Below, one piece after another: positions 1 to 64,000 of a DNA stretch of 64,000 nt (positions are counted from its first letter, which is position 1; each line of letters opens with the position of its first letter). The stretch is from Methylocystis sp. ATCC 49242. Lineage in GTDB: Bacteria > Pseudomonadota > Alphaproteobacteria > Rhizobiales > Beijerinckiaceae. Under the pieces are notes generated by a model. That model did not search any database. It was not told the origin of the DNA and saw only the letters and a list, made by a program, of their open reading frames with translations. Where the stretch lies: assembly GCF_000188155.2 (NCBI RefSeq), contig NZ_KE124774.1, positions 1,090,736 through 1,154,735 on the forward strand, written 5' to 3'. The position numbers and the translations under genes are program-made.

Positions 1-660
1 GCGGGTCTGCTCCTCGCGCGTGACCGAGAACCAGTATTTGTAGAGGCCGATGCCCGAATTGACGAACATGCGCTCGAGCTCGGGGCACTGTCGCATGAAG
101 TCGAGATATTCATTGGGCGTGCAGAAATTCATCACGCGCTCGACGCCCGCGCGATTGTACCAGGAGCGATCGAAGAACACGATTTCGCCCGCCGATGGCA
201 AATGATTGATGTAGCGCTGGAAATACCACTGAGTGCGCTCGCGCTCGGAAGGCTTTTCCAGCGCGACGACACGGGCGCCGCGCGGATTGAGATGCTCCAT
301 GAAACGCTTGATCGTGCCGCCCTTGCCGGCGGCGTCGCGGCCCTCGAACAGCATCACGACGCGCTGGCCGGTCTCCTTGACCCAGTTCTGCGCCTTCAGC
401 AGCTCCACCTGGAGAGATTCCATATGGGCGAGATAGACCCTGTTGCTCAGCCGGGTCTTGTAGGGGAACTCCCCTGACTCGAAAGCGTGGCGGATCGCGT
501 CCGAATCGGCGCGGAGCCGGCGCACGTCCTCGCGCGGCGGCTGAACCTGCGGGCGAGCGGCCTTGGTCGCGGTCTCTTCCCCCTCCACCGTCCCGGCGCC
601 CATTTTTTCGAGCGACTCGACGGCTTCGGCGCTGATGGTGGTGGTGGTGGTGTCGTCCAT
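1..660 (-). CDS. ppk2: Polyphosphate kinase 2 family protein (3' end cut by the window)
   Basis: The first 220 codons of a gene that runs off the left edge. PPK2 enzymes transfer phosphate between polyphosphate and nucleoside di- or monophosphates in the cytoplasm. Visible hallmarks are a Walker A loop (LFEGRDAAGKGGT, about residue 104) and the downstream Walker B/lid stretch FDRSWYNRAGVERV. The ATG at 660 has a good ribosome site (AAGGAG, 8 bases upstream). The N-terminus opens with five consecutive ACC threonine codons after MDD. It is divergent from the ppiD-like gene, so 661-884 should hold both promoters. The PPK2 subclass, and so AMP or ADP preference, cannot be judged without the C-terminus. 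Confidence 0.93.
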   Translation of the reverse strand, partial: MDDTTTTTISAEAVESLEKMGAGTVEGEETATKAARPQVQPPREDVRRLRADSDAIRHAFESGEFPYKTRLSNRVYLAHMESLQVELLKAQNWVKETGQRVVMLFEGRDAAGKGGTIKRFMEHLNPRGARVVALEKPSERERTQWYFQRYINHLPSAGEIVFFDRSWYNRAGVERVMNFCTPNEYLDFMRQCPELERMFVNSGIGLYKYWFSVTREEQTR

Positions 661-884
661 CAATGCTCCTTACGAGAAATGCGCCCGGGTCGGCTTACTG
701 ACCTCCCGCGGCCTGAATTCGGCGGCCAAATTGTATCGTCCCGCCTGAGCCCGCAATGACGCATATCGACGCGGCGCGAGGCTGTTCTCCGCGGCTCATT
801 GCCACGGCCGCCGCCCCTCCCTATAGTCCCGCGCCAAAACGGGGGGCGGGTCAGCCCGAATTACGCACAAGGGAAGCCAAAATC

Positions 885-2792
885 ATGTTAGAGGGCCTGC
901 GCGTCGCTTCGCAGAACTGGATCGGCCGCACCATCATGGCGGTGGTGATGGGCGTCATCGTCGTCAGTTTCGCGATCTGGGGCGTCGGCGACGTCTTTCG
1001 CGGCATGACCACCAGCCGGCTGGTGAAGGTCGGCAGCGGCGAGGTGAGCGTCGACTCCTTCCGCAACGCCTACCAGAACGAATTGCGCCGCATCCAGCAG
1101 CGCCTGCGCCGCGCGGTCACCAATCAGGAGGCGCGTCAGGCCGGTCTCGACCTGCAGGTTCTGGAGCGCCTCATCACCGAAGTCGCGCTCGACCAGAAGG
1201 CCCGCCAGCTCGGCCTTGCGTCCAGCGACGAGACGACCCAGCAGCTTCTCGCGAAGGAAAAGGTGCTCCAGGGCCCCGACGGCAAGTTCGACGTCGAGCG
1301 TTTCAAGCAGATCGCCCGCGACGCCGGCTTCACGGAGCGCGGCTTCGTGGCCGACCAGAAGAGCGCCTATCTGCGCAAGCTCCTGACGGACCTGGTGACC
1401 AACGGCGTCGAGCCGCCGCGCCTGATGATCGAGGCGATCCACCGGTTCCGCAACGAATCGCGCACCATCGACTATTTCGTGCTTCCCGTGTCGGCCGCCG
1501 GCCCCGCGTCCACGCCGTCCGACGAGGAGCTGAAGAAATATTTCGACGAGCGCGAGCAGACCTTCCGCGCCAAGGAATATCGCAAGCTGACGGCGCTGGT
1601 CGTCAGCCCGACGAGCGTCGGCAAGCCGGGCGAAGTGACCGAGGACGAGGTCCGCAAGCTTTATGAGGAATCAAAGGCCAGGCGCTTCGGAACGCCCGAA
1701 AAGCGCGACGTGCGCCAAATTGTCCTCAAGACCGACAAGGAAGCCGAGGACGCGCTCGCCAGGCTCAAGGGCGGTATGGACATCGACGCGCTGGCTGCCG
1801 AGCTCAAGCTCAATCCGAAGGACGTGAATCTCGGCTTGGTCGAGCAGCGCGACTTCGGCGACGCCAAGGTCGGCGCGGCCGTCTTCGCCCTCGCCAAGCC
1901 CGGCCTCGCGGAACCGGTGAAGACCGCCTTCGGCACGGTGATTTCGCAGGTGAAGTCGATCGCCCCGGCGGTCTACACCAAGACCTTCGAACAGGCGGCG
2001 CCGGAACTGCGCGTTGAGATCGCCGCGCAAAAGGCTGGCCCGGAGGTGCGCCGTCTCCATGACGCAATCGAGGACCAGCGCGCCGCCGGCAAGACTCTCG
2101 CCGAGACCGCGAAGGGCGTCGGCCTCGACGTCCGCGTGATCGAGGCCGTGGACGACGCCGGCCATGACAAGGACGGCAAGGCGATCGCCGACCTGCCCGC
2201 CGGCCCCGATCTGCTGAAGGCGGCCTTCGCCTCCGACGTCGGCGTCGACAATGATACGGTCGCGACCCGTGACGGCGGTTATGTCTGGTTCGAGGTCAAC
2301 GCCGTCGAGCCCGCGCGCCAGAAGACCTTCGAGGAAGTGAAGGGCGCAGTTCTGGAAGCCATGCGGAACGAGGCCGCGCAAAAGGCGCTCGCCGAGAAGG
2401 CCGACGAGCTTGTCGGCAAGCTGCGCTCCGGTCAGCCGATCGAGGATGTCGCCAAGTCCGTGAACGCCGAGGTGAAGCGCGCAACCGACGTGAAGCGCGC
2501 CGCTCGCCCCGACTTCAACAACCCCACGATCGTGCAGTTCTTCGACGTGCCGCCGCGCGGAGCGGGTTCGCTCCCCGGTGACGCCGGTCGTCTGGTGTTT
2601 TTCGTGAAGGACTCGACGGCGCCGGCCTTCGACCCCCTCTCGATCGAGTCGAAGACAATCGCCGAACAGCTGAGGCCGGCGCTGCACAACGACCTGCTCG
2701 AGCAGTTTGTCGGCGGACTGGAAAAGGCGCTCAACGTCGAAATCAACCAGAAGGCGCTCGAAGCCGCGACGGGGACGGAAAAGGAACAGTGA
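885..2792 (+). CDS. ppiD: PpiD-like periplasmic peptidyl-prolyl isomerase / SurA N-domain chaperone
   Basis: A 635-residue membrane-anchored folding factor. The start at 885 is chosen over the longer upstream frame because the protein then opens MLEGLRVASQNW with one transmembrane helix at about 14-35, the normal PpiD topology, preceded by AAGGGA. A SurA_N-like helical region (about 40-180) leads to a parvulin-like segment (about 270-370, AKRDVRQIVLKT region) and a long C-terminal region. PpiD assists outer-membrane and periplasmic protein folding near the Sec translocon. The stop overlaps the trpE start by four bases, so the two are translationally coupled, an arrangement common in Rhizobiales. 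Whether the parvulin domain is catalytically active cannot be told by eye. Confidence 0.9.
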   Translation: MLEGLRVASQNWIGRTIMAVVMGVIVVSFAIWGVGDVFRGMTTSRLVKVGSGEVSVDSFRNAYQNELRRIQQRLRRAVTNQEARQAGLDLQVLERLITEVALDQKARQLGLASSDETTQQLLAKEKVLQGPDGKFDVERFKQIARDAGFTERGFVADQKSAYLRKLLTDLVTNGVEPPRLMIEAIHRFRNESRTIDYFVLPVSAAGPASTPSDEELKKYFDEREQTFRAKEYRKLTALVVSPTSVGKPGEVTEDEVRKLYEESKARRFGTPEKRDVRQIVLKTDKEAEDALARLKGGMDIDALAAELKLNPKDVNLGLVEQRDFGDAKVGAAVFALAKPGLAEPVKTAFGTVISQVKSIAPAVYTKTFEQAAPELRVEIAAQKAGPEVRRLHDAIEDQRAAGKTLAETAKGVGLDVRVIEAVDDAGHDKDGKAIADLPAGPDLLKAAFASDVGVDNDTVATRDGGYVWFEVNAVEPARQKTFEEVKGAVLEAMRNEAAQKALAEKADELVGKLRSGQPIEDVAKSVNAEVKRATDVKRAARPDFNNPTIVQFFDVPPRGAGSLPGDAGRLVFFVKDSTAPAFDPLSIESKTIAEQLRPALHNDLLEQFVGGLEKALNVEINQKALEAATGTEKEQ

Positions 2793-4321
2793 CCGGCGCC
2801 ATGTTCGAACCGTCCCTCGATGAGTTCGGCGAGAATTATGACGCGGGCCGCGCGCAGCTCGTCGTCACCAGGCTCGTCGCCGACCTCGAAACGCCGGTCT
2901 CGGCGTATCTGAAGCTGTCGCGCGAGCGGCCGGGCGCGACCTTCCTGCTCGAATCCGTCGAAGGCGGCGCCGCCCGCGGCCGCTATTCGATGATCGGGCT
3001 CGATCCGGACGTGATCTTCCGCGCGGTGGGCGACAGGGCCGAGATCAACCGCGACGCGCTGACAGACAGAGGCGCCTTCACGCCCTGCGACGCGCCGCCT
3101 CTCATCGCCTTGCGCCAGCTCATCGCCGAGTCGGCCGTCCCTCAGGCGACGCAGCTTCCGCCCATGGCGGCCGGCGTCTTCGGCTATCTCGGCTACGACA
3201 TGGTGCGCCAGATGGAGCGGCTCGCGCCGGCCAAGGAAGACAAGATCGGCGTGCCGGACGCGCTGCTGCTGCGCCCGACCGTCATGGTCGTCTTCGACAC
3301 GGTTCGCGACGAGATCTCCATCGTGACGCCCGTGCGCCCCCGCGCCGGGGTCACGGCCAAGGCCGCCTATGAGGCCGCCCTCGCGCGCCTCGACAGGATC
3401 GTGTCGACGCTGGAGGCCCCGCTCGAACATCGCGAAACCGGCGCCGACCCGCAACTTCTCGTGCAGGAGCCGGTCTCCAACACCTCGCAGTCGCGCTTCC
3501 TCGAAATGGTCGAGCGCGCGAAGGAATACATCCGCGCGGGCGACATCTTCCAAGTGGTGCTGTCGCAGCGCTTCACGGCGCCTTTCGCCCTGTCCGCCTT
3601 CGCCCTTTACCGCGCCCTGCGGCGGGTTAACCCGGCCCCTTTCCTCTGTTTCCTCGACTTCGGCAATTTCCAGATCGTCTGTTCGAGCCCCGAGATTCTC
3701 GTGCGCGTGGCGGACGGCAAGGTGACGATCCGCCCCATCGCGGGCACGCGCTGGCGCAGCGACAACAAGACTGAGGACGAGCGCCTCGCCGCCGACCTCC
3801 TCGCCGACGAGAAGGAGCGCGCAGAACATCTCATGCTGCTCGATCTCGGCCGAAACGACGTCGGCCGCGTGGCGAAGACGGGCACGGTGCGCGTCACCGA
3901 CAGCTTCACCATCGAGCGCTACAGCCACGTCATGCACATCGTCTCCAACGTCGAGGGCGAACTCGACGACGCGCGCTTCGACTGTATCGACGCGCTGTCT
4001 GCGGGGTTCCCGGCCGGCACGGTCTCCGGCGCCCCGAAGGTGCGCGCCATGGAGATCATCGACGAACTGGAGACCGACAAGCGCGGCATATATGGCGGCT
4101 GCATCGGCTATTTCGGCTCCGGCGGGCAGATGGACACCTGCATCGTCCTGCGCACGGCCATCGTGAAGGACGGCCGGATGCATGTGCAGTCCGGCGCCGG
4201 CGTCGTCTACGACAGCCAGCCGGAATATGAGCATCGCGAATGCGTGAACAAGGCGAAGGCGCTGTTCCGCGCGGCGGAGGAAGCCGTGCGTTTCGCGACG
4301 CGCGCGCGCCGAGGCCAGTAA
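2789..4321 (+). CDS. trpE: Anthranilate synthase component I
   Basis: A 510-residue chorismate-utilising enzyme; with TrpG glutamine amidotransferase it converts chorismate to anthranilate, the first step of tryptophan synthesis. Family signatures seen are the regulatory N-terminal motif LLESVEGG, the core DLGRNDVGRV, PIAGTRWRS, and the C-terminal GAGVVYDSQPEYEHRE. The start is GTG at 2789 overlapping the ppiD stop; an in-frame ATG at 2801 is an alternative. It is separated from trpG-trpD-trpC (9611 onward) by unrelated genes, so the trp pathway is split within this window. No leader peptide or attenuator is visible, and the overlap with ppiD leaves no room for one. Confidence 0.97.
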   Translation: MTGAMFEPSLDEFGENYDAGRAQLVVTRLVADLETPVSAYLKLSRERPGATFLLESVEGGAARGRYSMIGLDPDVIFRAVGDRAEINRDALTDRGAFTPCDAPPLIALRQLIAESAVPQATQLPPMAAGVFGYLGYDMVRQMERLAPAKEDKIGVPDALLLRPTVMVVFDTVRDEISIVTPVRPRAGVTAKAAYEAALARLDRIVSTLEAPLEHRETGADPQLLVQEPVSNTSQSRFLEMVERAKEYIRAGDIFQVVLSQRFTAPFALSAFALYRALRRVNPAPFLCFLDFGNFQIVCSSPEILVRVADGKVTIRPIAGTRWRSDNKTEDERLAADLLADEKERAEHLMLLDLGRNDVGRVAKTGTVRVTDSFTIERYSHVMHIVSNVEGELDDARFDCIDALSAGFPAGTVSGAPKVRAMEIIDELETDKRGIYGGCIGYFGSGGQMDTCIVLRTAIVKDGRMHVQSGAGVVYDSQPEYEHRECVNKAKALFRAAEEAVRFATRARRGQ

Positions 4322-4374
4322 GAGCGAAAATTAACGAGCGCGCGGCATGATGTTGCGCACACGAAGGACCATGG

Positions 4375-4905
4375 ATGGCGGACCCGACCATATATGATGA
4401 CGGCGACGACCCCTATCGTCCGATCCGCGTCGGCGACCCCGGTCCTGCGGGCGAAACCGCGAAATGGGGGGCGCTGCTGTCGCGCTTCATGCGCATCGTC
4501 GCGCTGTTCTGGATCGTGCAGGGGTTGATGCACTGGCGCATCGTGCTGTCGGCGCCGCAATCGATCTTCGACACCATGCCGCAGAACGCCGCCTTCGCGG
4601 TGATCTTCTTCGCGGTGCTCGATCTCATCGCCGGCGTCGGCCTGTGGCTTGCGACGCCGTGGGGCGGCGTGCTCTGGCTGCTGATCGCGAGCGGACAGAT
4701 TTTTCTCACGCTCAGCATGCCGGGCTTTTTCATCGGCGGCTATTGGCTCATCGGCGTCAACGCCCTTCTCATCCTGATGTATTTCGGCCTGACCTTCGAG
4801 GCCGGCCGCGACGTTGATGCGCAGCGGCTGCGCGAACGCCGGCGAAGAAAGGCCGAGAAGCGGAAGGCCCGCGCCGCGCCCGAGACCGCCCCCCCGGCGA
4901 AGTGA
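4375..4905 (+). CDS. DUF6163-type small inner-membrane protein
   Basis: A 176-residue protein with about four hydrophobic helices between residues 35 and 145 and a basic, alanine-rich C-terminal tail (RRRRKAEKRKARA). This architecture and the position behind trpE match the uncharacterised DUF6163 family seen in Rhizobiales. The ATG at 4375 is preceded by AAGGACC. The gene ends directly against the convergent NAMPT gene (stop codons abut at 4905/4906). No enzymatic motif is visible; function unknown. Confidence 0.75.
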   Translation: MADPTIYDDGDDPYRPIRVGDPGPAGETAKWGALLSRFMRIVALFWIVQGLMHWRIVLSAPQSIFDTMPQNAAFAVIFFAVLDLIAGVGLWLATPWGGVLWLLIASGQIFLTLSMPGFFIGGYWLIGVNALLILMYFGLTFEAGRDVDAQRLRERRRRKAEKRKARAAPETAPPAK

Positions 4906-6303
4906 TCACTCGGCCGCCGACGCCCGCGCACGAATTTCAGCGAGCGATTCATCCACGAGCAGCGCGCCATTGCGATAAACCGGGCGCAGGAGATTGACCC
5001 CGCCGCCGATGGGCTGGAAGCGCTCGCCATCCACCGGCACGGTAGTGTAATGCGGTCCCGCCACAAGGCCGAGAAGACCGCGCTTGGAGCGTTTCCCATG
5101 GTCCGTGACGGGATCCTTGTAGACGTCGCGCCAGGCGCCGTTCACCTCGGCCGCGCTGGCCTTGTAGGCGAATTTCTGCGTGTCGCGATCGAGCCGCTGC
5201 AACAGCGCGCCGCCCATTCCGAAAGCGACATTCGCCGCGCTGAAGCCGTCGGCGACTATGCGCGACAGCATCTTCCTTATGCTTTCGGGATTGACGCCGT
5301 CGCCCTGGATGACGCGCACATGGCGCAACACCTTGTAGCCTTTTGAATTGACGTCGACGCCGAAGCGTTCGCCGAGAATCCGCAGCGTATCGGCGACAAT
5401 CGTTTCCGGATCGCCGCTGTCGGGCCGAACGACCAAAGTCGCGCCGCTGTCGACGACGCGCTGGCGCAAACGCTCGCCCCAAAGATGATCGACCGCAGCG
5501 TAAATATCGTAACTGTCCGAGACGACGGCGAAGACTTTGCCCGGCTTGCCGAATTGCGCGACCATATTGGCGTAGGCGTCGCACTCCCCTTCCCGCCCCC
5601 AGGCCGTGATCGTGCTGTGCTCCGCGGCGGGAATGCTGAAACCGGCCATCGGTTCGTTGTAGAAATCACGCGCCGCGACAATGCCCGCAAGAGTGTCCGT
5701 GCCTTTGAAGCTGACGAGATGCGCAAGGCCGCCGAGCGCGGCGCTGGCGTAGCTGGAGACGCCGCGAGAACCGAAATCATGCAACTTGAACGGCAGTTCG
5801 TCAGCGGGCGCGTCGGCCGTCTTTTCCAGAGCCTCGGCGATCGTCTTGCGCACGTGCCAGCTGATCGTGCCGACGGTGATCGGGTACCACACGCGCAGCA
5901 GCGCGGTCTCGACATAGCTTGTCAGCCAATAAAATTCCGGATCGGTGTTGACGACGCTCATCATCGCGTTGCCGACAGGAATGGCGCTGCCCTCCGGGGC
6001 CGCGCGTATTTCGAGCGGATAGAGTCCACCGTGTTTTTCGATCAGCCGGCGCCAGCCTTCCTCGTTGAAAGGAACGCCGTGCAAAGCGAGCAACTCGCGC
6101 GCTTCCGCTATGTTTTCCTGCGTGACGGGGCGGAGGAACTCCTGTTTCAAAATCGCCTGCAAGCCAAAGAAAAGGGTGCGATCATAGGCGCCGCCCCGGC
6201 TTTCGACATAGGAGAAGACACGCGTCGTTCCCGGCGGATATTGCAGGAAATGACTGGTCTTGTAGCTGTCCGTATTGAGGATCGGATTGAAAGAAAGGGT
6301 CAT
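4906..6303 (-). CDS. nadV: Nicotinamide phosphoribosyltransferase (NAMPT)
   Basis: A 465-residue enzyme that makes nicotinamide mononucleotide from nicotinamide and PRPP. It has the NAMPT start NPILNTDSYKTSHF and phosphoribosyltransferase segments such as HDFGSRGVSS and VVRPDSGDPE, and its length is normal for bacterial NadV. The start at 6303 is preferred to the longer frame because it gives the conserved N-terminus and has GGAG 10 bases upstream. It lies 66 bases behind the NadM-Nudix gene on the same strand. Together the pair gives a two-step deamidation-free route nicotinamide to NMN to NAD. NadV is patchily distributed in bacteria and is also carried by phages, so horizontal origin is possible, though base composition is not unusual here. 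Confidence 0.95.
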   Translation of the reverse strand: MTLSFNPILNTDSYKTSHFLQYPPGTTRVFSYVESRGGAYDRTLFFGLQAILKQEFLRPVTQENIAEARELLALHGVPFNEEGWRRLIEKHGGLYPLEIRAAPEGSAIPVGNAMMSVVNTDPEFYWLTSYVETALLRVWYPITVGTISWHVRKTIAEALEKTADAPADELPFKLHDFGSRGVSSYASAALGGLAHLVSFKGTDTLAGIVAARDFYNEPMAGFSIPAAEHSTITAWGREGECDAYANMVAQFGKPGKVFAVVSDSYDIYAAVDHLWGERLRQRVVDSGATLVVRPDSGDPETIVADTLRILGERFGVDVNSKGYKVLRHVRVIQGDGVNPESIRKMLSRIVADGFSAANVAFGMGGALLQRLDRDTQKFAYKASAAEVNGAWRDVYKDPVTDHGKRSKRGLLGLVAGPHYTTVPVDGERFQPIGGGVNLLRPVYRNGALLVDESLAEIRARASAAE

Positions 6304-6369
6304 GGCGAAACTCCTTCGCGCGCTACTTCCGCTTCGGGGTCTCTCCCCTCGCGGGATCAATGGGCGTTG

Positions 6370-7392
6370 TCAGGCGGCGCCGAGAAAATGTTCGAGAATG
6401 AAGAAATGATCCTCGAACAGGCTCGCGCGCATGCCCTGAATTTCGGATACCGGAATCCACCTCGCGCGCGCCGCATCGTCCGCGCCACGCACGCCCGGCA
6501 ATTCGCCCGAGGGAAATTCGAAATAGAAGGCGTGAGTGATCGTGCGCCCGCGCAGCGATCTTTCGGGATAGTCGAAAACTTTTTCGCCGCGAATGCTGCC
6601 GCGCAATACGGCGGCAGGAATTTTCAGCCGCGTTTCCTCGCGTAATTCGCGGATGGCGGCGTCGCGCAATGTTTCGCTCTCATTGACGAAGCCGCCGGGC
6701 AAGGCCCACAGGCCCCGGCCCGGCTGCGACTTGCGCTTCACCAGAAGCACATGGCCCGAATGCGCCACGACGGCGTCTACGGTGACGAAGATCGGCGGAT
6801 AGGGCGCCTTCGCCCAGGCTGCGCGATAGTTTTCGACATGACGAAATTCATCGAGCGTCTGCGCATAGGCGGCCGTGTTGCGAAAGGCGCTGATGATCTC
6901 GAAAACGGGCGCCGGAACATTGGCTTCGATCAGCCGCAACGCGCCTGCGTCTTCAGAGAAAAGATGTCGACGCAACTCCGTCGCGGAAAGCAAAGGCACG
7001 GATGCTGCGTCGACAAGCTCCCATTGCGGGAATGCCTTCAGATAATAGCTCGAAGCATCCTTGCTCAAGCCGAAGAGCGCGATCGATCTGGCGTCGCCCG
7101 CGACGCTCGCGACCTGCGCCTGCGCTTCTGCAAGCCAGGCGTTCTCATTGTAGAGATGATCGCGCAACGGCAGCGTCACGACGCGCTTCCCGTCCACGCC
7201 GAGCGCGGCGTGAATCATCACTTCGCGCTCCGTATAGGTCCATGGATTCTTCGCATTGCGCGGCGCATCGGCCGAGCCGACGAGCACGACCACGCGCTCC
7301 GCCTGCGCCAGCGCGCGCTGCAAAATCGCAAGGTGTCCGAGATGAAAGGGTTCGAAACGGCCGATGAAGACCGCAAGGTCGTAACGCATCAT
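6370..7392 (-). CDS. nadM: Bifunctional NMN adenylyltransferase / Nudix hydrolase
   Basis: A 340-residue fusion. Residues 1-175 are a nucleotidyltransferase with the signature GRFEPFHLGHL (HxGH) and converts NMN plus ATP to NAD. Residues about 200-335 are a Nudix hydrolase with a complete Nudix box, GGFVNESETLRDAAIRELRE followed by ET, expected to split ADP-ribose. The start is ATG at 7392 or 7389, behind GAGGGAG. It is the first gene of the salvage operon with nadV. NadM-Nudix fusions are established (the Francisella and Synechocystis types). The coupling suggests recycling of both NAD breakdown products: nicotinamide through NadV and ADP-ribose through the Nudix domain. Confidence 0.94.
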   Translation of the reverse strand: MMRYDLAVFIGRFEPFHLGHLAILQRALAQAERVVVLVGSADAPRNAKNPWTYTEREVMIHAALGVDGKRVVTLPLRDHLYNENAWLAEAQAQVASVAGDARSIALFGLSKDASSYYLKAFPQWELVDAASVPLLSATELRRHLFSEDAGALRLIEANVPAPVFEIISAFRNTAAYAQTLDEFRHVENYRAAWAKAPYPPIFVTVDAVVAHSGHVLLVKRKSQPGRGLWALPGGFVNESETLRDAAIRELREETRLKIPAAVLRGSIRGEKVFDYPERSLRGRTITHAFYFEFPSGELPGVRGADDAARARWIPVSEIQGMRASLFEDHFFILEHFLGAA

Positions 7393-7719
7393 GAGGCTCC
7401 CTCATGCAGTGCCGTCCGGTCTGCCCGAACGTGGCGGCGATCCGCCGTCTTCCACAGGCTAGGCCGGTGTTTAGCGCGCGACAAGAGACAAAATGACGTT
7501 TCGTTAAAGGCGCGGTCCGGCACTCGTTAAACTTCGTTACCTCCGCGAGCGCGCGCGGTTCAATATGCTTAAGGAAGATTCAGCGTAAACGAGCGATTGA
7601 GTTTAGCCGTTGTTCACCCAATGCGGGCTTTACTGGGTAAACGTCAGATTCAGCTTGTTGTTTAAACTGCTTTTCATTCGGATTGATCTAATTTGAACTC
7701 ATCAAACGCCGATCAAGAG
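7393..7719. promoter_or_regulatory. Divergent intergenic region, nadM / ldtR
   Basis: About 330 bases with no credible gene. It must hold the leftward nadM-nadV promoter and the rightward ldtR promoter. The right two-thirds (7540-7690) are noticeably richer in A+T than the flanks. TTGTTTAAACTGC near 7655-7670 contains a GTTTAAAC palindrome. I did not find a convincing NrtR-type palindrome. Confidence 0.5.
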
Positions 7720-8265
7720 ATGCTCGATGCATCCGAGGAAATGGAGAAGACGATGAGCGCCGTCACGAAAACCGCCCCGCAGCAGGCCCGCGCGGAACGC
7801 ATCAGCGAAATTCGTCCCGTCTACCTCGAGGCTCTGACGCTCGTGGAGCGCCTTCATCGCCGCCTGCTCGACGTCATCAAGGACGAGTTCGATCGTCGCG
7901 ATCGCGGCGACGTCAACTCGGTGCAGGCGCTCCTCCTCTACAACATCGGCGACAAGGAGCTGACCGCGAGCGAACTGCGCACGCGCGGATATTATCTCGG
8001 GTCCAACGTCTCCTATAACGTCAAGAAGCTGGTCGAGATGGGCTATCTGCATCACGCGCGCTCGCGCCTCGACCGTCGCTCGGTCCGCATCAGCCTCACG
8101 CCCAAGGGCAAGGAAGTCCATGACATCGTCTCGCAGCTCTATGAGAAGCACGCGATGACGGTCGAGCACATCGGCGGCGTCTCATGCGACGAGTTCCGCA
8201 ATCTGAACACGTCGCTTTCGCGTCTGGAGCGCTTCTGGACCGACCAGATCCGCTATCGCCTCTGA
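7720..8265 (+). CDS. ldtR: LdtR-type MarR-family transcriptional regulator
   Basis: A winged-helix DNA-binding protein, strongly like the LdtR group of Rhizobiales, whose characterised members control an L,D-transpeptidase and cell-wall or stress functions. The helix-turn-helix region is ELTASELRTRGYYLGSNVSY and the wing includes RSRLDRRSVRISLTPKG. The start is uncertain: TTG 7693, ATG 7720, ATG 7741 and ATG 7753 are all in frame and none has an ideal ribosome site. The conserved part begins near RISEIRPVYLEAL. It is followed by a hairpin terminator, so it is probably monocistronic. Confidence 0.85.
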   Translation: MLDASEEMEKTMSAVTKTAPQQARAERISEIRPVYLEALTLVERLHRRLLDVIKDEFDRRDRGDVNSVQALLLYNIGDKELTASELRTRGYYLGSNVSYNVKKLVEMGYLHHARSRLDRRSVRISLTPKGKEVHDIVSQLYEKHAMTVEHIGGVSCDEFRNLNTSLSRLERFWTDQIRYRL

Positions 8266-8307
8266 CATTTCAGGTTTCGACTTCTTCTCCCGCAGTCTTC
8301 AACTTTT

Positions 8308-8354
8308 CGCCGGCAAAGCGTCCCAAGCCGCTTTCGCCGGCGATTTTCGTTTTT
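8308..8354 (+). terminator. Rho-independent terminator after ldtR
   Basis: The arms CGCCGGCAAAGCG (8308-8320) and CGCTTTCGCCGGCG (8329-8342) pair along their length with one bulged base. They are followed by the T-rich run TTTTCGTTTTT. It lies 40 bases past the ldtR stop. Confidence 0.8.
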
Positions 8355-8431
8355 GAGCCGTCGATCTGGCGCGAACGGGGCAGACGCTCTATTTTCTGGT
8401 AAATTAACTTTCCTCTCGCCCGGGCGACCTC

Positions 8432-9547
8432 ATGCGCTGGTCCTTCACGATAGGCACGTTCAAAGGGACCGCGGTCCGCATCCACGTCACGCTGCTGCTC
8501 TTTCTCGCCTGGATCGGCTTCGCCGCCTATCAGCGCGGAGGCGCGGAAGCCGCGGGCCAGAGCGTGTTGCTGATCTCGGCGATCTTCGCCTGCGTGGTGC
8601 TGCACGAGTTCGGCCATATACTGACCGCCCGGCAATTCGGCATCGTCTCGCCCGAGGTCACGCTCCTGCCGATCGGCGGCGTCGCGGACATGAACAAGAT
8701 GCCGGAGAAGCCCTATCAGGAGCTGCTGATCGCGGTCGCCGGGCCGATGGTCAACGTCGCAATCGCCATCGTGCTGCTCGCCCTGTCCGGCGCCTTCAAT
8801 TTCGGCGACGCGGCGCAGATCAGCGATCCCTCGATCAGCATGGTGGAGCGGCTCGCGGCGACAAACATCTTTCTCGCCATTTTCAACCTCATCCCGGCCT
8901 TCCCCATGGACGGCGGGCGCGTGCTGCGCGCCGGGCTCGCCATGTGGCTCGGACAGGACAAGGCCACCCGCATCGCCGCACAGATCGGCCAGGGGTTCGC
9001 CTTCCTGCTCGGCTTTCTCGGGCTTACGTCCGGCCATCCCATGCTCGTCTTCATCGCCATCTTCGTCTACATGGCCGCCGCCGGCGAAGCGCAGATGACC
9101 AGCATGTCCGAGGCGGCGCGGGGCCTCAGCGCGATCGACGCCATGGAGACGCGGATCGCGACGATCGACCGGGGATCGACCGTGAACGAGGCCGTTGAGA
9201 TTCTGCTCGCAACGTCGCAGGATGACTTTCCCGTCCTCGATTCGGCCGGCTGGTTCCATGGCCTGCTGTCGCGCTCGGACATTGTCGAGGCGCTCCGCAC
9301 CTCCGACCCCGGCGCGCCGATCGCGCCCTTCGCCCGCAAGGAGACGCCGACGATCAATTCGGACGCCACGGTCGATGCGGCGCTGCCCGCTCTCAACGGC
9401 GGCGAGACCGTCGGCGTGATCGACCCTGACGGCCGGCTTGTCGGCCTGCTAACCCGTCAGTCGCTGGCCGAGATCATGATGATCCGAGACGCGCGCCCAG
9501 ACTGGCGGTTTTCGAGACGCAGCCAAAGCTCTCGGACGGTTGCCTAA
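8432..9547 (+). CDS. Site-2 protease family membrane metallopeptidase with CBS pair
   Basis: A 371-residue intramembrane protease. The zinc-binding motif HEFGH is at residues 58-62 in the second hydrophobic helix, and the distal ligand is in NLIPAFPMDGG (Asp about 160), which together define the S2P/M50 family. Two CBS domains follow (about 240-365), a layout known from archaeal and bacterial S2Ps in which the CBS pair is thought to sense nucleotides. The substrate is unknown. The ATG at 8432 follows the ldtR terminator and trpG starts 64 bases downstream, so a shared transcript is possible but not obvious. Confidence 0.92.
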   Translation: MRWSFTIGTFKGTAVRIHVTLLLFLAWIGFAAYQRGGAEAAGQSVLLISAIFACVVLHEFGHILTARQFGIVSPEVTLLPIGGVADMNKMPEKPYQELLIAVAGPMVNVAIAIVLLALSGAFNFGDAAQISDPSISMVERLAATNIFLAIFNLIPAFPMDGGRVLRAGLAMWLGQDKATRIAAQIGQGFAFLLGFLGLTSGHPMLVFIAIFVYMAAAGEAQMTSMSEAARGLSAIDAMETRIATIDRGSTVNEAVEILLATSQDDFPVLDSAGWFHGLLSRSDIVEALRTSDPGAPIAPFARKETPTINSDATVDAALPALNGGETVGVIDPDGRLVGLLTRQSLAEIMMIRDARPDWRFSRRSQSSRTVA

Positions 9548-9610
9548 CGCCGCCGCGCGGCCTATGGGACTTTCAGCGCCAAGAGCGGCGAAACCGGACC
9601 CGTAACAGCA

Positions 9611-10225
9611 ATGTCCAATGTCACGCTGATCGACAATTACGACAGCTTCACCTTCAATCTGGTCCATTACTTCGGCCAGCTGGGGGCGAATGTCTCTGTG
9701 CGCCGCAACGACGCCGTATCGGTGGCGGAGGTGCTGGCCGGCGGGCCGGACGCCATCGTCCTGTCGCCCGGCCCCTGCACGCCGCATGAGGCCGGCATCT
9801 GCATGGACCTGATCCGGGCCGCGGCGGAGACGATCCCGATCTTCGGCGTCTGTCTCGGTCACCAGTCCATCGGCGAGGTCTTTGGAGGCGAGGTGATCCG
9901 CGCGCCGCTGCCGATCCATGGCAAGATGGCGACCATCCTGCACCATGGCGAGACAGTCTTCCGCGGCATCGAGGGGCCGTTCCAGGCGACGCGGTACCAT
10001 TCGCTGGTCGTGAAGCGCGAAACGCTGCCCGAGTGCCTGCACATCACGGCCGAGACGCCCGACGGGCTGATCATGGCGCTCTCCCACAAGACGCTGCCCA
10101 CCCATGGCGTGCAGTTTCACCCGGAGAGCATCACCTCGCAGCACGGCCACAAGATCCTGCGCAATTTCCTCGATCTCGCCGACGAGTGGAACGCCGCGCA
10201 GCGCGGCCGGGCCAAGGTGGCGTGA
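9611..10225 (+). CDS. trpG: Anthranilate synthase component II (glutamine amidotransferase)
   Basis: A 204-residue class I amidotransferase that supplies ammonia to TrpE. The catalytic triad is visible: Cys81 in [11 protein letters not shown], and His170 and Glu172 in GVQFHPESI. Proteins of this type may also serve PabB in folate synthesis; position next to trpD favours tryptophan. The stop codon overlaps the GTG start of trpD (GTGA), so translation is coupled. Confidence 0.97.
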
Positions 10226-11235
10226 GCGACTTCAAACCCTACATCGCCGTTATCGCCGAAGGCGAACCGCTGGCCCGGGACGAAGCCCGCGCGGCCTTCT
10301 CGTTGATCTTCGAGGGCGCGGCGACGCCGGCGCAGCTCGGCGCCTTTCTGATGGGACTGAGGATGCGCGGAGAGACGGTCGAGGAGATCGTCGGCGCAAC
10401 TCAGGCTATGCGCGCCGCCATGACGCCTGTCGAGGCGCCGCCGGGCGCGATCGACATTGTCGGCACCGGCGGCGACGGCGCCGGCACATACAACATTTCG
10501 ACGCTCGCCTCGATCATCGCCGCCGCCTGCGGCGCAATCGTCGCCAAGCATGGCGGCAAGGCCGCATCTTCTCTTTCCGGCGCTTCGGACGTTCTGGGAG
10601 AACTGGGCGTGAAGGTCGGCATCCCGCCCGAGGCCGCGAGCGCCTGCCTGCGCGAGGCGGGCGTCTGTTTCATGGCGGGCCCGACGCATCACCCTGCCCT
10701 GCGTTTCGCGGCGCCGGTGCGCTCGGAGCTCGGCGTCCGAACCATTTTCAATCTGCTCGGCCCGCTGAGCAATCCGGCGCGCGTCGAGCGGCAAACCATC
10801 GGCGTCTACTCCCGAGAGTGGCTGGAGCCTCTCGCCCGCGCGCTCTCTGAACTCGGCTCCCGCCGCGTCTGGCTGCTGCATGGCGAGGACGGGCTGGACG
10901 AAGCGACGACCACCGGCGTCACCCATGTCGTCGCACTGGAGGAAGGCGCGATACGCGCTTTCGACATCACGCCCGAGGACGCCGGCCTCCCCCGCGCGAC
11001 GGCGCAGGAACTCGTCGGCGGCGACCCTGCCCATAATGCGAAAGCGCTGCGCGCCGTGCTCGCGGGCGAAAAGAACGCCTATCGCGACATCGCCGTGCTC
11101 AACGCCGCGATCGCACTCGTCGTCGCCGAGCGCGCCGCTGACATTCGTGACGGCGCGGAGCAGGCCGCCCGCGCGCTCGATTCGGGCGCGGCGCGCGAAA
11201 AACTCGACGCGCTGATCCGCGCCTCCAACGCGTGA
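10222..11235 (+). CDS. trpD: Anthranilate phosphoribosyltransferase
   Basis: A 337-residue enzyme that joins anthranilate to PRPP. The glycine-rich PRPP loop [14 protein letters not shown] and KHGGKAASS are present, along with the anthranilate-site motif [11 protein letters not shown]. The GTG start at 10222 overlaps the trpG stop. A longer upstream frame exists but runs through trpG and is rejected. trpC follows after 106 bases. Confidence 0.97.
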
Positions 11236-11341
11236 CGCGCGCCGTCCGCGACCTTTTGGAGGGATAGGATTGCGCCCGCTAATCGGCTAATCTCACGAAA
11301 TCAAAAGGCAGGGCGCGCTGCGCTCGCTGCAGGCAGCTATC

Positions 11342-12133
11342 ATGACCGATATTCTGGATCGAATCGAAGCTTACAAGCGCACCGAAATCTCCGAGGCCAA
11401 GGTGCGCATGCCGCTCGCGACTCTCGAACGCAACGTGCGCGATCATGATCCGCCGCGCGGCTTCGTGCATGCGATTGAACAGAAATTGAACGAGCGCCGA
11501 ATCGCGCTGATCGCCGAAGTAAAGAAGGCGAGCCCGTCCAAAGGCGTCATCCGCGAGAATTTCGATCCGCCGAAAATCGCCCGCGCCTATGAAAAAGCGG
11601 GCGCGGCCTGCCTGTCCGTGCTCACCGACGGGCCCTCCTTCAAGGGCAAGCTCGAAGATCTCGAGGCCGCCCGCAAAGCCACGCATCTGCCGGCGATCCG
11701 CAAGGACTTCCTCTTCGATCCCTATCAGGTGTTCGAGGCGCGAGCCTACGGGGCCGATTGCATCCTCATCATCATGGCGGCCGTGAGCGACGACGAGGCG
11801 AAGGCGCTCAACACCGCCGCGCATGATCTGCGCATGGATGTGCTGGTGGAAGTCCACGACGAACGCGAACTCGATCGCGCGCTGGCGCTGGAGACGCGGC
11901 TGATCGGCATCAACAACCGCAATCTGCATGATTTCAAGGTGTCGCTCGAAGTCAGCGAACGCCTCGCCGAGAAGGTTCCGCACGACAGGATCATCGTCGC
12001 GGAAAGCGGCATCATGACTCACGACGACTGCCTGCGCCTGGAGAAGTCGCGCATCTTCACCTTCCTCGTCGGTGAAAGCCTGATGCGGCAGGAGGACGTG
12101 GAGGCGGCGACGCGCGCGCTGCTGTTTGGATAA
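11342..12133 (+). CDS. trpC: Indole-3-glycerol phosphate synthase
   Basis: A 263-residue TIM-barrel enzyme of tryptophan synthesis. Signatures seen are [19 protein letters not shown], the conserved [21 protein letters not shown] and ESGI. Length is normal for a monofunctional TrpC. In related genomes moaC usually follows directly; here a hypothetical gene intervenes (12214-12810). Confidence 0.97.
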
Positions 12134-12213
12134 GGTGCGCGAGAGTGGCGCTGCGAGTGAAACGAGCGTGCCTATACTTGTCGCGTGTTCAAAATAGCTT
12201 TTAACTGCGGTAG

Positions 12214-12810
12214 ATGTATATGGCGCTCTCAGCCGAAAATCTCGACCGTATTGTTAAACTTCTTTTGCTCACAACGAGCAGCAATGACGCCGAGGCATTA
12301 TCAGCGCTCCGCCGCGCGCAGCACATAGCCGGTAGCGACTTCTTTGCTTTGATCTACCGGCTAAATTCGGAGAGTGCCGGCCTAAGAGTTGAAAGCGCTC
12401 GCGCCTATAGCCATACGAAGCCAAGCCGCCAGTCGAAAAAAAAAGCTCCCGAATACGATAGATCGAAAGCCTCAGCGCACGAAAAGTCATACAGCCCGAA
12501 CGATAATCTTACTGCTAAAATGACTGAAGGCGCAAAATATAATCCGTTTAGATGGACAGGGAATAAGTCAGACGCCCACAATGCGGCAAAAAACTCGTCG
12601 TCGGATGCCTTCGCCGAGGAGGAAGACGGAGCGGCGAGGTATAAGTGGACTGCTTGGAAGCCAACCGCAAACGGATCGACGAATGAAATGTCAATGGGCA
12701 GCTTTTCAGATCGGATGGCTAGAGCGGCGAGATACAATCCAACATCTCACATGCCGGAAATGGACGAGGTCGCGCTTAAAATGTCGAATCGACGTGGTGA
12801 CGCAGGATGA
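12214..12810 (+). CDS. Hypothetical protein of low complexity, N-terminus resembling DUF2786
   Basis: A 198-residue protein; ATG at 12214 or 12220, with no strong ribosome site. Residues 5-40 (ENLDRIVKLLLLTTSSNDAE) resemble the short helical module that opens DUF2786 proteins, which is a weak similarity judged by eye. The remainder is hydrophilic and rich in Ser, Ala, Lys and Asn, with a loosely repeated aromatic motif: GAKYNPFRWTGN, GAARYKWTAWKP and RAARYNPTSH. Base composition is lower in GC than trpC and moaC on either side, which suggests a recent insertion between them. Function unknown. Confidence 0.55.
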   Translation: MYMALSAENLDRIVKLLLLTTSSNDAEALSALRRAQHIAGSDFFALIYRLNSESAGLRVESARAYSHTKPSRQSKKKAPEYDRSKASAHEKSYSPNDNLTAKMTEGAKYNPFRWTGNKSDAHNAAKNSSSDAFAEEEDGAARYKWTAWKPTANGSTNEMSMGSFSDRMARAARYNPTSHMPEMDEVALKMSNRRGDAG

Positions 12811-13023
12811 GGCGGGTATGGAGGGAGATCCGGATCGATCAGCACTCACAGGGAAGGCGACGTGGATCAACGGACAAAACACGGATGACTGAAGAGCTCG
12901 GATGCGAATTTCTAACGCGGATGGCGAGCGATATAGCAAAGTCGCTTACTGTCTGGATTTTACGAGAAACCTTCCTTCCTTCCCGACATATCTTTGATGG
13001 GTAAACGCGCGAAAACGCTTCGG

Positions 13024-13503
13024 ATGACCAAACTCACCCACCTTTCCACGACGGGCGAAGCCCATATGGTCGACGTCTCGGCCAAGGCCGACACGAAGCG
13101 CGTGGCCCAGGCGCGCGGGCGCGTGGTGATGGCGCCGGAGACCCTCGCGCTCGCCGTTGCGGGACAGGCGAAGAAGGGCGACGTTTTCGGCGTCGCGCGC
13201 ATCGCCGGGATAATGGCGGCGAAGAAGACGAGCGACCTCATCCCGCTGTGCCATCCCCTGCCGCTGTCGAGCGTGACGGTGGAGATTACGCCCGACGAAG
13301 CGCTGCCCGGCGTGCGAGTGAGCGTCGAGGCGAGTTGCGCCGGCAAGACCGGCGTCGAGATGGAGGCGCTGACGGCGGTTTCCGTGGCCTGCCTCACGAT
13401 CTACGACATGCTGAAAGCCGCCGACCGCGCCATGAGAATCGAGGGCGTGGAGCTGGTGTCCAAACAGGGCGGCAAGTCGGGCGACTGGCGGCGCGACGAC
13501 TGA
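13024..13503 (+). CDS. moaC: Cyclic pyranopterin monophosphate synthase
   Basis: A 159-residue enzyme of molybdenum cofactor synthesis; with MoaA it turns GTP into cyclic pyranopterin monophosphate. Conserved segments are [18 protein letters not shown] and [20 protein letters not shown] 13024 gives the usual MTKLTHL start; ATG 12994 and 12997 are upstream alternatives. The next gene is moeA, so two Mo-cofactor steps are adjacent. Confidence 0.96.
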
Positions 13504-13554
13504 GATTCCATGCGAGCCGGAAGAGGCTCCCACATGAACAGAGGCTCCCCCGCA

Positions 13555-14772
13555 ATGGCTGACAACAAGCTCCTCTCGGTCGACGACGCCCTCGCCCGCG
13601 TGCTGGCGGGCGCCGGAATGCTCGGCGAGGAAAATGTCGCGTTGAACGCCGCGCGTGGCCGCACGCTGGCGCGCGATCTCGTCGCGAAACGCACCCAGCC
13701 GCCGGTCGACGTCTCCGCCATGGACGGATATGCGCTGCGCGCCGCCGATCTCGCCTCGGGCGCGCCCCTGCGCCTTGTTGGCGAAAGCGCCGCGGGACAC
13801 GGCTATGGCGCGACGCTGAACGCGGGCGAAACCGTCCGCATCTTCACGGGCGCCCCCGTCCCCGCCGGCGCCGACGCGATTCTCCTTCAGGAAGACGCCG
13901 TGGCCGAAGGCTCGGCCATCATCGCGAAAGACCCCGTCAAACCGGGCCAGCACATCCGGACGGCGGGCCTCGATTTCCGCGACGGCGCGGCCGCGCTCTT
14001 TGCGGGGACGCGTCTCGGCCCGGCCGAACTGGCGCTGGCGGCCGCGATGAATCACGCGGCGCTGGCGGTTGCGCGCCGACCGCGCGTCGCCATCCTCGCC
14101 TCCGGGGACGAGCTCGCGCCGCCCGGCGCCGAGCCCGGGCCGTCGCAAATCATCGCCTGCAACGGCTATGCGGTCGGTGCCATCGCGGAGGACGCCGGCG
14201 CCGAAATCATCGACCTCGGCCTTTTCCGCGACGACATCGGCGAGCTAGAGCGCGGCATCGCCCTCGCCCGCGAGGCCAAAGCCGACATTCTCGTCACCCT
14301 CGGCGGCGCCTCGGTGGGCGATCACGATTTGCTGCGTCCGGCGCTCGCGCGACAGGGCATGACGCTCGACTTCTGGCGCATTGCCATGCGCCCCGGCAAG
14401 CCGTTGATCCACGGCGCGCTCGGCGACATGCGCATCCTCGGCCTGCCGGGAAACCCCGTCGCCTCCATCGTCTGCGCGATGGTGTTCCTCGCGCCGCTCA
14501 TCCGCGCGCTGCAGGGCGATCCGCGCGCGGGAGAGGACAAGACCGAGGCGGCCGTCGCCGGCGCGGACCTGAGCGCGAACAAGGGGCGGCGCGACTATAT
14601 GCGCGCCCGGCTGACGACCGGCGCCGACGGCCGCCTGATCGCGACGCCGCAACCCATGCAGGATTCGTCGCTCCTTACTGAGCTGACGCAATCGCAAGCG
14701 CTGCTGATCCGCGAAGCGGGGACGCCGCCGCTGCCCGCCGGGGCGCCCTGCCGCATCTGGCGCTTGCGCTGA
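13555..14772 (+). CDS. moeA: Molybdopterin molybdenumtransferase
   Basis: A 405-residue protein that inserts molybdate into adenylated molybdopterin. Visible family motifs are VSAMDGYALRA, FTGAPVPAGADAI, the MoCF-binding segment LVTLGGASVGDHD and the C-terminal GLPGNPVAS. ATG 13555 (MADNKLLSVDDAL) matches the usual family N-terminus; ATG 13534 has a slightly better upstream purine run. In many Rhizobiales lexA follows moeA; here it is replaced by psd. Confidence 0.95.
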   Translation: MADNKLLSVDDALARVLAGAGMLGEENVALNAARGRTLARDLVAKRTQPPVDVSAMDGYALRAADLASGAPLRLVGESAAGHGYGATLNAGETVRIFTGAPVPAGADAILLQEDAVAEGSAIIAKDPVKPGQHIRTAGLDFRDGAAALFAGTRLGPAELALAAAMNHAALAVARRPRVAILASGDELAPPGAEPGPSQIIACNGYAVGAIAEDAGAEIIDLGLFRDDIGELERGIALAREAKADILVTLGGASVGDHDLLRPALARQGMTLDFWRIAMRPGKPLIHGALGDMRILGLPGNPVASIVCAMVFLAPLIRALQGDPRAGEDKTEAAVAGADLSANKGRRDYMRARLTTGADGRLIATPQPMQDSSLLTELTQSQALLIREAGTPPLPAGAPCRIWRLR

Positions 14773-14871
14773 GGCCGTCGCACGGCCGTGACTTTGGCGC
14801 TGCAACATGGCAAACAGTCGCAATCGCCCTCAGATTGACTCGCCGCGCCGCGCAACGGGAGCCTGCACCAA

Positions 14872-15570
14872 ATGTCCATTATCGATTCCGTTCGCAAAGT
14901 CCTCGTCCCCATTCATCCCGAGGGATATGTCTTCATCGCGGGCTTCGCGGTTGTCTCCTTCCTTCTCGACTGGTTTTCGCCGACCCTCGGCTGGATCGGC
15001 TTCATCGCCACCGCATGGTGCGTCTACTTTTTCCGCGACCCGCCGCGTGTGACGCCGCTGCGCGAGGGGCTCGTCGTTTCCCCCGCCGACGGCGTGGTGT
15101 GTTCGATCGGCTTCTTCCTGCCGCCGCCGGAACTCGGCATGGGCGCCGATCCGATGCAGCGCGTCTCCGTCTTCATGAGCGTCTTCGACTGCCATGTTAA
15201 TCGCGCGCCGGTTACGGGCCGCGTCACCAAGATCGCCTACAAGCCCGGCCTTTTCGTCAACGCCGACCTCGACAAGGCGAGCGAGGACAATGAGCGCAAC
15301 GGCCTCGTCATCGACTCCCCGATGGGGCGTTTCGGCGTCGTGCAGATCGCTGGCCTCGTCGCGCGGCGCATCGTCTGCTTCATCAAGGAAGGCGAGAATG
15401 TCGGCGTCGGCGAACGCTTCGGCCTCATCCGTTTCGGCTCGCGCGTCGACGTCTACATGCCCTCCTCCGCGCGCCCGATGGTCGCCGTCGGCACGCGCGC
15501 CATCGCCGGCGAAACCGTCCTCGCCGACATGAACGCGGGCGCGCCCGCGATCACCTTCAAGGCCGGTTGA
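14872..15570 (+). CDS. psd: Phosphatidylserine decarboxylase proenzyme
   Basis: A 232-residue enzyme that makes phosphatidylethanolamine at the inner membrane. One or two N-terminal hydrophobic helices lie at about 20-52. The body includes [10 protein letters not shown] and [15 protein letters not shown]. The self-cleavage site that generates the pyruvoyl group is the GS pair at residues 189-190 in [11 protein letters not shown]. The short form is typical of alphaproteobacteria. pssA follows nearly immediately. Confidence 0.96.
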
Positions 15571-15578
15571 GACCGCAC

Positions 15579-16427
15579 ATGACCGACGAGCCCCTTACGA
15601 ACGAACCGCACGCAGACGAACTGACGGCCTCCGAGCGCCGCCGGCTGAGGTTCCGCAACATTCCGCTGCGCGTCGTGTTGCCGAATCTCGTTACGCTGCT
15701 GGCGCTCTGCATGGGTCTGACCGCCATCCGCTATGCGATCGAGGGGCATTTCGAGACCGCCGTCACCGCTGTCATGGCGGCGGCGGTGCTCGACGGGCTC
15801 GACGGGCGTCTGGCGCGCGCGATCAAGGGCACGTCGCGTTTTGGCGCGGAGCTGGATTCGCTTTCGGATTTCGTCGACTTCGGCGTTGCGCCGGGGCTGC
15901 TGCTCTATTTGTGGACGCTGCACGAGATCAAGGGACTCGGCTGGTTCGCGGTTCTCGTCTTCGCGATCGCCGCCGCGCTGCGCCTCGCGCGCTTCAACGT
16001 GATGATCGACGATCCGACCCGGCCCGCGTGGCACGCGGAATTCTTCGTCGGCATGCCGGCGCCGGCCGGGGCCGTGACCGTGCTGCTGCCGCTCTATCTG
16101 CATTTCTCCGTGCTGGAGCTGCCGGCGACAAAAACCGCGGCGGCCTTCTATATCGTCTACGTGTTGGCCATCGCCTTCCTGATGGCGAGCCGCATCCCGC
16201 ATTTCTCCGGCAAGCGCATCGGCCGCATCCCGCGCGATCTCGTGATCCCCGTGCTCTTCGGCGTCGGCGTCACGGCGCTGCTGCTCGCGATCTATCCGAT
16301 GGAAGTGCTCGCTGTGGTGAGCATCGCCTTCCTTGCGATGATCCCGTTGAGCGTGAAGCGCTTCAACGCCTTGAGCAAGGCGGACGCCGAGAGAGCGAGC
16401 AAATACGCCGGTTATTCCGAGACATAA
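15579..16427 (+). CDS. pssA: CDP-diacylglycerol-serine O-phosphatidyltransferase
   Basis: A 282-residue integral membrane enzyme that makes phosphatidylserine, the substrate of Psd encoded just upstream. The CDP-alcohol phosphatidyltransferase motif is complete: DGLDGRLARAIKGTSRFG continuing through AELDSLSD. About seven hydrophobic helices fill residues 30-265. ATG 15579 gives MTDEPLTNEP; a TTG at 15567 overlapping the psd stop is the alternative. psd-pssA form an operon. Confidence 0.96.
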   Translation: MTDEPLTNEPHADELTASERRRLRFRNIPLRVVLPNLVTLLALCMGLTAIRYAIEGHFETAVTAVMAAAVLDGLDGRLARAIKGTSRFGAELDSLSDFVDFGVAPGLLLYLWTLHEIKGLGWFAVLVFAIAAALRLARFNVMIDDPTRPAWHAEFFVGMPAPAGAVTVLLPLYLHFSVLELPATKTAAAFYIVYVLAIAFLMASRIPHFSGKRIGRIPRDLVIPVLFGVGVTALLLAIYPMEVLAVVSIAFLAMIPLSVKRFNALSKADAERASKYAGYSET

Positions 16428-16471
16428 ATGATCTGATTTTTCGCTAGACGCTCGGTGGGTGGAGTGGCGTT

Positions 16472-16990
16472 ATGCTGAGTGGCATTGCACGATTAATGCT
16501 CACCGCTTCGTCAATTGCACCTGTGGGGTTCACTTACGCTTGGGTTGCATACACACAAAATGAAATTCGAGTATCCGTCATTGCCGCCTTTGTAAGCATC
16601 TTATCGGTAATATTATGCTTAATAGTAGTAACATTCGCGAGAAATAATATTGAGAAGATAAGCTTTAAGGCATCTTCTATTGAGGCTGCAGACAAGGAAA
16701 ACGTCGGATTTATGCTATTGTATTTACTGCCACTGTTTACAGATAAGATAAATACCCTCAACTGGGAATTATGGATTCCTGTTATTGCGATTTTTTCATT
16801 TATAACCGCGTTTGGCTATTCTTATCACTTCAACCCGCTTCTCGGACTCATGGGTTGGCACTTCTATAAGGTCGAGTCAACAGATGGCGTAACCTTTGTA
16901 TTGATTACGAAGAAGCATCTCCGCACCGCAGCAGACACCCTCATGGTTGGTCAACTTACCGAATACATCTTGTTAGACTTGGAGCGATGA
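16472..16990 (+). CDS. kwaA: Kiwa anti-phage system membrane subunit KwaA-like
   Basis: A 172-residue protein with four hydrophobic segments (about 5-27, 32-56, 74-90 and 98-116) followed by a soluble tail containing NPLLGLMGWHFYK, LITKK and LTEYILLD. In size, topology and position before a DUF4868 protein it matches KwaA, the membrane component of Kiwa, which is reported to detect phage infection at the membrane. The ribosome site GGAG lies 9 bases before ATG 16472. Codon use and composition are clearly AT-rich beside pssA and the next gene, which suggests acquisition. KwaB starts one base after its stop. Identification rests on architecture and recognition, not a database search. Confidence 0.72.
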   Translation: MLSGIARLMLTASSIAPVGFTYAWVAYTQNEIRVSVIAAFVSILSVILCLIVVTFARNNIEKISFKASSIEAADKENVGFMLLYLLPLFTDKINTLNWELWIPVIAIFSFITAFGYSYHFNPLLGLMGWHFYKVESTDGVTFVLITKKHLRTAADTLMVGQLTEYILLDLER

Positions 16991-16991
16991 T

Positions 16992-17858
16992 ATGAGCAAT
17001 CTGTTCGCATTTTGCAAAATTCACGACCGCCCGACGGTGAAAAGAGTTTCGGTTACCGCAACAGTTCAGTCGAAAATTGAAGGAATATTCCAAGCACAAG
17101 CCGTCTCGTTCCTTGACGGCGTAACTGACGAAGTTGATTTCGCCGGCGATTGGAAGCCCGACAATGACGAAATTTTAGTCATTGATTTACCTGAAGAAGC
17201 AACCTTACTTACTGGCGCAGTTTCGGCAAATGCCATGTCATATCCAGAAATAGATGCAAGAAATTTCTTATCGGAATCAATAAAGGCTCTTTTTACTTCT
17301 ATTGAAATTGCAGGAACAAGACAGGTTTTAATTCAAAATTTTTCTGCAAACCAGATTCTTGCTAGGAGGTTTTCACTTATGCTGGATGGAAACTCCTTCA
17401 AGGAGCTGACAGATCCAGCTTTTACTCTCGATAATTACATCGTAGCTATTATTCAAGATGGGAAGCTTAAATTTAAAAGCTTTCATAATATAAAGAGAAT
17501 TTTTGAACTTAATCAATTTTATTCAGAAGCAACTAACGAGCAACTAGAGGCATTTTGTGGAAACAGCCACCTGCATGTTGACGACGTACAAGCATTTAAA
17601 GAGCTTGCTGACCAAAACATCAGGAAGATGGTTCACGCTATTATAAAGACGAGCGTGCTGGACAGTTATCCTGTTGAGGACATCGCAGAAAAGGCGGGCT
17701 CGTTGGGTCTGGATATCGCAATGAAAAACGGCAGGATCGTTGTTCCAAATGACAGGAAGAGCATCAAAGAGCTTTTACGTTTTCTTGATGACGGCATATA
17801 TGAAGCTGCTTTAACGGCAAAGAAATACATTACGAATTCGAAGCGCCCATTCGGATGA
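16992..17858 (+). CDS. kwaB: Kiwa anti-phage system protein KwaB-like (DUF4868)
   Basis: A 288-residue soluble protein. The C-terminal half has the DUF4868 pattern: LDNYIVAIIQDGKLKFKSFH leading to KRIFELNQFY, then a helical region ending in NIRKMVHAIIKTSVLDSY. DUF4868 is the KwaB family; in characterised Kiwa, KwaB binds DNA and blocks phage replication. Its ribosome site (GGAG, within the last codons of kwaA) implies coupled translation. It shares the AT-rich composition of kwaA and ends 8 bases before the convergent lipoprotein gene, so the cassette fits tightly between housekeeping genes. It is slightly shorter than the roughly 315-residue E. coli protein. Confidence 0.75.
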   Translation: MSNLFAFCKIHDRPTVKRVSVTATVQSKIEGIFQAQAVSFLDGVTDEVDFAGDWKPDNDEILVIDLPEEATLLTGAVSANAMSYPEIDARNFLSESIKALFTSIEIAGTRQVLIQNFSANQILARRFSLMLDGNSFKELTDPAFTLDNYIVAIIQDGKLKFKSFHNIKRIFELNQFYSEATNEQLEAFCGNSHLHVDDVQAFKELADQNIRKMVHAIIKTSVLDSYPVEDIAEKAGSLGLDIAMKNGRIVVPNDRKSIKELLRFLDDGIYEAALTAKKYITNSKRPFG

Positions 17859-17866
17859 GTGCATCT

Positions 17867-19009
17867 TCACCGCCCGGCCAGCGGCGGTAGCGGCTCGGTC
17901 TCGATCTTCGTGCTGGGCGGTGGCGCGGGCGGGCCCGCCTCGCGCAGATTGATGACCGCCTGCTTGTCGGCTTCGGCCTCGCGGGGCGCGGTGAGCTGGG
18001 CGCCGATCTGGCGCACCACATTGGGCGCCTCCGCGAAGGAGCCATGTCCGACGAAATCCGTCGAGAAGGACGTGATGTCGTGCACCGAGACGCCGAGCCG
18101 GTCGAGCGCCTCGCGGTCCTCGGGTTTCGACGGGTCGAGGGCGCCGAGCCGTGGACGGTCGCCGGCGATACGCGAGGAAATGGACAGCGCGCGGTCATTG
18201 CTTGCGACAAAGATCGACACATGATGCGGGTCGAGCCGCGCGATCTGCTGCCGGAAAACGTTGAGGTCGATGTCCGGCGCCGCGAGCATGACTTCGCCGA
18301 GCCTCCCATCGAGGTCGGGATGACCCGCGATCGCCACGCCGCGCAGCGTCTCCATCGTGAGCCAGGCGCCCATGGAATGCGCGAGGATGTGCACACGCCC
18401 GACCCCGGGCGTCTGCGCGAGACCCAGCAGCAGCTTCTCCAGCGCGTCGCGCGAGACGGTCGCCGCCTCCTTGTCTGATTCGTAATTGAACAGTCCGCCG
18501 CGCGAATTCCATGTGAACAGCGCCGCGACGCCCGAGAAACTGCCGTCGGCGACGATCTGCGCGAGGCGGAACCGCGCCTCGTCCAACCCCGTGTTGAAGC
18601 CATGCACGTAAAGCAGGATGTCCCGAGAGACGCCGACGCGCCCCGACACATGGGCGGCGACCTCGTTGTAGAACTCCTGCTCGTCCATGCCACGCTTCGC
18701 CAGCACCGTGAAATGCCGACCCCGATCCGCCGCGCCGAAGCTCGGCCGCTCGATTGCGCCGGGACGATGATCCCGCGGCACGCCGATCGACGTCAGCGAG
18801 TAGCGCGCGCGGCCGTCGTCGGCGCTCCCCTCCCCGCGCCGCGTGGAGGCCACGAACAACGGCACGTTCATCGGCTCGCCGCGCGGTCCGCCCACATATG
18901 AAACCGCATTGGCGACATGGCCGTCGACCGCGCGCACGCCATCCGACACGCAGCCGGAGAGCGCTGCGGCGAGAACGATTGTCGCGAGTTTTGCTGCAGT
19001 CTTGAACAA
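17867..19009 (-). CDS. Alpha/beta-hydrolase lipoprotein (DUF900 type)
   Basis: A 380-residue protein with a lipoprotein signal (lipobox LSGC ending at residue 20). The hydrolase core shows VHGFN, the nucleophile elbow AHSMGAW, a D in APDIDLNVF and a late His in VGHGSFAE. The DUF900 family is uncharacterised but looks like an esterase or lipase. The start is an apparent TTG at 19009, needed to include the signal peptide, and the ribosome site is weak. It is divergent from the pqq genes. Confidence 0.85.
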   Translation of the reverse strand: MFKTAAKLATIVLAAALSGCVSDGVRAVDGHVANAVSYVGGPRGEPMNVPLFVASTRRGEGSADDGRARYSLTSIGVPRDHRPGAIERPSFGAADRGRHFTVLAKRGMDEQEFYNEVAAHVSGRVGVSRDILLYVHGFNTGLDEARFRLAQIVADGSFSGVAALFTWNSRGGLFNYESDKEAATVSRDALEKLLLGLAQTPGVGRVHILAHSMGAWLTMETLRGVAIAGHPDLDGRLGEVMLAAPDIDLNVFRQQIARLDPHHVSIFVASNDRALSISSRIAGDRPRLGALDPSKPEDREALDRLGVSVHDITSFSTDFVGHGSFAEAPNVVRQIGAQLTAPREAEADKQAVINLREAGPPAPPPSTKIETEPLPPLAGR

Positions 19010-19281
19010 GGCGATCGTTTCGATCCGGCGCTGTCGGGAAAATTTTCCCGTCGTGGCGAGAGTTATTTTCCCGGCGCCCCCTCCCGAGCCGAACTTGTGG
19101 CCCGGGAAAGCGACGAAAGCGGGGCGAAGCGCCCGTCCGATGCGGGAGAAAGTCTTGATAATTCATGAATCCGGGCGGATTTGCCGCACTTGCGCGCTCG
19201 CAGCGCGACCGTGCATATTGCGCCCCAACGACGAAAAAAGAACGGGAGGAGCGGCGGGCTCAGCGCGCCGCCGGTCTGGAC

Positions 19282-20211
19282 ATGCGGATCAGAATTCTGG
19301 GATCGGGCGCCGGCGGCGGCTTCCCGCAATGGAACTGCAATTGCGCCAATTGCCGCGCGGTGCGCGACGGCGTCGCCGGCTATGTCCGACGCACGCAGTC
19401 GTCCCTCGCGGTGAGCGCGGACGGCGCCAATTGGGTTTTGCTCAACGCCTCTCCCGACCTGCGCGAGCAGATCGCCGCTGCGCCGGAGCTTTCGCCGCGC
19501 CATGACGACCCCCTGCGCGCAAGTCCGATCAAGGCCGTCGCGCTCACCAATGGCGACGTCGATCATGTCGCGGGGCTGCTGAACCTGCGCGAGGCGCAGC
19601 CCTTCAGCGTCTACGCCGCGCAACGCGTCCTCGATGCGCTCAAGGCCAATCCGATCTTCTCGATCCTGCAGCCCGCGCTCGTGCCGCGCATCGAATTGCA
19701 GATGGACCAGCCGATTGCGCTTTCCGGCGCGGGCGTCGATCTCGGGCTTTCGATTCGCGCCTTTCCGGTTCCCGGCAAGATCGCGCTCTATCTAGAGGAC
19801 GCGAACGCGCCGAATTTCGGCACCAGCGCAGGCGACACGCTCGGCCTCGAAGTCATCGAATCGAAGACGGGCAAGTCCTTCTTCTACATTCCCGGCTGCG
19901 CCAGGGTGGACGCGCCGCTCGCCGCCCGGCTGAAGGACGCCGCGCTCGTCTTCTTCGACGGCACGCTGTTCCATGAAAACGAAATGATCGAACAGGGGCT
20001 GATGGGCAAGACCGGCTCGCGCATGGGCCACGTGAACATGAGCGGCGATGACGGCTCGATGGCCGCATTCGCCCCGCTCAATGTCGCGCGCAAGATTTAC
20101 GTCCACATCAATAATTCAAACCCGGTGCTCAACGAATTCTCCGACGAATACCGTGTCGCGCAGACGGCGGGCTGGGAAATCGGCGAGGACGGCATGGAGG
20201 TGAGGCTATGA
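19282..20211 (+). CDS. pqqB: Pyrroloquinoline quinone biosynthesis protein PqqB
   Basis: A 309-residue metallo-beta-lactamase-fold oxygenase that hydroxylates the tyrosine of the crosslinked PqqA dipeptide. The start MRIRILGSGAGGGFPQWNCN is characteristic, and the metal-site region TNGDVDHVAGLLNL is present. ATG 19282 is chosen over a 39-codon N-terminal extension because the family begins here and GGGAGGAG lies not far upstream. pqqC follows with a four-base overlap. No pqqA-like peptide gene is visible upstream or elsewhere in the window. Confidence 0.96.
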   Translation: MRIRILGSGAGGGFPQWNCNCANCRAVRDGVAGYVRRTQSSLAVSADGANWVLLNASPDLREQIAAAPELSPRHDDPLRASPIKAVALTNGDVDHVAGLLNLREAQPFSVYAAQRVLDALKANPIFSILQPALVPRIELQMDQPIALSGAGVDLGLSIRAFPVPGKIALYLEDANAPNFGTSAGDTLGLEVIESKTGKSFFYIPGCARVDAPLAARLKDAALVFFDGTLFHENEMIEQGLMGKTGSRMGHVNMSGDDGSMAAFAPLNVARKIYVHINNSNPVLNEFSDEYRVAQTAGWEIGEDGMEVRL

Positions 20212-20969
20212 ATGAGATCGTGACCGCCGACTGGCGCGACGCAGCGCCGCTCTCCCGGGAAGATTTCGAAGCCGCGATCCGCAACGTCGGCGTCGAGCGC
20301 TACCACGACAAGCACGAGTTCCATAAGCTGCTGCACGGCGGCAAGCTGAACAGGAACCAGGTCGCGGCATGGGCGCTCAATCGCTACTGCTATCAGGAGG
20401 CCGTGCCGCGCAAGGACGCCGCCTTCATGAGCCGGGTGCACGACCGCGAATTGCGCCGCGAATGGATTCACCGCATCCACGATCACGACGGACTCGGCGA
20501 GGAAGGCGGCGGCATCGAGCGCTGGCTGGTGCTCACCGACGCGCTCGGCTTTTCACGCGAGTATGTCGCCTCACGCCGCGGCGCCCTGCCCGCGACGAAA
20601 TTCGCGGTCGAGGCCTATGTGCGCTTTGTCGTCGAGCAGCCGCTCGTCGTCGCTGTTGCGTCGTCGCTGACCGAGCTTTTCGCTCCCTCGATCCATCGCG
20701 AGCGCATCGCCGGGATGCTGGAGAATTACGATTTCGTGGACGACCATGTGATGGCCTATTTCAAGCGCCGGCTCTCGCAGGCGCCGCGCGACTCGGAATT
20801 CGCGCTCGGTTACGTCCTGGAAAACGCCCGCACGCGCGAGGAGCAGGAAGCCTGCGTCGGCGCCGTGCGCTTCAAATGCGACGTCTTGTGGGCGCAGCTC
20901 GACGCCTTAAATCACGCATATGTCACGCCCGGGCTGATACCTCCGGGCGCGTGGCGTCCGGGCGAGTAA
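20208..20969 (+). CDS. pqqC: Pyrroloquinoline-quinone synthase PqqC
   Basis: A 253-residue cofactor-free oxidase that performs the final ring closure and oxidation to PQQ. Recognisable stretches are VERYHDKHEFHKLLHGG, AWALNRYCYQEAVPRKDA and YDFVDDHVMAYFKRRL. ATG 20208 overlaps the pqqB stop (ATGA). PQQ serves periplasmic methanol and other alcohol dehydrogenases, which fits a methylotroph. Confidence 0.97.
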   Translation: MNEIVTADWRDAAPLSREDFEAAIRNVGVERYHDKHEFHKLLHGGKLNRNQVAAWALNRYCYQEAVPRKDAAFMSRVHDRELRREWIHRIHDHDGLGEEGGGIERWLVLTDALGFSREYVASRRGALPATKFAVEAYVRFVVEQPLVVAVASSLTELFAPSIHRERIAGMLENYDFVDDHVMAYFKRRLSQAPRDSEFALGYVLENARTREEQEACVGAVRFKCDVLWAQLDALNHAYVTPGLIPPGAWRPGE

Positions 20970-21019
20970 CGGACAGCGAATAGCTCCGATCGATCGACAT
21001 CGACGGACAGGGAAGAAAA

Positions 21020-22483
21020 ATGGCAGCGCGCTACATCATCGGCCCCGAGTCGCGGCCCGCTTTCACACGTTATTCGCGACTGCATGAGGATCGCGCGCGC
21101 GAGCGGACCGTTATTCTCGCGCCCGAGCGCGCCTATGAACTCGATCCCATCGGCCTGATCGTGCTCCACGCGATCGATGGAAGGACGAGCGTGGGGGATC
21201 TCTGCGCGCGTCTCGCACAGCAATATGCGGCGCCGCTGGAAGTCATTACGCGTGACGTAACGGCGCTGCTGCAGGGCCTTGCGGACAAGCGCCTGCTACG
21301 AGACGGCGTCGATCCGTTCTCGCCGCCAAAACCCTCGGCTTTTGCTTCTTCGATTGCGCCCTTCGCCGGCGGCCCCGCCGGACTTCTCGCTGAGCTCACG
21401 CATCGCTGCCCATTGCAGTGCCCCTATTGCTCCAATCCGCTGGAGCTCGAGCGCGCCAATACGGAAATGACCGCCGATCAATGGGGCGAGACTTTCCGAC
21501 AGGCGGCGTCGATCGGCGCGCTGCAACTGCATCTCTCCGGCGGCGAACCGACGGCGCGACGCGATCTCGAGGAAATACTCGCTCACGCCGTCGACGCGGG
21601 GCTCTACACGAATCTCGTCACCTCCGCCGTGCTGTTGACGCGCGAGCGGCTGGAGCGCCTCGCCGAGATCGGCCTCGACCATGTGCAGGTGTCGATTCAG
21701 GACGTCGTCCCGGAGAGCGCCGATCGCATTTCCGCTTACGCGGGAGGCGTGCCGAAGAAGCGCGACGTCGCGCGCTGGACCCGCGAGCTTGGCCTCGGCC
21801 TCACGATCAACGCGCCGATGCACCGCCAGAATATCGCGCATCTGCCGCAGATCATCGACTTCGCGGTCGAGGTGGACGCACAGCGCATCGAGATCGCCCA
21901 TATCCAATATTACGCCTGGGCGCAGGTGAATCGCGCCGCGCTCATTCCCACGCGCGAAACTTTTATGGAGACCGTAACGATCGTCGAGGAAGCGAAAAAG
22001 CGGCTCCAGGGCGTGCTGAACTTCGACTTCGTCATCCACGACCATTACGCGACGCGTCCGAAGCAATGCACCGGCGGCTGGGGCCGTTCGATCATGGCGG
22101 TTACGCCATCCGGAAAAGCCCTGCCATGCCACGCCGCACAGACACTGCCGGGTCTAATATTCGACGACGTGCGCGAGCGGCCGCTGGGCGATATCTGGCT
22201 CAACGGCTCGGCGTTCAACGCCTATCGCGGCACGGGCTGGATGAAGGAGCCTTGCGTTTCCTGCGACCGGCGTGAAATCGATCTGGGCGGCTGCCGCTGC
22301 CAGGCTTTCGCGGTCACCGGCGATCCGGCAGCGACCGATCCCGCCTGCCATCTCTCGCCCGATCACGCACGCTTTGCCGCCTTCGCCGAAACGGAATCCC
22401 ATGCGCCGGCGCCGGAGTTCATCTACCGTCGGGTCGGCGGCGCGCCACAGGCGTCGCCGGGCCTCGTCAAAGAGCAGGCCTAA
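21020..22483 (+). CDS. pqqDE: PqqD-PqqE fusion: PqqA-binding chaperone and radical SAM peptide cyclase
   Basis: A 487-residue fusion. Residues 1-95 are PqqD (RPAFTRYSRLHEDR, PERAYELDPIGLIVLHAIDG), a RiPP recognition element that delivers PqqA. Residues 118-470 are PqqE, a radical SAM enzyme with the cluster motif Cys130-x3-Cys134-x2-Cys137 (THRCPLQCPYCSN), the conserved HLSGGEP, and a cysteine-rich SPASM region (CHAAQ, CVSCDRR, GGCRCQAFAVTGD). It forms the Glu-Tyr C-C crosslink in PqqA. Fusion of pqqD to pqqE is known in methylotrophs. It completes a B-C-DE run. Confidence 0.96.
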   Translation: MAARYIIGPESRPAFTRYSRLHEDRARERTVILAPERAYELDPIGLIVLHAIDGRTSVGDLCARLAQQYAAPLEVITRDVTALLQGLADKRLLRDGVDPFSPPKPSAFASSIAPFAGGPAGLLAELTHRCPLQCPYCSNPLELERANTEMTADQWGETFRQAASIGALQLHLSGGEPTARRDLEEILAHAVDAGLYTNLVTSAVLLTRERLERLAEIGLDHVQVSIQDVVPESADRISAYAGGVPKKRDVARWTRELGLGLTINAPMHRQNIAHLPQIIDFAVEVDAQRIEIAHIQYYAWAQVNRAALIPTRETFMETVTIVEEAKKRLQGVLNFDFVIHDHYATRPKQCTGGWGRSIMAVTPSGKALPCHAAQTLPGLIFDDVRERPLGDIWLNGSAFNAYRGTGWMKEPCVSCDRREIDLGGCRCQAFAVTGDPAATDPACHLSPDHARFAAFAETESHAPAPEFIYRRVGGAPQASPGLVKEQA

Positions 22484-22489
22484 GTTGGC

Positions 22490-22963
22490 CTAACGCGTTG
22501 GCGCGGCGGCGGGATCGTCGCGGGGGTCGAGGTAATTGATCTTCATCGGTCCCACGCCGTTCACCTGAACCACGGCGTCTTCATTCGCGACGAGCCAATG
22601 CTCTACCCCCGGCGGGATGGCGACGAAGTCGCCCGCGTGAACGAATTTTTCGACGCCGGGATCGATCTGCTTGCCCTGACCGAAACGAAACGCGCCGGAG
22701 ATCACGGTCAGCAATTCCATGTCTTCATGCGAATGCGCCGCGATCTGATAGCCGCCCGGCGCCCGCAGCCGTATCACGAACGGCCCCGCCTTGGTCGGGT
22801 CGCCGAACAGCGTCGCGACCTCGGCGCCACGCTGAAACGCGCCTGGCGCGGCTTTCCAGACAAGCCCGTTCGCGAGCACGACCGAAGCCGATTCCGCCAC
22901 CGCTCCGGACGAGCTGAAAGCGAAAAAAGCGCCAGCAGAAATTTGGAGTGCGAAGGTCCGCAT
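22490..22963 (-). CDS. Secreted cupin-domain protein
   Basis: A 157-residue protein with a signal peptide (about residues 1-23, ending AVA) and one cupin barrel. The first metal motif region is AAHSHEDMELLTVISG and the second is AIPPGVEHWLV. ATG 22963 has a strong GGAGGAG ribosome site, so the longer frame is rejected. It is convergent with pqqDE, with stop codons a few bases apart. The substrate is unknown; a periplasmic single-domain cupin may be an enzyme or a binding protein. Confidence 0.85.
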   Translation of the reverse strand: MRTFALQISAGAFFAFSSSGAVAESASVVLANGLVWKAAPGAFQRGAEVATLFGDPTKAGPFVIRLRAPGGYQIAAHSHEDMELLTVISGAFRFGQGKQIDPGVEKFVHAGDFVAIPPGVEHWLVANEDAVVQVNGVGPMKINYLDPRDDPAAAPTR

Positions 22964-23147
22964 GGCTTTCTCCTCCGTCGATTTCCCTCTCATGAGAAAT
23001 AGGGCGGCGCAGCGGCGGTTAACTCTTCAGGGGCCGTAAATTTTCGATTGCGGTAACAAAAGAGCAACCTCCCCCATGCATATTTATCGCCGTCTCGCGG
23101 AGTTAATCATTTGTTTCGCATACGAGTCGCGTCATGGAGTTGAGTGC

Positions 23148-23552
23148 ATGAAATCGCGGGATACACTTGTTCGTCTGAAGCGCTTCCAGGCCGAGGAAAA
23201 GCGCCGGCGCGTCGTCCAGCTGAATGCGATGATCGCGGAATTCACGCGCATGTCGACAGAGCTCGACCGCGAAATCGCTCTCGAAGAGCAGCGCGCCAAT
23301 ATCAGCGACCCCAATCATTTCGCCTATCCGACCTACGCCCGCGCAGCGCGCACGCGTCGCGACAATATCGTCGCGTCGCTGACAGAATTGCGCGGTCAGC
23401 TCGAAGAAGCCGAGGCTCAATACAAGGAAGCGAATGAAGAGTTCGCCAAGGCGCAGAGCCAGGAGGCGCGTGATCGCGGAGTCGAGCGCATGGTGGACGT
23501 CGTCGCCGAACGCCGGTCGGCGGAGATGCCGGAAGCTTTCCGCCGGGCGTAA
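23148..23552 (+). CDS. fliJ: FliJ-like flagellar export chaperone
   Basis: A 134-residue, highly charged, helical coiled-coil protein (KSRDTLVRLKRFQAEEKRRR, later ELRGQLEEAEAQYKEANEEF) matching the alphaproteobacterial FliJ group, which assists the flagellar type III export ATPase. ATG 23148 has GGAG 10 bases upstream. No other flagellar gene is nearby, which is unusual; in relatives it commonly stands by fliI or ctrA. A generic coiled-coil protein cannot be excluded. Confidence 0.75.
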   Translation: MKSRDTLVRLKRFQAEEKRRRVVQLNAMIAEFTRMSTELDREIALEEQRANISDPNHFAYPTYARAARTRRDNIVASLTELRGQLEEAEAQYKEANEEFAKAQSQEARDRGVERMVDVVAERRSAEMPEAFRRA

Positions 23553-23638
23553 ATCCCGAAAAGACGCGCAGCCGCGATTTACGCCGCGGCGCGCGAAGAG
23601 ACAGTCAGAACCAACAGCCGGCGCCGAAAAGCGCGACC

Positions 23639-24493
23639 TTAGTCGTCGCCAGCGCCGGATGCGCGCTCGAAGGATTCGGGAAACTTCGCCTCGGTCGTGC
23701 CCTTGAGCACGGAAAACCCATACAGAGCGATGAGGAAAAGCGACGCGCCCTTGAAGGCGCGCGCCTCCGGCCCCGGCGAGCGGATATGGGCAAGCGCTTC
23801 CTTCAGGCGATCGGCGTAAGCGACGCGCATCGCCTCGAGATAGGCTTGACCCCTGCGGCTTGCGGCGTCGCGCGTGAGCACATAGCCCTCCGCAAAAAGC
23901 GCGGCGACGGCGGCGACCATCAGGAAAAGCAGATAGGAGACGTTCTGCCCCTCAGCAAAAGCCATCTGGAGCTTCACGCCCGCGACGGCGACGATGAGAA
24001 TGGCGCCGATGATCTCCAGACGGCGTCTCCAGACCTTGACGGACGGCGGCTGCAACAGATCGTCGGCCGCGAGCCGATCCCGCACCGGCTGAAGCTGCTG
24101 CTCCAGCGCGTTCCGGAGCGAGCGATCCTCCAGTAGTTCTTGCGCGGTCGGCCCGTTTCGCACGGCCTCCAGCACGCGCAATTCGAGAGCGTTCATGTCA
24201 CCGCTCTGAGGCGCGGCGCCGGTCGGGACAATGCGCGACTCCGGCCCGAGAACGACGAATCCCCGCTCATCGAGGTCGTAAACCAGCGTGCGGATGACCT
24301 GATTCACGCCGCCCTGAAGGTAAGCGACCTCCATCGCGTCCGGCGTCTGCGGAACCGGCGGCGGCGGACGACGGCCAGTGCGATCCGCGAAATGAATGAC
24401 GAGAAAGGTCGTCGCCAGCACGGCGATGACGACGACGCCGAAGAAGTTGAGAAACTCGGGGCCGGAAAGATTGAAGAACGGTAGATCCTGCAA
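23639..24493 (-). CDS. Membrane protein of the TIGR04222 type
   Basis: A 284-residue protein with an N-terminal helix (about 12-34), a soluble middle containing PDAMEVAYLQGG and ERGFV, and two to three C-terminal helices (about 157-205 and 247-262). The segment AYLQGGVNQVIRTLVYDLDE resembles the uncharacterised TIGR04222 membrane family. The usual Gly/Cys-rich tail of that family is absent. It lies 11 bases downstream of ctaA on the same strand and may be co-transcribed. Function unknown. Confidence 0.6.
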   Translation of the reverse strand: MQDLPFFNLSGPEFLNFFGVVVIAVLATTFLVIHFADRTGRRPPPPVPQTPDAMEVAYLQGGVNQVIRTLVYDLDERGFVVLGPESRIVPTGAAPQSGDMNALELRVLEAVRNGPTAQELLEDRSLRNALEQQLQPVRDRLAADDLLQPPSVKVWRRRLEIIGAILIVAVAGVKLQMAFAEGQNVSYLLFLMVAAVAALFAEGYVLTRDAASRRGQAYLEAMRVAYADRLKEALAHIRSPGPEARAFKGASLFLIALYGFSVLKGTTEAKFPESFERASGAGDD

Positions 24494-24504
24494 GGCGAAA
24501 CTCC

Positions 24505-25617
24505 TCAGCCTGCGAAAACGTCATCGAAAAGACGGCGCGCCTGAAGCGTCGCGACCGCCAGCACAGCCATGCCGATCGCCTGATGCGCGAGCGCAAGCAA
24601 CAGATGCGGCGTTCCGGCGAAGGGCGGCTCGACCAGCACGAGCGTCGCAACGCCCAGTGCGATCTGCATCAGCACATGCCCAAAAACGATGATCGCGCCG
24701 CGCCGCGCCTTTCCCTCGACGTTCACCAATACGTCGATGAGATGCAGGCTCGCCACGGCGAGGATCACATAGGCGATCATGCGGTGGAAGAATTGCGCAG
24801 TCACCGGGTTGTCGACGAGATTCGTCCAGACAGGATCGAGCCGCCAGAGCACCTCTGACGACGGGATGAAGACGCCGTCCATCAATGGCCAGGTGTTGTT
24901 GACGAGCCCCGCGCGCAGGCCAGCGACAATCCCGCCCGCGAAAATCTGCAGGAACACGAGCCCGAGCAGCATGGTGGCCACCGTGCGCAGCCGCCCCGCC
25001 CCCTCATGCACGATTGAACGTGCGCGCGGCCCAAGCCCGCCCGCGACCCAAAGGCAGGCGGAAAAGATCAAGGCCGCCAGCAACAGATGAGTCGCAAGCC
25101 GCTCCTGCGCGACCTCCGTACGGTGGATCAGTCCCGAGGAGACCATCCACCAGCCGACGCTGCCCTGCAGCGCCCCTACCGCGAGGATGCCAAGCACCTT
25201 GGGCTTTACAGATCGCGGCAGCTGTTTCGTCGCCCAGAACCAGATGAGCGGGACCGCGAAGACAACGCCGATGAGCCGCCCGAGCAGCCGGTGCGCCCAC
25301 TCCCAGGCGTAGATGAACTTGAAGCCGGACAGGTCCATGTCCGGGAACAGCTCCTTGTATTGCGGTATCTTCTTGTAGTCCTCGAAGGCTTGCTTCCACT
25401 CCGTCTCGGAGAGCGGCGGAATGACGCCCGTGACGGGCTTCCATTCGACGATGGAGAGGCCGGACTCGGTGAGGCGCGTCGCCCCGCCGACAATGACCAT
25501 CAGGAAGACGAGAGCCGCGACGACCCATAGCCAATTGCGCACGGCGATCGCATTTTCTTCGTTCGCATGCGGCCGGATCGCCGGCACGGGTTGGGGAAAA
25601 TGAAGCCAGTCTTCCAT
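24505..25617 (-). CDS. ctaA: Heme A synthase (COX15/CtaA)
   Basis: A 370-residue, eight-helix membrane oxygenase that converts heme O to heme A for aa3-type cytochrome oxidase. The signature sequences are GGATRLTESGLSIVEWKPV, EWAHRLLGR, HLLLA and FFHRMIAY, which carry the conserved heme-ligand histidines. The length fits the type 2 (alphaproteobacterial and mitochondrial) form without the cysteine pair. ATG 25617 opens MEDWLHFPQP. Confidence 0.96.
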   Translation of the reverse strand: MEDWLHFPQPVPAIRPHANEENAIAVRNWLWVVAALVFLMVIVGGATRLTESGLSIVEWKPVTGVIPPLSETEWKQAFEDYKKIPQYKELFPDMDLSGFKFIYAWEWAHRLLGRLIGVVFAVPLIWFWATKQLPRSVKPKVLGILAVGALQGSVGWWMVSSGLIHRTEVAQERLATHLLLAALIFSACLWVAGGLGPRARSIVHEGAGRLRTVATMLLGLVFLQIFAGGIVAGLRAGLVNNTWPLMDGVFIPSSEVLWRLDPVWTNLVDNPVTAQFFHRMIAYVILAVASLHLIDVLVNVEGKARRGAIIVFGHVLMQIALGVATLVLVEPPFAGTPHLLLALAHQAIGMAVLAVATLQARRLFDDVFAG

Positions 25618-25815
25618 AGCCCGCTCGCCTGAGTTGTCGTTTGTTCTGGCCGGCAGTTAAGGGATGGGGGCGACGCTTGTCCACACCTTGCGGCGGGCCG
25701 GCCGCTCGCGAGTCCGATTTTCGACTGAAAACGGCGCGCCCGGCGATGTAAGAATGCGGTCGTCTTGAGTCGAGGATGGGATGTGACCGGCAGAAGCGCG
25801 CCCGGCAGAAACGAT

Positions 25816-26427
25816 ATGGCGATGCTGCGCACGATCGGAGAGGTCGCGGAGAGTCTCGACCTTCCGCAGCATGTGCTGCGCTTCTGGGAGACGCGCTTCA
25901 AGGAAATCGATCCCGTAAAGCGCGCCGGCGGCCGGCGATTCTACCGCCCGCACGACATCGAACTCGTCGCCGCGATTCGCCATCTGCTCTACCGCGAGGG
26001 CTACACTATCAAAGGGGTGCAACGCATCCTCGCCGAGCAGGGCGTCGACGCTGTGATCGAGGACGTCCGCCGCCGCCAGAGCGGCGAGGCCGCCGTGGAG
26101 CCGCCCGCCGCGCCCCCCGAGCCCCATCGGCAGGCGACGCTCGACCTGCCGGAGCCAAAAGCGCCCGAGGTTTTTCTCGAGCCGTCGATCCTTCAGCCAA
26201 TGGAGGAGGAAGAGACAGCGCCGCCGGCTGAAGAATCGACGGAGCCGGTCGAGCAAATCGCCGAGGAACCGAAAACTGCGCCGGCGCAGATCATCCATCC
26301 GCCGGCGCTGATCGACACGCCGGTGATCGTGACGCGCCGTCTCGACGAGTCGCAGGCGCGGGTCTTGCGCGAGGCGCTGGCGGAAATCGAGGAATGCAAG
26401 CGTCTTCTGAACCTCACCCGCCGGTAG
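25816..26427 (+). CDS. MerR-family transcriptional regulator
   Basis: A 203-residue protein. The N-terminal 75 residues form a MerR helix-turn-helix ([35 protein letters not shown]). The middle is Pro/Glu-rich and probably disordered, and a short helical C-terminus follows. It lacks a metal- or drug-binding domain. In Rhizobiales this gene usually follows ihfA and precedes tRNA-Pro; here the tRNA is retained 155 bases downstream. ATG 25816 gives the family start [10 protein letters not shown]. Confidence 0.88.
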
Positions 26428-26582
26428 GGCGAATCCGGCAAATTCGGATTGACGGGATTCGCTGTCGCTCCCGCAATTGCCGGGCGTTCAGTCGGAAAGC
26501 AGCACGCACTTTTCCTGAAACCGCGCGAAAGGCGTGATCGACGTTGCAAGCCGACGAGCGCCTCTCTATAAGGACGCCAAGT

Positions 26583-26660
26583 CGGAGTGTAGCGCAGCCC
26601 GGTTAGCGCACTTGTCTGGGGGACAAGGGGTCGTGGGTTCGAATCCCGCCACTCCGACCA
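26583..26660 (+). tRNA. tRNA-Pro (anticodon GGG), integration target
   Basis: The acceptor stem CGGAGTG pairs with CACTCCG and an encoded ACCA tail follows. The anticodon stem CTTGT/ACAAG closes a CTGGGGG loop, so the anticodon is GGG. The T arm is GTGGGTTCGAATCCCGC. The 3' half from 26615 is the left copy of the 47-bp att repeat; the tRNA is intact because the element restored its 3' end. Confidence 0.97.
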
Positions 26661-26661
26661 T
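26615..26661 (+). repeat. attL core, 47-bp direct repeat
   Basis: It begins TCTGGGGGACAAGGGG in the anticodon loop and ends with the discriminator, CCA and one extra T. It is identical over all 47 positions to 36335-36381. Confidence 0.95.
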
Positions 26662-26761
26662 AAAATCAAAGACTTACGTAAGCTAAGACAGAGCGATAAG
26701 GCGACGGGGGTTCACGGGGGGTTCAAATCCCCCGAATCGGAAATGGCCCTTGTGGCTGGCG

Positions 26762-26944
26762 CTACAGAAGCCGCCGGTTTGTCCCGTCCGACTCCAGCCC
26801 GACAAGAAAAAAGCCCGAGCGCCGCATCTTCTCGGCGGCCCATGCCGTCGAGAGGCATTGCGACCAAGACCAGCCGAGCCCGAGACGCTTGCCGTCGCGG
26901 TAGCGTTTATGGGCTCCTCTCATAACGGCGGCGCGGTCATACAT
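26762..26944 (-). CDS. Small element-borne protein, 60 aa
   Basis: It opens MYDRAAVMRGAHKRYRDGKR, then LGLGWSWSQCLSTAWAAEK. This is a basic, helix-rich small protein of a type often seen in prophages and integrative elements; function unknown. The ATG at 26944 overlaps the end of the upstream 76-residue gene, so the two are probably translated together. It is the last gene before attL. Confidence 0.6.
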   Translation of the reverse strand: MYDRAAVMRGAHKRYRDGKRLGLGWSWSQCLSTAWAAEKMRRSGFFLVGLESDGTNRRLL

Positions 26945-27167
26945 CGCCGCCGGTCCCCTGCCCCTCGAATTGCGCTCGCGCCGCTGCGGCTGCGTCTTCG
27001 ACCTGTCCCGCCAGCGCCCGGACGGCTGCGGCGTCGGCCGGATCGTGGAAGAGGTCGTCATTCTGGAGAAGCAGCCAGAGAACGCGCGACATGTCCGCAG
27101 CCGTGTCGAGATGCTGGCCAAGTTCATAGCGGCCGCCCGTGGTGGTGGTGGTGGTGGTGGTGCTCAT
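26937..27167 (-). CDS. Small element-borne protein with poly-Thr start, 76 aa
   Basis: ATG 27167 has a strong GAAGGAG site. The protein starts MS followed by eight threonines encoded by a run of ACC codons, then GGRYELGQHLDTAADMSRVL and an Ala-rich helix. The trinucleotide run (27141-27163) could slip by whole codons without a frameshift. It has acidic, helical character; function unknown. Confidence 0.65.
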   Translation of the reverse strand: MSTTTTTTTTGGRYELGQHLDTAADMSRVLWLLLQNDDLFHDPADAAAVRALAGQVEDAAAAARAQFEGQGTGGDV

Positions 27168-27404
27168 GTTCGTCTCCTTCAATGGAATAAATCGCCGCCG
27201 CGCGATCGGCCAAATCGAAGCACAGGCAAATAATTCCGGCAAGCGTCGCTGTAGAAACGCCCGTATCGGCAGCTTTAGTGGTTTTTTATACAGTATGTTT
27301 TGTCGCTCTACGAAAGCGACGAAAAAACTATTCTTTGTCGCGCCAGCTGAAAACAGGGAAGAAGGATCAAGGTGGAGTTGTCCACCTTGAAATCAATCCT
27401 TGCA

Positions 27405-27824
27405 CTACGAGGATAGTTTTTGCGCCGCGCGCAGTGCTTCAGCGTGTTCCGCAGGCCGCGCCGGCAGCGGCGGCGAGCCCGGCGGCAGGCCGGGCGTTAG
27501 GTCGGTCCCATAAAATTGCGGCGAGGCCCATCTGAGAGAATCGAGACCCGCAGCCCATGCCCGCACGAGGGCGACGTCGACCATCGCCTTGCGGCCCGCC
27601 GCTCGCGCCTCATCGGCGGGATCGAGCAGCTTCCTTTTCGCCAACAGCCGAGCCTCCGGTGGCCTGTAGACGTCGGTCAGATAGGCGAAGAGTTCGTCAG
27701 GGTCCTCCATCGCCGAAACCGCGTCGATCGCCGGAATGACAATCTGGCGAATGCGGTCCTCAGACTGAAAACGATGGATTGCGCAGCCCCGGTAGACTGC
27801 GCCGTGCGGCATGTCGTCGCCCAT
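27405..27824 (-). CDS. Hypothetical element protein, 139 aa
   Basis: It starts MGDDMPHGAVYRG at 27824, overlapping the stop of the 94-residue gene by one base; a start at 27848 is also open. The body is helical (ELFAYLTDVYRPPEARLLAK, RKAMVDVALVRAWAAGLDSL) with a proline-rich tail. I do not recognise the family. Coupling to the upstream gene and the phage-like context suggest a packaging, head-assembly or interference role, but nothing in the sequence proves it. Confidence 0.6.
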   Translation of the reverse strand: MGDDMPHGAVYRGCAIHRFQSEDRIRQIVIPAIDAVSAMEDPDELFAYLTDVYRPPEARLLAKRKLLDPADEARAAGRKAMVDVALVRAWAAGLDSLRWASPQFYGTDLTPGLPPGSPPLPARPAEHAEALRAAQKLSS

Positions 27825-28108
27825 CAGCCGCGCCGCCCATCCAGCCATTGGATCACGTGCGTTTCCGGCCCTGCCTCCGACTCCTCGCGAACGCCGTCGC
27901 CGCCGAGCAGGGTCCGCAAAACCTGGCCCTTCACATGCGCCGGCGTGTCGGGGTCAGTCGCCAGGCGGCCCAACAACCGCCGCACGTCTCCCTTGCTCAG
28001 TTCCGGGGAGGATTCAATAAGGCGCTGCAATTGCTGCGCCTTCGTCGGCCGGCCGCCGCGGTTGGGCGCGGGCTTTGCTGGAACCTTTTTCGCTCGTTTT
28101 GTGACCAT
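27824..28108 (-). CDS. Basic small protein, 94 aa (possible small-terminase-like)
   Basis: ATG 28108 follows AAGGA. It has a very basic N-terminus (TKRAKKVPAKPAPNRGGRPT) followed by a helical region (AQQLQRLIESSPELSKGDVR). A basic head with a GRPT motif is seen in some phage small terminases and DNA-binding proteins; this is suggestive only. No large-terminase partner is found in the element. Confidence 0.55.
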   Translation of the reverse strand: MVTKRAKKVPAKPAPNRGGRPTKAQQLQRLIESSPELSKGDVRRLLGRLATDPDTPAHVKGQVLRTLLGGDGVREESEAGPETHVIQWLDGRRG

Positions 28109-28367
28109 GTTCCTTAAACTCGCAATAATGGGGATATATTCGCACAAATACCGCGAAAAATGGGTAATAGCAACCAACATACGCCCGCAATCCTACGATT
28201 TAGGCCATTTTTCCTATTCTCGCGCGGACATCGCCGCGTGAGCCCCTCACCGGTGCTACGCCCCTGATTTCAGGAAGGTTTGACCCTCCCCCCTGGCAGG
28301 GAGAGCGGGGCGCGCGCCGATACATCCACGGTCGCGACGCCCCATATCAGGCGACATTGCCGCCGGA

Positions 28368-28526
28368 TTATTTGGCCGGCGCGTCTTCAGAAAGCCCGGC
28401 CTTGATGGCGTCGACTGCGGCGCGCAACTCGGCCGCAAGCTGCGCCTCGATGAAATCGAGAGCGCCATCATGATCGAATCCGCTGGCCTTGCAGCGCGCG
28501 TATAGGGTCGCAAGGTCGCCGATCAT
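28368..28526 (-). CDS. Small element protein, 52 aa
   Basis: The frame runs from ATG 28526 to TAA 28368: MIGDLATLYARCKASGFDHD, then a helical, acidic stretch ending EDAPAK. The start overlaps the stop of the 126-residue gene as ATGA, typical of the coupled genes in this element. The antiparallel longer frame over the same bases looks like a shadow. Function unknown. Confidence 0.6.
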   Translation of the reverse strand: MIGDLATLYARCKASGFDHDGALDFIEAQLAAELRAAVDAIKAGLSEDAPAK

Positions 28527-28903
28527 CTCTTTCTCCCCTTCTTCGTCTCGCCGCTGGCCAAGCGAGCTTCGAGCACAGCGACGCGGCGGGCCAGACCCTC
28601 TATCGACTTCGCCGCGTGTTCGCGCTCCCGCACGATGACGCCTTGCAGGAGCGCCAGCAGCACGCCCCTGCGCACGAAACCGTCGTCGTCATCGGCCACA
28701 GCCGCCGGCGGCGCAGCCCGCGAAGGGGCGGGCGATTGCGGGACCGTTGCGCCATCACCCTCGCGCGCCCATCCATCAGCGGCGCCGGCAAAGGGGCGCG
28801 GCTTGCCGAGTGTCTGATTGGCGCGGCTTAGCGCCTCTTCCGCGCGTTCTGCGGCGCGGGCGCGGAGCATGTCCGCGACCATCTGGCCTTCGTCTTCGAT
28901 CAC
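28523..28903 (-). CDS. Small head-region protein, 126 aa
   Basis: The start is inferred as GTG 28903, overlapping the capsid stop (TGGTGA), because the coding character begins there (VIEDEGQMVADMLRARAAER). There is an acidic helical N-terminus, an Ala/Pro linker, and a C-terminal coiled coil (SIEGLARRVAVLEARLASGE) ending in KKGRKR. Upstream residues in the same frame read through the capsid gene and are noise. Position right after the major capsid gene suggests a head-assembly or scaffold-like role; this is inference. Confidence 0.6.
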   Translation of the reverse strand: MIEDEGQMVADMLRARAAERAEEALSRANQTLGKPRPFAGAADGWAREGDGATVPQSPAPSRAAPPAAVADDDDGFVRRGVLLALLQGVIVREREHAAKSIEGLARRVAVLEARLASGETKKGRKR

Positions 28904-29937
28904 CAGCTCACCCCCGTCATGACTGCAACCCTGTCGCCGCGGGAAACCCAGGCACAATCGAGAATCACGCGAATGAAGATGCTCGCGGTCTGAAAGGCAC
29001 TCCGCACCGGGTCTGCGACGACCGAAGCGCCCGAAACGACCGGCAACGGTTGGTCGGACATATGAACGATCGCCGACTCGGAGCGCATGATTTGCATCTC
29101 GCCAACGCCGGCCGCGAAGCTGTCCAGGTCGATCGCCAGCGCCGTGCCGACGGGCAATCCGCGAGTCGCCCAAAACGGAACCGGCGATTGCGGATAGCGT
29201 AAGAGCGCATGGGCGTGCTCTCGCGGGTTCAAGATGATCGCTGTCCTTCCGCCGCCGCCAGCGTCAACGACGGCCTGCATTAGCGCCGCAATGTCTGCGT
29301 CGACGAAGCCGGTTGATGGCGTCGCAACCACGCCGTCGCGCAGACCCCGATGGGCCGCATCGCTGGCGGGCGTGTCGGAGAAAAGCGCGGCGTCGAGCAT
29401 TCCCGCCAAGGTTTCGCGCACAAGCGCGTCAAACACAGCGCGGCCATTCGAGCGCCGCCAAAGTTCGCGGCTCAGCGGAATGATGAAGCTAATTTTTTTT
29501 GTCGGGCCGAGGTCGGCCGCGGCGAATGCGCCGCTGACGATCGGAATTTCATCATCTTCCGCGACCCAACTGGGACTTCCGACGTTCGTGTTGATCGGGA
29601 AGGATATGGACTCACGACGGTTCAAATCGAAACGCGCGCCCGCTGCGAAAAGCTTGCTCGCCGCAGACAGCGGTGCCAGATCGGATAAGTAGCCCTGCAC
29701 GGCGGATGAAACCAGCTCATCGCCCCATCCGACGGTGGTGGACGCGCCGGCAATTGCGTCCGCGCGCGCGACCGGCGCCATCAGCAACGCCTTCGCGGTC
29801 TTATCCTCCCGCAGTTGCGCTTCAGCGTCCGCGACGCGGTTCGAGGCTTGCAGATACACCGCCCACGCCGCGTTACGCACGGCGGTGGCATGGCTGCGGG
29901 TTGGCGCTCGCAACTGCTCAATGACGTGTCTCGACAT
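28900..29937 (-). CDS. HK97-like phage major capsid protein
   Basis: A 345-residue protein. Residues 1-75 are helical; residues 80-340 look like the HK97 fold, with SISFPINTNVGSPSWVAEDD in the E-loop/P-domain region, KKISFIIPLSRELWRRS along the spine helix, ILNPREHAHALL, and a C-terminal beta segment ending RGDRVAVMTG. ATG 29937 with GGAAGGA upstream starts MSRHVIEQLRAPTRSH. The N-terminal extension is short for a cleaved scaffold domain and no prohead protease gene is seen. It is the only clearly structural gene in the element. Confidence 0.8.
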   Translation of the reverse strand: MSRHVIEQLRAPTRSHATAVRNAAWAVYLQASNRVADAEAQLREDKTAKALLMAPVARADAIAGASTTVGWGDELVSSAVQGYLSDLAPLSAASKLFAAGARFDLNRRESISFPINTNVGSPSWVAEDDEIPIVSGAFAAADLGPTKKISFIIPLSRELWRRSNGRAVFDALVRETLAGMLDAALFSDTPASDAAHRGLRDGVVATPSTGFVDADIAALMQAVVDAGGGGRTAIILNPREHAHALLRYPQSPVPFWATRGLPVGTALAIDLDSFAAGVGEMQIMRSESAIVHMSDQPLPVVSGASVVADPVRSAFQTASIFIRVILDCAWVSRGDRVAVMTGVSW

Positions 29938-29982
29938 TTTCGCGAATCCTTCCGTTCGGAACCTTCGGATTGTTCCCATGAT

Positions 29983-30198
29983 TCACCGGTCCGCGCCGTT
30001 ACGCGTAACAGCGCAAAACATTCGAACGAGAGCGGCGAGCGCTTGCTCTACCGCTCGCGGGTCGTCTTCCGTCGGCGAAAGATGCCCATGGAGCTGCAAC
30101 GCTATTTCGAGTTCCGCAACATCGGCTTCCACGCGGAACACGCGCCGGCCCTCCCGGCGCCTGGCGCGACTTCGGCGCATCCGCGCGGCGGCCGTCAT
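29983..30198 (-). CDS. Small basic element protein, 71 aa
   Basis: It opens TAAARMRRSRARRREGRRVF, then RVEADVAELEIALQLHGHL. Short Arg-rich proteins with this ending recur in rhizobial prophages as putative DNA-binding or ribbon-helix-helix-like proteins; the family is uncertain. The start overlaps the previous stop as ATGA, and the capsid gene begins 45 bases downstream. Confidence 0.6.
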   Translation of the reverse strand: MTAAARMRRSRARRREGRRVFRVEADVAELEIALQLHGHLSPTEDDPRAVEQALAALVRMFCAVTRNGADR

Positions 30199-30431
30199 CT
30201 GAAGCCCCTTTCCGCCGCGCGCCGGCGCCGCTCGATCATGCCGCGTAGGCGCACAATCAAAGCGTCGGCGCGGAAAAACGCCGTCAGCTCGTCATCGCCG
30301 CCCGCGACGAAGGCGGCGGCGGCGCGGCGCCGGACGCCCTCGATCTCCGCGTCGAGTCGCGGCCCGTCCAGGTGGGCGAACTGCTCCGCCCGCCGATCGA
30401 GCTCAAGAATCGCATCGCCCAAGTCGATCAT
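30195..30431 (-). CDS. Small helical element protein, 78 aa
   Basis: ATG 30431 overlaps the previous gene's TGA (ATGA). The sequence MIDLGDAILELDRRAEQFAH and the Arg/Ala-rich remainder are all helix. No recognised family. It is the second of three coupled small genes upstream of the capsid gene. Confidence 0.6.
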   Translation of the reverse strand: MIDLGDAILELDRRAEQFAHLDGPRLDAEIEGVRRRAAAAFVAGGDDELTAFFRADALIVRLRGMIERRRRAAERGFR

Positions 30432-30661
30432 GAGCGCCCCCACTTTCTCGCCAGCGCTTCGAGCTGCGCGGGCGTCGCGAGCCGGCGCTTGCTTGCGCGC
30501 ATGATGTCGAAAACGTCGGGCTGTGTCGGCGCCGCGGGGGGCGTGGTCGGCGTGGCGGGCGTGGTCGCCGCGCGCGATGATGATGATGATGGTGCGCGCG
30601 GCAATCGAAGTAATGGGCGGCCGGAGGGGCCACGCCGCGTAGAGTCGAGATTCAACTTCAT
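30428..30661 (-). CDS. Small element protein, 77 aa
   Basis: ATG 30661 follows GAGAGGCG. The basic N-terminus MKLNLDSTRRGPSGRP is followed by a Ser/Thr/Pro/Ala linker of low complexity (PATPTTPPAAPTQ) and a helical C-terminus (VFDIMRASKRRLATPAQLEA). It is the first gene of the capsid-side operon, just downstream of the iteron-like region. Function unknown. Confidence 0.6.
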   Translation of the reverse strand: MKLNLDSTRRGPSGRPLLRLPRAPSSSSSRAATTPATPTTPPAAPTQPDVFDIMRASKRRLATPAQLEALARKWGRS

Positions 30662-31004
30662 CGTTTCGCCTCTCAATTAGTTACAAATTCAACCCAATTG
30701 ATCGAAACGCGGGTTTCTACTCGTACGCTGCAAAGTCCATCTGGCCCGTCTGACACATCTGCCACAGCGTAACTATTTGTTTTTACGCCGTTATACAGAT
30801 GGTCCAGATGGGCCAGATTTTTCGTCTTATTACCTATAAATAGGAATAAGGGTGCCGCCGATGGCCCTCTTTCCTCTCTTCTATTTATATTTCTATTTCT
30901 AACTATAATTATATATGGACCATATGGACCATCTGGATATATATAATAAAAACAGATAGTTATGTTGGGCCAGATATGTGTCAGATGTGCCATGTGCCGG
31001 TTCG
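30662..31004. other. Iteron-like, AT-rich intergenic region: candidate replication origin
   Basis: About 340 bases without a gene, placed directly behind the primase-helicase. The short motif GGNCCA with ATC/GAT flanks recurs: CCATCTGGCCC (30737-30747), GGTCCAGATG (30801-30810), GGGCCAGAT (30810-30818), ATGGACCAT twice at a 9-base interval (30915-30923, 30924-30932) and GGGCCAGAT (30967-30975). TCTGACAC (30749-30756) and GTGTCAGA (30978-30985) form an inverted outer pair. Between them lies an A+T-rich stretch (30835-30960). Iterons beside an AT-rich element after the replication gene is the layout of satellite origins. The promoter of the capsid operon must also be here. Confidence 0.6.
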
Positions 31005-33461
31005 TCAAAACGGCCCCCCGTCGTCATCGTCCACATCCGCCCGGCGGTTGCATTCCCGCGCGCCATCGGTCACGCGCTCACAAATGCCGAGCGACAGGTT
31101 TACCAGTTGCGTGAGTTCGTCAGCTTGCGGGATGTGGAAGCCGCGGCAGTTGCGATCGCCAGCGTGTCGAACACGTGCGTTTTCTCCGAGAATTTTTGCG
31201 AGCATACGGGCGAAGTGTATTTTCTGGTCGACGCGCCCGCCCTGCATTCTCTGCGCCCCCGCGTATGCGTCGTACAGCTTCGTTGTCGCGTGGTCAGCGC
31301 CAAGCTCCAATTGCAAGTGCTCTTTCCGCACACCACGTTCATACGCTTCGATGGCGCCGTCGGCGGCGCACGACAACAACCATTGATGGATACTAGACGC
31401 GCTCCGAATTTGTTGCTCGGCAAGCTCAAAGGTCCGCGGCATGTTTCGCGGATGGAAACTCCCGAGCTTTTTTCGTTGCAGATAATGAAGCAACTGCCCG
31501 TAGCCGCCGGCTTGCAAGTCGTCATAAATTTTATCGAACCATGCGCGGTCCCCGACTTTCTCGTCCGACACTTCGCAAATGAACCAGCGACGCGCGTCGC
31601 GCCCGGCGGGAACGCTCCAAGCGTGGTTGGTCGTCAGAATTGCGTGAAGCCGGTTCAGCGCCTGATACGCCTTCCGTCCCTTCGGATTTATGCGCAGCGT
31701 CGCGCCGGTAATCGAGTGCTTAATTTTGTCTGCGGTCTTAGGGTCGCCTGCAAACAGCGCTTCCTCCAATTGCACAAAGGAAGCAAACTCTATGTCGTCG
31801 ACATGGGTTCCGACTATTTCCGCCGGGTCAGAAATTGAAACGGCGTGCTTTCCGAAAATGACGCGCATTGCATCGGAAACGGTCGACTTGCCGGAACCTT
31901 CTGATTCCGATTTTAGGACGATAACAGTCTCCGCGCGCTTCTCAGGATTTTGCACGGCCCATGAGAGCCATCGCACGATGTATTTAAACTTGCGACGGTC
32001 ACGGCGAGCGATAACAACCCACAAATGCGCAAGAAATGATTTAATTTTGTCGCGCCCCTGAATCGGAGCGACGCCAAAGCCCCGCCAAAAGTTATATTCG
32101 TCTATGCGCGCGGTTCGGTGTGGATCGAATATCGCGCGACGGATCGGCGGGCGCTTCGGATGGGCCTTCCACCATTTTGCAGCCGGAAAAAATTTTTCGT
32201 CGCCGTTGTCGTTTTGGGTTTTGACAGCGACGTTTGCCAAATAACTTTCAAAGGATCCTCGCGCGAGAACATGATCGGCGCCGGCGGCGTCGCGATGCAC
32301 AACATTCACTTCCCCCTCTCGGTCGACCAATGCAAAGCGCGCGGAAATGGCCGGCAACAATTCGTCGGCGGGATACGCGCCGCCGGGAATGTCTGGCAAG
32401 CCATCCGAGCAAGTATGGAGAGCATGGCCGCCGCCGCCGCCGGCCGCCTCGACCTTCGCCATGTGCCGCTCCTCCGCGCGTCTGATCTCGCCTTGAAGCA
32501 CTGGATCGTTCTCATCCACCGGGCCAAAGGTTTCCGCGAGCGCAGCCGCCCTCTCCGCCCCTGTAAACGCCTCCTCTACCCACGCGCGAAGTTCGTTCAT
32601 GCCCTTGCCTTCGCAATGGCCGTGGTGGCATTGGAACCCGCCCGATCCCGGCCGATAGCCCGCCTCGTCGCGGGCGTCCGAATGGTCGGCGGCCCATGGG
32701 CATTTGATCGCCACGAAGCCATTGTCGTTGGGCGTCGCGTCAATCAGCATCCCCCGCGCGTCAAAGAGCTTCATCAGGGGGTCTATGCCGACCTCGGCGG
32801 CCGTTGCCTTCCTCGTATGGCCGCCGCCCTTGAAGCGCGCCAGCGCCTCGGGGGAGATGTCGACGTCAAGCTCCTCGGCCATCTGCTCGACCGTATAGGC
32901 CCGTGAGGGCTCCCAAACGTGCATGACGTGCGGCCACGGCTTGCCCCCGTTGGCGGCCACGACGGCGGGCTTGCAGTTGGCTCCCACGGGCAGGCGCACC
33001 ACGCGCGTCACGCCGACCATGCCGGGATCGCGCAGCGACGGGTTGATCAGTTCGTCGGAGATGATGCTGTCTATCAACGCGGCGATGACGCGCGCGTCGC
33101 GCCCGTTCGTGATCTTGAAGCCGTAGTGGAAGTTGCCGGGCGAGGTCTCCAGAACATATGTCGGGAGGGGGATGACGCGCAGAAGCTCCTTCAGATTGAT
33201 CTTCGTTCCCACGTCGTCGATGACGATGGCGAACTGCCCGTCGAAGCATTCGGCGCGGCGAACGAAATGCCCCGCGGTCGATTCACGGAAGACCGAGACG
33301 CAGTAGTAGTTGGCGGTATTCCATGCGAGCGCCGGAAGCATCGACACGGCGGGATAGACCACCCAGGACTTGTCGCCCGTGGACACGGGAACGCGCTTCC
33401 AGTCCTCCCCTGCGAGCGCTTCGAGGAACTGCTGATTAGTGATCCTGATACGATTTCGCAT
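31005..33461 (-). CDS. Satellite replication protein: primase-helicase (DUF5906/D5-like)
   Basis: An 818-residue protein. The N-terminal third looks like an archaeo-eukaryotic-type primase (VIDDVGTKINLKELL, TSPGNFHYGFKI). A Cys/His cluster (CPWAADHSDARDE, CHHGHCEGKG) at about 265-295 may bind zinc. The C-terminal half is a superfamily 3-like helicase with Walker A SESEGSGKST and a following acidic FVQLEEAL, as in virulence-associated E and DUF5906 proteins. ATG 33461 has GGAGG 5 bases upstream. It should initiate replication at the adjacent iteron region. Confidence 0.85.
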   Translation of the reverse strand: MRNRIRITNQQFLEALAGEDWKRVPVSTGDKSWVVYPAVSMLPALAWNTANYYCVSVFRESTAGHFVRRAECFDGQFAIVIDDVGTKINLKELLRVIPLPTYVLETSPGNFHYGFKITNGRDARVIAALIDSIISDELINPSLRDPGMVGVTRVVRLPVGANCKPAVVAANGGKPWPHVMHVWEPSRAYTVEQMAEELDVDISPEALARFKGGGHTRKATAAEVGIDPLMKLFDARGMLIDATPNDNGFVAIKCPWAADHSDARDEAGYRPGSGGFQCHHGHCEGKGMNELRAWVEEAFTGAERAAALAETFGPVDENDPVLQGEIRRAEERHMAKVEAAGGGGGHALHTCSDGLPDIPGGAYPADELLPAISARFALVDREGEVNVVHRDAAGADHVLARGSFESYLANVAVKTQNDNGDEKFFPAAKWWKAHPKRPPIRRAIFDPHRTARIDEYNFWRGFGVAPIQGRDKIKSFLAHLWVVIARRDRRKFKYIVRWLSWAVQNPEKRAETVIVLKSESEGSGKSTVSDAMRVIFGKHAVSISDPAEIVGTHVDDIEFASFVQLEEALFAGDPKTADKIKHSITGATLRINPKGRKAYQALNRLHAILTTNHAWSVPAGRDARRWFICEVSDEKVGDRAWFDKIYDDLQAGGYGQLLHYLQRKKLGSFHPRNMPRTFELAEQQIRSASSIHQWLLSCAADGAIEAYERGVRKEHLQLELGADHATTKLYDAYAGAQRMQGGRVDQKIHFARMLAKILGENARVRHAGDRNCRGFHIPQADELTQLVNLSLGICERVTDGARECNRRADVDDDDGGPF

Positions 33462-33512
33462 TTGGCCTCCAGTTGAGGATGGGGCCGCGCGGGTTGCTTT
33501 TGTCGCCGGTTT

Positions 33513-33546
33513 CAGGTAGGAAGGAGATGCTTGGACATACTACCTG
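33513..33546. promoter_or_regulatory. Inverted repeat upstream of the primase gene
   Basis: CAGGTAG (33513-33519) and CTACCTG (33540-33546) form a 7-bp inverted repeat with a 20-base spacer, about 50 bases before the primase start. It is a possible operator for the AlpA-like or another element regulator. Confidence 0.3.
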
Positions 33547-33552
33547 ATATCG

Positions 33553-33581
33553 GCGTCGCTCCCCCCGAGCGGCGCTTTTTT
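33553..33581 (+). terminator. Hairpin with T-run reading rightward, against local genes
   Basis: GCGTCGCTC and GAGCGGCGC pair with one G-U around a CCCCC loop, followed by TTTTTT on the plus strand. All annotated element genes here run leftward, so it could stop an antisense transcript or be a coincidental structure. Confidence 0.45.
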
Positions 33582-33586
33582 GTGGA

Positions 33587-33802
33587 TTAGCGCGCGTCCC
33601 GCGCGATCTTCCGCAATGTTTGGACAAACCGGCGCGGGCCGCGCCAGTCGCTCGGTGAGACGGGCACTGTCGCCCGTATGGTCGCGCCGCCGGGCGTCTC
33701 GAAGGTTGCGCGAAAATGGCGGCCGCGCGCTACGTCAACTATCTTGAAGCCCGCAACCGCCGCGGCGTCGACGTAGGCTTTCGCTCCGCTTGTCATCCGC
33801 AT
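33587..33802 (-). CDS. Small element protein, 71 aa
   Basis: It opens MRMTSGAKAYVDAAAVAGFK, and the second half RHFRATFETPGGATIRATVP ends in a basic helix. The pattern (a beta-hairpin then SPSDWRGPRR and RKIAR) is that of short phage proteins with a HicA-like or double-stranded-RNA-binding-like fold; I cannot assign it further. It sits between the AlpA gene and the primase gene on the same strand. Confidence 0.6.
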   Translation of the reverse strand: MRMTSGAKAYVDAAAVAGFKIVDVARGRHFRATFETPGGATIRATVPVSPSDWRGPRRFVQTLRKIARDAR

Positions 33803-33840
33803 GTGCCACCCCCGGATTACGGTTTACGGAAAAGGGATTT

Positions 33841-34050
33841 TCACGCGGCCTCGGTCTGCGCGTCTCGCTCTGCGCGGATTTTCTCGTCCCACGCGTCTAT
33901 CTCGTCCGCCAGCCACGCGACCGCGCGGGGGCCGATTTTCACGGGTCGCGGAAACTGCTTTTCTCGTACGAGGCGATGCAGTGTCGGTTTCGAGAAGGGG
34001 ACTCGCGCGAGAACTTGTGGCTCGCGCAGATAACGGGGGGCGCTCTTCAT
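33841..34050 (-). CDS. alpA: AlpA-family excisionase / transcriptional regulator
   Basis: A 69-residue MerR-like winged helix-turn-helix: RYLREPQVLARVPFSKPTLH, then FPRPVKIGPRAVAWLADEID. AlpA proteins of satellites and prophages control integrase expression and excision. ATG 34050 follows AAGGAG. It is likely the first gene of the replication operon (alpA, 71-aa gene, primase). Confidence 0.9.
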   Translation of the reverse strand: MKSAPRYLREPQVLARVPFSKPTLHRLVREKQFPRPVKIGPRAVAWLADEIDAWDEKIRAERDAQTEAA

Positions 34051-34147
34051 TGGCGATCGCTCCTTATTGCGGGCGACCTTTTGAGTCGCCCTTGTGATCG
34101 GACGATCTCCCTAATAATCACAAAGGAATGCAGCTCCTAATTATGCA

Positions 34148-34193
34148 ATTGTGCGGATTGAAAAATTTTTCCGCACAATTATTCCGCACAATT
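34148..34193. promoter_or_regulatory. Inverted and direct repeats of the octamer TGTGCGGA
   Basis: AATTGTGCGGA (34148-34157 and neighbours) and TCCGCACAATT (34170-34180) make a perfect 11-bp inverted repeat. A second TCCGCACAATT follows (34183-34193) inside the last codons of the leftward gene. The region also forms an A5T5-centred hairpin. It lies between the integrase operon and alpA, so an operator or a transcription stop is plausible. Confidence 0.4.
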
Positions 34194-34823
34194 CTTGCGA
34201 GGCCCCCGCGGGCCACGCTTCCCATTTCCTGTAACAGATTTGGCGATATCGCGCGCCCGATCGCGGGGGAATTTCGGCAGCGCCGCCCGCACAATTTTTG
34301 CGGCGTCGTTTTGACTAATGAAGCCCCCGCGTTTCACTTGTTCCGTCGTTATGATTGCTCGCGCCTCGTCATCGCATACGCCGTTTTCCGCGGGCGCCAC
34401 GAACAGCCCTTTCAGTGAGCCGCTCACGCTACATATGAGCAAATCGGTGTAGACGGGCGCCTTGTCGAAATACCCGTCGCCCCATACCGGCGCGCCGTCC
34501 CCGCCATCGCGCGTCCATTGCGGCGCGCGGTCGTGTCCCCACCGTTGCGCGGTTGCAGATTCCATGTGAATGGCAAGTTCGATCCACTCGACGGCGGCAA
34601 TGTCGCGGCGCTGCATATCCTCGGGCGTACGAGGCACATAACGCATTGCCCCGAGGTCGCCGTGTAAGCCTTGCTCAATGACGCAATCATAGGCGCTCGC
34701 GGCGATACGGCCGCTTTGCAAATGCGCGACCAGCTGTGACAGGAAATCCTCTTCGGCGATTCCGGGCGCGTCGACCTTCGCGCGTTCGAATGCTTCCGTA
34801 ACGGTCAGGAACTTGCTCGTCAT
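34179..34823 (-). CDS. Hypothetical element protein, 214 aa
   Basis: ATG 34823 overlaps the integrase stop (ATGA), so it is co-translated with int. It is a soluble, mixed protein: MTSKFLTVTEAFERAKVD, a middle with HDRAPQWTRDGGDGAPVW, and a basic C-terminus GNGKRGPRGPRKN. No motif I recognise. Accessory genes next to a satellite integrase sometimes encode regulators or phage-interference proteins; nothing here decides that. Confidence 0.65.
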   Translation of the reverse strand: MTSKFLTVTEAFERAKVDAPGIAEEDFLSQLVAHLQSGRIAASAYDCVIEQGLHGDLGAMRYVPRTPEDMQRRDIAAVEWIELAIHMESATAQRWGHDRAPQWTRDGGDGAPVWGDGYFDKAPVYTDLLICSVSGSLKGLFVAPAENGVCDDEARAIITTEQVKRGGFISQNDAAKIVRAALPKFPRDRARDIAKSVTGNGKRGPRGPRKNCAE

Positions 34824-36103
34824 TTGCGCCCCCGCAGCTTCACGACATTGCCGCCGGTTGCCGGTTCGAGAATCTCCGCAATGTGCGCTTCCCACAATTC
34901 GAGCGCCGCCCGCTTCTCTTTGAAACGATCGTGTTTGTCATAGTGCATCGAGTGAATGTCGCCGTAGGAATGCGCCAGCAGCGCCATACGATCTTCGCGC
35001 AGCACGCCCAGCGCGGCGAGTCCGGTTGCGACCGTGCGCCTGAAATCGTGCGGAGTCGGCGGGTTCGCCTTCAGCGAAAGGACGGCTTCCCGATCGGGGC
35101 CATCCGGGGTCAATGTCGGGACAATGCGCCGCACCGCTTGCGAGACGGAATGACGCGCGATCGGCCCCCGGCTGGCGAAGGTCGAAGGGAACAGGTGCGC
35201 CTGCCCTTCCACCATGTCCCGCATCTGCGCGCGGACGATCTCCAGCGCCATCGGCGCCAGCGGGACGACATGAGCCCGGCCGCCCTTCATTCGAGCCGCA
35301 GGAAGCTCTATGCGGGCGCGGGCGCCGTTGTCGACGTCCTTGATCTCGGCGAGTGCAATCTCGGTCACTTCGCCGGGGCGCTGACCCGTCAGCAACAGGA
35401 AGCGCATAGCGGCCGCGACCGCCGGGGCGATGTTCGAACGCTCCAGAGCCCGCCACAGGACGCGAATCTCGCCGGGCGAGAGGACGCGCTCCTTCGGTGT
35501 CTCTCGCGCCCGCTTCTTCATGCGGGTCATCGGGCTGTTTTCAAGCAGCCCCGAGTCGACGGCCCAATTGAAGACCTTGGACATGACAGTATGTGTGCGA
35601 TTCGCGCTCGACGGCGCCCGCACGGCGATTTTGTCCAACAGCGCCGCGGCGTCGGCGCGGGTCAGCTTGTCGACCCCGCGCCCGTTCCACTCGGGAAGGA
35701 CATGGACGCGCAGCAGCAGCTCGTCCTGCTGCCAAGACTTCTTTTGGATTCGGGCGTAGCGTTGGAGATATTCCGCCGCGAGCTTCCCGAATGTCAGCGC
35801 CCGCGCGGATTGTTCCCGCCGGGATCGAATCTCGCCTTGCGGGTCAGCGCCGCCCGAGACGGCCACGCGTTGAGTCTCCGCGCGCTCGCGCGCCTTGGCG
35901 AGCGAAACCTCGGGGTAGCGCCCCAGGTTTAACCGCTTGAACGATGTTGAGCCCTGCGGCCGGTAGCGAAAAGTCCATGTTGCCACGCCCGTCGGCGTCA
36001 TGCGGAGGCAGAGCCCCGACACCTTCGCGTCCCAATATTCCGCGCGGGTCGCGCCCGGCTTGATGCTGCGGACGAACGCGTCCGTAAGAGCAACAACAGC
36101 CAT
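34820..36103 (-). CDS. int: Tyrosine-type site-specific integrase (DUF4102 N-terminal domain)
   Basis: A 427-residue recombinase. The N-terminal arm-binding DUF4102 domain (VRSIKPGATRAEYWDAKVSG), a core-binding SAM-like domain (about 100-190), and a catalytic domain with Arg in LLTGQRPGEV, His-x-x-Arg in TPHDFRRT, a late His in LAHS and Tyr in HSMHYDKH are all present. It is 231 bases from attR, with repeated candidate arm sites in the intervening DNA. It should integrate at the tRNA-Pro 3' end. Confidence 0.95.
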   Translation of the reverse strand: MAVVALTDAFVRSIKPGATRAEYWDAKVSGLCLRMTPTGVATWTFRYRPQGSTSFKRLNLGRYPEVSLAKARERAETQRVAVSGGADPQGEIRSRREQSARALTFGKLAAEYLQRYARIQKKSWQQDELLLRVHVLPEWNGRGVDKLTRADAAALLDKIAVRAPSSANRTHTVMSKVFNWAVDSGLLENSPMTRMKKRARETPKERVLSPGEIRVLWRALERSNIAPAVAAAMRFLLLTGQRPGEVTEIALAEIKDVDNGARARIELPAARMKGGRAHVVPLAPMALEIVRAQMRDMVEGQAHLFPSTFASRGPIARHSVSQAVRRIVPTLTPDGPDREAVLSLKANPPTPHDFRRTVATGLAALGVLREDRMALLAHSYGDIHSMHYDKHDRFKEKRAALELWEAHIAEILEPATGGNVVKLRGRK

Positions 36104-36116
36104 CCCGTCTCCCTTC

Positions 36117-36240
36117 TTGAACCCCCGGCGTGAGCCCTTGTCGGGGTTGTCCCCCGCGAGCCCTTCCCGCCGTGCGGGGGTTCACGGGGGACAGTAGGGG
36201 TTCAAAAGGGTCGATATGTCGCGATTTCTCTTGAACCCCC
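36117..36240. repeat. Candidate integrase arm-type sites (TTGAACCCCC family)
   Basis: TTGAACCCCC occurs at 36117-36126 and 36231-36240, and its complement at 36176-36184 (GGGGGTTCA, then CGGGGG) and 36196-36205 (AGGGGTTCAA). Two more copies lie beside attL at 26706-26714 and 26717-26726. Clustering near both ends and overlap with the int promoter region fit arm-type binding sites. Confidence 0.55.
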
Positions 36241-36334
36241 GTGAGACGAATTGACAGCTTTCGCCATTGAAATGCAAGTGTTTTCTGATAGCTCTTGGAC
36301 AAGTAAAAATAGGTATGATTTCCTACCTTGGTTC

Positions 36335-36381
36335 TCTGGGGGACAAGGGGTCGTGGGTTCGAATCCCGCCACTCCGACCAT
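36335..36381 (+). repeat. attR core, 47-bp direct repeat
   Basis: A perfect copy of the tRNA-Pro 3' half without its 5' half, so not a functional tRNA. It marks the right end of the element. Confidence 0.95.
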
Positions 36382-36561
36382 TTCGTTCAACGAACGCAGG
36401 ATCGATCACCGGGGTGGACATGCGCGCCGCGTCGCGCTTCGATCCGCGCAAGCGAAAAAGCGCCCATGGAAACCTTGGGCGCTAGTGAACTCCAGAGGAA
36501 AGTGATGGTGAGACTTTGAGAGGCCGACGCCGGAACTTATCCAGCGTCGACACGAAGGCGG

Positions 36562-36729
36562 TTAGAGGAACAGGCCCAGGCAGGCGCCCGCGAGACCGCC
36601 CACGACAGCGGCCGCGATCGTGTTTTGGAGACCGCCCAGCGCAGCAGCCGCCAATCCGCCAAGAATAACCGCCCCAACGCCCGCCATGATATAGACGGTC
36701 GAAGTCGCTTCCAATTCTTTGCTAGCCAT
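36562..36729 (-). CDS. Small glycine-zipper membrane protein, 55 aa
   Basis: ATG 36729 has GAGGAG 8 bases upstream. MASKELEATSTVYIMAGVGA is followed by two Gly/Ala-rich hydrophobic helices separated by GLQNT. It may form a small pore, resemble a bacteriocin or be a simple membrane peptide; no family recognised. It is just outside attR. Confidence 0.65.
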   Translation of the reverse strand: MASKELEATSTVYIMAGVGAVILGGLAAAALGGLQNTIAAAVVGGLAGACLGLFL

Positions 36730-37392
36730 TTTCGTCACTCCTCTTTCGATTTCAGAGAGCTGCGACACACCGGCAAGTGAGCCGCCCGGCTCGCCCCGAA
36801 GGGGGACGCGCGCCATTGAGACGCAAGAAAAAACTACCACGACGCATATGGCTGTCCAGCAAAATCTGCGACATGTTGTCGCGCGATCGAGGTAGAGAGC
36901 GGCGCCGGCCGCGCTGGCGCGCGTTACTCATGCCGAAGCTCAAGAGATCAAGCGTGGCCGAACCCGCCTGCATGTTGAATAACCAGACGAAAGCCATCGC
37001 GATAAATCGCTTGCGTGAAACTACTTACGTAATTATACTTACTCATATGAAAAATTATGCTGTGTTCTAAGTTTGTTTACGCTTTGTAATATTTTAATTC
37101 TTTTCAATGTACACGCCCCGGCGGCTTCAGAAACCCCAAATTGCCACAGATAAGACAGGCGGGACTTGCAGCCGCCTGCGCCGCTCCGCCATTGGCGACA
37201 GTCGCACGGAGGCCGCCTGACAGAATTGGACGCTTCACGGCGTCCAGCGGCCAATGTTCGCGGGGAAAGGGAATAAGGCGCCGGCTTCGAGCCATGGCCA
37301 TGAATGGAGACCCCGCCAATTACCGGAAAGCGCGAACATCAGCGCTGCGGCGGATTGGCCGGGACGGCGGCGCGTCCCGGCCCGTCCGACGA
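36730..37392. other. Non-coding stretch right of the element
   Basis: About 660 bases with no gene I trust. 37010-37110 is sharply AT-rich (TTACGTAATTATACTTACTC) and may carry a promoter. The longer frames that cross 37140-37390 lack ribosome sites and run over the next gene in antisense. Confidence 0.5.
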
Positions 37393-37680
37393 TTACCAGT
37401 AATAAGGACGCGGCGCCCAATAGCGCGGACCGTAATAAGGCCGCGGGGCGTAGTAAGGCCGCCGCCAGGCGTAGCCGCCCCATTGACCGCCGGGACGGCA
37501 CCCGCCCCATGGTCCGCGATGGCCATAGGGACCGCAACCGCCCCACACGAGAACAACCGAACCGCTCGCCTTATCTTGCGAGGGAACGGGCATTGCGGCC
37601 CGCGCGCCTTCAGGCGCGAACGCGAGGGCGAAAAACATGCTGACGACGGCCGCGCCGCTTATCCTCGATTTGAACACCAT
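37393..37680 (-). CDS. Secreted GCG_CRPN-type Gly/Tyr-rich repeat protein
   Basis: A 95-residue protein with a signal peptide (MVFKSRISGAAVVSMFFALA to ARA). It has the prefix GGCGPYGHRGPWGGCRPG and a tail of repeated RPYY, APRPYY and GPRYW units. This prefix-plus-repeat design is typical of small secreted proteins abundant in Hyphomicrobiales; their role is unknown. ATG 37680 with GGAGAG upstream is preferred to the longer frame. Confidence 0.75.
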   Translation of the reverse strand: MVFKSRISGAAVVSMFFALAFAPEGARAAMPVPSQDKASGSVVLVWGGCGPYGHRGPWGGCRPGGQWGGYAWRRPYYAPRPYYGPRYWAPRPYYW

Positions 37681-38264
37681 GGCGTCTCTCCTTTGCTGGC
37701 GTTCTGGCGTCTGCCGTGGACACTCCACCCGACGAGCCGCTCGAAATTCCTCCGAGAGCGCCGCGCGGTCCGCCGGTCGGACGCATCGAAATGGCGGCGC
37801 CAAACCCAGCAAGACGGGCGGGAAGTGACCGGCGAAGCGTTTGATATCGTTGTTTATAATAATCTGACCAGCGGGGATCACTAATTATAGTTTAATTTTT
37901 CGGAAATTCCGTCGCGTCGCGATTTCGAATCGGCACGACACGCGCGGCTACCCGATTGTAATAAAAAATTAATCTCTCAAAATCGGCAAAGGTCGGCTGC
38001 TGGTTTACATATAGAGAAACAAGGGAAACTTCTTTAACTAATCTCGCGATCGGCGCATGCCCTCATTCTATCAGTTTGAAAACATTATAGATGTTGCAAA
38101 TCACATCTGAGGCATTCTGTGATATATTTGCAACTTGGCCGGGAAATGACACAACCAGAGCAACTAGACGGTTGAATGATCCGGCAAATTTGAGCATGAC
38201 TCAATCACGCTAACTACAACTTTAGCGCGAACTTCTGGTCCCTAAGCAGCAAGGTAAGAAGCCT
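37681..38264. promoter_or_regulatory. AT-rich upstream region of the porin gene
   Basis: About 580 bases. From 37850 it is AT-rich and gene-free. It contains a long imperfect hairpin at 38093-38134 and probably a strong promoter for the downstream outer-membrane protein. Confidence 0.5.
38093..38134. promoter_or_regulatory. Long inverted repeat upstream of the porin gene
   Basis: GTTGCAAAT (38093-38101) and ATTTGCAAC (38126-38134) are a perfect 9-bp inverted repeat. Inside it CACA and TGTG extend the stem past a four-base ATAT bulge. It is 131 bases before the start codon, so it could be a leader structure or an operator. Confidence 0.45.
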
Positions 38265-39032
38265 ATGAAGAAGACATTGTTGACGGCCGTTTCCCTGGCC
38301 GTGCTGGCCGCCGGATCGGCCTTCGCCGCCGACCTTCCCTCGCGCAAGGAAGCCCCCGTTTACGTTCCGCCGCCGCCGCCGCCCCCGATGTGGACGGGCT
38401 TCTACGCCGGTGTGAACATTGGCGGCGGCTGGGACGCCGGCAACGGCAACGGTAACGCCTGGAACCTGTTCGGCGCGAACGGCGGCGTGACCAACAACAT
38501 GTCCGGCGGCGTCGTCGGCGGTGGTCAGGTCGGCTACAACTATCAGATCACCCCGATGTTCCTCGTCGGCGTGGAGACCGATTTCCAGGGCACGTCCATG
38601 GGAAGCGGCATGAACAACAACAACTGGCTGTGGGGCTGGAACGGCCGCGCCCAGGGCACCAGCCTCGACTGGTTCGGCACCGTCCGCGGCCGCGCTGGCG
38701 TCACGATCACCCCGACCCTGCTCGTCTACGGCACGGGCGGCTTCGCCTACGCCGGCGTGCAGCGCAACGGCGGCTTCCAGACCTCGGCCACCCAGACGGG
38801 CTGGACCGCTGGCGGCGGCGTCGAGTGGATGTTCATGCCGAACTGGTCGGCCAAGGCCGAATACCTGTACACGGACGTCAGCGGCGGCGGCACCAACAAC
38901 TGGTGGTTCCAGAACAACGCCGGTCTCGGCCTGAACAGCACGAACAACCACACGCGCTGGAACACGATCCGCGCGGGCGTGAACTATCACTTCAACTTCG
39001 GCGCCGGCGCTCCGGTCATCGCGAAGTACTGA
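38265..39032 (+). CDS. Outer-membrane beta-barrel protein (Omp25/porin-like)
   Basis: A 255-residue protein with a clear signal peptide (cleavage after AFA-A, about residue 22), then a Pro-rich linker (VYVPPPPPPPMW) and an eight-strand-type barrel opening TGFYAGVNIGGGW and ending HFNFGAGAPVIAKY. The final strand follows the usual OMP pattern. Codon use is strongly biased, with very few rare codons, and a strong terminator follows; together these suggest high expression. This family is typical of rhizobial and methylotroph envelopes. Confidence 0.92.
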   Translation: MKKTLLTAVSLAVLAAGSAFAADLPSRKEAPVYVPPPPPPPMWTGFYAGVNIGGGWDAGNGNGNAWNLFGANGGVTNNMSGGVVGGGQVGYNYQITPMFLVGVETDFQGTSMGSGMNNNNWLWGWNGRAQGTSLDWFGTVRGRAGVTITPTLLVYGTGGFAYAGVQRNGGFQTSATQTGWTAGGGVEWMFMPNWSAKAEYLYTDVSGGGTNNWWFQNNAGLGLNSTNNHTRWNTIRAGVNYHFNFGAGAPVIAKY

Positions 39033-39089
39033 TCGAACCGAAGCTTCGTGTAGCGGCTCCGCCGCCTCGCGACTGTCGGGATAATCCGA

Positions 39090-39124
39090 GGAGCCCGGCC
39101 AACTCTGGTCGGGCTCCTTTTTTG
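39090..39124 (+). terminator. Rho-independent terminator of the porin gene
   Basis: GGAGCCCGGCC and GGTCGGGCTCC pair around AACTCT and are followed by TTTTTTT. It starts 57 bases past the porin stop. Confidence 0.9.
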
Positions 39125-39218
39125 AATCGTCTACTGCTTCGAGTTCGCTCGAGCGGAACCATTTGCCGGGTGAGACGTTCCCCTTTCGCCTTATGTTCAG
39201 GCTTGTCGCACAAATGAG

Positions 39219-39253
39219 ACGCCCGGCTCCCAAGCAAGCCGGGCGTTTTGCTT
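39219..39253 (+). terminator. Second terminator-like hairpin
   Basis: ACGCCCGGCT (39219-39228) and AGCCGGGCGT (39237-39246) are perfectly complementary and are followed by TTTGCTTT. Confidence 0.7.
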
Positions 39254-39451
39254 TGCGGCCGCGCCAGTGTCGGCGTTGACGAACGGATTGTCGGCGGCGC
39301 GCGAATGAATTCCGCGAAACGGCGAAACGTCTCGTCTCATGACGCTGACGAGGACAGTCGTAATTGACCGGAAGCCGAGCCGATCACAGGCTCGGCCGCG
39401 TCTGACAAATCTGCTGGAAATGCAAGCAGGCCATAACTTTAGAAGCCACGA

Positions 39452-39685
39452 ATGTCTACTCGCCGCATAGTATTCGCGCTAATGTAGCTCGCGCTGATTT
39501 TCAGTTCGGCTTCGGCAGGAGCGGTCGACAAATCCCCGTTCTCCTATTGCAAGGCCGACGTGGAGCGCCTGTGCGCCGGCATTGAACCGGGCGGCGGTCG
39601 CCTGCTGCAATGCCTCAAAGGACATAAGGAAGAGATGAGCGTTGCCTGTGCCCAAGGGCTGATGACGCTGAAGGGTAAGGCGTGA
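39452..39685 (+). pseudogene. Cysteine-rich repeat protein gene with an in-frame TAG
   Basis: From ATG 39452 the frame reads MSTRRIVFALM, hits TAG at 39485-39487, then continues open to TGA 39683-39685. The continuation reads LALIFSSASAGAVDKS, completing a signal peptide, then SYCKADVERLCAGIEPGGGR and LLQCLKGHKEEMSVAC, a classic cysteine-rich repeat domain. No ATG, GTG or TTG suitable for a signal peptide follows the TAG. The single stop is therefore the only lesion; a very recent pseudogene or a sequence error are the main readings. Confidence 0.75.
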
Positions 39686-39814
39686 AAATCAAGGTCCGCG
39701 CCAGTCTTGCCGGCGACCCGCCAGCGGGCCTGGCGCATCGGCCCGTGTAGCCTTGAAACGAGTCGAGCGGTTTGCGCCCGTGATTTCCACCCGGGAAAGC
39801 AGCGACCTTCCCGC

Positions 39815-40429
39815 CTAGAGACGGGTCGATTCGTCGATCTCGCCGACGGCGAAGGGACGTTCGAATTCTCCGCCGATGCCGCTGTCGAAGTGGCGCACGA
39901 CGAGAGCTGGGGTCGAGCCGACCAGAATGCGCGCGCCGAGCGGCGGCCTGGCGTCCGTCTCGACACCGACGCCCGAAAGCGAGATGTCGCGAATCTTGGC
40001 CATCAGCTCCTGACCGTCAGGCATACGCAGCAGCGTGCGCTGCATCAACGGGACGATGCGTTCGTGACGGCGATCTTCCGGCAGATTGAAAGCGTGACGG
40101 TTGGCGAACCAGGTGAGCTGATCGGCCAGCTTGTCGCGCTTCATTGGCGGCAGGTTCATGGCCATGGCGAAGCCCGTGTCGGTGACGCGCACGGCGACGC
40201 CGGCGAATCTGCCGATCTCGTCCAGGTAGACGACGACTTTCTCGCCAACTTCGGCCTTCACGGGAGCAAAAAGCGTCATGTCGCCGGGCGACATCTCGAC
40301 CGTCTGACAGGGATACTCCCGTCGTGATTCGAGCATGTAGCGCCCGAACATCTTCACCGGCACGCGCTGAAAACGGCGGTTTTCATTCGCGTCGAGAATG
40401 CTTTGCAGGCGAAGATTCGATGCGGCCAT
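39815..40429 (-). CDS. PilZ-domain protein (cyclic-di-GMP effector candidate)
   Basis: A 204-residue protein with two PilZ-like halves. The first has ENRRFQRVPVKMFGRYML. The second has EDRRHERIVPL and DISLSGVGVETDARPP, which fit the RxxxR and D/NxSxxG cyclic-di-GMP binding motifs. The second half is therefore the likelier ligand site. A role in motility, exopolysaccharide or surface attachment is typical but unproven here. Confidence 0.85.
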   Translation of the reverse strand: MAASNLRLQSILDANENRRFQRVPVKMFGRYMLESRREYPCQTVEMSPGDMTLFAPVKAEVGEKVVVYLDEIGRFAGVAVRVTDTGFAMAMNLPPMKRDKLADQLTWFANRHAFNLPEDRRHERIVPLMQRTLLRMPDGQELMAKIRDISLSGVGVETDARPPLGARILVGSTPALVVRHFDSGIGGEFERPFAVGEIDESTRL

Positions 40430-40520
40430 GGGATGCGCGTAAATTCCGCTTTCAAGTCGCGCGACTTTACCAATCCCCGCTTAACGATTGCTTACATGCG
40501 AGACATATTCGGACGTTAGT

Positions 40521-41111
40521 TCAGCTTTTGCCGCCCTCGAGAACGACGAGTCGAGGGCGCTCGCCTGCTGCGCGCGCAGCCTCGAAAGGCGCATGCTTGC
40601 AGAGATTCGCGTTGTGGGATTCGGGGCCGATCACTCGCAACGACAGGAGTTCCAGCGGCCCGGCGCAACGCTGCCCCAGCCAGTCCGGCTGGTGGTTCGG
40701 CGCCAACGCCCCGAGCACGCGCGAGTGTGTCTTGCCGAAGTGCCGCAGGGGCAGCAGCAGCAGTTCCAGTTCCAGCGGCGCGAAGCCCGGCGCATGCGTG
40801 CGCACGCCGGCGACGATCGGCGTCACGCCGTCGATCACCGTCAGCAGCGCCGCGGCGATGCTGCGCCGGTCGTCGCCTCGCCAAAGGTCGATAAAGGAGG
40901 CGCCTTTCTGCTCGGTCATCCAGAGCGCGTCGAGGCGCGAGCCCGACAGGCGGATCGGAAAGTCGAACGCATGGTCGACTTCAATGATGAAGGTGTCAGC
41001 CAGAATCTGGCGAATAGCCGCGGGATCGATGTCGGAACGGTCGGGCGCCGAGCGCGCGCCCTTCAGTCCGTTCCAATAGGAGTACAATTCCTTCGTCACA
41101 TGCTGTCGCAT
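40521..41111 (-). CDS. PAS_5-type PAS-domain protein
   Basis: A 196-residue protein consisting almost wholly of one PAS-like domain of the alphaproteobacterial PAS_5 group: YSYWNGLKGARSAPDRSDID, FPIRLSGSRLDALW, LELLLLPLRHFG. No output domain is attached, so it is probably a stand-alone sensor or regulator. ATG 41111. Confidence 0.8.
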   Translation of the reverse strand: MRQHVTKELYSYWNGLKGARSAPDRSDIDPAAIRQILADTFIIEVDHAFDFPIRLSGSRLDALWMTEQKGASFIDLWRGDDRRSIAAALLTVIDGVTPIVAGVRTHAPGFAPLELELLLLPLRHFGKTHSRVLGALAPNHQPDWLGQRCAGPLELLSLRVIGPESHNANLCKHAPFEAARAAGERPRLVVLEGGKS

Positions 41112-41553
41112 TATCTTTCCCGACGCGCTGCGCGCCCCCTGCCCCGGAATGATACGAACGCCGCAACGAGCGCCCGCGCCTGCATACGGACAGCAGCCCG
41201 CATGCCAAAGCGACCGGCATTAACCGTTTCTCAATGCTGTCCTTGCCGCTAAGTCAGCGTTGTGACACTGTCGGTCATCAGTTCACGGCCAACTGCGAGA
41301 GACGCTCCGCTCAACCAGAAGCTGTGTCCCGTATAAAGTTTCAAATATTTAATGCGGTCAACGCGTGTTTGTACGTACGACGAAAGGTAGAGCGGGAACG
41401 TTTGCTCCGGCGTTCCCGCTCCCCTCGCGCCAATCGCGATCGAAGCCCACCCAGCCGCCGTCGCTCCCCCTCATATCGACGCATTCCCCTCACTTTCGTC
41501 GGCTCGTTTTGAGACGCGCCGTCCCGCCTGCGCTATTCTAAGACGCGTAGGGA
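41112..41553. other. Intergenic region with an isolated perfect hairpin
   Basis: About 440 bases between divergent genes. AGCGGGAACG (41391-41400) and CGTTCCCGCT (41411-41420) are a perfect 10-bp inverted repeat with a 10-base loop and no T-run. Otherwise nothing recognised. Confidence 0.45.
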
Positions 41554-42348
41554 ATGGGGGACGGTGTGAGCGCCAATCGGGAAAAGATTCTCAACTTGCC
41601 GGGTTCGGTGACGGGATTGATCGCGCTTCTCGCCGCAATCCAGTGCGTCACCGAGTATGGGCCGCAGCAGCTCGCCATCGCCTTGTATGACTCGCTCGCC
41701 TTCATACCGGCCCGGCTGTCCTTTCTTATTGCGCCACAGAGCGTGATAGACGCCCTGGCTGCGCGGGAAGCGCTTTCGCCCGGCGCGATGGAGCAGGCCG
41801 CGCTTGTTTTCGCCGCGGGGCCCGGGGCCTTGCTGACGCTCCTCAGTTACGCTTTCCTCCACGGAAACTGGACCCATTTCCTGATCAATGCGCTCACTCT
41901 CGCCGCTTTCGGCGCGCCGGTCGCGCGCCGTTTCGGAACCCGGGTCTTTCTTGCCTTTCTGGCCGCCTGCGCGATTGCCGGCGCGTTGATGCATTTTGCT
42001 CTGCACCCATTCGATCTCACGCCAATGGTCGGCGCATCAGCAGCAATTTCCGGAACCATGGCGGCCATTGTGCGTTTCGCATTCAGACCCGGCGCGCGGC
42101 TGGGCGAATATGCGGGCGCAGTCGAAGACGGAAAGGCGGCGCATGCGCCGCCGCTTTCGGAATTGGGCGAGAACAGACAGGCGATGATGTTTCTCATCGC
42201 GTGGTTTGCTGTAAATCTTCTTATGGGCGCATTTCCACAGGCGGCGGGCGCGAGCGAAGCCATAGCGTGGGAAGCGCATATCGGAGGGTTCCTGTTCGGA
42301 CTCCTTTCCTTTGACGCCTTCGATCGGGCGGCGCGAAGCGCGAGCTAG
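41554..42348 (+). CDS. Rhomboid-family intramembrane serine protease
   Basis: A 264-residue protein with six or more helices. Rhomboid landmarks are HGNWTHFLINALTL, the catalytic serine in VGASAAISG, and the catalytic histidine in WEAHIGGFLFG. It cleaves membrane-protein substrates, which are unknown here. The start is ATG 41554 or GTG 41566; the GTG has a better-placed GGGGGA. Confidence 0.92.
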   Translation: MGDGVSANREKILNLPGSVTGLIALLAAIQCVTEYGPQQLAIALYDSLAFIPARLSFLIAPQSVIDALAAREALSPGAMEQAALVFAAGPGALLTLLSYAFLHGNWTHFLINALTLAAFGAPVARRFGTRVFLAFLAACAIAGALMHFALHPFDLTPMVGASAAISGTMAAIVRFAFRPGARLGEYAGAVEDGKAAHAPPLSELGENRQAMMFLIAWFAVNLLMGAFPQAAGASEAIAWEAHIGGFLFGLLSFDAFDRAARSAS

Positions 42349-42443
42349 CGGCGTCAACGCCTCCACCTGAAGCCGACACGAGGCGCGCGCGGAAGGGTCT
42401 GCATGCCTGTTCGTGCGCCAGCCGCAAGCGGTGGGAGGATCCA

Positions 42444-42875
42444 ATGACGGTCGCTACAATACTCTCAGAAAAAGGTCGCCATGTCGTGACGACGTCGCCA
42501 AACGCGACGCTTCAGGAAATCGCCGTGGAATTGATGCGCCACGGCATTGGCGCGCTCGTCATCGTCAATGACGACGGCGCCGTCATCGGGTTGATCGGGG
42601 AGCGCGACCTCGTTTCCGCCATCGCCACCGGCGGGGTCGACGCGCTCAACGAGCCGGTTTCCCTGCATATGCAAGTGAACCCGGTCAGCGCTTACGAAAA
42701 CGACACCGTCGACTCCACGATGCAGACGATGACGCTCGAACGCCGCCGCCATCTTCCCGTGCTCCGGGAAGGGCGGCTGGCCGGGCTCATTTCGATCGGG
42801 GACGTCGTGAAATATCGCATCCGCGTGATCGAGGAAGAGCATCGCTCCATGCGCGAATATATTGCGCAGGCGTGA
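42444..42875 (+). CDS. Two-CBS-domain protein
   Basis: A 143-residue protein made of a tandem CBS pair (ATLQEIAVELMRHGIGALVI and DSTMQTMTLERRRHLPVLRE). Such proteins bind adenosyl nucleotides and regulate partners. ATG 42444 follows GGGAGG. It is convergent with the patatin gene (4 bases apart). Confidence 0.93.
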   Translation: MTVATILSEKGRHVVTTSPNATLQEIAVELMRHGIGALVIVNDDGAVIGLIGERDLVSAIATGGVDALNEPVSLHMQVNPVSAYENDTVDSTMQTMTLERRRHLPVLREGRLAGLISIGDVVKYRIRVIEEEHRSMREYIAQA

Positions 42876-42878
42876 CGC

Positions 42879-43937
42879 TCAGACCGAGGCGCCGGGTATC
42901 GGGATGTGCGCGAAGATATTGGGGAGCGCCCGCTTTGCGGCCGAGCGCCCGATATCTATCAGTTGCGACGCCTTGTGGAAATCGAACATTCCGATGTCCT
43001 CCATCCTCGCGGTGATCGTCGCGTCGGGCGGGTCGCCCGCGAGGCGTGAGCGCAGGATGCGGTCCTGAATGATATTGAATGCGTCGATCATCGCCGTGGC
43101 CACATTCGGCGCCTCGCCCTGTTGGCGATCGAAATAGCGCGGCAGGATGCGATCGACGAAGGATGCGTCGGGCTTCCCGCCGAACGGTCCCGAGTCCGGC
43201 GTCTTTCCGGCGGCGACCTGATCGCCGCGGATCACGCGCGCGCGATACATCGTGTCCGCCGTGACGTTCACGGCGATGACGAATTCCGCCCCGAGCGCTC
43301 GGCAGACTGTGACGGGAACGGGATTGACCAGCGCTCCATCGAACAGCCAGCGATCGCAGACGCGCACTGGCTCGAAAATGCCGGGGAGCGCGTAGGAAGC
43401 GCGGATCGCAAGCGAAAGAGGTCCGCGCTGAAGCCAGATTTCGTGACCGGTGCCGACTTCCGTCGCCACGGCGGCGAAGGGAATCGGAAGCTCCTCGATC
43501 TGGAACCCGTCCAGTTCCTGTTCCAGAGCCACCTTCAGCCGTTCGCCTGTGATGAGGCTCGCCCCCGAGAAGGACAGATCCATGAGCGTGAAGACGCGAC
43601 GGCGCGTCAGAGAGCGCGCGAAGGCCTCGATCTGGTCGAGCCGGCCGGCGGCATAGCAGCCGCCGACCACGGCGCCGATCGAGGTGCCGGCGATGACGTC
43701 GGGATAAATGCCCTGATCCGCGAGTTCGCGAAGCACGCCGATATGCGACCAGCCGCGCGCTGCGCCTGCGCCCAGGGCCAGACCGATCAGCGGCTGCCCC
43801 GACGGCCGTGGCCTGCCGCCCCTCGCGTCGACGCGTTGCTGCGGCGTCGCCACGGATCCAGGCGTTTCAGTCGTCGACATGGACTTCTGCGCGTCCTCGG
43901 CTACGGTCGAATCGTAATTGCGAAGCAGCGATAACAT
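42879..43937 (-). CDS. Patatin-like phospholipase
   Basis: A 352-residue lipolytic protein. The oxyanion loop LALGAGAARGWSH, nucleophile GTSIGAVVGG and catalytic Asp in DGALVNPVPV are all present. ATG 43937 (MLSLLRNYDST) has AGGA upstream; ATG 43880 is an alternative. The bacterial RssA/YchK-like group usually acts on membrane phospholipids. The longer frame upstream of 43937 lacks coding character. Confidence 0.92.
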   Translation of the reverse strand: MLSLLRNYDSTVAEDAQKSMSTTETPGSVATPQQRVDARGGRPRPSGQPLIGLALGAGAARGWSHIGVLRELADQGIYPDVIAGTSIGAVVGGCYAAGRLDQIEAFARSLTRRRVFTLMDLSFSGASLITGERLKVALEQELDGFQIEELPIPFAAVATEVGTGHEIWLQRGPLSLAIRASYALPGIFEPVRVCDRWLFDGALVNPVPVTVCRALGAEFVIAVNVTADTMYRARVIRGDQVAAGKTPDSGPFGGKPDASFVDRILPRYFDRQQGEAPNVATAMIDAFNIIQDRILRSRLAGDPPDATITARMEDIGMFDFHKASQLIDIGRSAAKRALPNIFAHIPIPGASV

Positions 43938-44156
43938 ATTAGTTTTCCTGCTCAGACGTTTCCTCGTCCCATTGTTGTTGGGACTTATATGGGAACCAGC
44001 CTGCGCTCGGAAAATGGCCGATAGGTTAACCTTTGGCCAGATTGCGACGGTCTTTCGCCAGCGAGCCGACACGCGCGACCGCCTTGCGAGACGGCGGCCT
44101 CAAGTCGGCCCAAAGCCGGAAAAGAGGTTTTCCGCGATCAATGAGCGGGACGAAGC

Positions 44157-44552
44157 TCAGGACCGGAAGACGAGCCGGCGCGCGCCGTCTTCGGTTTCCA
44201 GCGTTCGATAGAAACAGGACTTGCGGCCCGTGTGGCACGCCTTGCCGTCGCCGCCGGGTTCGACCGCGAGCAGCAGCGCGTCCTGATCGCAGTCGACGCT
44301 GAGCGAAACGACCTTCTGCACCTGCCCCGACGTGTCGCCCTTGCGCCAGAGCGACTGACGTGAGCGCGACCAGTAGTGCGCGACGCCTGTCTCGATCGTC
44401 TTGTCCAGCGCGAGCTGGTTCATATAGGCGACCATCAAAACTTCACGCGTAGCGGCCTCGACGGTCACGCAGACGATGAGGCCGTTCGCGTCGAACTTGG
44501 GCGCGAAGGAGGACCCCTCCTCCAGCGCCTGCTTGTCGCTGTGCCCAGACAT
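44157..44552 (-). CDS. hisI: Phosphoribosyl-AMP cyclohydrolase
   Basis: A 131-residue monofunctional enzyme, third step of histidine synthesis. Metal and substrate motifs are SRSRQSLWRKGDTSG, DCDQDALLL and CHTGRKSCFY. ATG 44552 overlaps the folE stop (ATGA), so they are coupled; this folE-hisI pairing is known in Rhizobiales. Both enzymes are related metal-dependent purine-ring hydrolases. Confidence 0.97.
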   Translation of the reverse strand: MSGHSDKQALEEGSSFAPKFDANGLIVCVTVEAATREVLMVAYMNQLALDKTIETGVAHYWSRSRQSLWRKGDTSGQVQKVVSLSVDCDQDALLLAVEPGGDGKACHTGRKSCFYRTLETEDGARRLVFRS

Positions 44553-45253
44553 CACCGCGCGCCGCGCAGCAGCGTGTAGAAATGCGCCTGCTGGCCGGGA
44601 TCGTCGCGGAAGACGCCTGAGAACTGCACCGTCACGGTCGACGAGCCCTGCTTGAGCACGCCGCGCATGGACATGCACATATGCTCGGCCTCGATCAGCA
44701 CGGCGACGCCGCGCGGATTGAGATGCTCCTCGATCGCCGTGGCGATCTGCGCGGTCATGGCCTCCTGCGTTTGCAGGCGGCGCGCGAAGACGTCCACGAG
44801 GCGCGCGAGTTTCGACAGGCCGACGACGCCGCCCGTCGGATAATAGGCGATATGCGCCTTTCCGACGAAGGGCACGACGTGATGCTCGCAGTGCGAGGTG
44901 AAGGGGATGTCGCGCACCAGCACGAGATCCTCGTAGCCCTCCACCTCTTCGAAGATGCGCGACAGCACCTCGTCGGCGGATTCCTGATAGCCCTTGAAGA
45001 ATTCCTCATAGGCCTTCACGACGCGCCGCGGCGTTTCCAGCAGGCCCTCGCGGTTGGGATCGTCGCCGGCCCAGCGCAGCAGCGTGCGGACGGCGGCCTC
45101 GGCCTCCTCGCGCGTGGGGCGCTCGGGCGGCTGGGGTGTGGCGTCGGGGGCCGCTGCGGGTTTGCGGCCGGAGGGAGCGCGGTCGATTACGTCGTCCATC
45201 GTAGAGTCGGCAAATTCGGGGCGAGCGGGAAAGGTCTTAACCACGTCATCCAT
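44552..45253 (-). CDS. folE: GTP cyclohydrolase I
   Basis: A 233-residue enzyme that starts folate (and methanopterin-like pterin) synthesis from GTP. Core motifs are [20 protein letters not shown] with the zinc ligands, [18 protein letters not shown] and [11 protein letters not shown]. The first 45 residues are a variable, Pro/Ala-rich extension. It is divergent from the Fe-S scaffold gene. Confidence 0.97.
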
Positions 45254-45505
45254 GTGGCGCCTCCAGATGATGCGCGACGCAGGCCATGCGCCGCCGTTAG
45301 CCCCCCGCCTCTAATGGCGGCCGGGCGTTCCCCTCAAATTTCGCCTCTCCCTGAGCGACGCGAGAATTCGAGATTTCGCCGGCGTCATGCAAGATCTGCG
45401 GCGCCCCGGCGTTGCGCCCGAGCGGCGCTTTCGCACCCGCTCACGGGGCTCTATATAAGGGGGGAAAGGGGCGAAGGTAAGCCCCGCCCCCAAGCTTGCG
45501 ACGAT

Positions 45506-45949
45506 ATGCTCGACAAGGTCTACAACACCCGAATTCTGGAACTCGCCGCGGATATTCCGAGGCTTGGCCGCTTGGAGCGACCCGACGCCACGGCCTCGGC
45601 CTATTCGAAGCTCTGCGGCTCGACCATCACCGTGGATATAAACATCCGCGACGGTAAGGTTTCCGACTACGCGCACGAGTTGAAGGCCTGCGCGCTGGGC
45701 CAGGCCTCCGCCTCGATCATGGCGCGAAATGTCGTGGGCTCGACCCCCGAAGAGCTGCGCGAGGCCCGAGAGGCGTTGCGCCGGATGCTGAAGGAAAACG
45801 GCCCGCCGCCGCAGGGCAAATGGTCCGACCTCGCCGTGCTGGAGCCCGTGCGGGATTACAAGGCCCGGCACGGGTCGACCATGCTGGCGTTCGACGCGGT
45901 GGTGGACGCCGTCGGGAAGGCGGAGGGGCAACCGGCCGCGGTCAAATAG
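45506..45949 (+). CDS. NifU/IscU-like iron-sulfur cluster assembly scaffold
   Basis: A 147-residue protein with [12 protein letters not shown] and [14 protein letters not shown], which carry two of the usual three ligand cysteines. The third IscU cysteine is replaced, the C-terminus reading [15 protein letters not shown], as is usual in this alphaproteobacterial subgroup. ATG 45506 gives [10 protein letters not shown]; the much longer upstream frame is rejected. Confidence 0.88.
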
Positions 45950-46038
45950 CGTCCAGACGCGACCGCCCGGTTTCAAAACACTGCCGAAGCGTCAGGCCGC
46001 CCCTACCCTCCCCTGCTCCGCTTCGCCTAGACTGCGGC

Positions 46039-46545
46039 ATGATCTCCCCACCGATTCGCATCCTTGGCATCGACCCCGGCCTCAGAAACACCGGCTGGGG
46101 CGTGATCGAGTCGCAGGGCTCGCGACTTTCCTTCGTCGCCTGCGGGCGCGTGAAGTCGGATGGCGCGCTCGACATGGGGAATCGGCTGCGGCAGTTGCAC
46201 GAAGGGTTGATGCAGGTCATCGCCGACTACGGGCCGCATGAGGCGGCGGTGGAGGAGACCTTCGTCAACCGCGATCCACAATCCACCCTCAAGCTCGGTC
46301 AGGCGCGCGGGATCGCGCTGATGGCGCCGGCGCTGGCCGGGCTCGTCATCGCGGAATATGCGGCGAATCTCGTCAAGAAGATCGTGGTCGGCGCCGGCCA
46401 CGCCGACAAGGCTCAGATACAGATGATGGTGCGCGTGCTCCTGCCCGCAAGCCAGGCGACCAGCGCCGACGCCGCCGACGCTCTCGCGGTGGCGATCTGC
46501 CACGCCCAGCATCGCGGAGCGCGGGCTTTGCGGGAATCGGCATGA
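46039..46545 (+). CDS. ruvC: Holliday junction resolvase RuvC
   Basis: A 168-residue endonuclease that cuts Holliday junctions. The RNase H-like core has the catalytic Asp in [13 protein letters not shown], Glu in [20 protein letters not shown] and the Asp pair in [17 protein letters not shown] 46039 opens MISPPIRI. It overlaps ruvA by four bases. Confidence 0.97.
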
Positions 46546-47159
46546 TCGGCAAGCTGAAGGGCCTCATCGACAGTTATGGCGAGGATTTCGTGATCCTCGA
46601 CGTGAATGGCGTCGGCTATGTCGTGCATTGCTCGTCGCGCACCTTGCAGAAGCTGCCGCGCGCCGGCGAGGCCGCGGCGCTCGCCATCGAGACGCAGGTG
46701 CGCGAAGACTCCATCCGTCTCTTCGGCTTCGAGGCCGAGGTCGAGCGCGACTGGTTCCGCCTGCTTCAGACCGTGCAGGGCGTCGGCGCCAAGGTCGCGC
46801 TCGGCATTCTTTCGATCCTGTCCTCCTCGGAGATCGCTTCCGCCATCGCGACACAGGACAAGGCGATGGTCGCGCGCGCGCCCGGAGTCGGGCCGAAACT
46901 CGCCGCCCGCATCGTCGCGGAGCTGAAGGACAAGGCGCCGGCCTTCGGCGCCGTCGATCCGGTGGTGGCGAAGCTCGCCGGGGAAGACGCCGACGCCAGC
47001 GCCCCCTCCGCCGTTCGCGACGCCATTTCGGCGCTGGTCAACCTCGGATACGGCCGCCCCCAGGCCGCCGCCGCCGTCGCCGCGAGCGTCAAGGCGCTCG
47101 GCGAAGGCGCGGAGACCGGCGCGCTGATCCGGCAGGGACTGCGCGAACTGGCGCTTTGA
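46542..47159 (+). CDS. ruvA: Holliday junction branch migration protein RuvA
   Basis: A 205-residue protein that tetramerises on junctions and loads RuvB. It has the N-terminal OB-fold ([20 protein letters not shown]), HhH motifs ([36 protein letters not shown]) and a C-terminal RuvB-binding domain ([20 protein letters not shown]). ruvB is not adjacent; three genes lie between. Confidence 0.97.
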
Positions 47160-47328
47160 AGCTGGGATGGAAACCGTTTTTTAACCGCACTCTCGGCCGC
47201 CGGCTGCCTGCGCCGGGAAGTCTGGATTGATTAACCAGCTGCAGCTAGGCTTTCCACATTGGGTTGCAACGTCCGTCGGCGGGCCGGATTTTCACGCCAG
47301 CGACGGCGCCTGGATCTGTGGGGATAAA

Positions 47329-47901
47329 ATGAGCTTGTCTGAGGGCCGTGGGCGCTCGGCCGTGCTGGCGTTTTTCACGGAGCGCGTTCGGCGCGACCTG
47401 CAATTCTCCAATATTTTCCGCGTCGATTTCACCGCCTCGATCGCATATTCGGCCGCGACGCTGTTTTTTCTCGCCGGAGCCGAGCTGTCGCCGCAATTGG
47501 CGCCCGTGCTGCTCGAACTCGTCTCGACCTATGCAGTGCTGCATGCAATCAAAATCCTGCTCGTCATTTATCTCGAGAAACAGGGCGGCGACGCGCGCGA
47601 ATTTATCGGCTCCGAGCAACTTGTGACGCGCGGCGTCTACGCCTTTTCGCGTAACCCGGTCTATGTGCTCTCACTCGTGCAGAGCTTTGTCTGGTCGTTG
47701 ATCCTGATCTGTCTCGGCGCCGGGAGCCCGCACGCCTGGCTGTCCTATGCGCTGGCGGCGGCCCTGCTTTACGGCCATTACTGGGGCATGGACCGGCTGA
47801 TCATCCCCCATGAGGAGGCCGCGCTGCGCCGCCGGCACCCGGAAGCCTTCGCCACCTATTGCGCGCGCGTGCGGCGCTGGTTCGGGCGGCGCCTAACCTG
47901 A
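47329..47901 (+). CDS. Isoprenylcysteine carboxylmethyltransferase / PEMT-family membrane protein
   Basis: A 190-residue protein with about four helices. The C-terminal methyltransferase signature is GVYAFSRNPVYVLSL, followed by EEAALRRRHPEAFATYCARV. Bacterial members methylate lipids or small molecules using S-adenosylmethionine; the substrate is unknown. ATG 47329 is preferred to the longer frame. It is the first of three genes separating ruvA from ruvB. Confidence 0.82.
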   Translation: MSLSEGRGRSAVLAFFTERVRRDLQFSNIFRVDFTASIAYSAATLFFLAGAELSPQLAPVLLELVSTYAVLHAIKILLVIYLEKQGGDAREFIGSEQLVTRGVYAFSRNPVYVLSLVQSFVWSLILICLGAGSPHAWLSYALAAALLYGHYWGMDRLIIPHEEAALRRRHPEAFATYCARVRRWFGRRLT

Positions 47902-48003
47902 CGAACATTTCGGGCGGGCCCGCGCGACAAGGCCGGGAGAAACGGACAGGGCCTGCTTCCGGGTGTCGCACAGGCTCGAAATCCCGCCGCGCTCCTATAT
48001 ATG

Positions 48004-48038
48004 CCTCCCCCCGAGCAGAACGCCTGCTCGGGGGGAGG
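48004..48038 (+). promoter_or_regulatory. Perfect 15-bp hairpin in the leader of the DUF6394/K+ channel operon
   Basis: CCTCCCCCCGAGCAG (48004-48018) and CTGCTCGGGGGGAGG (48024-48038) pair perfectly around AACGC, and TATATA lies just upstream at 47996-48002. The start codon at 48061 is 22 bases beyond. There is no T-run, so it is more likely a 5' stabilising or regulatory structure than a terminator. Confidence 0.55.
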
Positions 48039-48060
48039 ATGCAGTGGAGCCGATCAAATC

Positions 48061-48447
48061 ATGAATCTCGAGAAGGTCATTTTCGGATTTTTCATCCTTT
48101 TCGCAGCGACGCTGAATTTCGGCTTCGTATATGGCGACATCGCAAATCCGGATCATCACCATTTCTGGGAGTTCTTCGCCGCGGTCGTCATCAATCTCAT
48201 CGCCACCGTGCTGAAATTCGGCGACCGGACACATATCGGCGCCGTGCATCTGGCTTCCAGTCTCGTGGCCCTGCTTCAGCTCGCGGCGGCCGGCATCGTC
48301 TGGTTTTTCGCCTATCGGGCGAACGGCGGCGAGACACTGTCCGAATTCGATACTGTCAGCATCGTTTCGCTCGCCTCGGGCGCCTTTCTGGCGAACATCG
48401 TCTCGATCGTAATAATGGTTGTAGAAACCAGTCTACAGAGACGCTGA
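48061..48447 (+). CDS. DUF6394-type small membrane protein
   Basis: A 128-residue protein with four helices: MNLEKVIFGFFILFAATLNF, FAAVVINLIATVLKFG, SSLVALLQLAAAGIVWFF and SGAFLANIVSIVIMVV. It lies one base before the K+ channel gene, the same pairing as seen for DUF6394 elsewhere, so it may be a channel partner. The upstream frame from 48001 overlaps the hairpin and is rejected. Function unknown. Confidence 0.78.
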   Translation: MNLEKVIFGFFILFAATLNFGFVYGDIANPDHHHFWEFFAAVVINLIATVLKFGDRTHIGAVHLASSLVALLQLAAAGIVWFFAYRANGGETLSEFDTVSIVSLASGAFLANIVSIVIMVVETSLQRR

Positions 48448-48448
48448 G

Positions 48449-50152
48449 ATGAGCAGCGTATTTTTTGTCGCGCTGCGGCGACTTCGTGCGCCGCTCGTTC
48501 TCATCATCGTCATCTTCTCAATCGCGACAGTGGGCCTGAGCCTCATTCCCGGCGTGGACGAGAATGGTCAGACCTGGCAAATGACGCCTTTTCAGGCATT
48601 CTATTTCACAACGTACACTGCGACGACCATCGGCTTCGGCGAAACGCCGCATGCCTTCACGGACACCCAGCGCCTATGGGTTACTTTCGTCATCTATCTT
48701 TCCGTCGTCGGCTGGGCCTATCTCCTCGGTTCGCTGATGGCGCTCGCCCAGGACAAGGGATTTCAGGAGGCGATCGTTGCCGCGCGTTTTCGGCGGAATA
48801 TAAGAGCGCTGCGCCGGCCCTTCTACATCATCTGCGGACTTGGCGAGACAGGACTCGGCGTGCTGAGCGCGCTGGATCGGCTCGGATTCCTGTTCGTCGT
48901 CATCGACTCCGACCTCGCGCGGCTGAACGAGCTCCAGATCCGGGACCACAGCGTGGACGCTCCGGCCCTCGTCGCGGACGCGCGAACCCCCGCCGCGCTC
49001 CTGTCCGCCGGCTTGAAGAAGCCCGAATGCCGCGGACTTCTCGCCCTGACCAACAACGACGACGTCAACCTCGCCATCGCCATAAACGTCTATCTGCTTC
49101 GTCCCGGCCTCTCGGTCATCTGCCGCTCCCAATCCATCGAGAATTCGAATACGCTAAAATCCCTCGGCGGCTATCAGATCATCGACCCCTTCGAGGAATT
49201 CTCGGACCAGCTGCTTATCGCGATGCAGTCGCCCGACACGCATCGCCTGTTGACCTGGCTCGTGGGGCCGCCGGGCAATTATCTTAAGCCGCGCCTGCCG
49301 GCCCCTCCGGGCGCCTGGATCGTGTGCGGATACGGGCGGTTCGGCGCGCGGATCGTCGACGCCATTCGACAAGGGGGATTTGCGGTCACGGTCATCGATC
49401 CTGCTGGAAAGGCGCCGTCGAACGTCCCCGTCATCACAGGCGCCGGAAGCGAGGACACGCTGTTGCTCGCGGGCGTGGGAGAAGTCGCCGGCATCGTCGC
49501 CGCGACGGACAATGACGCGATCAATCTTTCGATTTCGATCTCGGCGCGACGGCTGAACCCCGGAATCTTCGTGATCGCTCGCCAGAACCTCGTATCAAAC
49601 GAGCCGCTTTTCGCAGCTCTCGCCGCCGACATGACAATGGTTTCCAACCAGATCATCGCCAATGAATGCGTTGCGATGCTCCGGACGCCGCTCCTGGCCG
49701 AGTTCCTGCGAATCATCCGCACGAAGAACAATGAGTGGTCTCGTCGGTTGGTGCGCGAATTGGGCGTCATGACCAGACAGGTGACGCCGGATTTCTGGAG
49801 TTTCACGATCGGAGCGGAGGAAACCCCTGCGCTGTTCGACGTCATGTCGCATCTAGATGTCCCCATCACAGTCGGCGACATGCGCCGCAATGCGTCGCAA
49901 AGAGACCGCAAGCTGAAATGCCGTTCGCTTCTCCTGCAGCGCGGCGACCGCTTCGTGGATCTGCCCGCGGACGACTCGATTCTCGAAGTTGGCGACCGGC
50001 TCCTGTTCGCGGGCGCGCCCGTCGCCCGGAACCGGCAGAGGGACATCCTGCTGAACGCCAATGTCGCCAAATTCGTGCTGACGGGCGAGGGCGACGGCGA
50101 CGGCGCAATCTGGCGGTGGCTGAGGCGGAAACACCGCGCGACAAAGCCGTGA
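48449..50152 (+). CDS. K+ channel with two TrkA-N (RCK) domains
   Basis: A 567-residue protein. Two transmembrane helices (about 15-33 and 77-100) flank a pore loop whose filter is TTIGFGET (59-66) rather than the canonical TVGYGD. Two Rossmann-type RCK domains follow (IICGLGETGLG at about 127 and WIVCGYGRFGARIV at about 290), with a TrkA-C-like region at about 480-545. It should be a ligand-gated channel of the Kch/MthK sort acting in the inner membrane. Ion selectivity cannot be taken for granted with this filter. Confidence 0.88.
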   Translation: MSSVFFVALRRLRAPLVLIIVIFSIATVGLSLIPGVDENGQTWQMTPFQAFYFTTYTATTIGFGETPHAFTDTQRLWVTFVIYLSVVGWAYLLGSLMALAQDKGFQEAIVAARFRRNIRALRRPFYIICGLGETGLGVLSALDRLGFLFVVIDSDLARLNELQIRDHSVDAPALVADARTPAALLSAGLKKPECRGLLALTNNDDVNLAIAINVYLLRPGLSVICRSQSIENSNTLKSLGGYQIIDPFEEFSDQLLIAMQSPDTHRLLTWLVGPPGNYLKPRLPAPPGAWIVCGYGRFGARIVDAIRQGGFAVTVIDPAGKAPSNVPVITGAGSEDTLLLAGVGEVAGIVAATDNDAINLSISISARRLNPGIFVIARQNLVSNEPLFAALAADMTMVSNQIIANECVAMLRTPLLAEFLRIIRTKNNEWSRRLVRELGVMTRQVTPDFWSFTIGAEETPALFDVMSHLDVPITVGDMRRNASQRDRKLKCRSLLLQRGDRFVDLPADDSILEVGDRLLFAGAPVARNRQRDILLNANVAKFVLTGEGDGDGAIWRWLRRKHRATKP

Positions 50153-50278
50153 GCCGCGGCAGACGGCGAGGTTTCTCGCAACGCCTCGAGGACATATACT
50201 CGCCGACCGGCGGCGGACGACCCGGAACCGGCGCCGGGCGAAACACAGCCTGCGCGCGCCGGGTTATTGGAGCAATTC

Positions 50279-51319
50279 TTGACCACCCCTCCCCGGCGGC
50301 TCGTCAGCCCCGAACAGCGCGACGACGACACGGATACGAGCTTCCGACCCCTGACGCTTGCCGACTTCACCGGGCAAGAGGCGGCGCGGGCCAACCTCAA
50401 GGTTTTCATCGAGGCCGCCAAGACGCGCGGCGACGCGCTCGACCATGTGCTGCTCGTCGGCCCGCCGGGATTGGGCAAAACCACGCTCGCCCAGATCGTC
50501 GCCCGCGAGCTCGGCGTGAATTTCCGCTCGACCTCCGGCCCCGTGATCGCCAAGGCGGGCGACCTCGCGGCGCAGCTCACCAATCTCGAGCCGCGCGACG
50601 TTCTGTTCATCGACGAAATCCACCGACTCAATCCAGCGGTGGAGGAGATTCTCTATCCCGCCATGGAGGATTTCCAGCTCGACCTCATCATCGGCGAGGG
50701 GCCGGCGGCGCGGTCGGTCAAGATCGACCTCGCCAAATTCACGCTGGTCGGCGCCACGACCCGCGCCGGCCTGCTGACGACGCCGCTGCGCGACCGTTTC
50801 GGCATTCCGGTGCGGCTGAATTTCTATACGGCCGAGGAGCTGGAGCTGATCGTCAGGCGCGGCGCGCGCGTACTGGGCGTCGGCATGAATGAGGAAGGCG
50901 CGCGGGAGATCGCGCGGCGTTCTCGCGGCACACCGCGCATCGCGGGCCGCCTGCTGCGCCGCGTCCGCGATTTCGCCATCGTGGAAGGCGCCGCGACGAT
51001 CACGCGCCAGCTGGCGGACCGCTCATTGTCGCTGCTGGAAGTAGACAGCATCGGCCTCGACATCATGGACCGGCGCTATCTGAACATGGTGGCGCTGAAT
51101 TTCGGCGGCGGGCCGGTCGGGATCGAAACCATCGCGGCGGCGCTCTCCGAACCCCGCGACGCGATCGAGGACATTATCGAACCCTATCTCCTGCAACAGG
51201 GCTTCCTGCAGCGCACGCCGCGCGGGCGATTGTTGACTCCCCACGCCTTCAAACACCTCGGCCTCGCCGAACCGGCGAGGCCTTCAGGTCAATTCGGGCT
51301 GTTCGATGGAGAGGAATAG
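50279..51319 (+). CDS. ruvB: Holliday junction branch migration ATPase RuvB
   Basis: A 346-residue AAA+ motor. Walker [16 protein letters not shown], Walker [12 protein letters not shown], sensor I GATTRAG and the winged-helix tail [11 protein letters not shown] are present. TTG 50279 is preferred (GGAG 7 bases upstream, family start RLVSPEQR); TTG 50267 is an alternative four codons earlier. Confidence 0.97.
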
Positions 51320-51325
51320 GCGATC

Positions 51326-51433
51326 TCAGGCCGCCAGCACGAAATACATCATCGTGCCGAACAGGATGACGGCAAGAATTTCGCCGGCCCTCTCCAGGAA
51401 CTGCATGAAACTATTCAACGTGGGCGTTGTCAT
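51326..51433 (-). CDS. Unannotated small membrane peptide, 35 aa
   Basis: ATG 51433 with a strong GGAGGTGAGCT site, TGA at 51326-51328. It reads MTTPTLNSFMQFLERAGEIL, then a hydrophobic helix (AVILFGTMMYFVLAA). It is convergent with ruvB and divergent from ybgC. The start signal and single helix make it credible despite its size; conservation would decide. Confidence 0.6.
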   Translation of the reverse strand: MTTPTLNSFMQFLERAGEILAVILFGTMMYFVLAA

Positions 51434-51580
51434 AGCTCACCTCCGATAGTGGATATGTGGGCGCCGGACAGGATTTCCAGTGTTCCCGAAGGAGGTTGGC
51501 CCCGGATAGTTAAGAGACGCGTTGCAGGAAAGCCGTCACGAGAGAAACGACAAACCAGACCCGAATCCAGAAATGAAATC

Positions 51581-52000
51581 ATGAAGGCACAACACAGCAT
51601 CCCCATCCGCATCTATTGGGAGGACACGGACGCGTCCGGTCTCGTCTATCACACCTCCTATATTCGCTTCATGGAGCGCGGGCGCACCGAGCTTCTGCGC
51701 ACTCTGGAGCTGGATCAGCGCGCGCTGCTGGAGGGCGCGGCGGGCGCCCCGATCTTCTTCGTCGTGCGCGCGATGGATATCGATTTCAGGAAGCCCGCGC
51801 TCATGGACGATCTCCTGAGCGTGGAGACGCGCGTGACGGAGATCGGCGGCGCATCCATCGATCTCGATCAGCGCGTCATCCGCAACGGCGAGCTGCTGGT
51901 GGGCGCCAGAGTGAAGGTCGTGTGCGTCGAAAACGGTCGCGCGAGGCGTCTGCCGGCCGACGTGCGCACGAAATTCGAGAACGCCCTGACCGCGTCGTGA
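51581..52000 (+). CDS. ybgC: Tol-Pal-associated acyl-CoA thioesterase
   Basis: A 139-residue hotdog-fold thioesterase. The signature YWEDTDASGLVYHTSYIRFM carries the catalytic Asp, and MDIDFRKPALMDDLL follows. It normally heads the tol-pal cluster; here a desaturase gene on the other strand separates it from tolQ. ATG 51581 is chosen as the family start. Confidence 0.94.
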   Translation: MKAQHSIPIRIYWEDTDASGLVYHTSYIRFMERGRTELLRTLELDQRALLEGAAGAPIFFVVRAMDIDFRKPALMDDLLSVETRVTEIGGASIDLDQRVIRNGELLVGARVKVVCVENGRARRLPADVRTKFENALTAS

Positions 52001-52001
52001 C

Positions 52002-52880
52002 CTACATCCGCCCGAGCCGCGCCAGATAGAAGTGATGCGGGAGATGCAGGAAAGACCAGCTGAAATTCTTGAGATGGGCCTGCGGAATATCTTTCGAGAT
52101 TTCGCGATGCAGCTCGGGAAGCTGCGTCCAGTGCGCGCGCGGATGGAGATGATGCGCGGTATGATAGCCGAAATTGCCGGTGAGGAAATTGAACCAGCGG
52201 TGTGAGGTGTTGTTGGCGAGCGCCGGGAGATTCGCGCCGCTTTCATCGCATCCGTAATGATTGAGGTAATCCACATATCTCGAAATGAAAAATACCGAGA
52301 CGTACCAGGGCAGCAGGTAGAAAATCGCAAGCCACGGGCGCCAGACCAGCAGCGCGGCGATCAGCAATATGAGCAGACATTGCTCGACGAAGGCCCAGCG
52401 ATAATTCACCGGCGATTTCTCGTTGCGCCTTACGCCCTTTTCGAAGGCCTCGCGGATCGGCGCGAAAAAGGTCGGCCACAGCGATCGCAAGCAAAATGAA
52501 AATGCGGCGCGCGGCGTGTAGGGACGGCGCATGTCGACCGGCGCGCGAAACCGCTCGTCCGCGCCAAAGTGGTGGCCGTAGACGTGCTGGATGCGCCAAT
52601 TGGAGGCCGTCATTCCCGTCGCCACGCCCAGACACATGTCGAGCAGCAGGTTGAAGGCCGGCGCGGTGGTGAAGGGATGGTGGACATGCCAGTGCATCAG
52701 ATAGTTTGCACGACCAATAAGCGCAATCAAAACAATTACATATAAATAAAATTCAGTATTCGTGAAGTCTCGCGCGAAGGGAAGAAGGAACAGGATCGGG
52801 GCGATCAGGGCCCGGATGATGCTGGAGACATCCTCCCGGCGGCAAAAGCCGGGGAGGCGGTCGAAATCAACGGAATTCAT
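52002..52880 (-). CDS. Membrane fatty acid desaturase
   Basis: A 292-residue protein with helical pairs and three histidine boxes: HWHVHH, HVYGHH and HTAHHLHP, the di-iron ligands of the membrane desaturase/hydroxylase family. Substrate is unknown; carotenoid, sterol or acyl chains are possible. It interrupts ybgC-tolQ. ATG 52880 opens MNSVDFDRLPG; an upstream frame is open but lacks support. Confidence 0.85.
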   Translation of the reverse strand: MNSVDFDRLPGFCRREDVSSIIRALIAPILFLLPFARDFTNTEFYLYVIVLIALIGRANYLMHWHVHHPFTTAPAFNLLLDMCLGVATGMTASNWRIQHVYGHHFGADERFRAPVDMRRPYTPRAAFSFCLRSLWPTFFAPIREAFEKGVRRNEKSPVNYRWAFVEQCLLILLIAALLVWRPWLAIFYLLPWYVSVFFISRYVDYLNHYGCDESGANLPALANNTSHRWFNFLTGNFGYHTAHHLHPRAHWTQLPELHREISKDIPQAHLKNFSWSFLHLPHHFYLARLGRM

Positions 52881-53134
52881 GACCCGCTCACAATAAATGT
52901 TCAAAACGCGGGCGGAACGTCGCCTGCCCGGAACGCCATGATTCTTCAGGCCCATGAGCTTGTCAAAGACCTTCTCACCAATCCTTAACCCTTACCGCTT
53001 GTTAACACCTTGCCGCTAGTTAATATTGTGCGGCGCACCGCGGCCCCAGAAAGGGCGAAATTGCGGGCGATAGAGCGGGGAAACGCCGTCCATTTCGAGA
53101 ACTGCGTCGCCGCATTCCGCTGCAAGGACAAATC

Positions 53135-53878
53135 ATGAATCCAGCCGAAATCGCCGCGAGCCCCCTCGCCGCTCCCGCCGCCGACATCACCATCTGGAGC
53201 ATGTTCTGGGGCGCGCATATCGTAGTGAAATTCGTGATGGTGGGCCTGCTGCTCGCCTCCGTCTGGTGCTGGGCGATCATCATTGACAAAACGCTGCTTT
53301 TCAGCCGCATGCGCCGCGCCATGGACCGTTTCGAGGAGAGCTTCTGGTCGGGCAATTCGCTGGAGGAGCTTTACGGCAAGCTCTCAGAACGCCCGACGAC
53401 CGGCATGGCGACGCTTTTCGTCGCGGCCATGCGCGAATGGAAACGCTCGTTCCAGAGCGGCGCGAGCGCATCCTTCATGGGCCTTCAGGCGCGCATCGAG
53501 AAGGTGCTGGACGTCTCCATCGCCCGCGAGGTCGAGAAGCTCGAGTCCAATCTGCTCGTGCTGGCGACCGTCGCTTCCGCTGGCCCCTTTGTCGGCCTCT
53601 TCGGCACGGTCTGGGGCATCATGACCTCCTTCCGCTCAATCGCCGCCTCCAAGAACACCTCGCTCGCGGTCGTCGCGCCGGGCATCGCCGAGGCGCTGCT
53701 GGCCACGGCCATCGGCCTTTTCGCCGCCATTCCCGCGCTCATCGCCTACAACAAGATGCAGGGCGACGTGGCGAAAGCGCAGGCGCGCATGGAAAGCTTC
53801 GCCGACGAATTCTCCGCCATACTGTCGCGCCAGATCGACCAGCACGCGGCCTCGTCCAACCGCGACCGGGCGGCCTGA
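53135..53878 (+). CDS. tolQ: Tol-Pal system protein TolQ
   Basis: A 247-residue inner-membrane protein of the MotA/TolQ/ExbB proton-channel family. Three helices (about 25-47, 145-167 and 182-205), with FVGLFGTVWGIMTSF and APGIAEALLATAIGLF forming the conserved channel. ATG 53135 follows AAGGA. First of four tol genes that maintain the outer membrane during division. Confidence 0.96.
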   Translation: MNPAEIAASPLAAPAADITIWSMFWGAHIVVKFVMVGLLLASVWCWAIIIDKTLLFSRMRRAMDRFEESFWSGNSLEELYGKLSERPTTGMATLFVAAMREWKRSFQSGASASFMGLQARIEKVLDVSIAREVEKLESNLLVLATVASAGPFVGLFGTVWGIMTSFRSIAASKNTSLAVVAPGIAEALLATAIGLFAAIPALIAYNKMQGDVAKAQARMESFADEFSAILSRQIDQHAASSNRDRAA

Positions 53879-53881
53879 TCG

Positions 53882-54331
53882 ATGGGCGCGTCGCTCTCCA
53901 CTCCCGGGCGCAAGGGCGGCAGGCGGCGGCGCGGCGTGCCGCGCTACGGCGCCATGGCCGAGATCAACATGACGCCCTTCATCGACGTCATGCTGGTGCT
54001 GCTCATCATCTTCATGGTCGCCGCGCCTTTGCTCGCCACCGGCGTCGCGGTCGACTTGCCGCAAACAAAGGCGGGCGCGCTCAACATCGACCAGAAGCCG
54101 GTCTCCATCGCGATCGACGAAAAGGGACAGGTGTTCCTCATGGATCAGCCCGTCGAGATCGCGCAGCTTCTCGACAAGCTGAAGGAGGCCGCCAAGCAGG
54201 GCTTCGACGAGCGCATTTATGTGCGCGGCTCGAAGGCCGTGAACTACGGCCGCGTCGCAGAGGTCATGTCGCTCATCACGACCGCCGGATACAAGAAGGT
54301 TGCTCTGGTGACGGAGCAGGAGAAGAAGTGA
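53882..54331 (+). CDS. tolR: Tol-Pal system protein TolR
   Basis: A 149-residue ExbD/TolR-family protein. The single transmembrane helix begins after MAEINMTPFIDVMLVLLIIF, which carries the essential Asp, and a periplasmic domain follows. It uses the proton gradient together with TolQ. Confidence 0.96.
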   Translation: MGASLSTPGRKGGRRRRGVPRYGAMAEINMTPFIDVMLVLLIIFMVAAPLLATGVAVDLPQTKAGALNIDQKPVSIAIDEKGQVFLMDQPVEIAQLLDKLKEAAKQGFDERIYVRGSKAVNYGRVAEVMSLITTAGYKKVALVTEQEKK

Positions 54332-54341
54332 GTTTGCGAAA

Positions 54342-55577
54342 GTGAGAGTTTCGCGCTCGGAACCGGGTTTCGTTGTTTCATCGGTCGTCCATGCGGGACT
54401 GCTGACAGCGGCGCTTGTCCTGTTCTCGGACGCGAAGAAATTCGAAGACGCGCAGGAGATGATCCCCGTCGAGGTCGTCACCGACAGCCAGCTCAATCAG
54501 GTCACAAAGGGCGAGAAGGCGGCGCGCGAGACCAAACCCGGTCCGCGCGTCGACAAGGTCGCGCCGGTGAGCCAGACAAAGCCGCGCCCGCCTCAGGCCG
54601 AGGCGAAGAAGGACGTTCCCGCCCCGCCACCGCCCCTGCGCCGGCAGGCTGACTCCGGCGTGGACGACAAGCCGGAGCCGACGCCGCCCAAACGCATCGC
54701 AGCGCTGCCCCCGGCGCCGGAGCCGCCCGTGCGGCCTCAGCCGGAGAAGAAGATCGAGAAGCCTGTCGAGCCGAAGCCGGTGGAGGCCAAGCCCGCCCCC
54801 ACGCCCCCGGCGAAGCCGAAGGCCGTCGCGCCGGAGGAAAAGGACGAGCCGAAGGAGGCCGAGGTCGTGAAGCCGAAGCCGCCGACGCGGCCCAAGCCCG
54901 AGAAGGAAGCCAAAGAAACGCCGGCGCCCAGGCCGCCGGAAAAGCCGAAGACCGAGCCCAGGACGGAGCCGAAGACGGAGGCGAAGACCGAGCCGCGCCT
55001 GAAGACCGACGAGGTCGCGAAACTTCTCGAAAGCAAGAAGCACGAGGAGAAGCCGGCAAAGGCGGAGAATCCGGACGGCGAGGCGTCCGACAAAAAGGCG
55101 AAGGGCGCGAAGCCGAAATCAGGAGACGAGGCCGCGCCGAAATCGAAGTTCGACGCGTCGAGCATCGCAAACCTCCTGAGCCGCGAGGCGCCGCAACGGA
55201 CCGCCTCCACCGGCAAGGAAGTGCGCACCGCTTCGCTCGGCGCGCCGGAAGGCGCCGCGCAAAAGCTGTCCGCGTCCATGGAGGCGCGCATCGCGTCCTA
55301 TATCCACGACCATTATCACCCCTGCTGGGCGTCGGCGCTCTCGCTGGGCGGCGAGACCTATGCGCCGGTCGTCGAATTTCACCTGTCGCGCGACGGCGCT
55401 CTGGAGGGCCGCCCGCGACTGATGAACGCGTCATCCAGCCCGACCGAGAAAGCGCGCGGCGAACAGGCGTTGCAGGCCGTGCGCCGTTGCAGTCCGATGA
55501 AGATACCCGCGGAATTCATGCCCTATTACGAAGAAGCGCTGCATGAAGTGACGATCCGTTTCCAGGATTCGAACTGA
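54342..55577 (+). CDS. tolA: TolA-like energy-transducing protein
   Basis: A 411-residue protein with a GTG start, one helix at about 9-27 ([18 protein letters not shown]), a long Pro/Lys/Glu-rich repetitive periplasmic spacer (about 65-270) and a C-terminal TonB/TolA-like domain with [15 protein letters not shown]. It links TolQR in the inner membrane to TolB/Pal. The spacer is repetitive, with units such as [10 protein letters not shown]. Confidence 0.93.
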
Positions 55578-55620
55578 CCGTGCGCCTCGCATTCCACTCA
55601 CGCTCAAAGAGACAGTTCGC

Positions 55621-56928
55621 ATGACACGCCTCATCACCCGTCGCGCCGCCGCAGGACTCATCGCCGGCGCAGCGATGGCGCCCTTCACGCCAGCGAGCGC
55701 CGGCCGCATCATCGAACTGAAGGGCGGTGGCTTCCAGCCGATCAACGTCGCTGTCGCGCCCTTCATCGGCGACGAGGCGGCGCGCACGATCACTTCGGTG
55801 ACGATGAACAATTTCAAGCGCTCGGTGTTTCTGAAGCCGATCGACGGAGCGACGGTCGGCGAGGACGGTTCGCCCGACCAGACGCCCAATCTCGACGCCT
55901 ACAAGGCCATAAACGCGCAATTCGTTCTGACCGGCCGCTCGCAGCGCACTGGCGACGGACGGCTCAAGACCGAGTTCCGCCTCTTCGACGTCACCACCGG
56001 CGAGCAGGTCGCGGGGCAGCAATATGTGACTGAATCCGCGAACATGCGCCGCGTCGCGCATCTTCTGTCGGACGCCGTGTTCACGCGCGTCACCGGCGAG
56101 AAGGGTTTTTTCGACACGCGCGTCGTGTTCGTGGACGAGTCGGGCTCCAAGGACAAGCGCCGCAAGCGGCTCGCCATGATGGATCAGGACGGCGCCAATG
56201 TCCGCTATCTGACCCGCGGCGACGACCTCGTCGTCACGCCGCGCTTTTCGCCCTCGTCGCTCGATGTGACCTATATGGCCTTCAACAGCGACGGCGAGCC
56301 GAAAGTGCTGCTGATGAACATCGAGAGCAGCCAGCGCGAGGTCGTCGGCAACTTCCCCGGCATGACCTTCTCGCCGCGTTTCTCGCCCGACGGCCAGAAA
56401 ATCATAATGTCGCTGTCTCAGGGCTCCTCGACAAATCTCTATACGATGGATCTGCGGTCACGCACGACGACGCGCCTCACCGACACGAGCGCGATCGACA
56501 CGGCGCCTTCCTTTTCGCCGGACGGCTCGCGGATCGCCTTCGAAAGCGACCGCGGCGGCTCGCAGCAGATTTACGTGATGGGCGCGCATGGCGGCGAGGC
56601 CAAACGCATCTCCTTCGGCGGCGGACGCTATTCGACGCCGGTGTGGTCGCCCAAGGGAGACTACATCGCCTTCACCAAGCAGAACGGCGGCAACTTCTCC
56701 ATCGGCGTGATGAAGACGGACGGCTCCGGCGAACGCATCCTGACCGAGGGCTTCCACAATGAAGGCCCCACATGGGCGCCGAACGGCCTGTTCCTGATGT
56801 TCTTCCGCGAAAGCGGCGGCGCCGGCGGGCCGAAAATCTACATGGTGGACGTGTTCGGCCGCACCGAGTTGCAGGTGCCGACGCCGGGTTACGCGAGCGA
56901 TCCCGCGTGGGGGCCGTTGCAGGACTGA
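55621..56928 (+). CDS. tolB: Tol-Pal system translocation protein TolB
   Basis: A 435-residue periplasmic protein with a twin-arginine-like or Sec signal ([18 protein letters not shown]), an N-terminal domain and a six-bladed beta-propeller with repeated SPDG motifs ([23 protein letters not shown]). It partners with Pal. No pal gene follows, ung does; pal must be elsewhere if present. Confidence 0.96.
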
Positions 56929-56964
56929 CGCGCGGCAGGCGCCGGGCGTGCTAAACACTTCGCC

Positions 56965-57633
56965 ATGAACAAGCCCGTCCGCATCGACGAAAGCTGGAAG
57001 AAGCATCTCGCGAGCGAATTCGAGAAGCCCTATTTCGCGGAGCTTCGCGAATTCGTGCGCGGAGAATACGCCTCCGGCGCGGTTTATCCGCCGGCGGCGC
57101 AGATCTTCCGCGCCTTTGACGAATGCCCCTTCGACAGCGTGAAGGTCGTCATCCTGGGGCAGGACCCCTATCACGGACCGGGTCAGGCGAACGGCCTATG
57201 TTTCGCAGTTCATTCGAATGTTCCGCCGCCGCCATCGCTGCAGAACATCTTCAAGGAAATCGAGGCCGATCTCGGCCATCCCGTCTCGCGCGATCCCGAC
57301 CTTTCGCGCTGGGCGAGGCAGGGCGTGCTGCTGCTCAACGCGACACTCACGGTGCGCGCGGCGCAGGCGGGTTCGCATCAGAACAAGGGTTGGGAGCAAT
57401 TCACCGACGCCGCCGTGCATACGCTGTCCCGCGAGCGCGACGGCCTTGTCTTCATGCTTTGGGGTTCTTACGCGCGGCGCAAGGGCGCCGGCATCGACCG
57501 AAAGAAACATCTCGTGCTGGAATGCGCGCATCCCTCGCCGTTATCGGCGCATAACGGCTTCTTCGGCTGCAAGCACTTCTCCCGAGCGAATGATTACCTC
57601 GCCGCGCAGGGGAAGACGCCGATCGAGTGGTGA
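56965..57633 (+). CDS. ung: Uracil-DNA glycosylase
   Basis: A 222-residue family 1 enzyme that removes uracil from DNA. The catalytic motif GQDPYHGPGQANGLCF and the late HPSPLSAH are complete. ATG 56965. It is convergent with the GST gene. Confidence 0.97.
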   Translation: MNKPVRIDESWKKHLASEFEKPYFAELREFVRGEYASGAVYPPAAQIFRAFDECPFDSVKVVILGQDPYHGPGQANGLCFAVHSNVPPPPSLQNIFKEIEADLGHPVSRDPDLSRWARQGVLLLNATLTVRAAQAGSHQNKGWEQFTDAAVHTLSRERDGLVFMLWGSYARRKGAGIDRKKHLVLECAHPSPLSAHNGFFGCKHFSRANDYLAAQGKTPIEW

Positions 57634-57667
57634 CAGCCTCTCCCCGCCTGCGGGGAGAGGCGGCGCG

Positions 57668-58315
57668 TCACGCGTTTGCGCTAGCCGCGGCGGCCTCGTG
57701 GATTTTCAGCAATTGCGCATCCGTCTGGGCCACGTCCTTGACCGACGGACGCGATCCCACGCGCTCGATGTAAGCGGCAATCTTGGGCGTCGCCGGCACG
57801 AGGCCGAAGCCGGTCGTCCAGCGCAGCGCCGTTCCCCACAGAATGTCGGCGGCGGAGAAGCGCTCGCCAAGCAGATATGGCCCCGAGGCAAGCTGCTTGT
57901 TGATCAGCGCCATCACGCCGTCGAAATCCCCATAGGGGCTCATGCTCTGTGGCGGTTCGTGCTTCAGATGGCGATCGATGACCGCGGGCTCGAAGGCCGA
58001 GCCGTAAAACACGAGCCAGCGCAGGTAGGGTCCGCGCAGGGGATCGCCAATGGGCGGCGCGAGCTTTTTCTGTGGAAAAGCGTCGGCGAGGTAGATGAAG
58101 ATCGCGCCAAGCTCCGTAACCAGCGCTCCATTGTGAACGATGGCGGGAACCTTGCCGAGCGGATTGACCGCCAGATACTCGGGCTTCCGCTGCGCGCCGA
58201 TCCTGAAATTGATGTCGCGCAGCTCATAGGGCGCGTCGAGTTCTTCGAGCAGGATCAGCACGCTCGACGAGCGCGTTTGCGGGGAGTGATAGAAGACGAG
58301 ATCGGAGTCGCTCAT
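57668..58315 (-). CDS. Glutathione S-transferase family protein
   Basis: A 215-residue protein with a thioredoxin-like N-domain (YHSPQTRSSSVLILLEEL, GKVPAIVHNGALVTE) and an all-helical C-domain. Ser residues near position 15 may be the catalytic contact. Substrate unknown. The longest antisense frame over this gene is a shadow. Confidence 0.9.
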   Translation of the reverse strand: MSDSDLVFYHSPQTRSSSVLILLEELDAPYELRDINFRIGAQRKPEYLAVNPLGKVPAIVHNGALVTELGAIFIYLADAFPQKKLAPPIGDPLRGPYLRWLVFYGSAFEPAVIDRHLKHEPPQSMSPYGDFDGVMALINKQLASGPYLLGERFSAADILWGTALRWTTGFGLVPATPKIAAYIERVGSRPSVKDVAQTDAQLLKIHEAAAASANA

Positions 58316-58330
58316 TTTTCGGCGTGTTCC

Positions 58331-59440
58331 TCAGGGCACGATCAACAGGAATGCGTATGTCGCAAAGACGACGAGATGTACGAGGCCGGTCAGCACATTC
58401 GTGCGTCCCGCGCCGAAGCTGACGATGCTGAGCATGAGAGTGAGCATCAGCATCACGGAGTCGCGCTTTTCCAGCCCGAACACGATGTCGTGACCTTTAA
58501 TAGCGGCCAGCACCGAAATGGCCGGCACGGTCAGCCCGATGGTTGCGACGACTGAGCCAAGTGCTCCGTTGAGCGCCGTCTGCAGCGCGTTGCGCGCCGC
58601 AGCGCGGATCGAATTCAGCGATTCGGGAAGCAAAACCAGCGTCGCGAGCGCAGCGCCGGCCACGGCGTTGCTGTTCTTCACGCCGAGGAATGCAAGTCCG
58701 TCTTCCATGGCGGGCACAACCTGCTCCGCCAGAATGGTGACGCCGAGAAGGCTGGCGCACAGGCCCAGCATCGCCATGCTCGTGCTGCGAACCGACGGCC
58801 GCGACTCCCGATGCCCCAGCGCCGCCGTCCTTGCGTCCAGAAAATAGGAACGGTGTCGAACGGTCTGGATGAACAGGAACGCGCCATAAAGCACCACGGA
58901 AAGGGTGCTGATGAAATAGAGCTGGCTGTGGGTCAGCGTCGGCCCCGACGAGCTGATCGTATAATCCGGCAGTATCAGCGTGAGGACGGAAAGGGCGATG
59001 AGGACGGCGAGATAGGCGCTCGCGCCCATCTGCTGCAGTTCCTGCTCGCCATGACGGAATCCGCCCAGCAGCAGGCAGAGCCCGACCAGCCCGTTGCAGA
59101 CAATCATGATGGCGGAAAACACCGCCTCGCGCGCTTCCGTCGGGTCGTCGGCGCCATGCTCGATCATCGAGGCCATGATCGCGACTTCGATGATCGTGAC
59201 GGCTATGGTCAGCACGAGCGTGCCGTACGGCTCGCCCACCCGCACCCCGACGACCTCCGCATGTTCGAGCGTGGCGAACACCGAGCCGATGACCAGAATC
59301 GCGGCGACGACATAGGGCGCATACATCAGGCCCGGAGGGATAAGCAGAAGCCAGTCCTCGCCAAAGGAGAAGACGGCCGCCGTCAGCAGGGCGAGCGCGG
59401 GAAAAACCGTCGCCCCAAGACTGCCCCTCGTTCCCGACAT
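58331..59440 (-). CDS. Cation/proton antiporter, ChaA/CAX type
   Basis: A 369-residue protein with about eleven helices. Repeated alpha motifs VAIMASMIEHG and GAALATLVLLPESLNSI are typical of the Ca2+/H+ exchanger family. It probably exports Ca2+ or Na+. ATG 59440 (MSGTRGSLGAT) is preferred to a longer frame. It is divergent from uvrC. Confidence 0.9.
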   Translation of the reverse strand: MSGTRGSLGATVFPALALLTAAVFSFGEDWLLLIPPGLMYAPYVVAAILVIGSVFATLEHAEVVGVRVGEPYGTLVLTIAVTIIEVAIMASMIEHGADDPTEAREAVFSAIMIVCNGLVGLCLLLGGFRHGEQELQQMGASAYLAVLIALSVLTLILPDYTISSSGPTLTHSQLYFISTLSVVLYGAFLFIQTVRHRSYFLDARTAALGHRESRPSVRSTSMAMLGLCASLLGVTILAEQVVPAMEDGLAFLGVKNSNAVAGAALATLVLLPESLNSIRAAARNALQTALNGALGSVVATIGLTVPAISVLAAIKGHDIVFGLEKRDSVMLMLTLMLSIVSFGAGRTNVLTGLVHLVVFATYAFLLIVP

Positions 59441-59562
59441 GAAGCCCCTGCTCCCCAGAATTCCGCCGCCGGCGGCATTTCCCGACGGCGAATCGGCTGT
59501 TGGCCAACACCACGGGAACGCACCCCTTTCCATTACCGAAAGCGGCGCATAAATCTAGGCGC

Positions 59563-61551
59563 ATGACTCCCCCGCCCGCTCAGCAAAGCGATCGTCCGCC
59601 AGAGGAAGATGACGCCTTCGAGACGACCGACGCCGCCTGCGCCGCGTTGGACGAGGCGCGCCCGGAGGAGGATGCGCCGCAGACGCCCGAGAGCGTCAAG
59701 CGCGGCGTGGCCGTCATCAAGAAATACTGGAAGCACGCGCCGAACAGCCCCGGCGTCTACCGCATGATCGCCGAGAACGGCGAGGTGCTTTATGTCGGCA
59801 AGGCCAAGAACGTCCGCAAGCGCGTAGCGAGCTACACGCGCCTCGCCGGCCATGTGAACCGCATCGCGCGGATGATCTCCGCCACCGCCTCCATGATGTT
59901 CATCTCGGTCGAGACCGAGACGGACGCGCTGCTGCTGGAGGCCAATCTCATCAAGCAGCTGAAGCCGCGCTTCAACGTGCTGATGCGGGACGACAAGTCG
60001 TTTCCCTATATCCTCATCGCGAAGGACCATGAGGCGCCGCAGATCACCAAGCATCGCGGCGCGCGCGTTCGCAAGGGCCAGTATTTCGGCCCGTTCGCAA
60101 GCGTCTGGGCGGTCAATCGCGCGCTCAACGCCCTGGAGCGCGCCTTTCTGCTGCGCTCATGCTCGCAGAGCTTTTACGACAATCGTACGAGGCCCTGCCT
60201 GCTCTATCAGATCAAGCGCTGCGCCGGTCCCTGCACGGGCGAGATCTCCATCGAGGATTACAAGGAGCTGGTTCGCGAGGCCTGCGATTTTCTCTCCGGC
60301 AAGAGCCGAAGCGTGCGCGAGCACCTCGCGCGCGAAATGACGGACGCCGCCGAACGTCTGGAGTTCGAACGCGCGGCGCGGCTGCGCGACCGCATTTCCG
60401 CGCTTTCGGCCGTGCAGGGCGCGCAAGGCGTCAATCCGCGCACGATCGAAGAGGCCGACGTCTTCGCAATCGCCAAGGACGCGGGACGTTTCTGCATCGA
60501 GGCGTTTTTCTTTCGCGCCTTTCAGAACTGGGGCAACCGCTCCTATTTCCCGCGCGCCGACGCGAGTCTGACGGAAGCGGAAGTGCTCGACGCGTTCCTT
60601 GCGCAATTCTACGACGAACATCCCTCGGCGCCGCTTGTTCTGATCTCTCATGCAATCGAGGACAGCGCGCTTCTGGAGGAGGCGCTGACCGCGAAGACGC
60701 GCCGCCGCGTCGAGGTGATCGCGCCGCAACGCGGCGAAAAGCGTGAACTCGTGGATCATGCGCTCACCAACGCCCGTCAGGCGCTCGGCCGCAAGCTTGC
60801 GGAGGACGCAAGCCAGCAGCGCCTGCTTGCCGCGATTGGCCAGGTCTTCCGTCTGCCCGAGACGCCGCGCCGCATCGAAGTCTACGACAACTCGCATACG
60901 GGCGGCGCACAGGCGATCGGCGCGATGGTGGTCGCGGGGCCGAGCGGCTTCATGAAGGCGCATTACCGCACCTTCAACATCAGGAATTCGGAGATAACGC
61001 CCGGCGACGACTATGCGATGATGCGCGAAGTGCTCACGCGCCGCTTCGCCCGCCTCTCGAAAGAGACGGAGAAGGACAGCGATCCGGACGCCTTTCCATC
61101 GAAGCCCGATCTCGTGCTGATCGACGGCGGCCGCGGACAGTTCGAGGCCGCGCGCGCGGCGATGCTGGAGGTTGGCGTGGAGGGCGTGGCGCTCGCCTCG
61201 ATCGCCAAAGGCCGCGATCGCGACGCGGGACGCGAGACATTCTTCGTCGAGGGGCGCGAACCCTTCCGGCTGCCACCCCATGATCCCGCGCTCTATTTCG
61301 TGCAGCGCCTGCGCGACGAGGCGCATCGTTTCGCCATCGGCACGCATCGCGCGCGGCGCAAGAAAGAGTTCACGAAGAACCCGCTGGATGAAATTCCCGG
61401 GATAGGGCCGTCACGCAAGCGGGCATTGCTTCTGGCGTTCGGCTCCGCAAAGGGCGTCTCGCGCGCGGCTCTCTCGGATCTCGAAAAGACGCCGGGAATC
61501 AACAAGGCGACGGCGCGGCTCGTATTCGATCATTTTCAGCGGGGGGATTGA
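59563..61551 (+). CDS. uvrC: Excinuclease ABC subunit C
   Basis: A 662-residue nucleotide-excision repair nuclease. It has a GIY-YIG-type N-domain ([20 protein letters not shown]), a UvrB-binding UVR region, the RNase H-like half ([20 protein letters not shown]) and terminal HhH motifs ([13 protein letters not shown]). The N-terminal 50 residues are a variable acidic extension. ATG 59563. Confidence 0.97.
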
Positions 61552-61640
61552 GCGGCGCCCGCCGCGCTGGCGCGCCATCGCCTCGCTGTCGATGAAACAC
61601 AGCTTTTTCTTCAGCCGTGTAACCCGGAGGAATATGCTCG

Positions 61641-61949
61641 ATGTGGCGCAAGCTCAAAAGCTTCTTCTCGGCCTCGAAAACCCTGAACACCATGCTTGGC
61701 GATGTGATTTTTCAAACGCCAGCGTCCGAGGGCGCGGGATCGAATTCGTCGCTCGAATGGCGGGTGAAAACATCAGCAGATGAAAAATATGTTTATGTCG
61801 GCATGGAGATGATGCCGGATTATTGGATCAGAGCGGGAGGAAGCTCGAAGAACTACATCAATTTCGATCTGGAAACCGCAATACGGGTTCGTGAAAATCT
61901 GGACAGATGCATCGAATTCGCTCGCAAGCGCTCAGGAAGCCGCGCATAG
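61641..61949 (+). CDS. Small hypothetical protein, 102 aa
   Basis: ATG 61641 is preceded by GGAGGA at 9 bases. MWRKLKSFFSASKTLNTMLG, then a mixed domain SLEWRVKTSADEKYVYVGME and IRVRENLDRCIEFARK. No recognised family and no signal peptide. It sits between uvrC and the YihY gene; slightly lower GC than both. Confidence 0.65.
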   Translation: MWRKLKSFFSASKTLNTMLGDVIFQTPASEGAGSNSSLEWRVKTSADEKYVYVGMEMMPDYWIRAGGSSKNYINFDLETAIRVRENLDRCIEFARKRSGSRA

Positions 61950-62104
61950 CCACTCAACGGCGCCGGTCCGACCAATATCCCACTATAGCTATAACGGACA
62001 TCCCGATCGCCGGGAAATGTCGCCGTCTACAATCAAGCTGCGTCCCGACGAAGACCGCGCGCTCTATGGCGGAGTTTGCCCGCGCCATTTAAAGTAATCT
62101 TCGC

Positions 62105-62950
62105 ATGTTCTTGCTTCGCCCCTTCTACGACGCCTATCTCAAATTCGAGCGCGACGACGGCTGGGCCATCGCCAGCCACATCGCGCTGTCGACGCTCACC
62201 GCGCTCTTTCCCTTCCTCATCTTCATCACCGCGCTCGCCGGCTTCTTCGGAAGACAGGAAGTCGCCGACGCGGCGGCGAAGATCATCTTCGAAGCATGGC
62301 CGCCGCGGATCGCCGGGCCGCTTTCGGCCGAGGTCCAGAGCGTGCTGACCGAGCCGCGCCACGGCATGGCGACCATCGGCGCCGTGCTGGGCATTTATTT
62401 CGCGTCGAGCGGGGTCGAGGCGCTGCGCGTCGCGCTCAACCGCGCCTATGACGCGCGCGACCAGCGGCCCTGGTGGTGGCTGCGGCTGGAGGCAATTGTC
62501 TTCGTCTTCATCGGCGCCGCGTCCTTGCTCGCCATCGGCTTTCTGCTGGTGCTGGCGCCCCTCGCCCGCGCCATCGCCACGCAACATGCGCCGGCGCTTA
62601 TGCATGAGCTCGAGCCGCTCTACGCGCCCGTGCGCTATGGCGTCACGACCGCCGTCGTCAGCGTCGCGCTGCTCGCGGCACATGTCTTCCTGCCGGCGGG
62701 ACAGCGGCCGCTCGCGAGGATCGTTCCCGGCTTCGCCCTGACGCTCCTCGCCTCGCTCGCCTGCGGCGCCCTTTTCGGCGCCTATCTGGCGGAATTCGCC
62801 GGCAGCTATGTCTCGACTTACGCCGGACTCGCCTCGATCATGATGGCGCTCGTCTTTCTCTATTCGCTGGCGGTGATTTTCATTTATGGCGCGGAGTTGA
62901 ACCAGGTTATCGCGTCGAACGGCGACACACCCGGACAAAGCCAGGGTTAA
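62105..62950 (+). CDS. YihY/virulence factor BrkB family membrane protein
   Basis: A 281-residue protein with six helices. The opening DDGWAIASHIALSTLTALFP is the family's hallmark, followed by SGVEALRVALNRAYDARDQR and a terminal helix with LVFLYSLAVIFIYGAELNQV. Often misnamed ribonuclease BN; the real function is unsettled, perhaps transport. ATG 62105. Confidence 0.92.
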   Translation: MFLLRPFYDAYLKFERDDGWAIASHIALSTLTALFPFLIFITALAGFFGRQEVADAAAKIIFEAWPPRIAGPLSAEVQSVLTEPRHGMATIGAVLGIYFASSGVEALRVALNRAYDARDQRPWWWLRLEAIVFVFIGAASLLAIGFLLVLAPLARAIATQHAPALMHELEPLYAPVRYGVTTAVVSVALLAAHVFLPAGQRPLARIVPGFALTLLASLACGALFGAYLAEFAGSYVSTYAGLASIMMALVFLYSLAVIFIYGAELNQVIASNGDTPGQSQG

Positions 62951-63064
62951 TCGGCCCTTAACCGAGGTTTTTTACGCTCGCGACAATTATCGGCGCGCCA
63001 TCGGCGGCGCGCCCGGACGCGCCGGACATCCGGCGCCTCCCGAGACCGGCGGGCTTTTTCTCAC

Positions 63065-64000
63065 ATGCGCAGCCACACCATGGGTCATTTCTCGGAGCAG
63101 CTTCGCGAATTCGCGGCGCGACGGACGGCGGAGATTCTGGGCGCGTCGATGGTGCTGGCCGCGGGCGCGACGACGCTGGCGCTGGTGAGCTGGTCGGCCC
63201 GCGACCCTTCGCTCAATCATGCGACGGGCGGACATGTCCGCAATCTTCTGGGTCTTCCGGGCGCCGTCGTCGCCGATCTCCTCATGCAGCTCGTCGGCTT
63301 CGGAGCCATCGCCGCAATCCTGCCGCTCGCCATGCAGGGAATGCGCCTGATGAAGCGCCGCCGGATCGAACGGGGCGCGCTGCGATTCGGCCTTTGGGTT
63401 TCGGGCGTTTTCGCCACGGCGGCGACCGCCTCGCTTCTTCCCGCCACCGACCGCTGGCCGCTGCCGACCGGACTCGGCGGCGTGACCGGCGACGCCATCC
63501 TCGCCATTCCGCGCACGATCTTCGCCGGCTCCGGGGTCGTCATGGCGGCCTTCGGCGTCATGTCCGCCTTCGTCGCCATCCTGTCGGTCAGCGGCGCGGC
63601 GGGACTGGGCTTCGAGACGGAGAACGACATCCGCGAAGAGTCTTTCGAGGACGAGGAGGTTCGGCATGGATATGACGACGAGGACGCCGCCGGGGAGCCC
63701 GGCGTCGCGCTGATTTCGCTCGGCGCGCTGATACATCTCGGACTGTTTCTAAGGGCCTGGGCGTCGCGGCAGCTCGCGAGGATTCCGCGCCGCCTCCCGA
63801 CGCCCGCGAAGGAGGCGCCGGCCGCGCATCCCCGCATGGAGCCGACATTCGACCAGATGGACGCCTATCCGGCCTTTACACCGGCGGCGCGCAATCTGGA
63901 CGAACATTATGACGAGCGCCCCGTCTCCGCGCGCGTCAGCCCGCCGCCTGCGAAGCGCGCGCCTACCGTCACGCGCCAGCCAGCGCGCGCGCCCGCGCGG
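63065..64000 (+). CDS. ftsK: DNA translocase FtsK, N-terminal part (cut by window)
   Basis: The first 312 codons. About four membrane helices (25-47, 72-95, 108-125 and 155-180) are followed by the start of the disordered linker, rich in Glu, Pro and Arg (VRHGYDDEDAAGE and beyond). FtsK pumps chromosome ends to dif at division. The motor and gamma domains are outside. ATG 63065 gives MRSHTMGHFSEQ. Confidence 0.88.
   Translation, partial: MRSHTMGHFSEQLREFAARRTAEILGASMVLAAGATTLALVSWSARDPSLNHATGGHVRNLLGLPGAVVADLLMQLVGFGAIAAILPLAMQGMRLMKRRRIERGALRFGLWVSGVFATAATASLLPATDRWPLPTGLGGVTGDAILAIPRTIFAGSGVVMAAFGVMSAFVAILSVSGAAGLGFETENDIREESFEDEEVRHGYDDEDAAGEPGVALISLGALIHLGLFLRAWASRQLARIPRRLPTPAKEAPAAHPRMEPTFDQMDAYPAFTPAARNLDEHYDERPVSARVSPPPAKRAPTVTRQPARAPAR

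Follow-up and report, generated by a model that had tools for sequence, protein, structure and literature searches.

What kind of life can an integrated element lead if it carries a phage capsid gene and no other recognisable part of the phage head? The question is raised by a locus of Methylocystis sp. ATCC 49242, lying in a 64,000-nucleotide stretch of contig NZ_KE124774.1 (the window, to which all coordinates refer). The element is 9,720 bp long and is inserted at a tRNA-Pro(ggg) gene (26583..26660, plus strand, called by ARAGORN), the 3' part of which forms attL. Repeat comparison aligned its two ends (26612-26661 and 36332-36381) with 49 of 50 identical positions, 47 of them consecutive, at a spacing of 9,720 bp, giving identical 47-bp cores for attL (26615..26661) and attR (36335..36381). 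All listed protein genes are on the minus strand and many are tightly packed: 4-bp overlaps join the integrase gene to g2, gB to gC, the capsid gene to gD and gD to gE, longer ones join gA to gB (16 bp) and gF to gG (25 bp), and gC is separated from the capsid gene by 3 bp. Promoters and terminators showed no excess over shuffled sequence.

The attR-proximal half encodes integration, regulation and replication functions. The tyrosine integrase (34820..36103; Arm-DNA-bind_3, Phage_int_M and Phage_integrase domains, Pfam 5.2e-19 and 5.5e-15), an AlpA-type regulator or excisionase (33841..34050; PF05930, 5.1e-14) and a primase-helicase (31005..33461; RepB_primase and D5-like DUF5906, Pfam 8.6e-7 and 1.5e-12, also matched by PHROG) all score above the Pfam cut-offs. 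Two further genes, g2 (34179..34823, 214 aa) and g4 (33587..33802, 71 aa), have only weak Pfam and PHROG matches, and g2 had no match in a PHROG scan of hand-chosen open reading frames. Between the primase gene and the late genes lies an AT-rich repeat region, a candidate replication origin (30662..31004; 343 bp, 41% GC), with CAGAT/ATCTG in both directions; these words, picked post hoc from the sequence, occur 9 times against 0.68 expected, a count reached in 0 of 1,000 shuffles. The first-pass annotation had described a perfect 47-bp att repeat in tRNA-Pro, these three genes, an iteron-like gap and intact, coupled frames on a single strand, and all of these features stand. The primase was rejected as a marker for relatives; it matches 29 of 397 genomes of the order and 403 phage records, mostly through its helicase half.

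The other half is a coupled late operon in which the major capsid protein (MCP) gene is the sole recognisable structural gene. It begins with gA (30428..30661, 77 aa) and gB (30195..30443, 82 aa), followed by gC (29983..30198, 71 aa, with a basic N-terminus), which served as a marker in alignments and HMM searches; elsewhere gC directly precedes an MCP gene or shortly precedes a head protease gene. The MCP gene (28900..29979) encodes a 359-aa HK97-fold protein with a helical N-terminal stretch, in a low-confidence model, and no fused protease. By HMM alone the assignment is marginal (Pfam E value of 0.0043, below the cut-off; PHROG, 0.0027). The gene also matches an annotated MCP on a Cupriavidus plasmid (tblastn, 8e-24), a ten-row MCP profile matches solved MCPs at 6.6e-20, and the predicted structure, itself a weak model (pLDDT 54.6, pTM 0.52), matches HK97 capsids (Foldseek, 4.3e-10). 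Homologues and fold match together make the capsid identity of this product firm. The protein is divergent, sharing no more than 24-33% identity with the phage and virome MCPs to which it was aligned, and searches with its peptide patterns found no close relatives in the genome and viral contigs covered.

Behind the capsid gene lie gD (28523..28903, 126 aa, with a C-terminus judged coiled-coil-like by eye), gE (28368..28526, 52 aa), gF (27824..28108, 94 aa), gG (27405..27848, 147 aa) and, as the final gene ahead of attL, gH (26937..27167, about 76 aa). Look-alikes of gD, again by eye, follow the capsid gene in L014, L017, L018, L034 and L035, and gF and gG form a conserved pair whose homologues adjoin each other in L126, L127 and L128. 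A GRPx motif gave rise to the idea that gF/gG might be a TerS, which was dropped: the two have only weak Pfam and PHROG matches of unknown function, and hhalign put the match of the gF, gG and gC profiles to three sets of TerS proteins at a probability of 0.4 or less, compared to 61.6 for two of the TerS sets against each other. The predicted fold of gG (pLDDT 60.7) had no structure match at E <= 0.001; neither gG nor gF was matched in plasmids, nor gG in phages.

That only a capsid gene can be recognised had been claimed from the outset, together with a call to look for a hidden portal, terminase or protease. Pfam, PHROG and tblastn with ten queries detected no portal, large terminase (TerL) or head protease in the element, nor did tblastn find remnants of a portal or TerL. 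The same tblastn set recovered all three parts in L012, L013 and L043, which had contributed no query, and in L019, L037 and L046, which had contributed some; it is blind to unrelated protease families, since the S49-type protease of L127 was missed by it and found by PHROGs. No Pfam or PHROG family match to a small terminase or HNH protein was obtained for the element, in which g2 is the longest of the genes accepted as real after those for integrase, primase and capsid. Coverage of the other MCP-only elements was selective; L038, L039 and L045 were covered by open reading frame lists, tblastn or an alignment row. In all, 57 hand-chosen open reading frames of seven MCP-only elements matched 12 Pfam families, none structural, and none of the 25 PHROGs listed, out of 29, names a head, packaging or tail function.

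Two findings had been named as refutations, a full prophage of 35-50 kb at this locus in relatives and a capsid frame decayed across them, and neither was encountered. At the tRNA-Pro locus of congeners, all 9 fetched regions lack both the element and another copy of att. Most of these regions, which span 3.6-17 kb, might not reach the distal end of a prophage of 35-50 kb, and support for an empty site comes from two regions only, G785, where the far flank is visible, and G791, with a flank-type gene. All 11 satellite rows of the MCP set, as well as L152 and L158, have an open capsid frame. No matching helper phage was found in the host genome. Its three PHROG TerL matches, one of them containing a TGA, and its two portals, one of them containing a TAA, are attributed to a GTA-like cluster, to Mu-like genes and to two further satellite-like elements, and a capsid profile with which 5 of 25 candidates were scored revealed no phage with a protease-MCP fusion. 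The GTA was considered as a helper, with no evidence for it.

Elements with an intact MCP gene and no detected portal, TerL or protease also occur in other families of the same class, as well as on a Sinorhizobium and a Cupriavidus plasmid, and relatives with gC ahead of the MCP gene, likewise with these three parts undetected, are present in other families. MCP directly follows gC in 6 of 14 gC places (five relatives and this element). Three further gC elements instead have a head protease gene just downstream of gC, and one gC place has a small terminase and a tape measure gene without MCP. gC is absent from all phage loci compared. L016, which had entered as a relative through a weak capsid match (7.9e-4), has an open reading frame list that resembles host DNA and was dropped.

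The reading that we favour, with somewhat better than even confidence and from sequence comparison, is that the element is a helper-dependent phage satellite with its own, probably small, shell that would borrow portal, protease, terminase and tail. Among the alternatives offered by the first-pass annotation, the best fit is a class of smaller satellites that encode their own shell and borrow everything else. Upon helper phage entry or induction, AlpA and the integrase would excise a 9,720-bp circle, which the primase-helicase would replicate from the repeat region. The late operon would supply MCP, which would assemble at the helper portal and draw on the scaffold and protease activity of the helper to form a shell of its own, probably a small one. 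This shell may then be filled by the helper terminase, steered by a site on the element or by an unknown adaptor (candidates are gC or gF/gG), and helper tails and lysis would complete transfer. The replaced part would thus be the MCP, the satellite picking its own shell and borrowing the costly remainder.

A different use of the same gene, proposed by analogy with the way other satellites redirect capsids, is that the MCP might co-assemble with or poison the helper MCP, so that helper heads would become smaller or be blocked (a size-redirecting or dominant-negative role). In gC elements one head part is found at about the same position, MCP in six and head protease in three, which would be expected if each hits one helper step; the MCP comes without protease and portal, and these two would have to be shared with a helper in any case. 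However, these MCPs resemble complete HK97 proteins, the low identity to phage and virome MCPs makes mixed shells less likely, and the TerS and tape measure genes in some elements are suggestive of building rather than blocking, so we consider interference unlikely. Less probable still is a decayed capsid-forming PICI (cf-PICI) or prophage, now inert after loss of portal, protease and terminase. Larger relatives are indeed known: L037 encodes MCP, protease, portal and TerL and has a 21-bp repeat spaced 12.1 kb, and L012, L013, L043 and L046 are full phages. Against decay stand the intact overlapping frames and perfect att, the recurrence of the same reduced set across several bacterial families, the absence of gC from the phage loci and of portal or TerL remnants, and the grouping of the MCPs of the element, L010, L011, L014 and L017 apart from phage MCPs (support 81/89 and 92/91, below the star limit). 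A shell with a non-transfer role, as an encapsulin-like compartment or in defence, is very improbable: encapsulins are among the Foldseek matches, but the top matches are phage capsids, the sequence relatives are phage MCPs and the gene sits within an integrase/AlpA/primase element.

How does a helper-dependent satellite of this kind relate to those already described? The element is bounded by att sites, has integrase and replication genes and holds too few genes for a virion, as satellites in general do. An AlpA-type regulator, an integrase and a primase define PICIs, and all three are present here by Pfam; classical PICIs/SaPIs and P4-like satellites carry them as well. P4 reuses or resizes the helper MCP and exploits its helper through sid, delta and psu, genes of a type for which the element gave no Pfam or PHROG match. 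SaPIs are also described as reusing or resizing the helper MCP (PMC12409344), whereas here an MCP gene is carried. The cf-PICIs resemble the element as islands with integrase, regulator, replication genes and an HK97 MCP that take tails from a helper (for this element, presumably), but the published description gives them MCP, maturation protease, portal, connectors, both terminase subunits and HNH (PMC10690885), compared to MCP alone recognisable here. With its own HK97 MCP and no detected portal, head maturation protease or large terminase, the element falls outside the cf-PICI definition. PICMIs share int, AlpA, a DUF5906-type primase and a small gene number, but are described as lacking capsid-remodelling genes, packaging concatemers and integrating beside fis in Vibrionaceae, not at tRNA-Pro as here. 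The Streptomyces satellites MulchRoom and MiniFlayer have their own capsid genes, and the MulchRoom tail is thought to be helper-derived; in contrast to the element, they are described as encoding all capsid and packaging functions, lacking an obvious replicase and having virulent helpers.

In the accounts available, described satellites either rely on the helper shell or produce a complete head of their own. An MCP-only satellite would be intermediate; both the portal at which its shell is built and the motor that fills the shell would be foreign. Such a satellite raises the questions of how much mismatch among shell, portal, protease and terminase is tolerated in tailed-phage assembly and whether one swapped part suffices for redirected packaging, and points to a satellite group that would be missed by rules that demand a full head module. 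Relatives bounded by tRNA repeats measure 11,546 bp (L010), 10,769 bp (L017), 11,002 bp (L036, likewise at tRNA-Pro) and 10,463 bp (L152), a narrow span despite differing cargo that fits a fixed shell volume; counting against this argument, sizes near 10 kb are described as usual for satellites without capsid genes as well. Reported averages are 9.5 and 10 kb for classical PICIs/SaPIs and P4-like satellites, similar to the element, and about 14 kb for cf-PICIs, compared to 9.7 kb here (PMC10803314).

Tentatively, gC may mark a broad satellite family that lives by part replacement, each member carrying close behind gC a single interchangeable helper head part, or a few of them, and capturing helper assembly through those alone. 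Trees reject a single origin of the MCPs of gC elements (AU p 0.00016). These MCPs trace to two capsid lineages or more, so that on this reading the strategy would have arisen, or been re-supplied, more than once.

The element spans positions 26612 to 36381 of the window, bounded by an att repeat of 50 bases (49 identical, 47 of them consecutive) whose copies lie 9,720 bp apart, the left copy being the 3' part of tRNA-Pro(ggg) (26583 to 26660). All genes judged real are on the minus strand, in the order integrase, g2, AlpA, g4, primase-helicase, a 343-bp AT-rich gap, gA-gB-gC-capsid-gD-gE, gF-gG and gH; the integrase, AlpA and both primase domains score above Pfam cut-offs. Junctions from gA to gE measure, in order, -16, -4, 3, -4 and -4 bp, followed by a 262-bp gap, gF and gG (25-bp overlap), a 234-bp gap and gH. 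The 343-bp gap (GC 41%) contains nine CAGAT/ATCTG words in both orientations versus 0.68 expected (0 of 1,000 shuffles), a word picked after sequence inspection; this fits, without proving, a candidate replication origin. By its anatomy the element is a satellite, and its life cycle would borrow parts from a helper. Three defining features of capsid-forming PICIs (cf-PICIs) are missing from it, and we call it a novel variant among capsid-carrying satellites. The titles and abstracts surveyed, together with passages of PMC12324425, PMC11389934, PMC10690885 and PMC10803314, contain no description of a satellite with a major capsid protein (MCP) only, and the cf-PICI or SatelliteFinder papers may hold an earlier mention.

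The 359-aa capsid protein has marginal family matches (Pfam E value, 0.0043; PHROG, 0.0027). With tblastn (E 0.01) it matched 15 phage and 13 plasmid records; the top match (8e-24) is annotated as a phage major capsid protein and lies on a plasmid of Cupriavidus oxalaticus. A ten-row profile matched the solved MCPs 9d9w (6.6e-20) and 8gta (1.7e-9). HK97 capsids rank first in Foldseek (4.3e-10) with an AlphaFold model from 12 sequences, which is of low overall quality (pLDDT 54.6, pTM 0.52). Full-phage relatives encode protease and then MCP in one fused frame, with open frames of 651 aa (L004) and 638 aa (L005) at the matches, and in the full phages L012 and L013 the MCP likewise sits behind a protease as a fusion. 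The element MCP carries a predicted N-terminal helical stretch (low confidence) in place of the fused protease.

Ten portal, large terminase (TerL) and protease queries, taken from loci L015, L019, L032, L037 and L046, were run against 25 sequences. All three functions were found in L012, L013 and L043, which contributed no query, and in the donors L019, L037 and L046. Portal and protease were found in L038, L039, the donor L032 and, within 12.6 kb, L044; the donor L015 gave a portal only, and L126 and L128 gave a protease only. None of the three was detected in the window element, L010, L011, L014, L017, L018, L034, L035, L036 or L048, in L127 or L016 (the latter read as host DNA), or in L152 and L158, which were added afterwards. 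The search is not exhaustive, since an S49-type protease of L127 (PHROG, 1.8e-68) escaped it. A family scan covered 57 hand-picked ORFs, drawn from 82 ORFs of seven MCP-only elements and from other ORF lists and excluding integrases, capsids and genes scanned before. Pfam returned 12 families, none structural (Trypsin_2 in two); the PHROG scan gave 29 PHROGs, with head, packaging or tail function absent among the 25 listed.

Capsid matches occur in 8 of 397 genomes of the order sample and 10 of 385 of the class sample, presumably Alphaproteobacteria to judge from the named relatives Sinorhizobium (L017) and Ensifer (L116); both counts include the source genome. Judged from ORF lists, the window element, L011, L014, L017, L018, L034 and L036 have an MCP without detected portal, TerL or protease. 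Other elements with this pattern add a terminase-small-like gene: L010 (PHROG, 1.1e-41, with a tape measure, 1.4e-86), L152 (1.3e-28), L048 (4e-5) and, as a weak match, L035 (0.0076). L048 also encodes a 969-aa protein, tape-measure-like by eye and without a Pfam match of that kind, and L158, a 4.7-kb contig, gives little information on the remainder of its element. Repeats at tRNA genes flank L010 (51 bp, copies 11,546 bp apart), L017 (49 bp, 10,769 bp), L015 (48 bp, 11,605 bp) and L152 (47 bp, 10,463 bp), and weaker repeats flank L035 (26 bp with 3 mismatches, 10,654 bp) and L034 (15 bp, 9,288 bp). The limits of L011, L014 and L018 are uncertain because a search for flanking repeats found none. 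Cargo varies among the relatives, with an AAA protein in L014 (OLD-like by eye) and DUF4238 in L017.

The MCPs of the window element, L010, L011, L014 and L017 cluster apart from phage MCPs in both trees, with support of 81/89 in one and 92/91 in the other (neither starred), while those of L152 and L158, also from gC-bearing elements, fall in the opposite half. These trees have long terminal branches, and the placement of L036 is flagged as unsure. AU tests rejected a single clade both for the MCPs of the six gC elements (P = 0.00016) and for the 13 satellite MCPs (P = 0.0003), indicating that satellites acquired MCPs more than once.

A first HMM of gC, the 71-aa gene directly before the MCP, was built from the window, L010, L014 and L126 and run on ORFs of 65 loci. 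It matched its four sources, copies of the window locus and L011 (2.5e-9), where the homologue precedes the capsid, and none of the phage loci among the 65. In the phage collection neither the window gC nor that of L010 had a tblastn match, and the L010 gC had none in plasmids, a weak negative because identity within the gC family is only 25 to 35%. A five-row profile found gC in at least 14 places in at least 12 of 387 genomes of the order, a lower bound because scoring covered just 14 candidates in almost all the genomes listed; 13 of the 14 places were examined. In six of them (window, L010, L011, L014, L152 and L158) the first recognised gene after gC encodes an MCP. A head protease lies downstream in three (PHROG matches of 4.7e-7, 3.5e-22 and 1e-13): it follows gC immediately in L156, and a single gene of small or medium size intervenes in L126 and L157. 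Neither was found after gC in L153, L154 or L155; L155 has a small terminase (TerS) and a tape measure, and the match in L154, where a recognised integrase is absent, may be due to chance. L151 stops at a contig edge. The gC element of L126 (14725 to 16143) mirrors the window element: no MCP was found in it, and it encodes the protease portion of a protease-MCP fusion, to which a fibre-like C-terminal domain is attached.

The genes gF and gG form a conserved two-gene unit, whose members adjoin or overlap each other in four elements: the window (27405 to 28108), L126, L127 and L128, an IMG/VR contig. Profile comparison with TerS sets did not support a TerS identity for either. A coiled-coil-like protein recurs near gC or the capsid in L153, L155, L035 and L126; its C-terminal domain also ends PHROG portal and fibre families, and the window gD resembles it, by eye, minus that domain.

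The host genome contains two portal matches (one with TAA) and three PHROG TerL matches (one with TGA), and no match to PF03354. ORF lists assign these to a GTA-like cluster (L132/L133) with TerL, MCP, tail genes and a portal whose matched part contains a stop codon; to Mu-like genes (L136); to an integrase-bearing element (L134, 14545 to 16244) whose TerL match is overlapped at its end by a neighbouring transposase gene; and to a second satellite-like element (L032/L033; G000:C6, about 2,523 to 2,533 kb) with a tape measure (by eye), MCP, protease, portal and integrase, and an 18-bp repeat at tRNA-Arg with copies 10,095 bp apart. None of these loci is an evident helper.

Of 26 sampled genomes, 21 yielded the MerR gene that adjoins the insertion site, and an identical 78-base tRNA-Pro lies next to it in 12 of 20 loci compared, source locus included. 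Nine congener regions (3.6 to 17 kb; L102, L105 and L109 stop at contig ends) contain no second att copy (up to 8 mismatches) and no match to element proteins except a 27%-identity integrase beside the tRNA in L105; no source prophage was seen within the examined sequence, at most about 16 kb past the tRNA. Genome G785 retains the far-flank genes pilZ, PAS-like, rhomboid and rssA, the first of them 8.1 kb past the tRNA versus 3.4 kb in the window minus the element, and in G791 an omp-like gene lies 186 bp past the tRNA. The same tRNA-Pro(ggg) site holds an MCP satellite in a different bacterial family, L036 (3238 to 14289; 50-bp repeat, copies 11,002 bp apart), with a DprA-like protein and, by eye, SIR2-like and phosphoribosyltransferase-like proteins as cargo.
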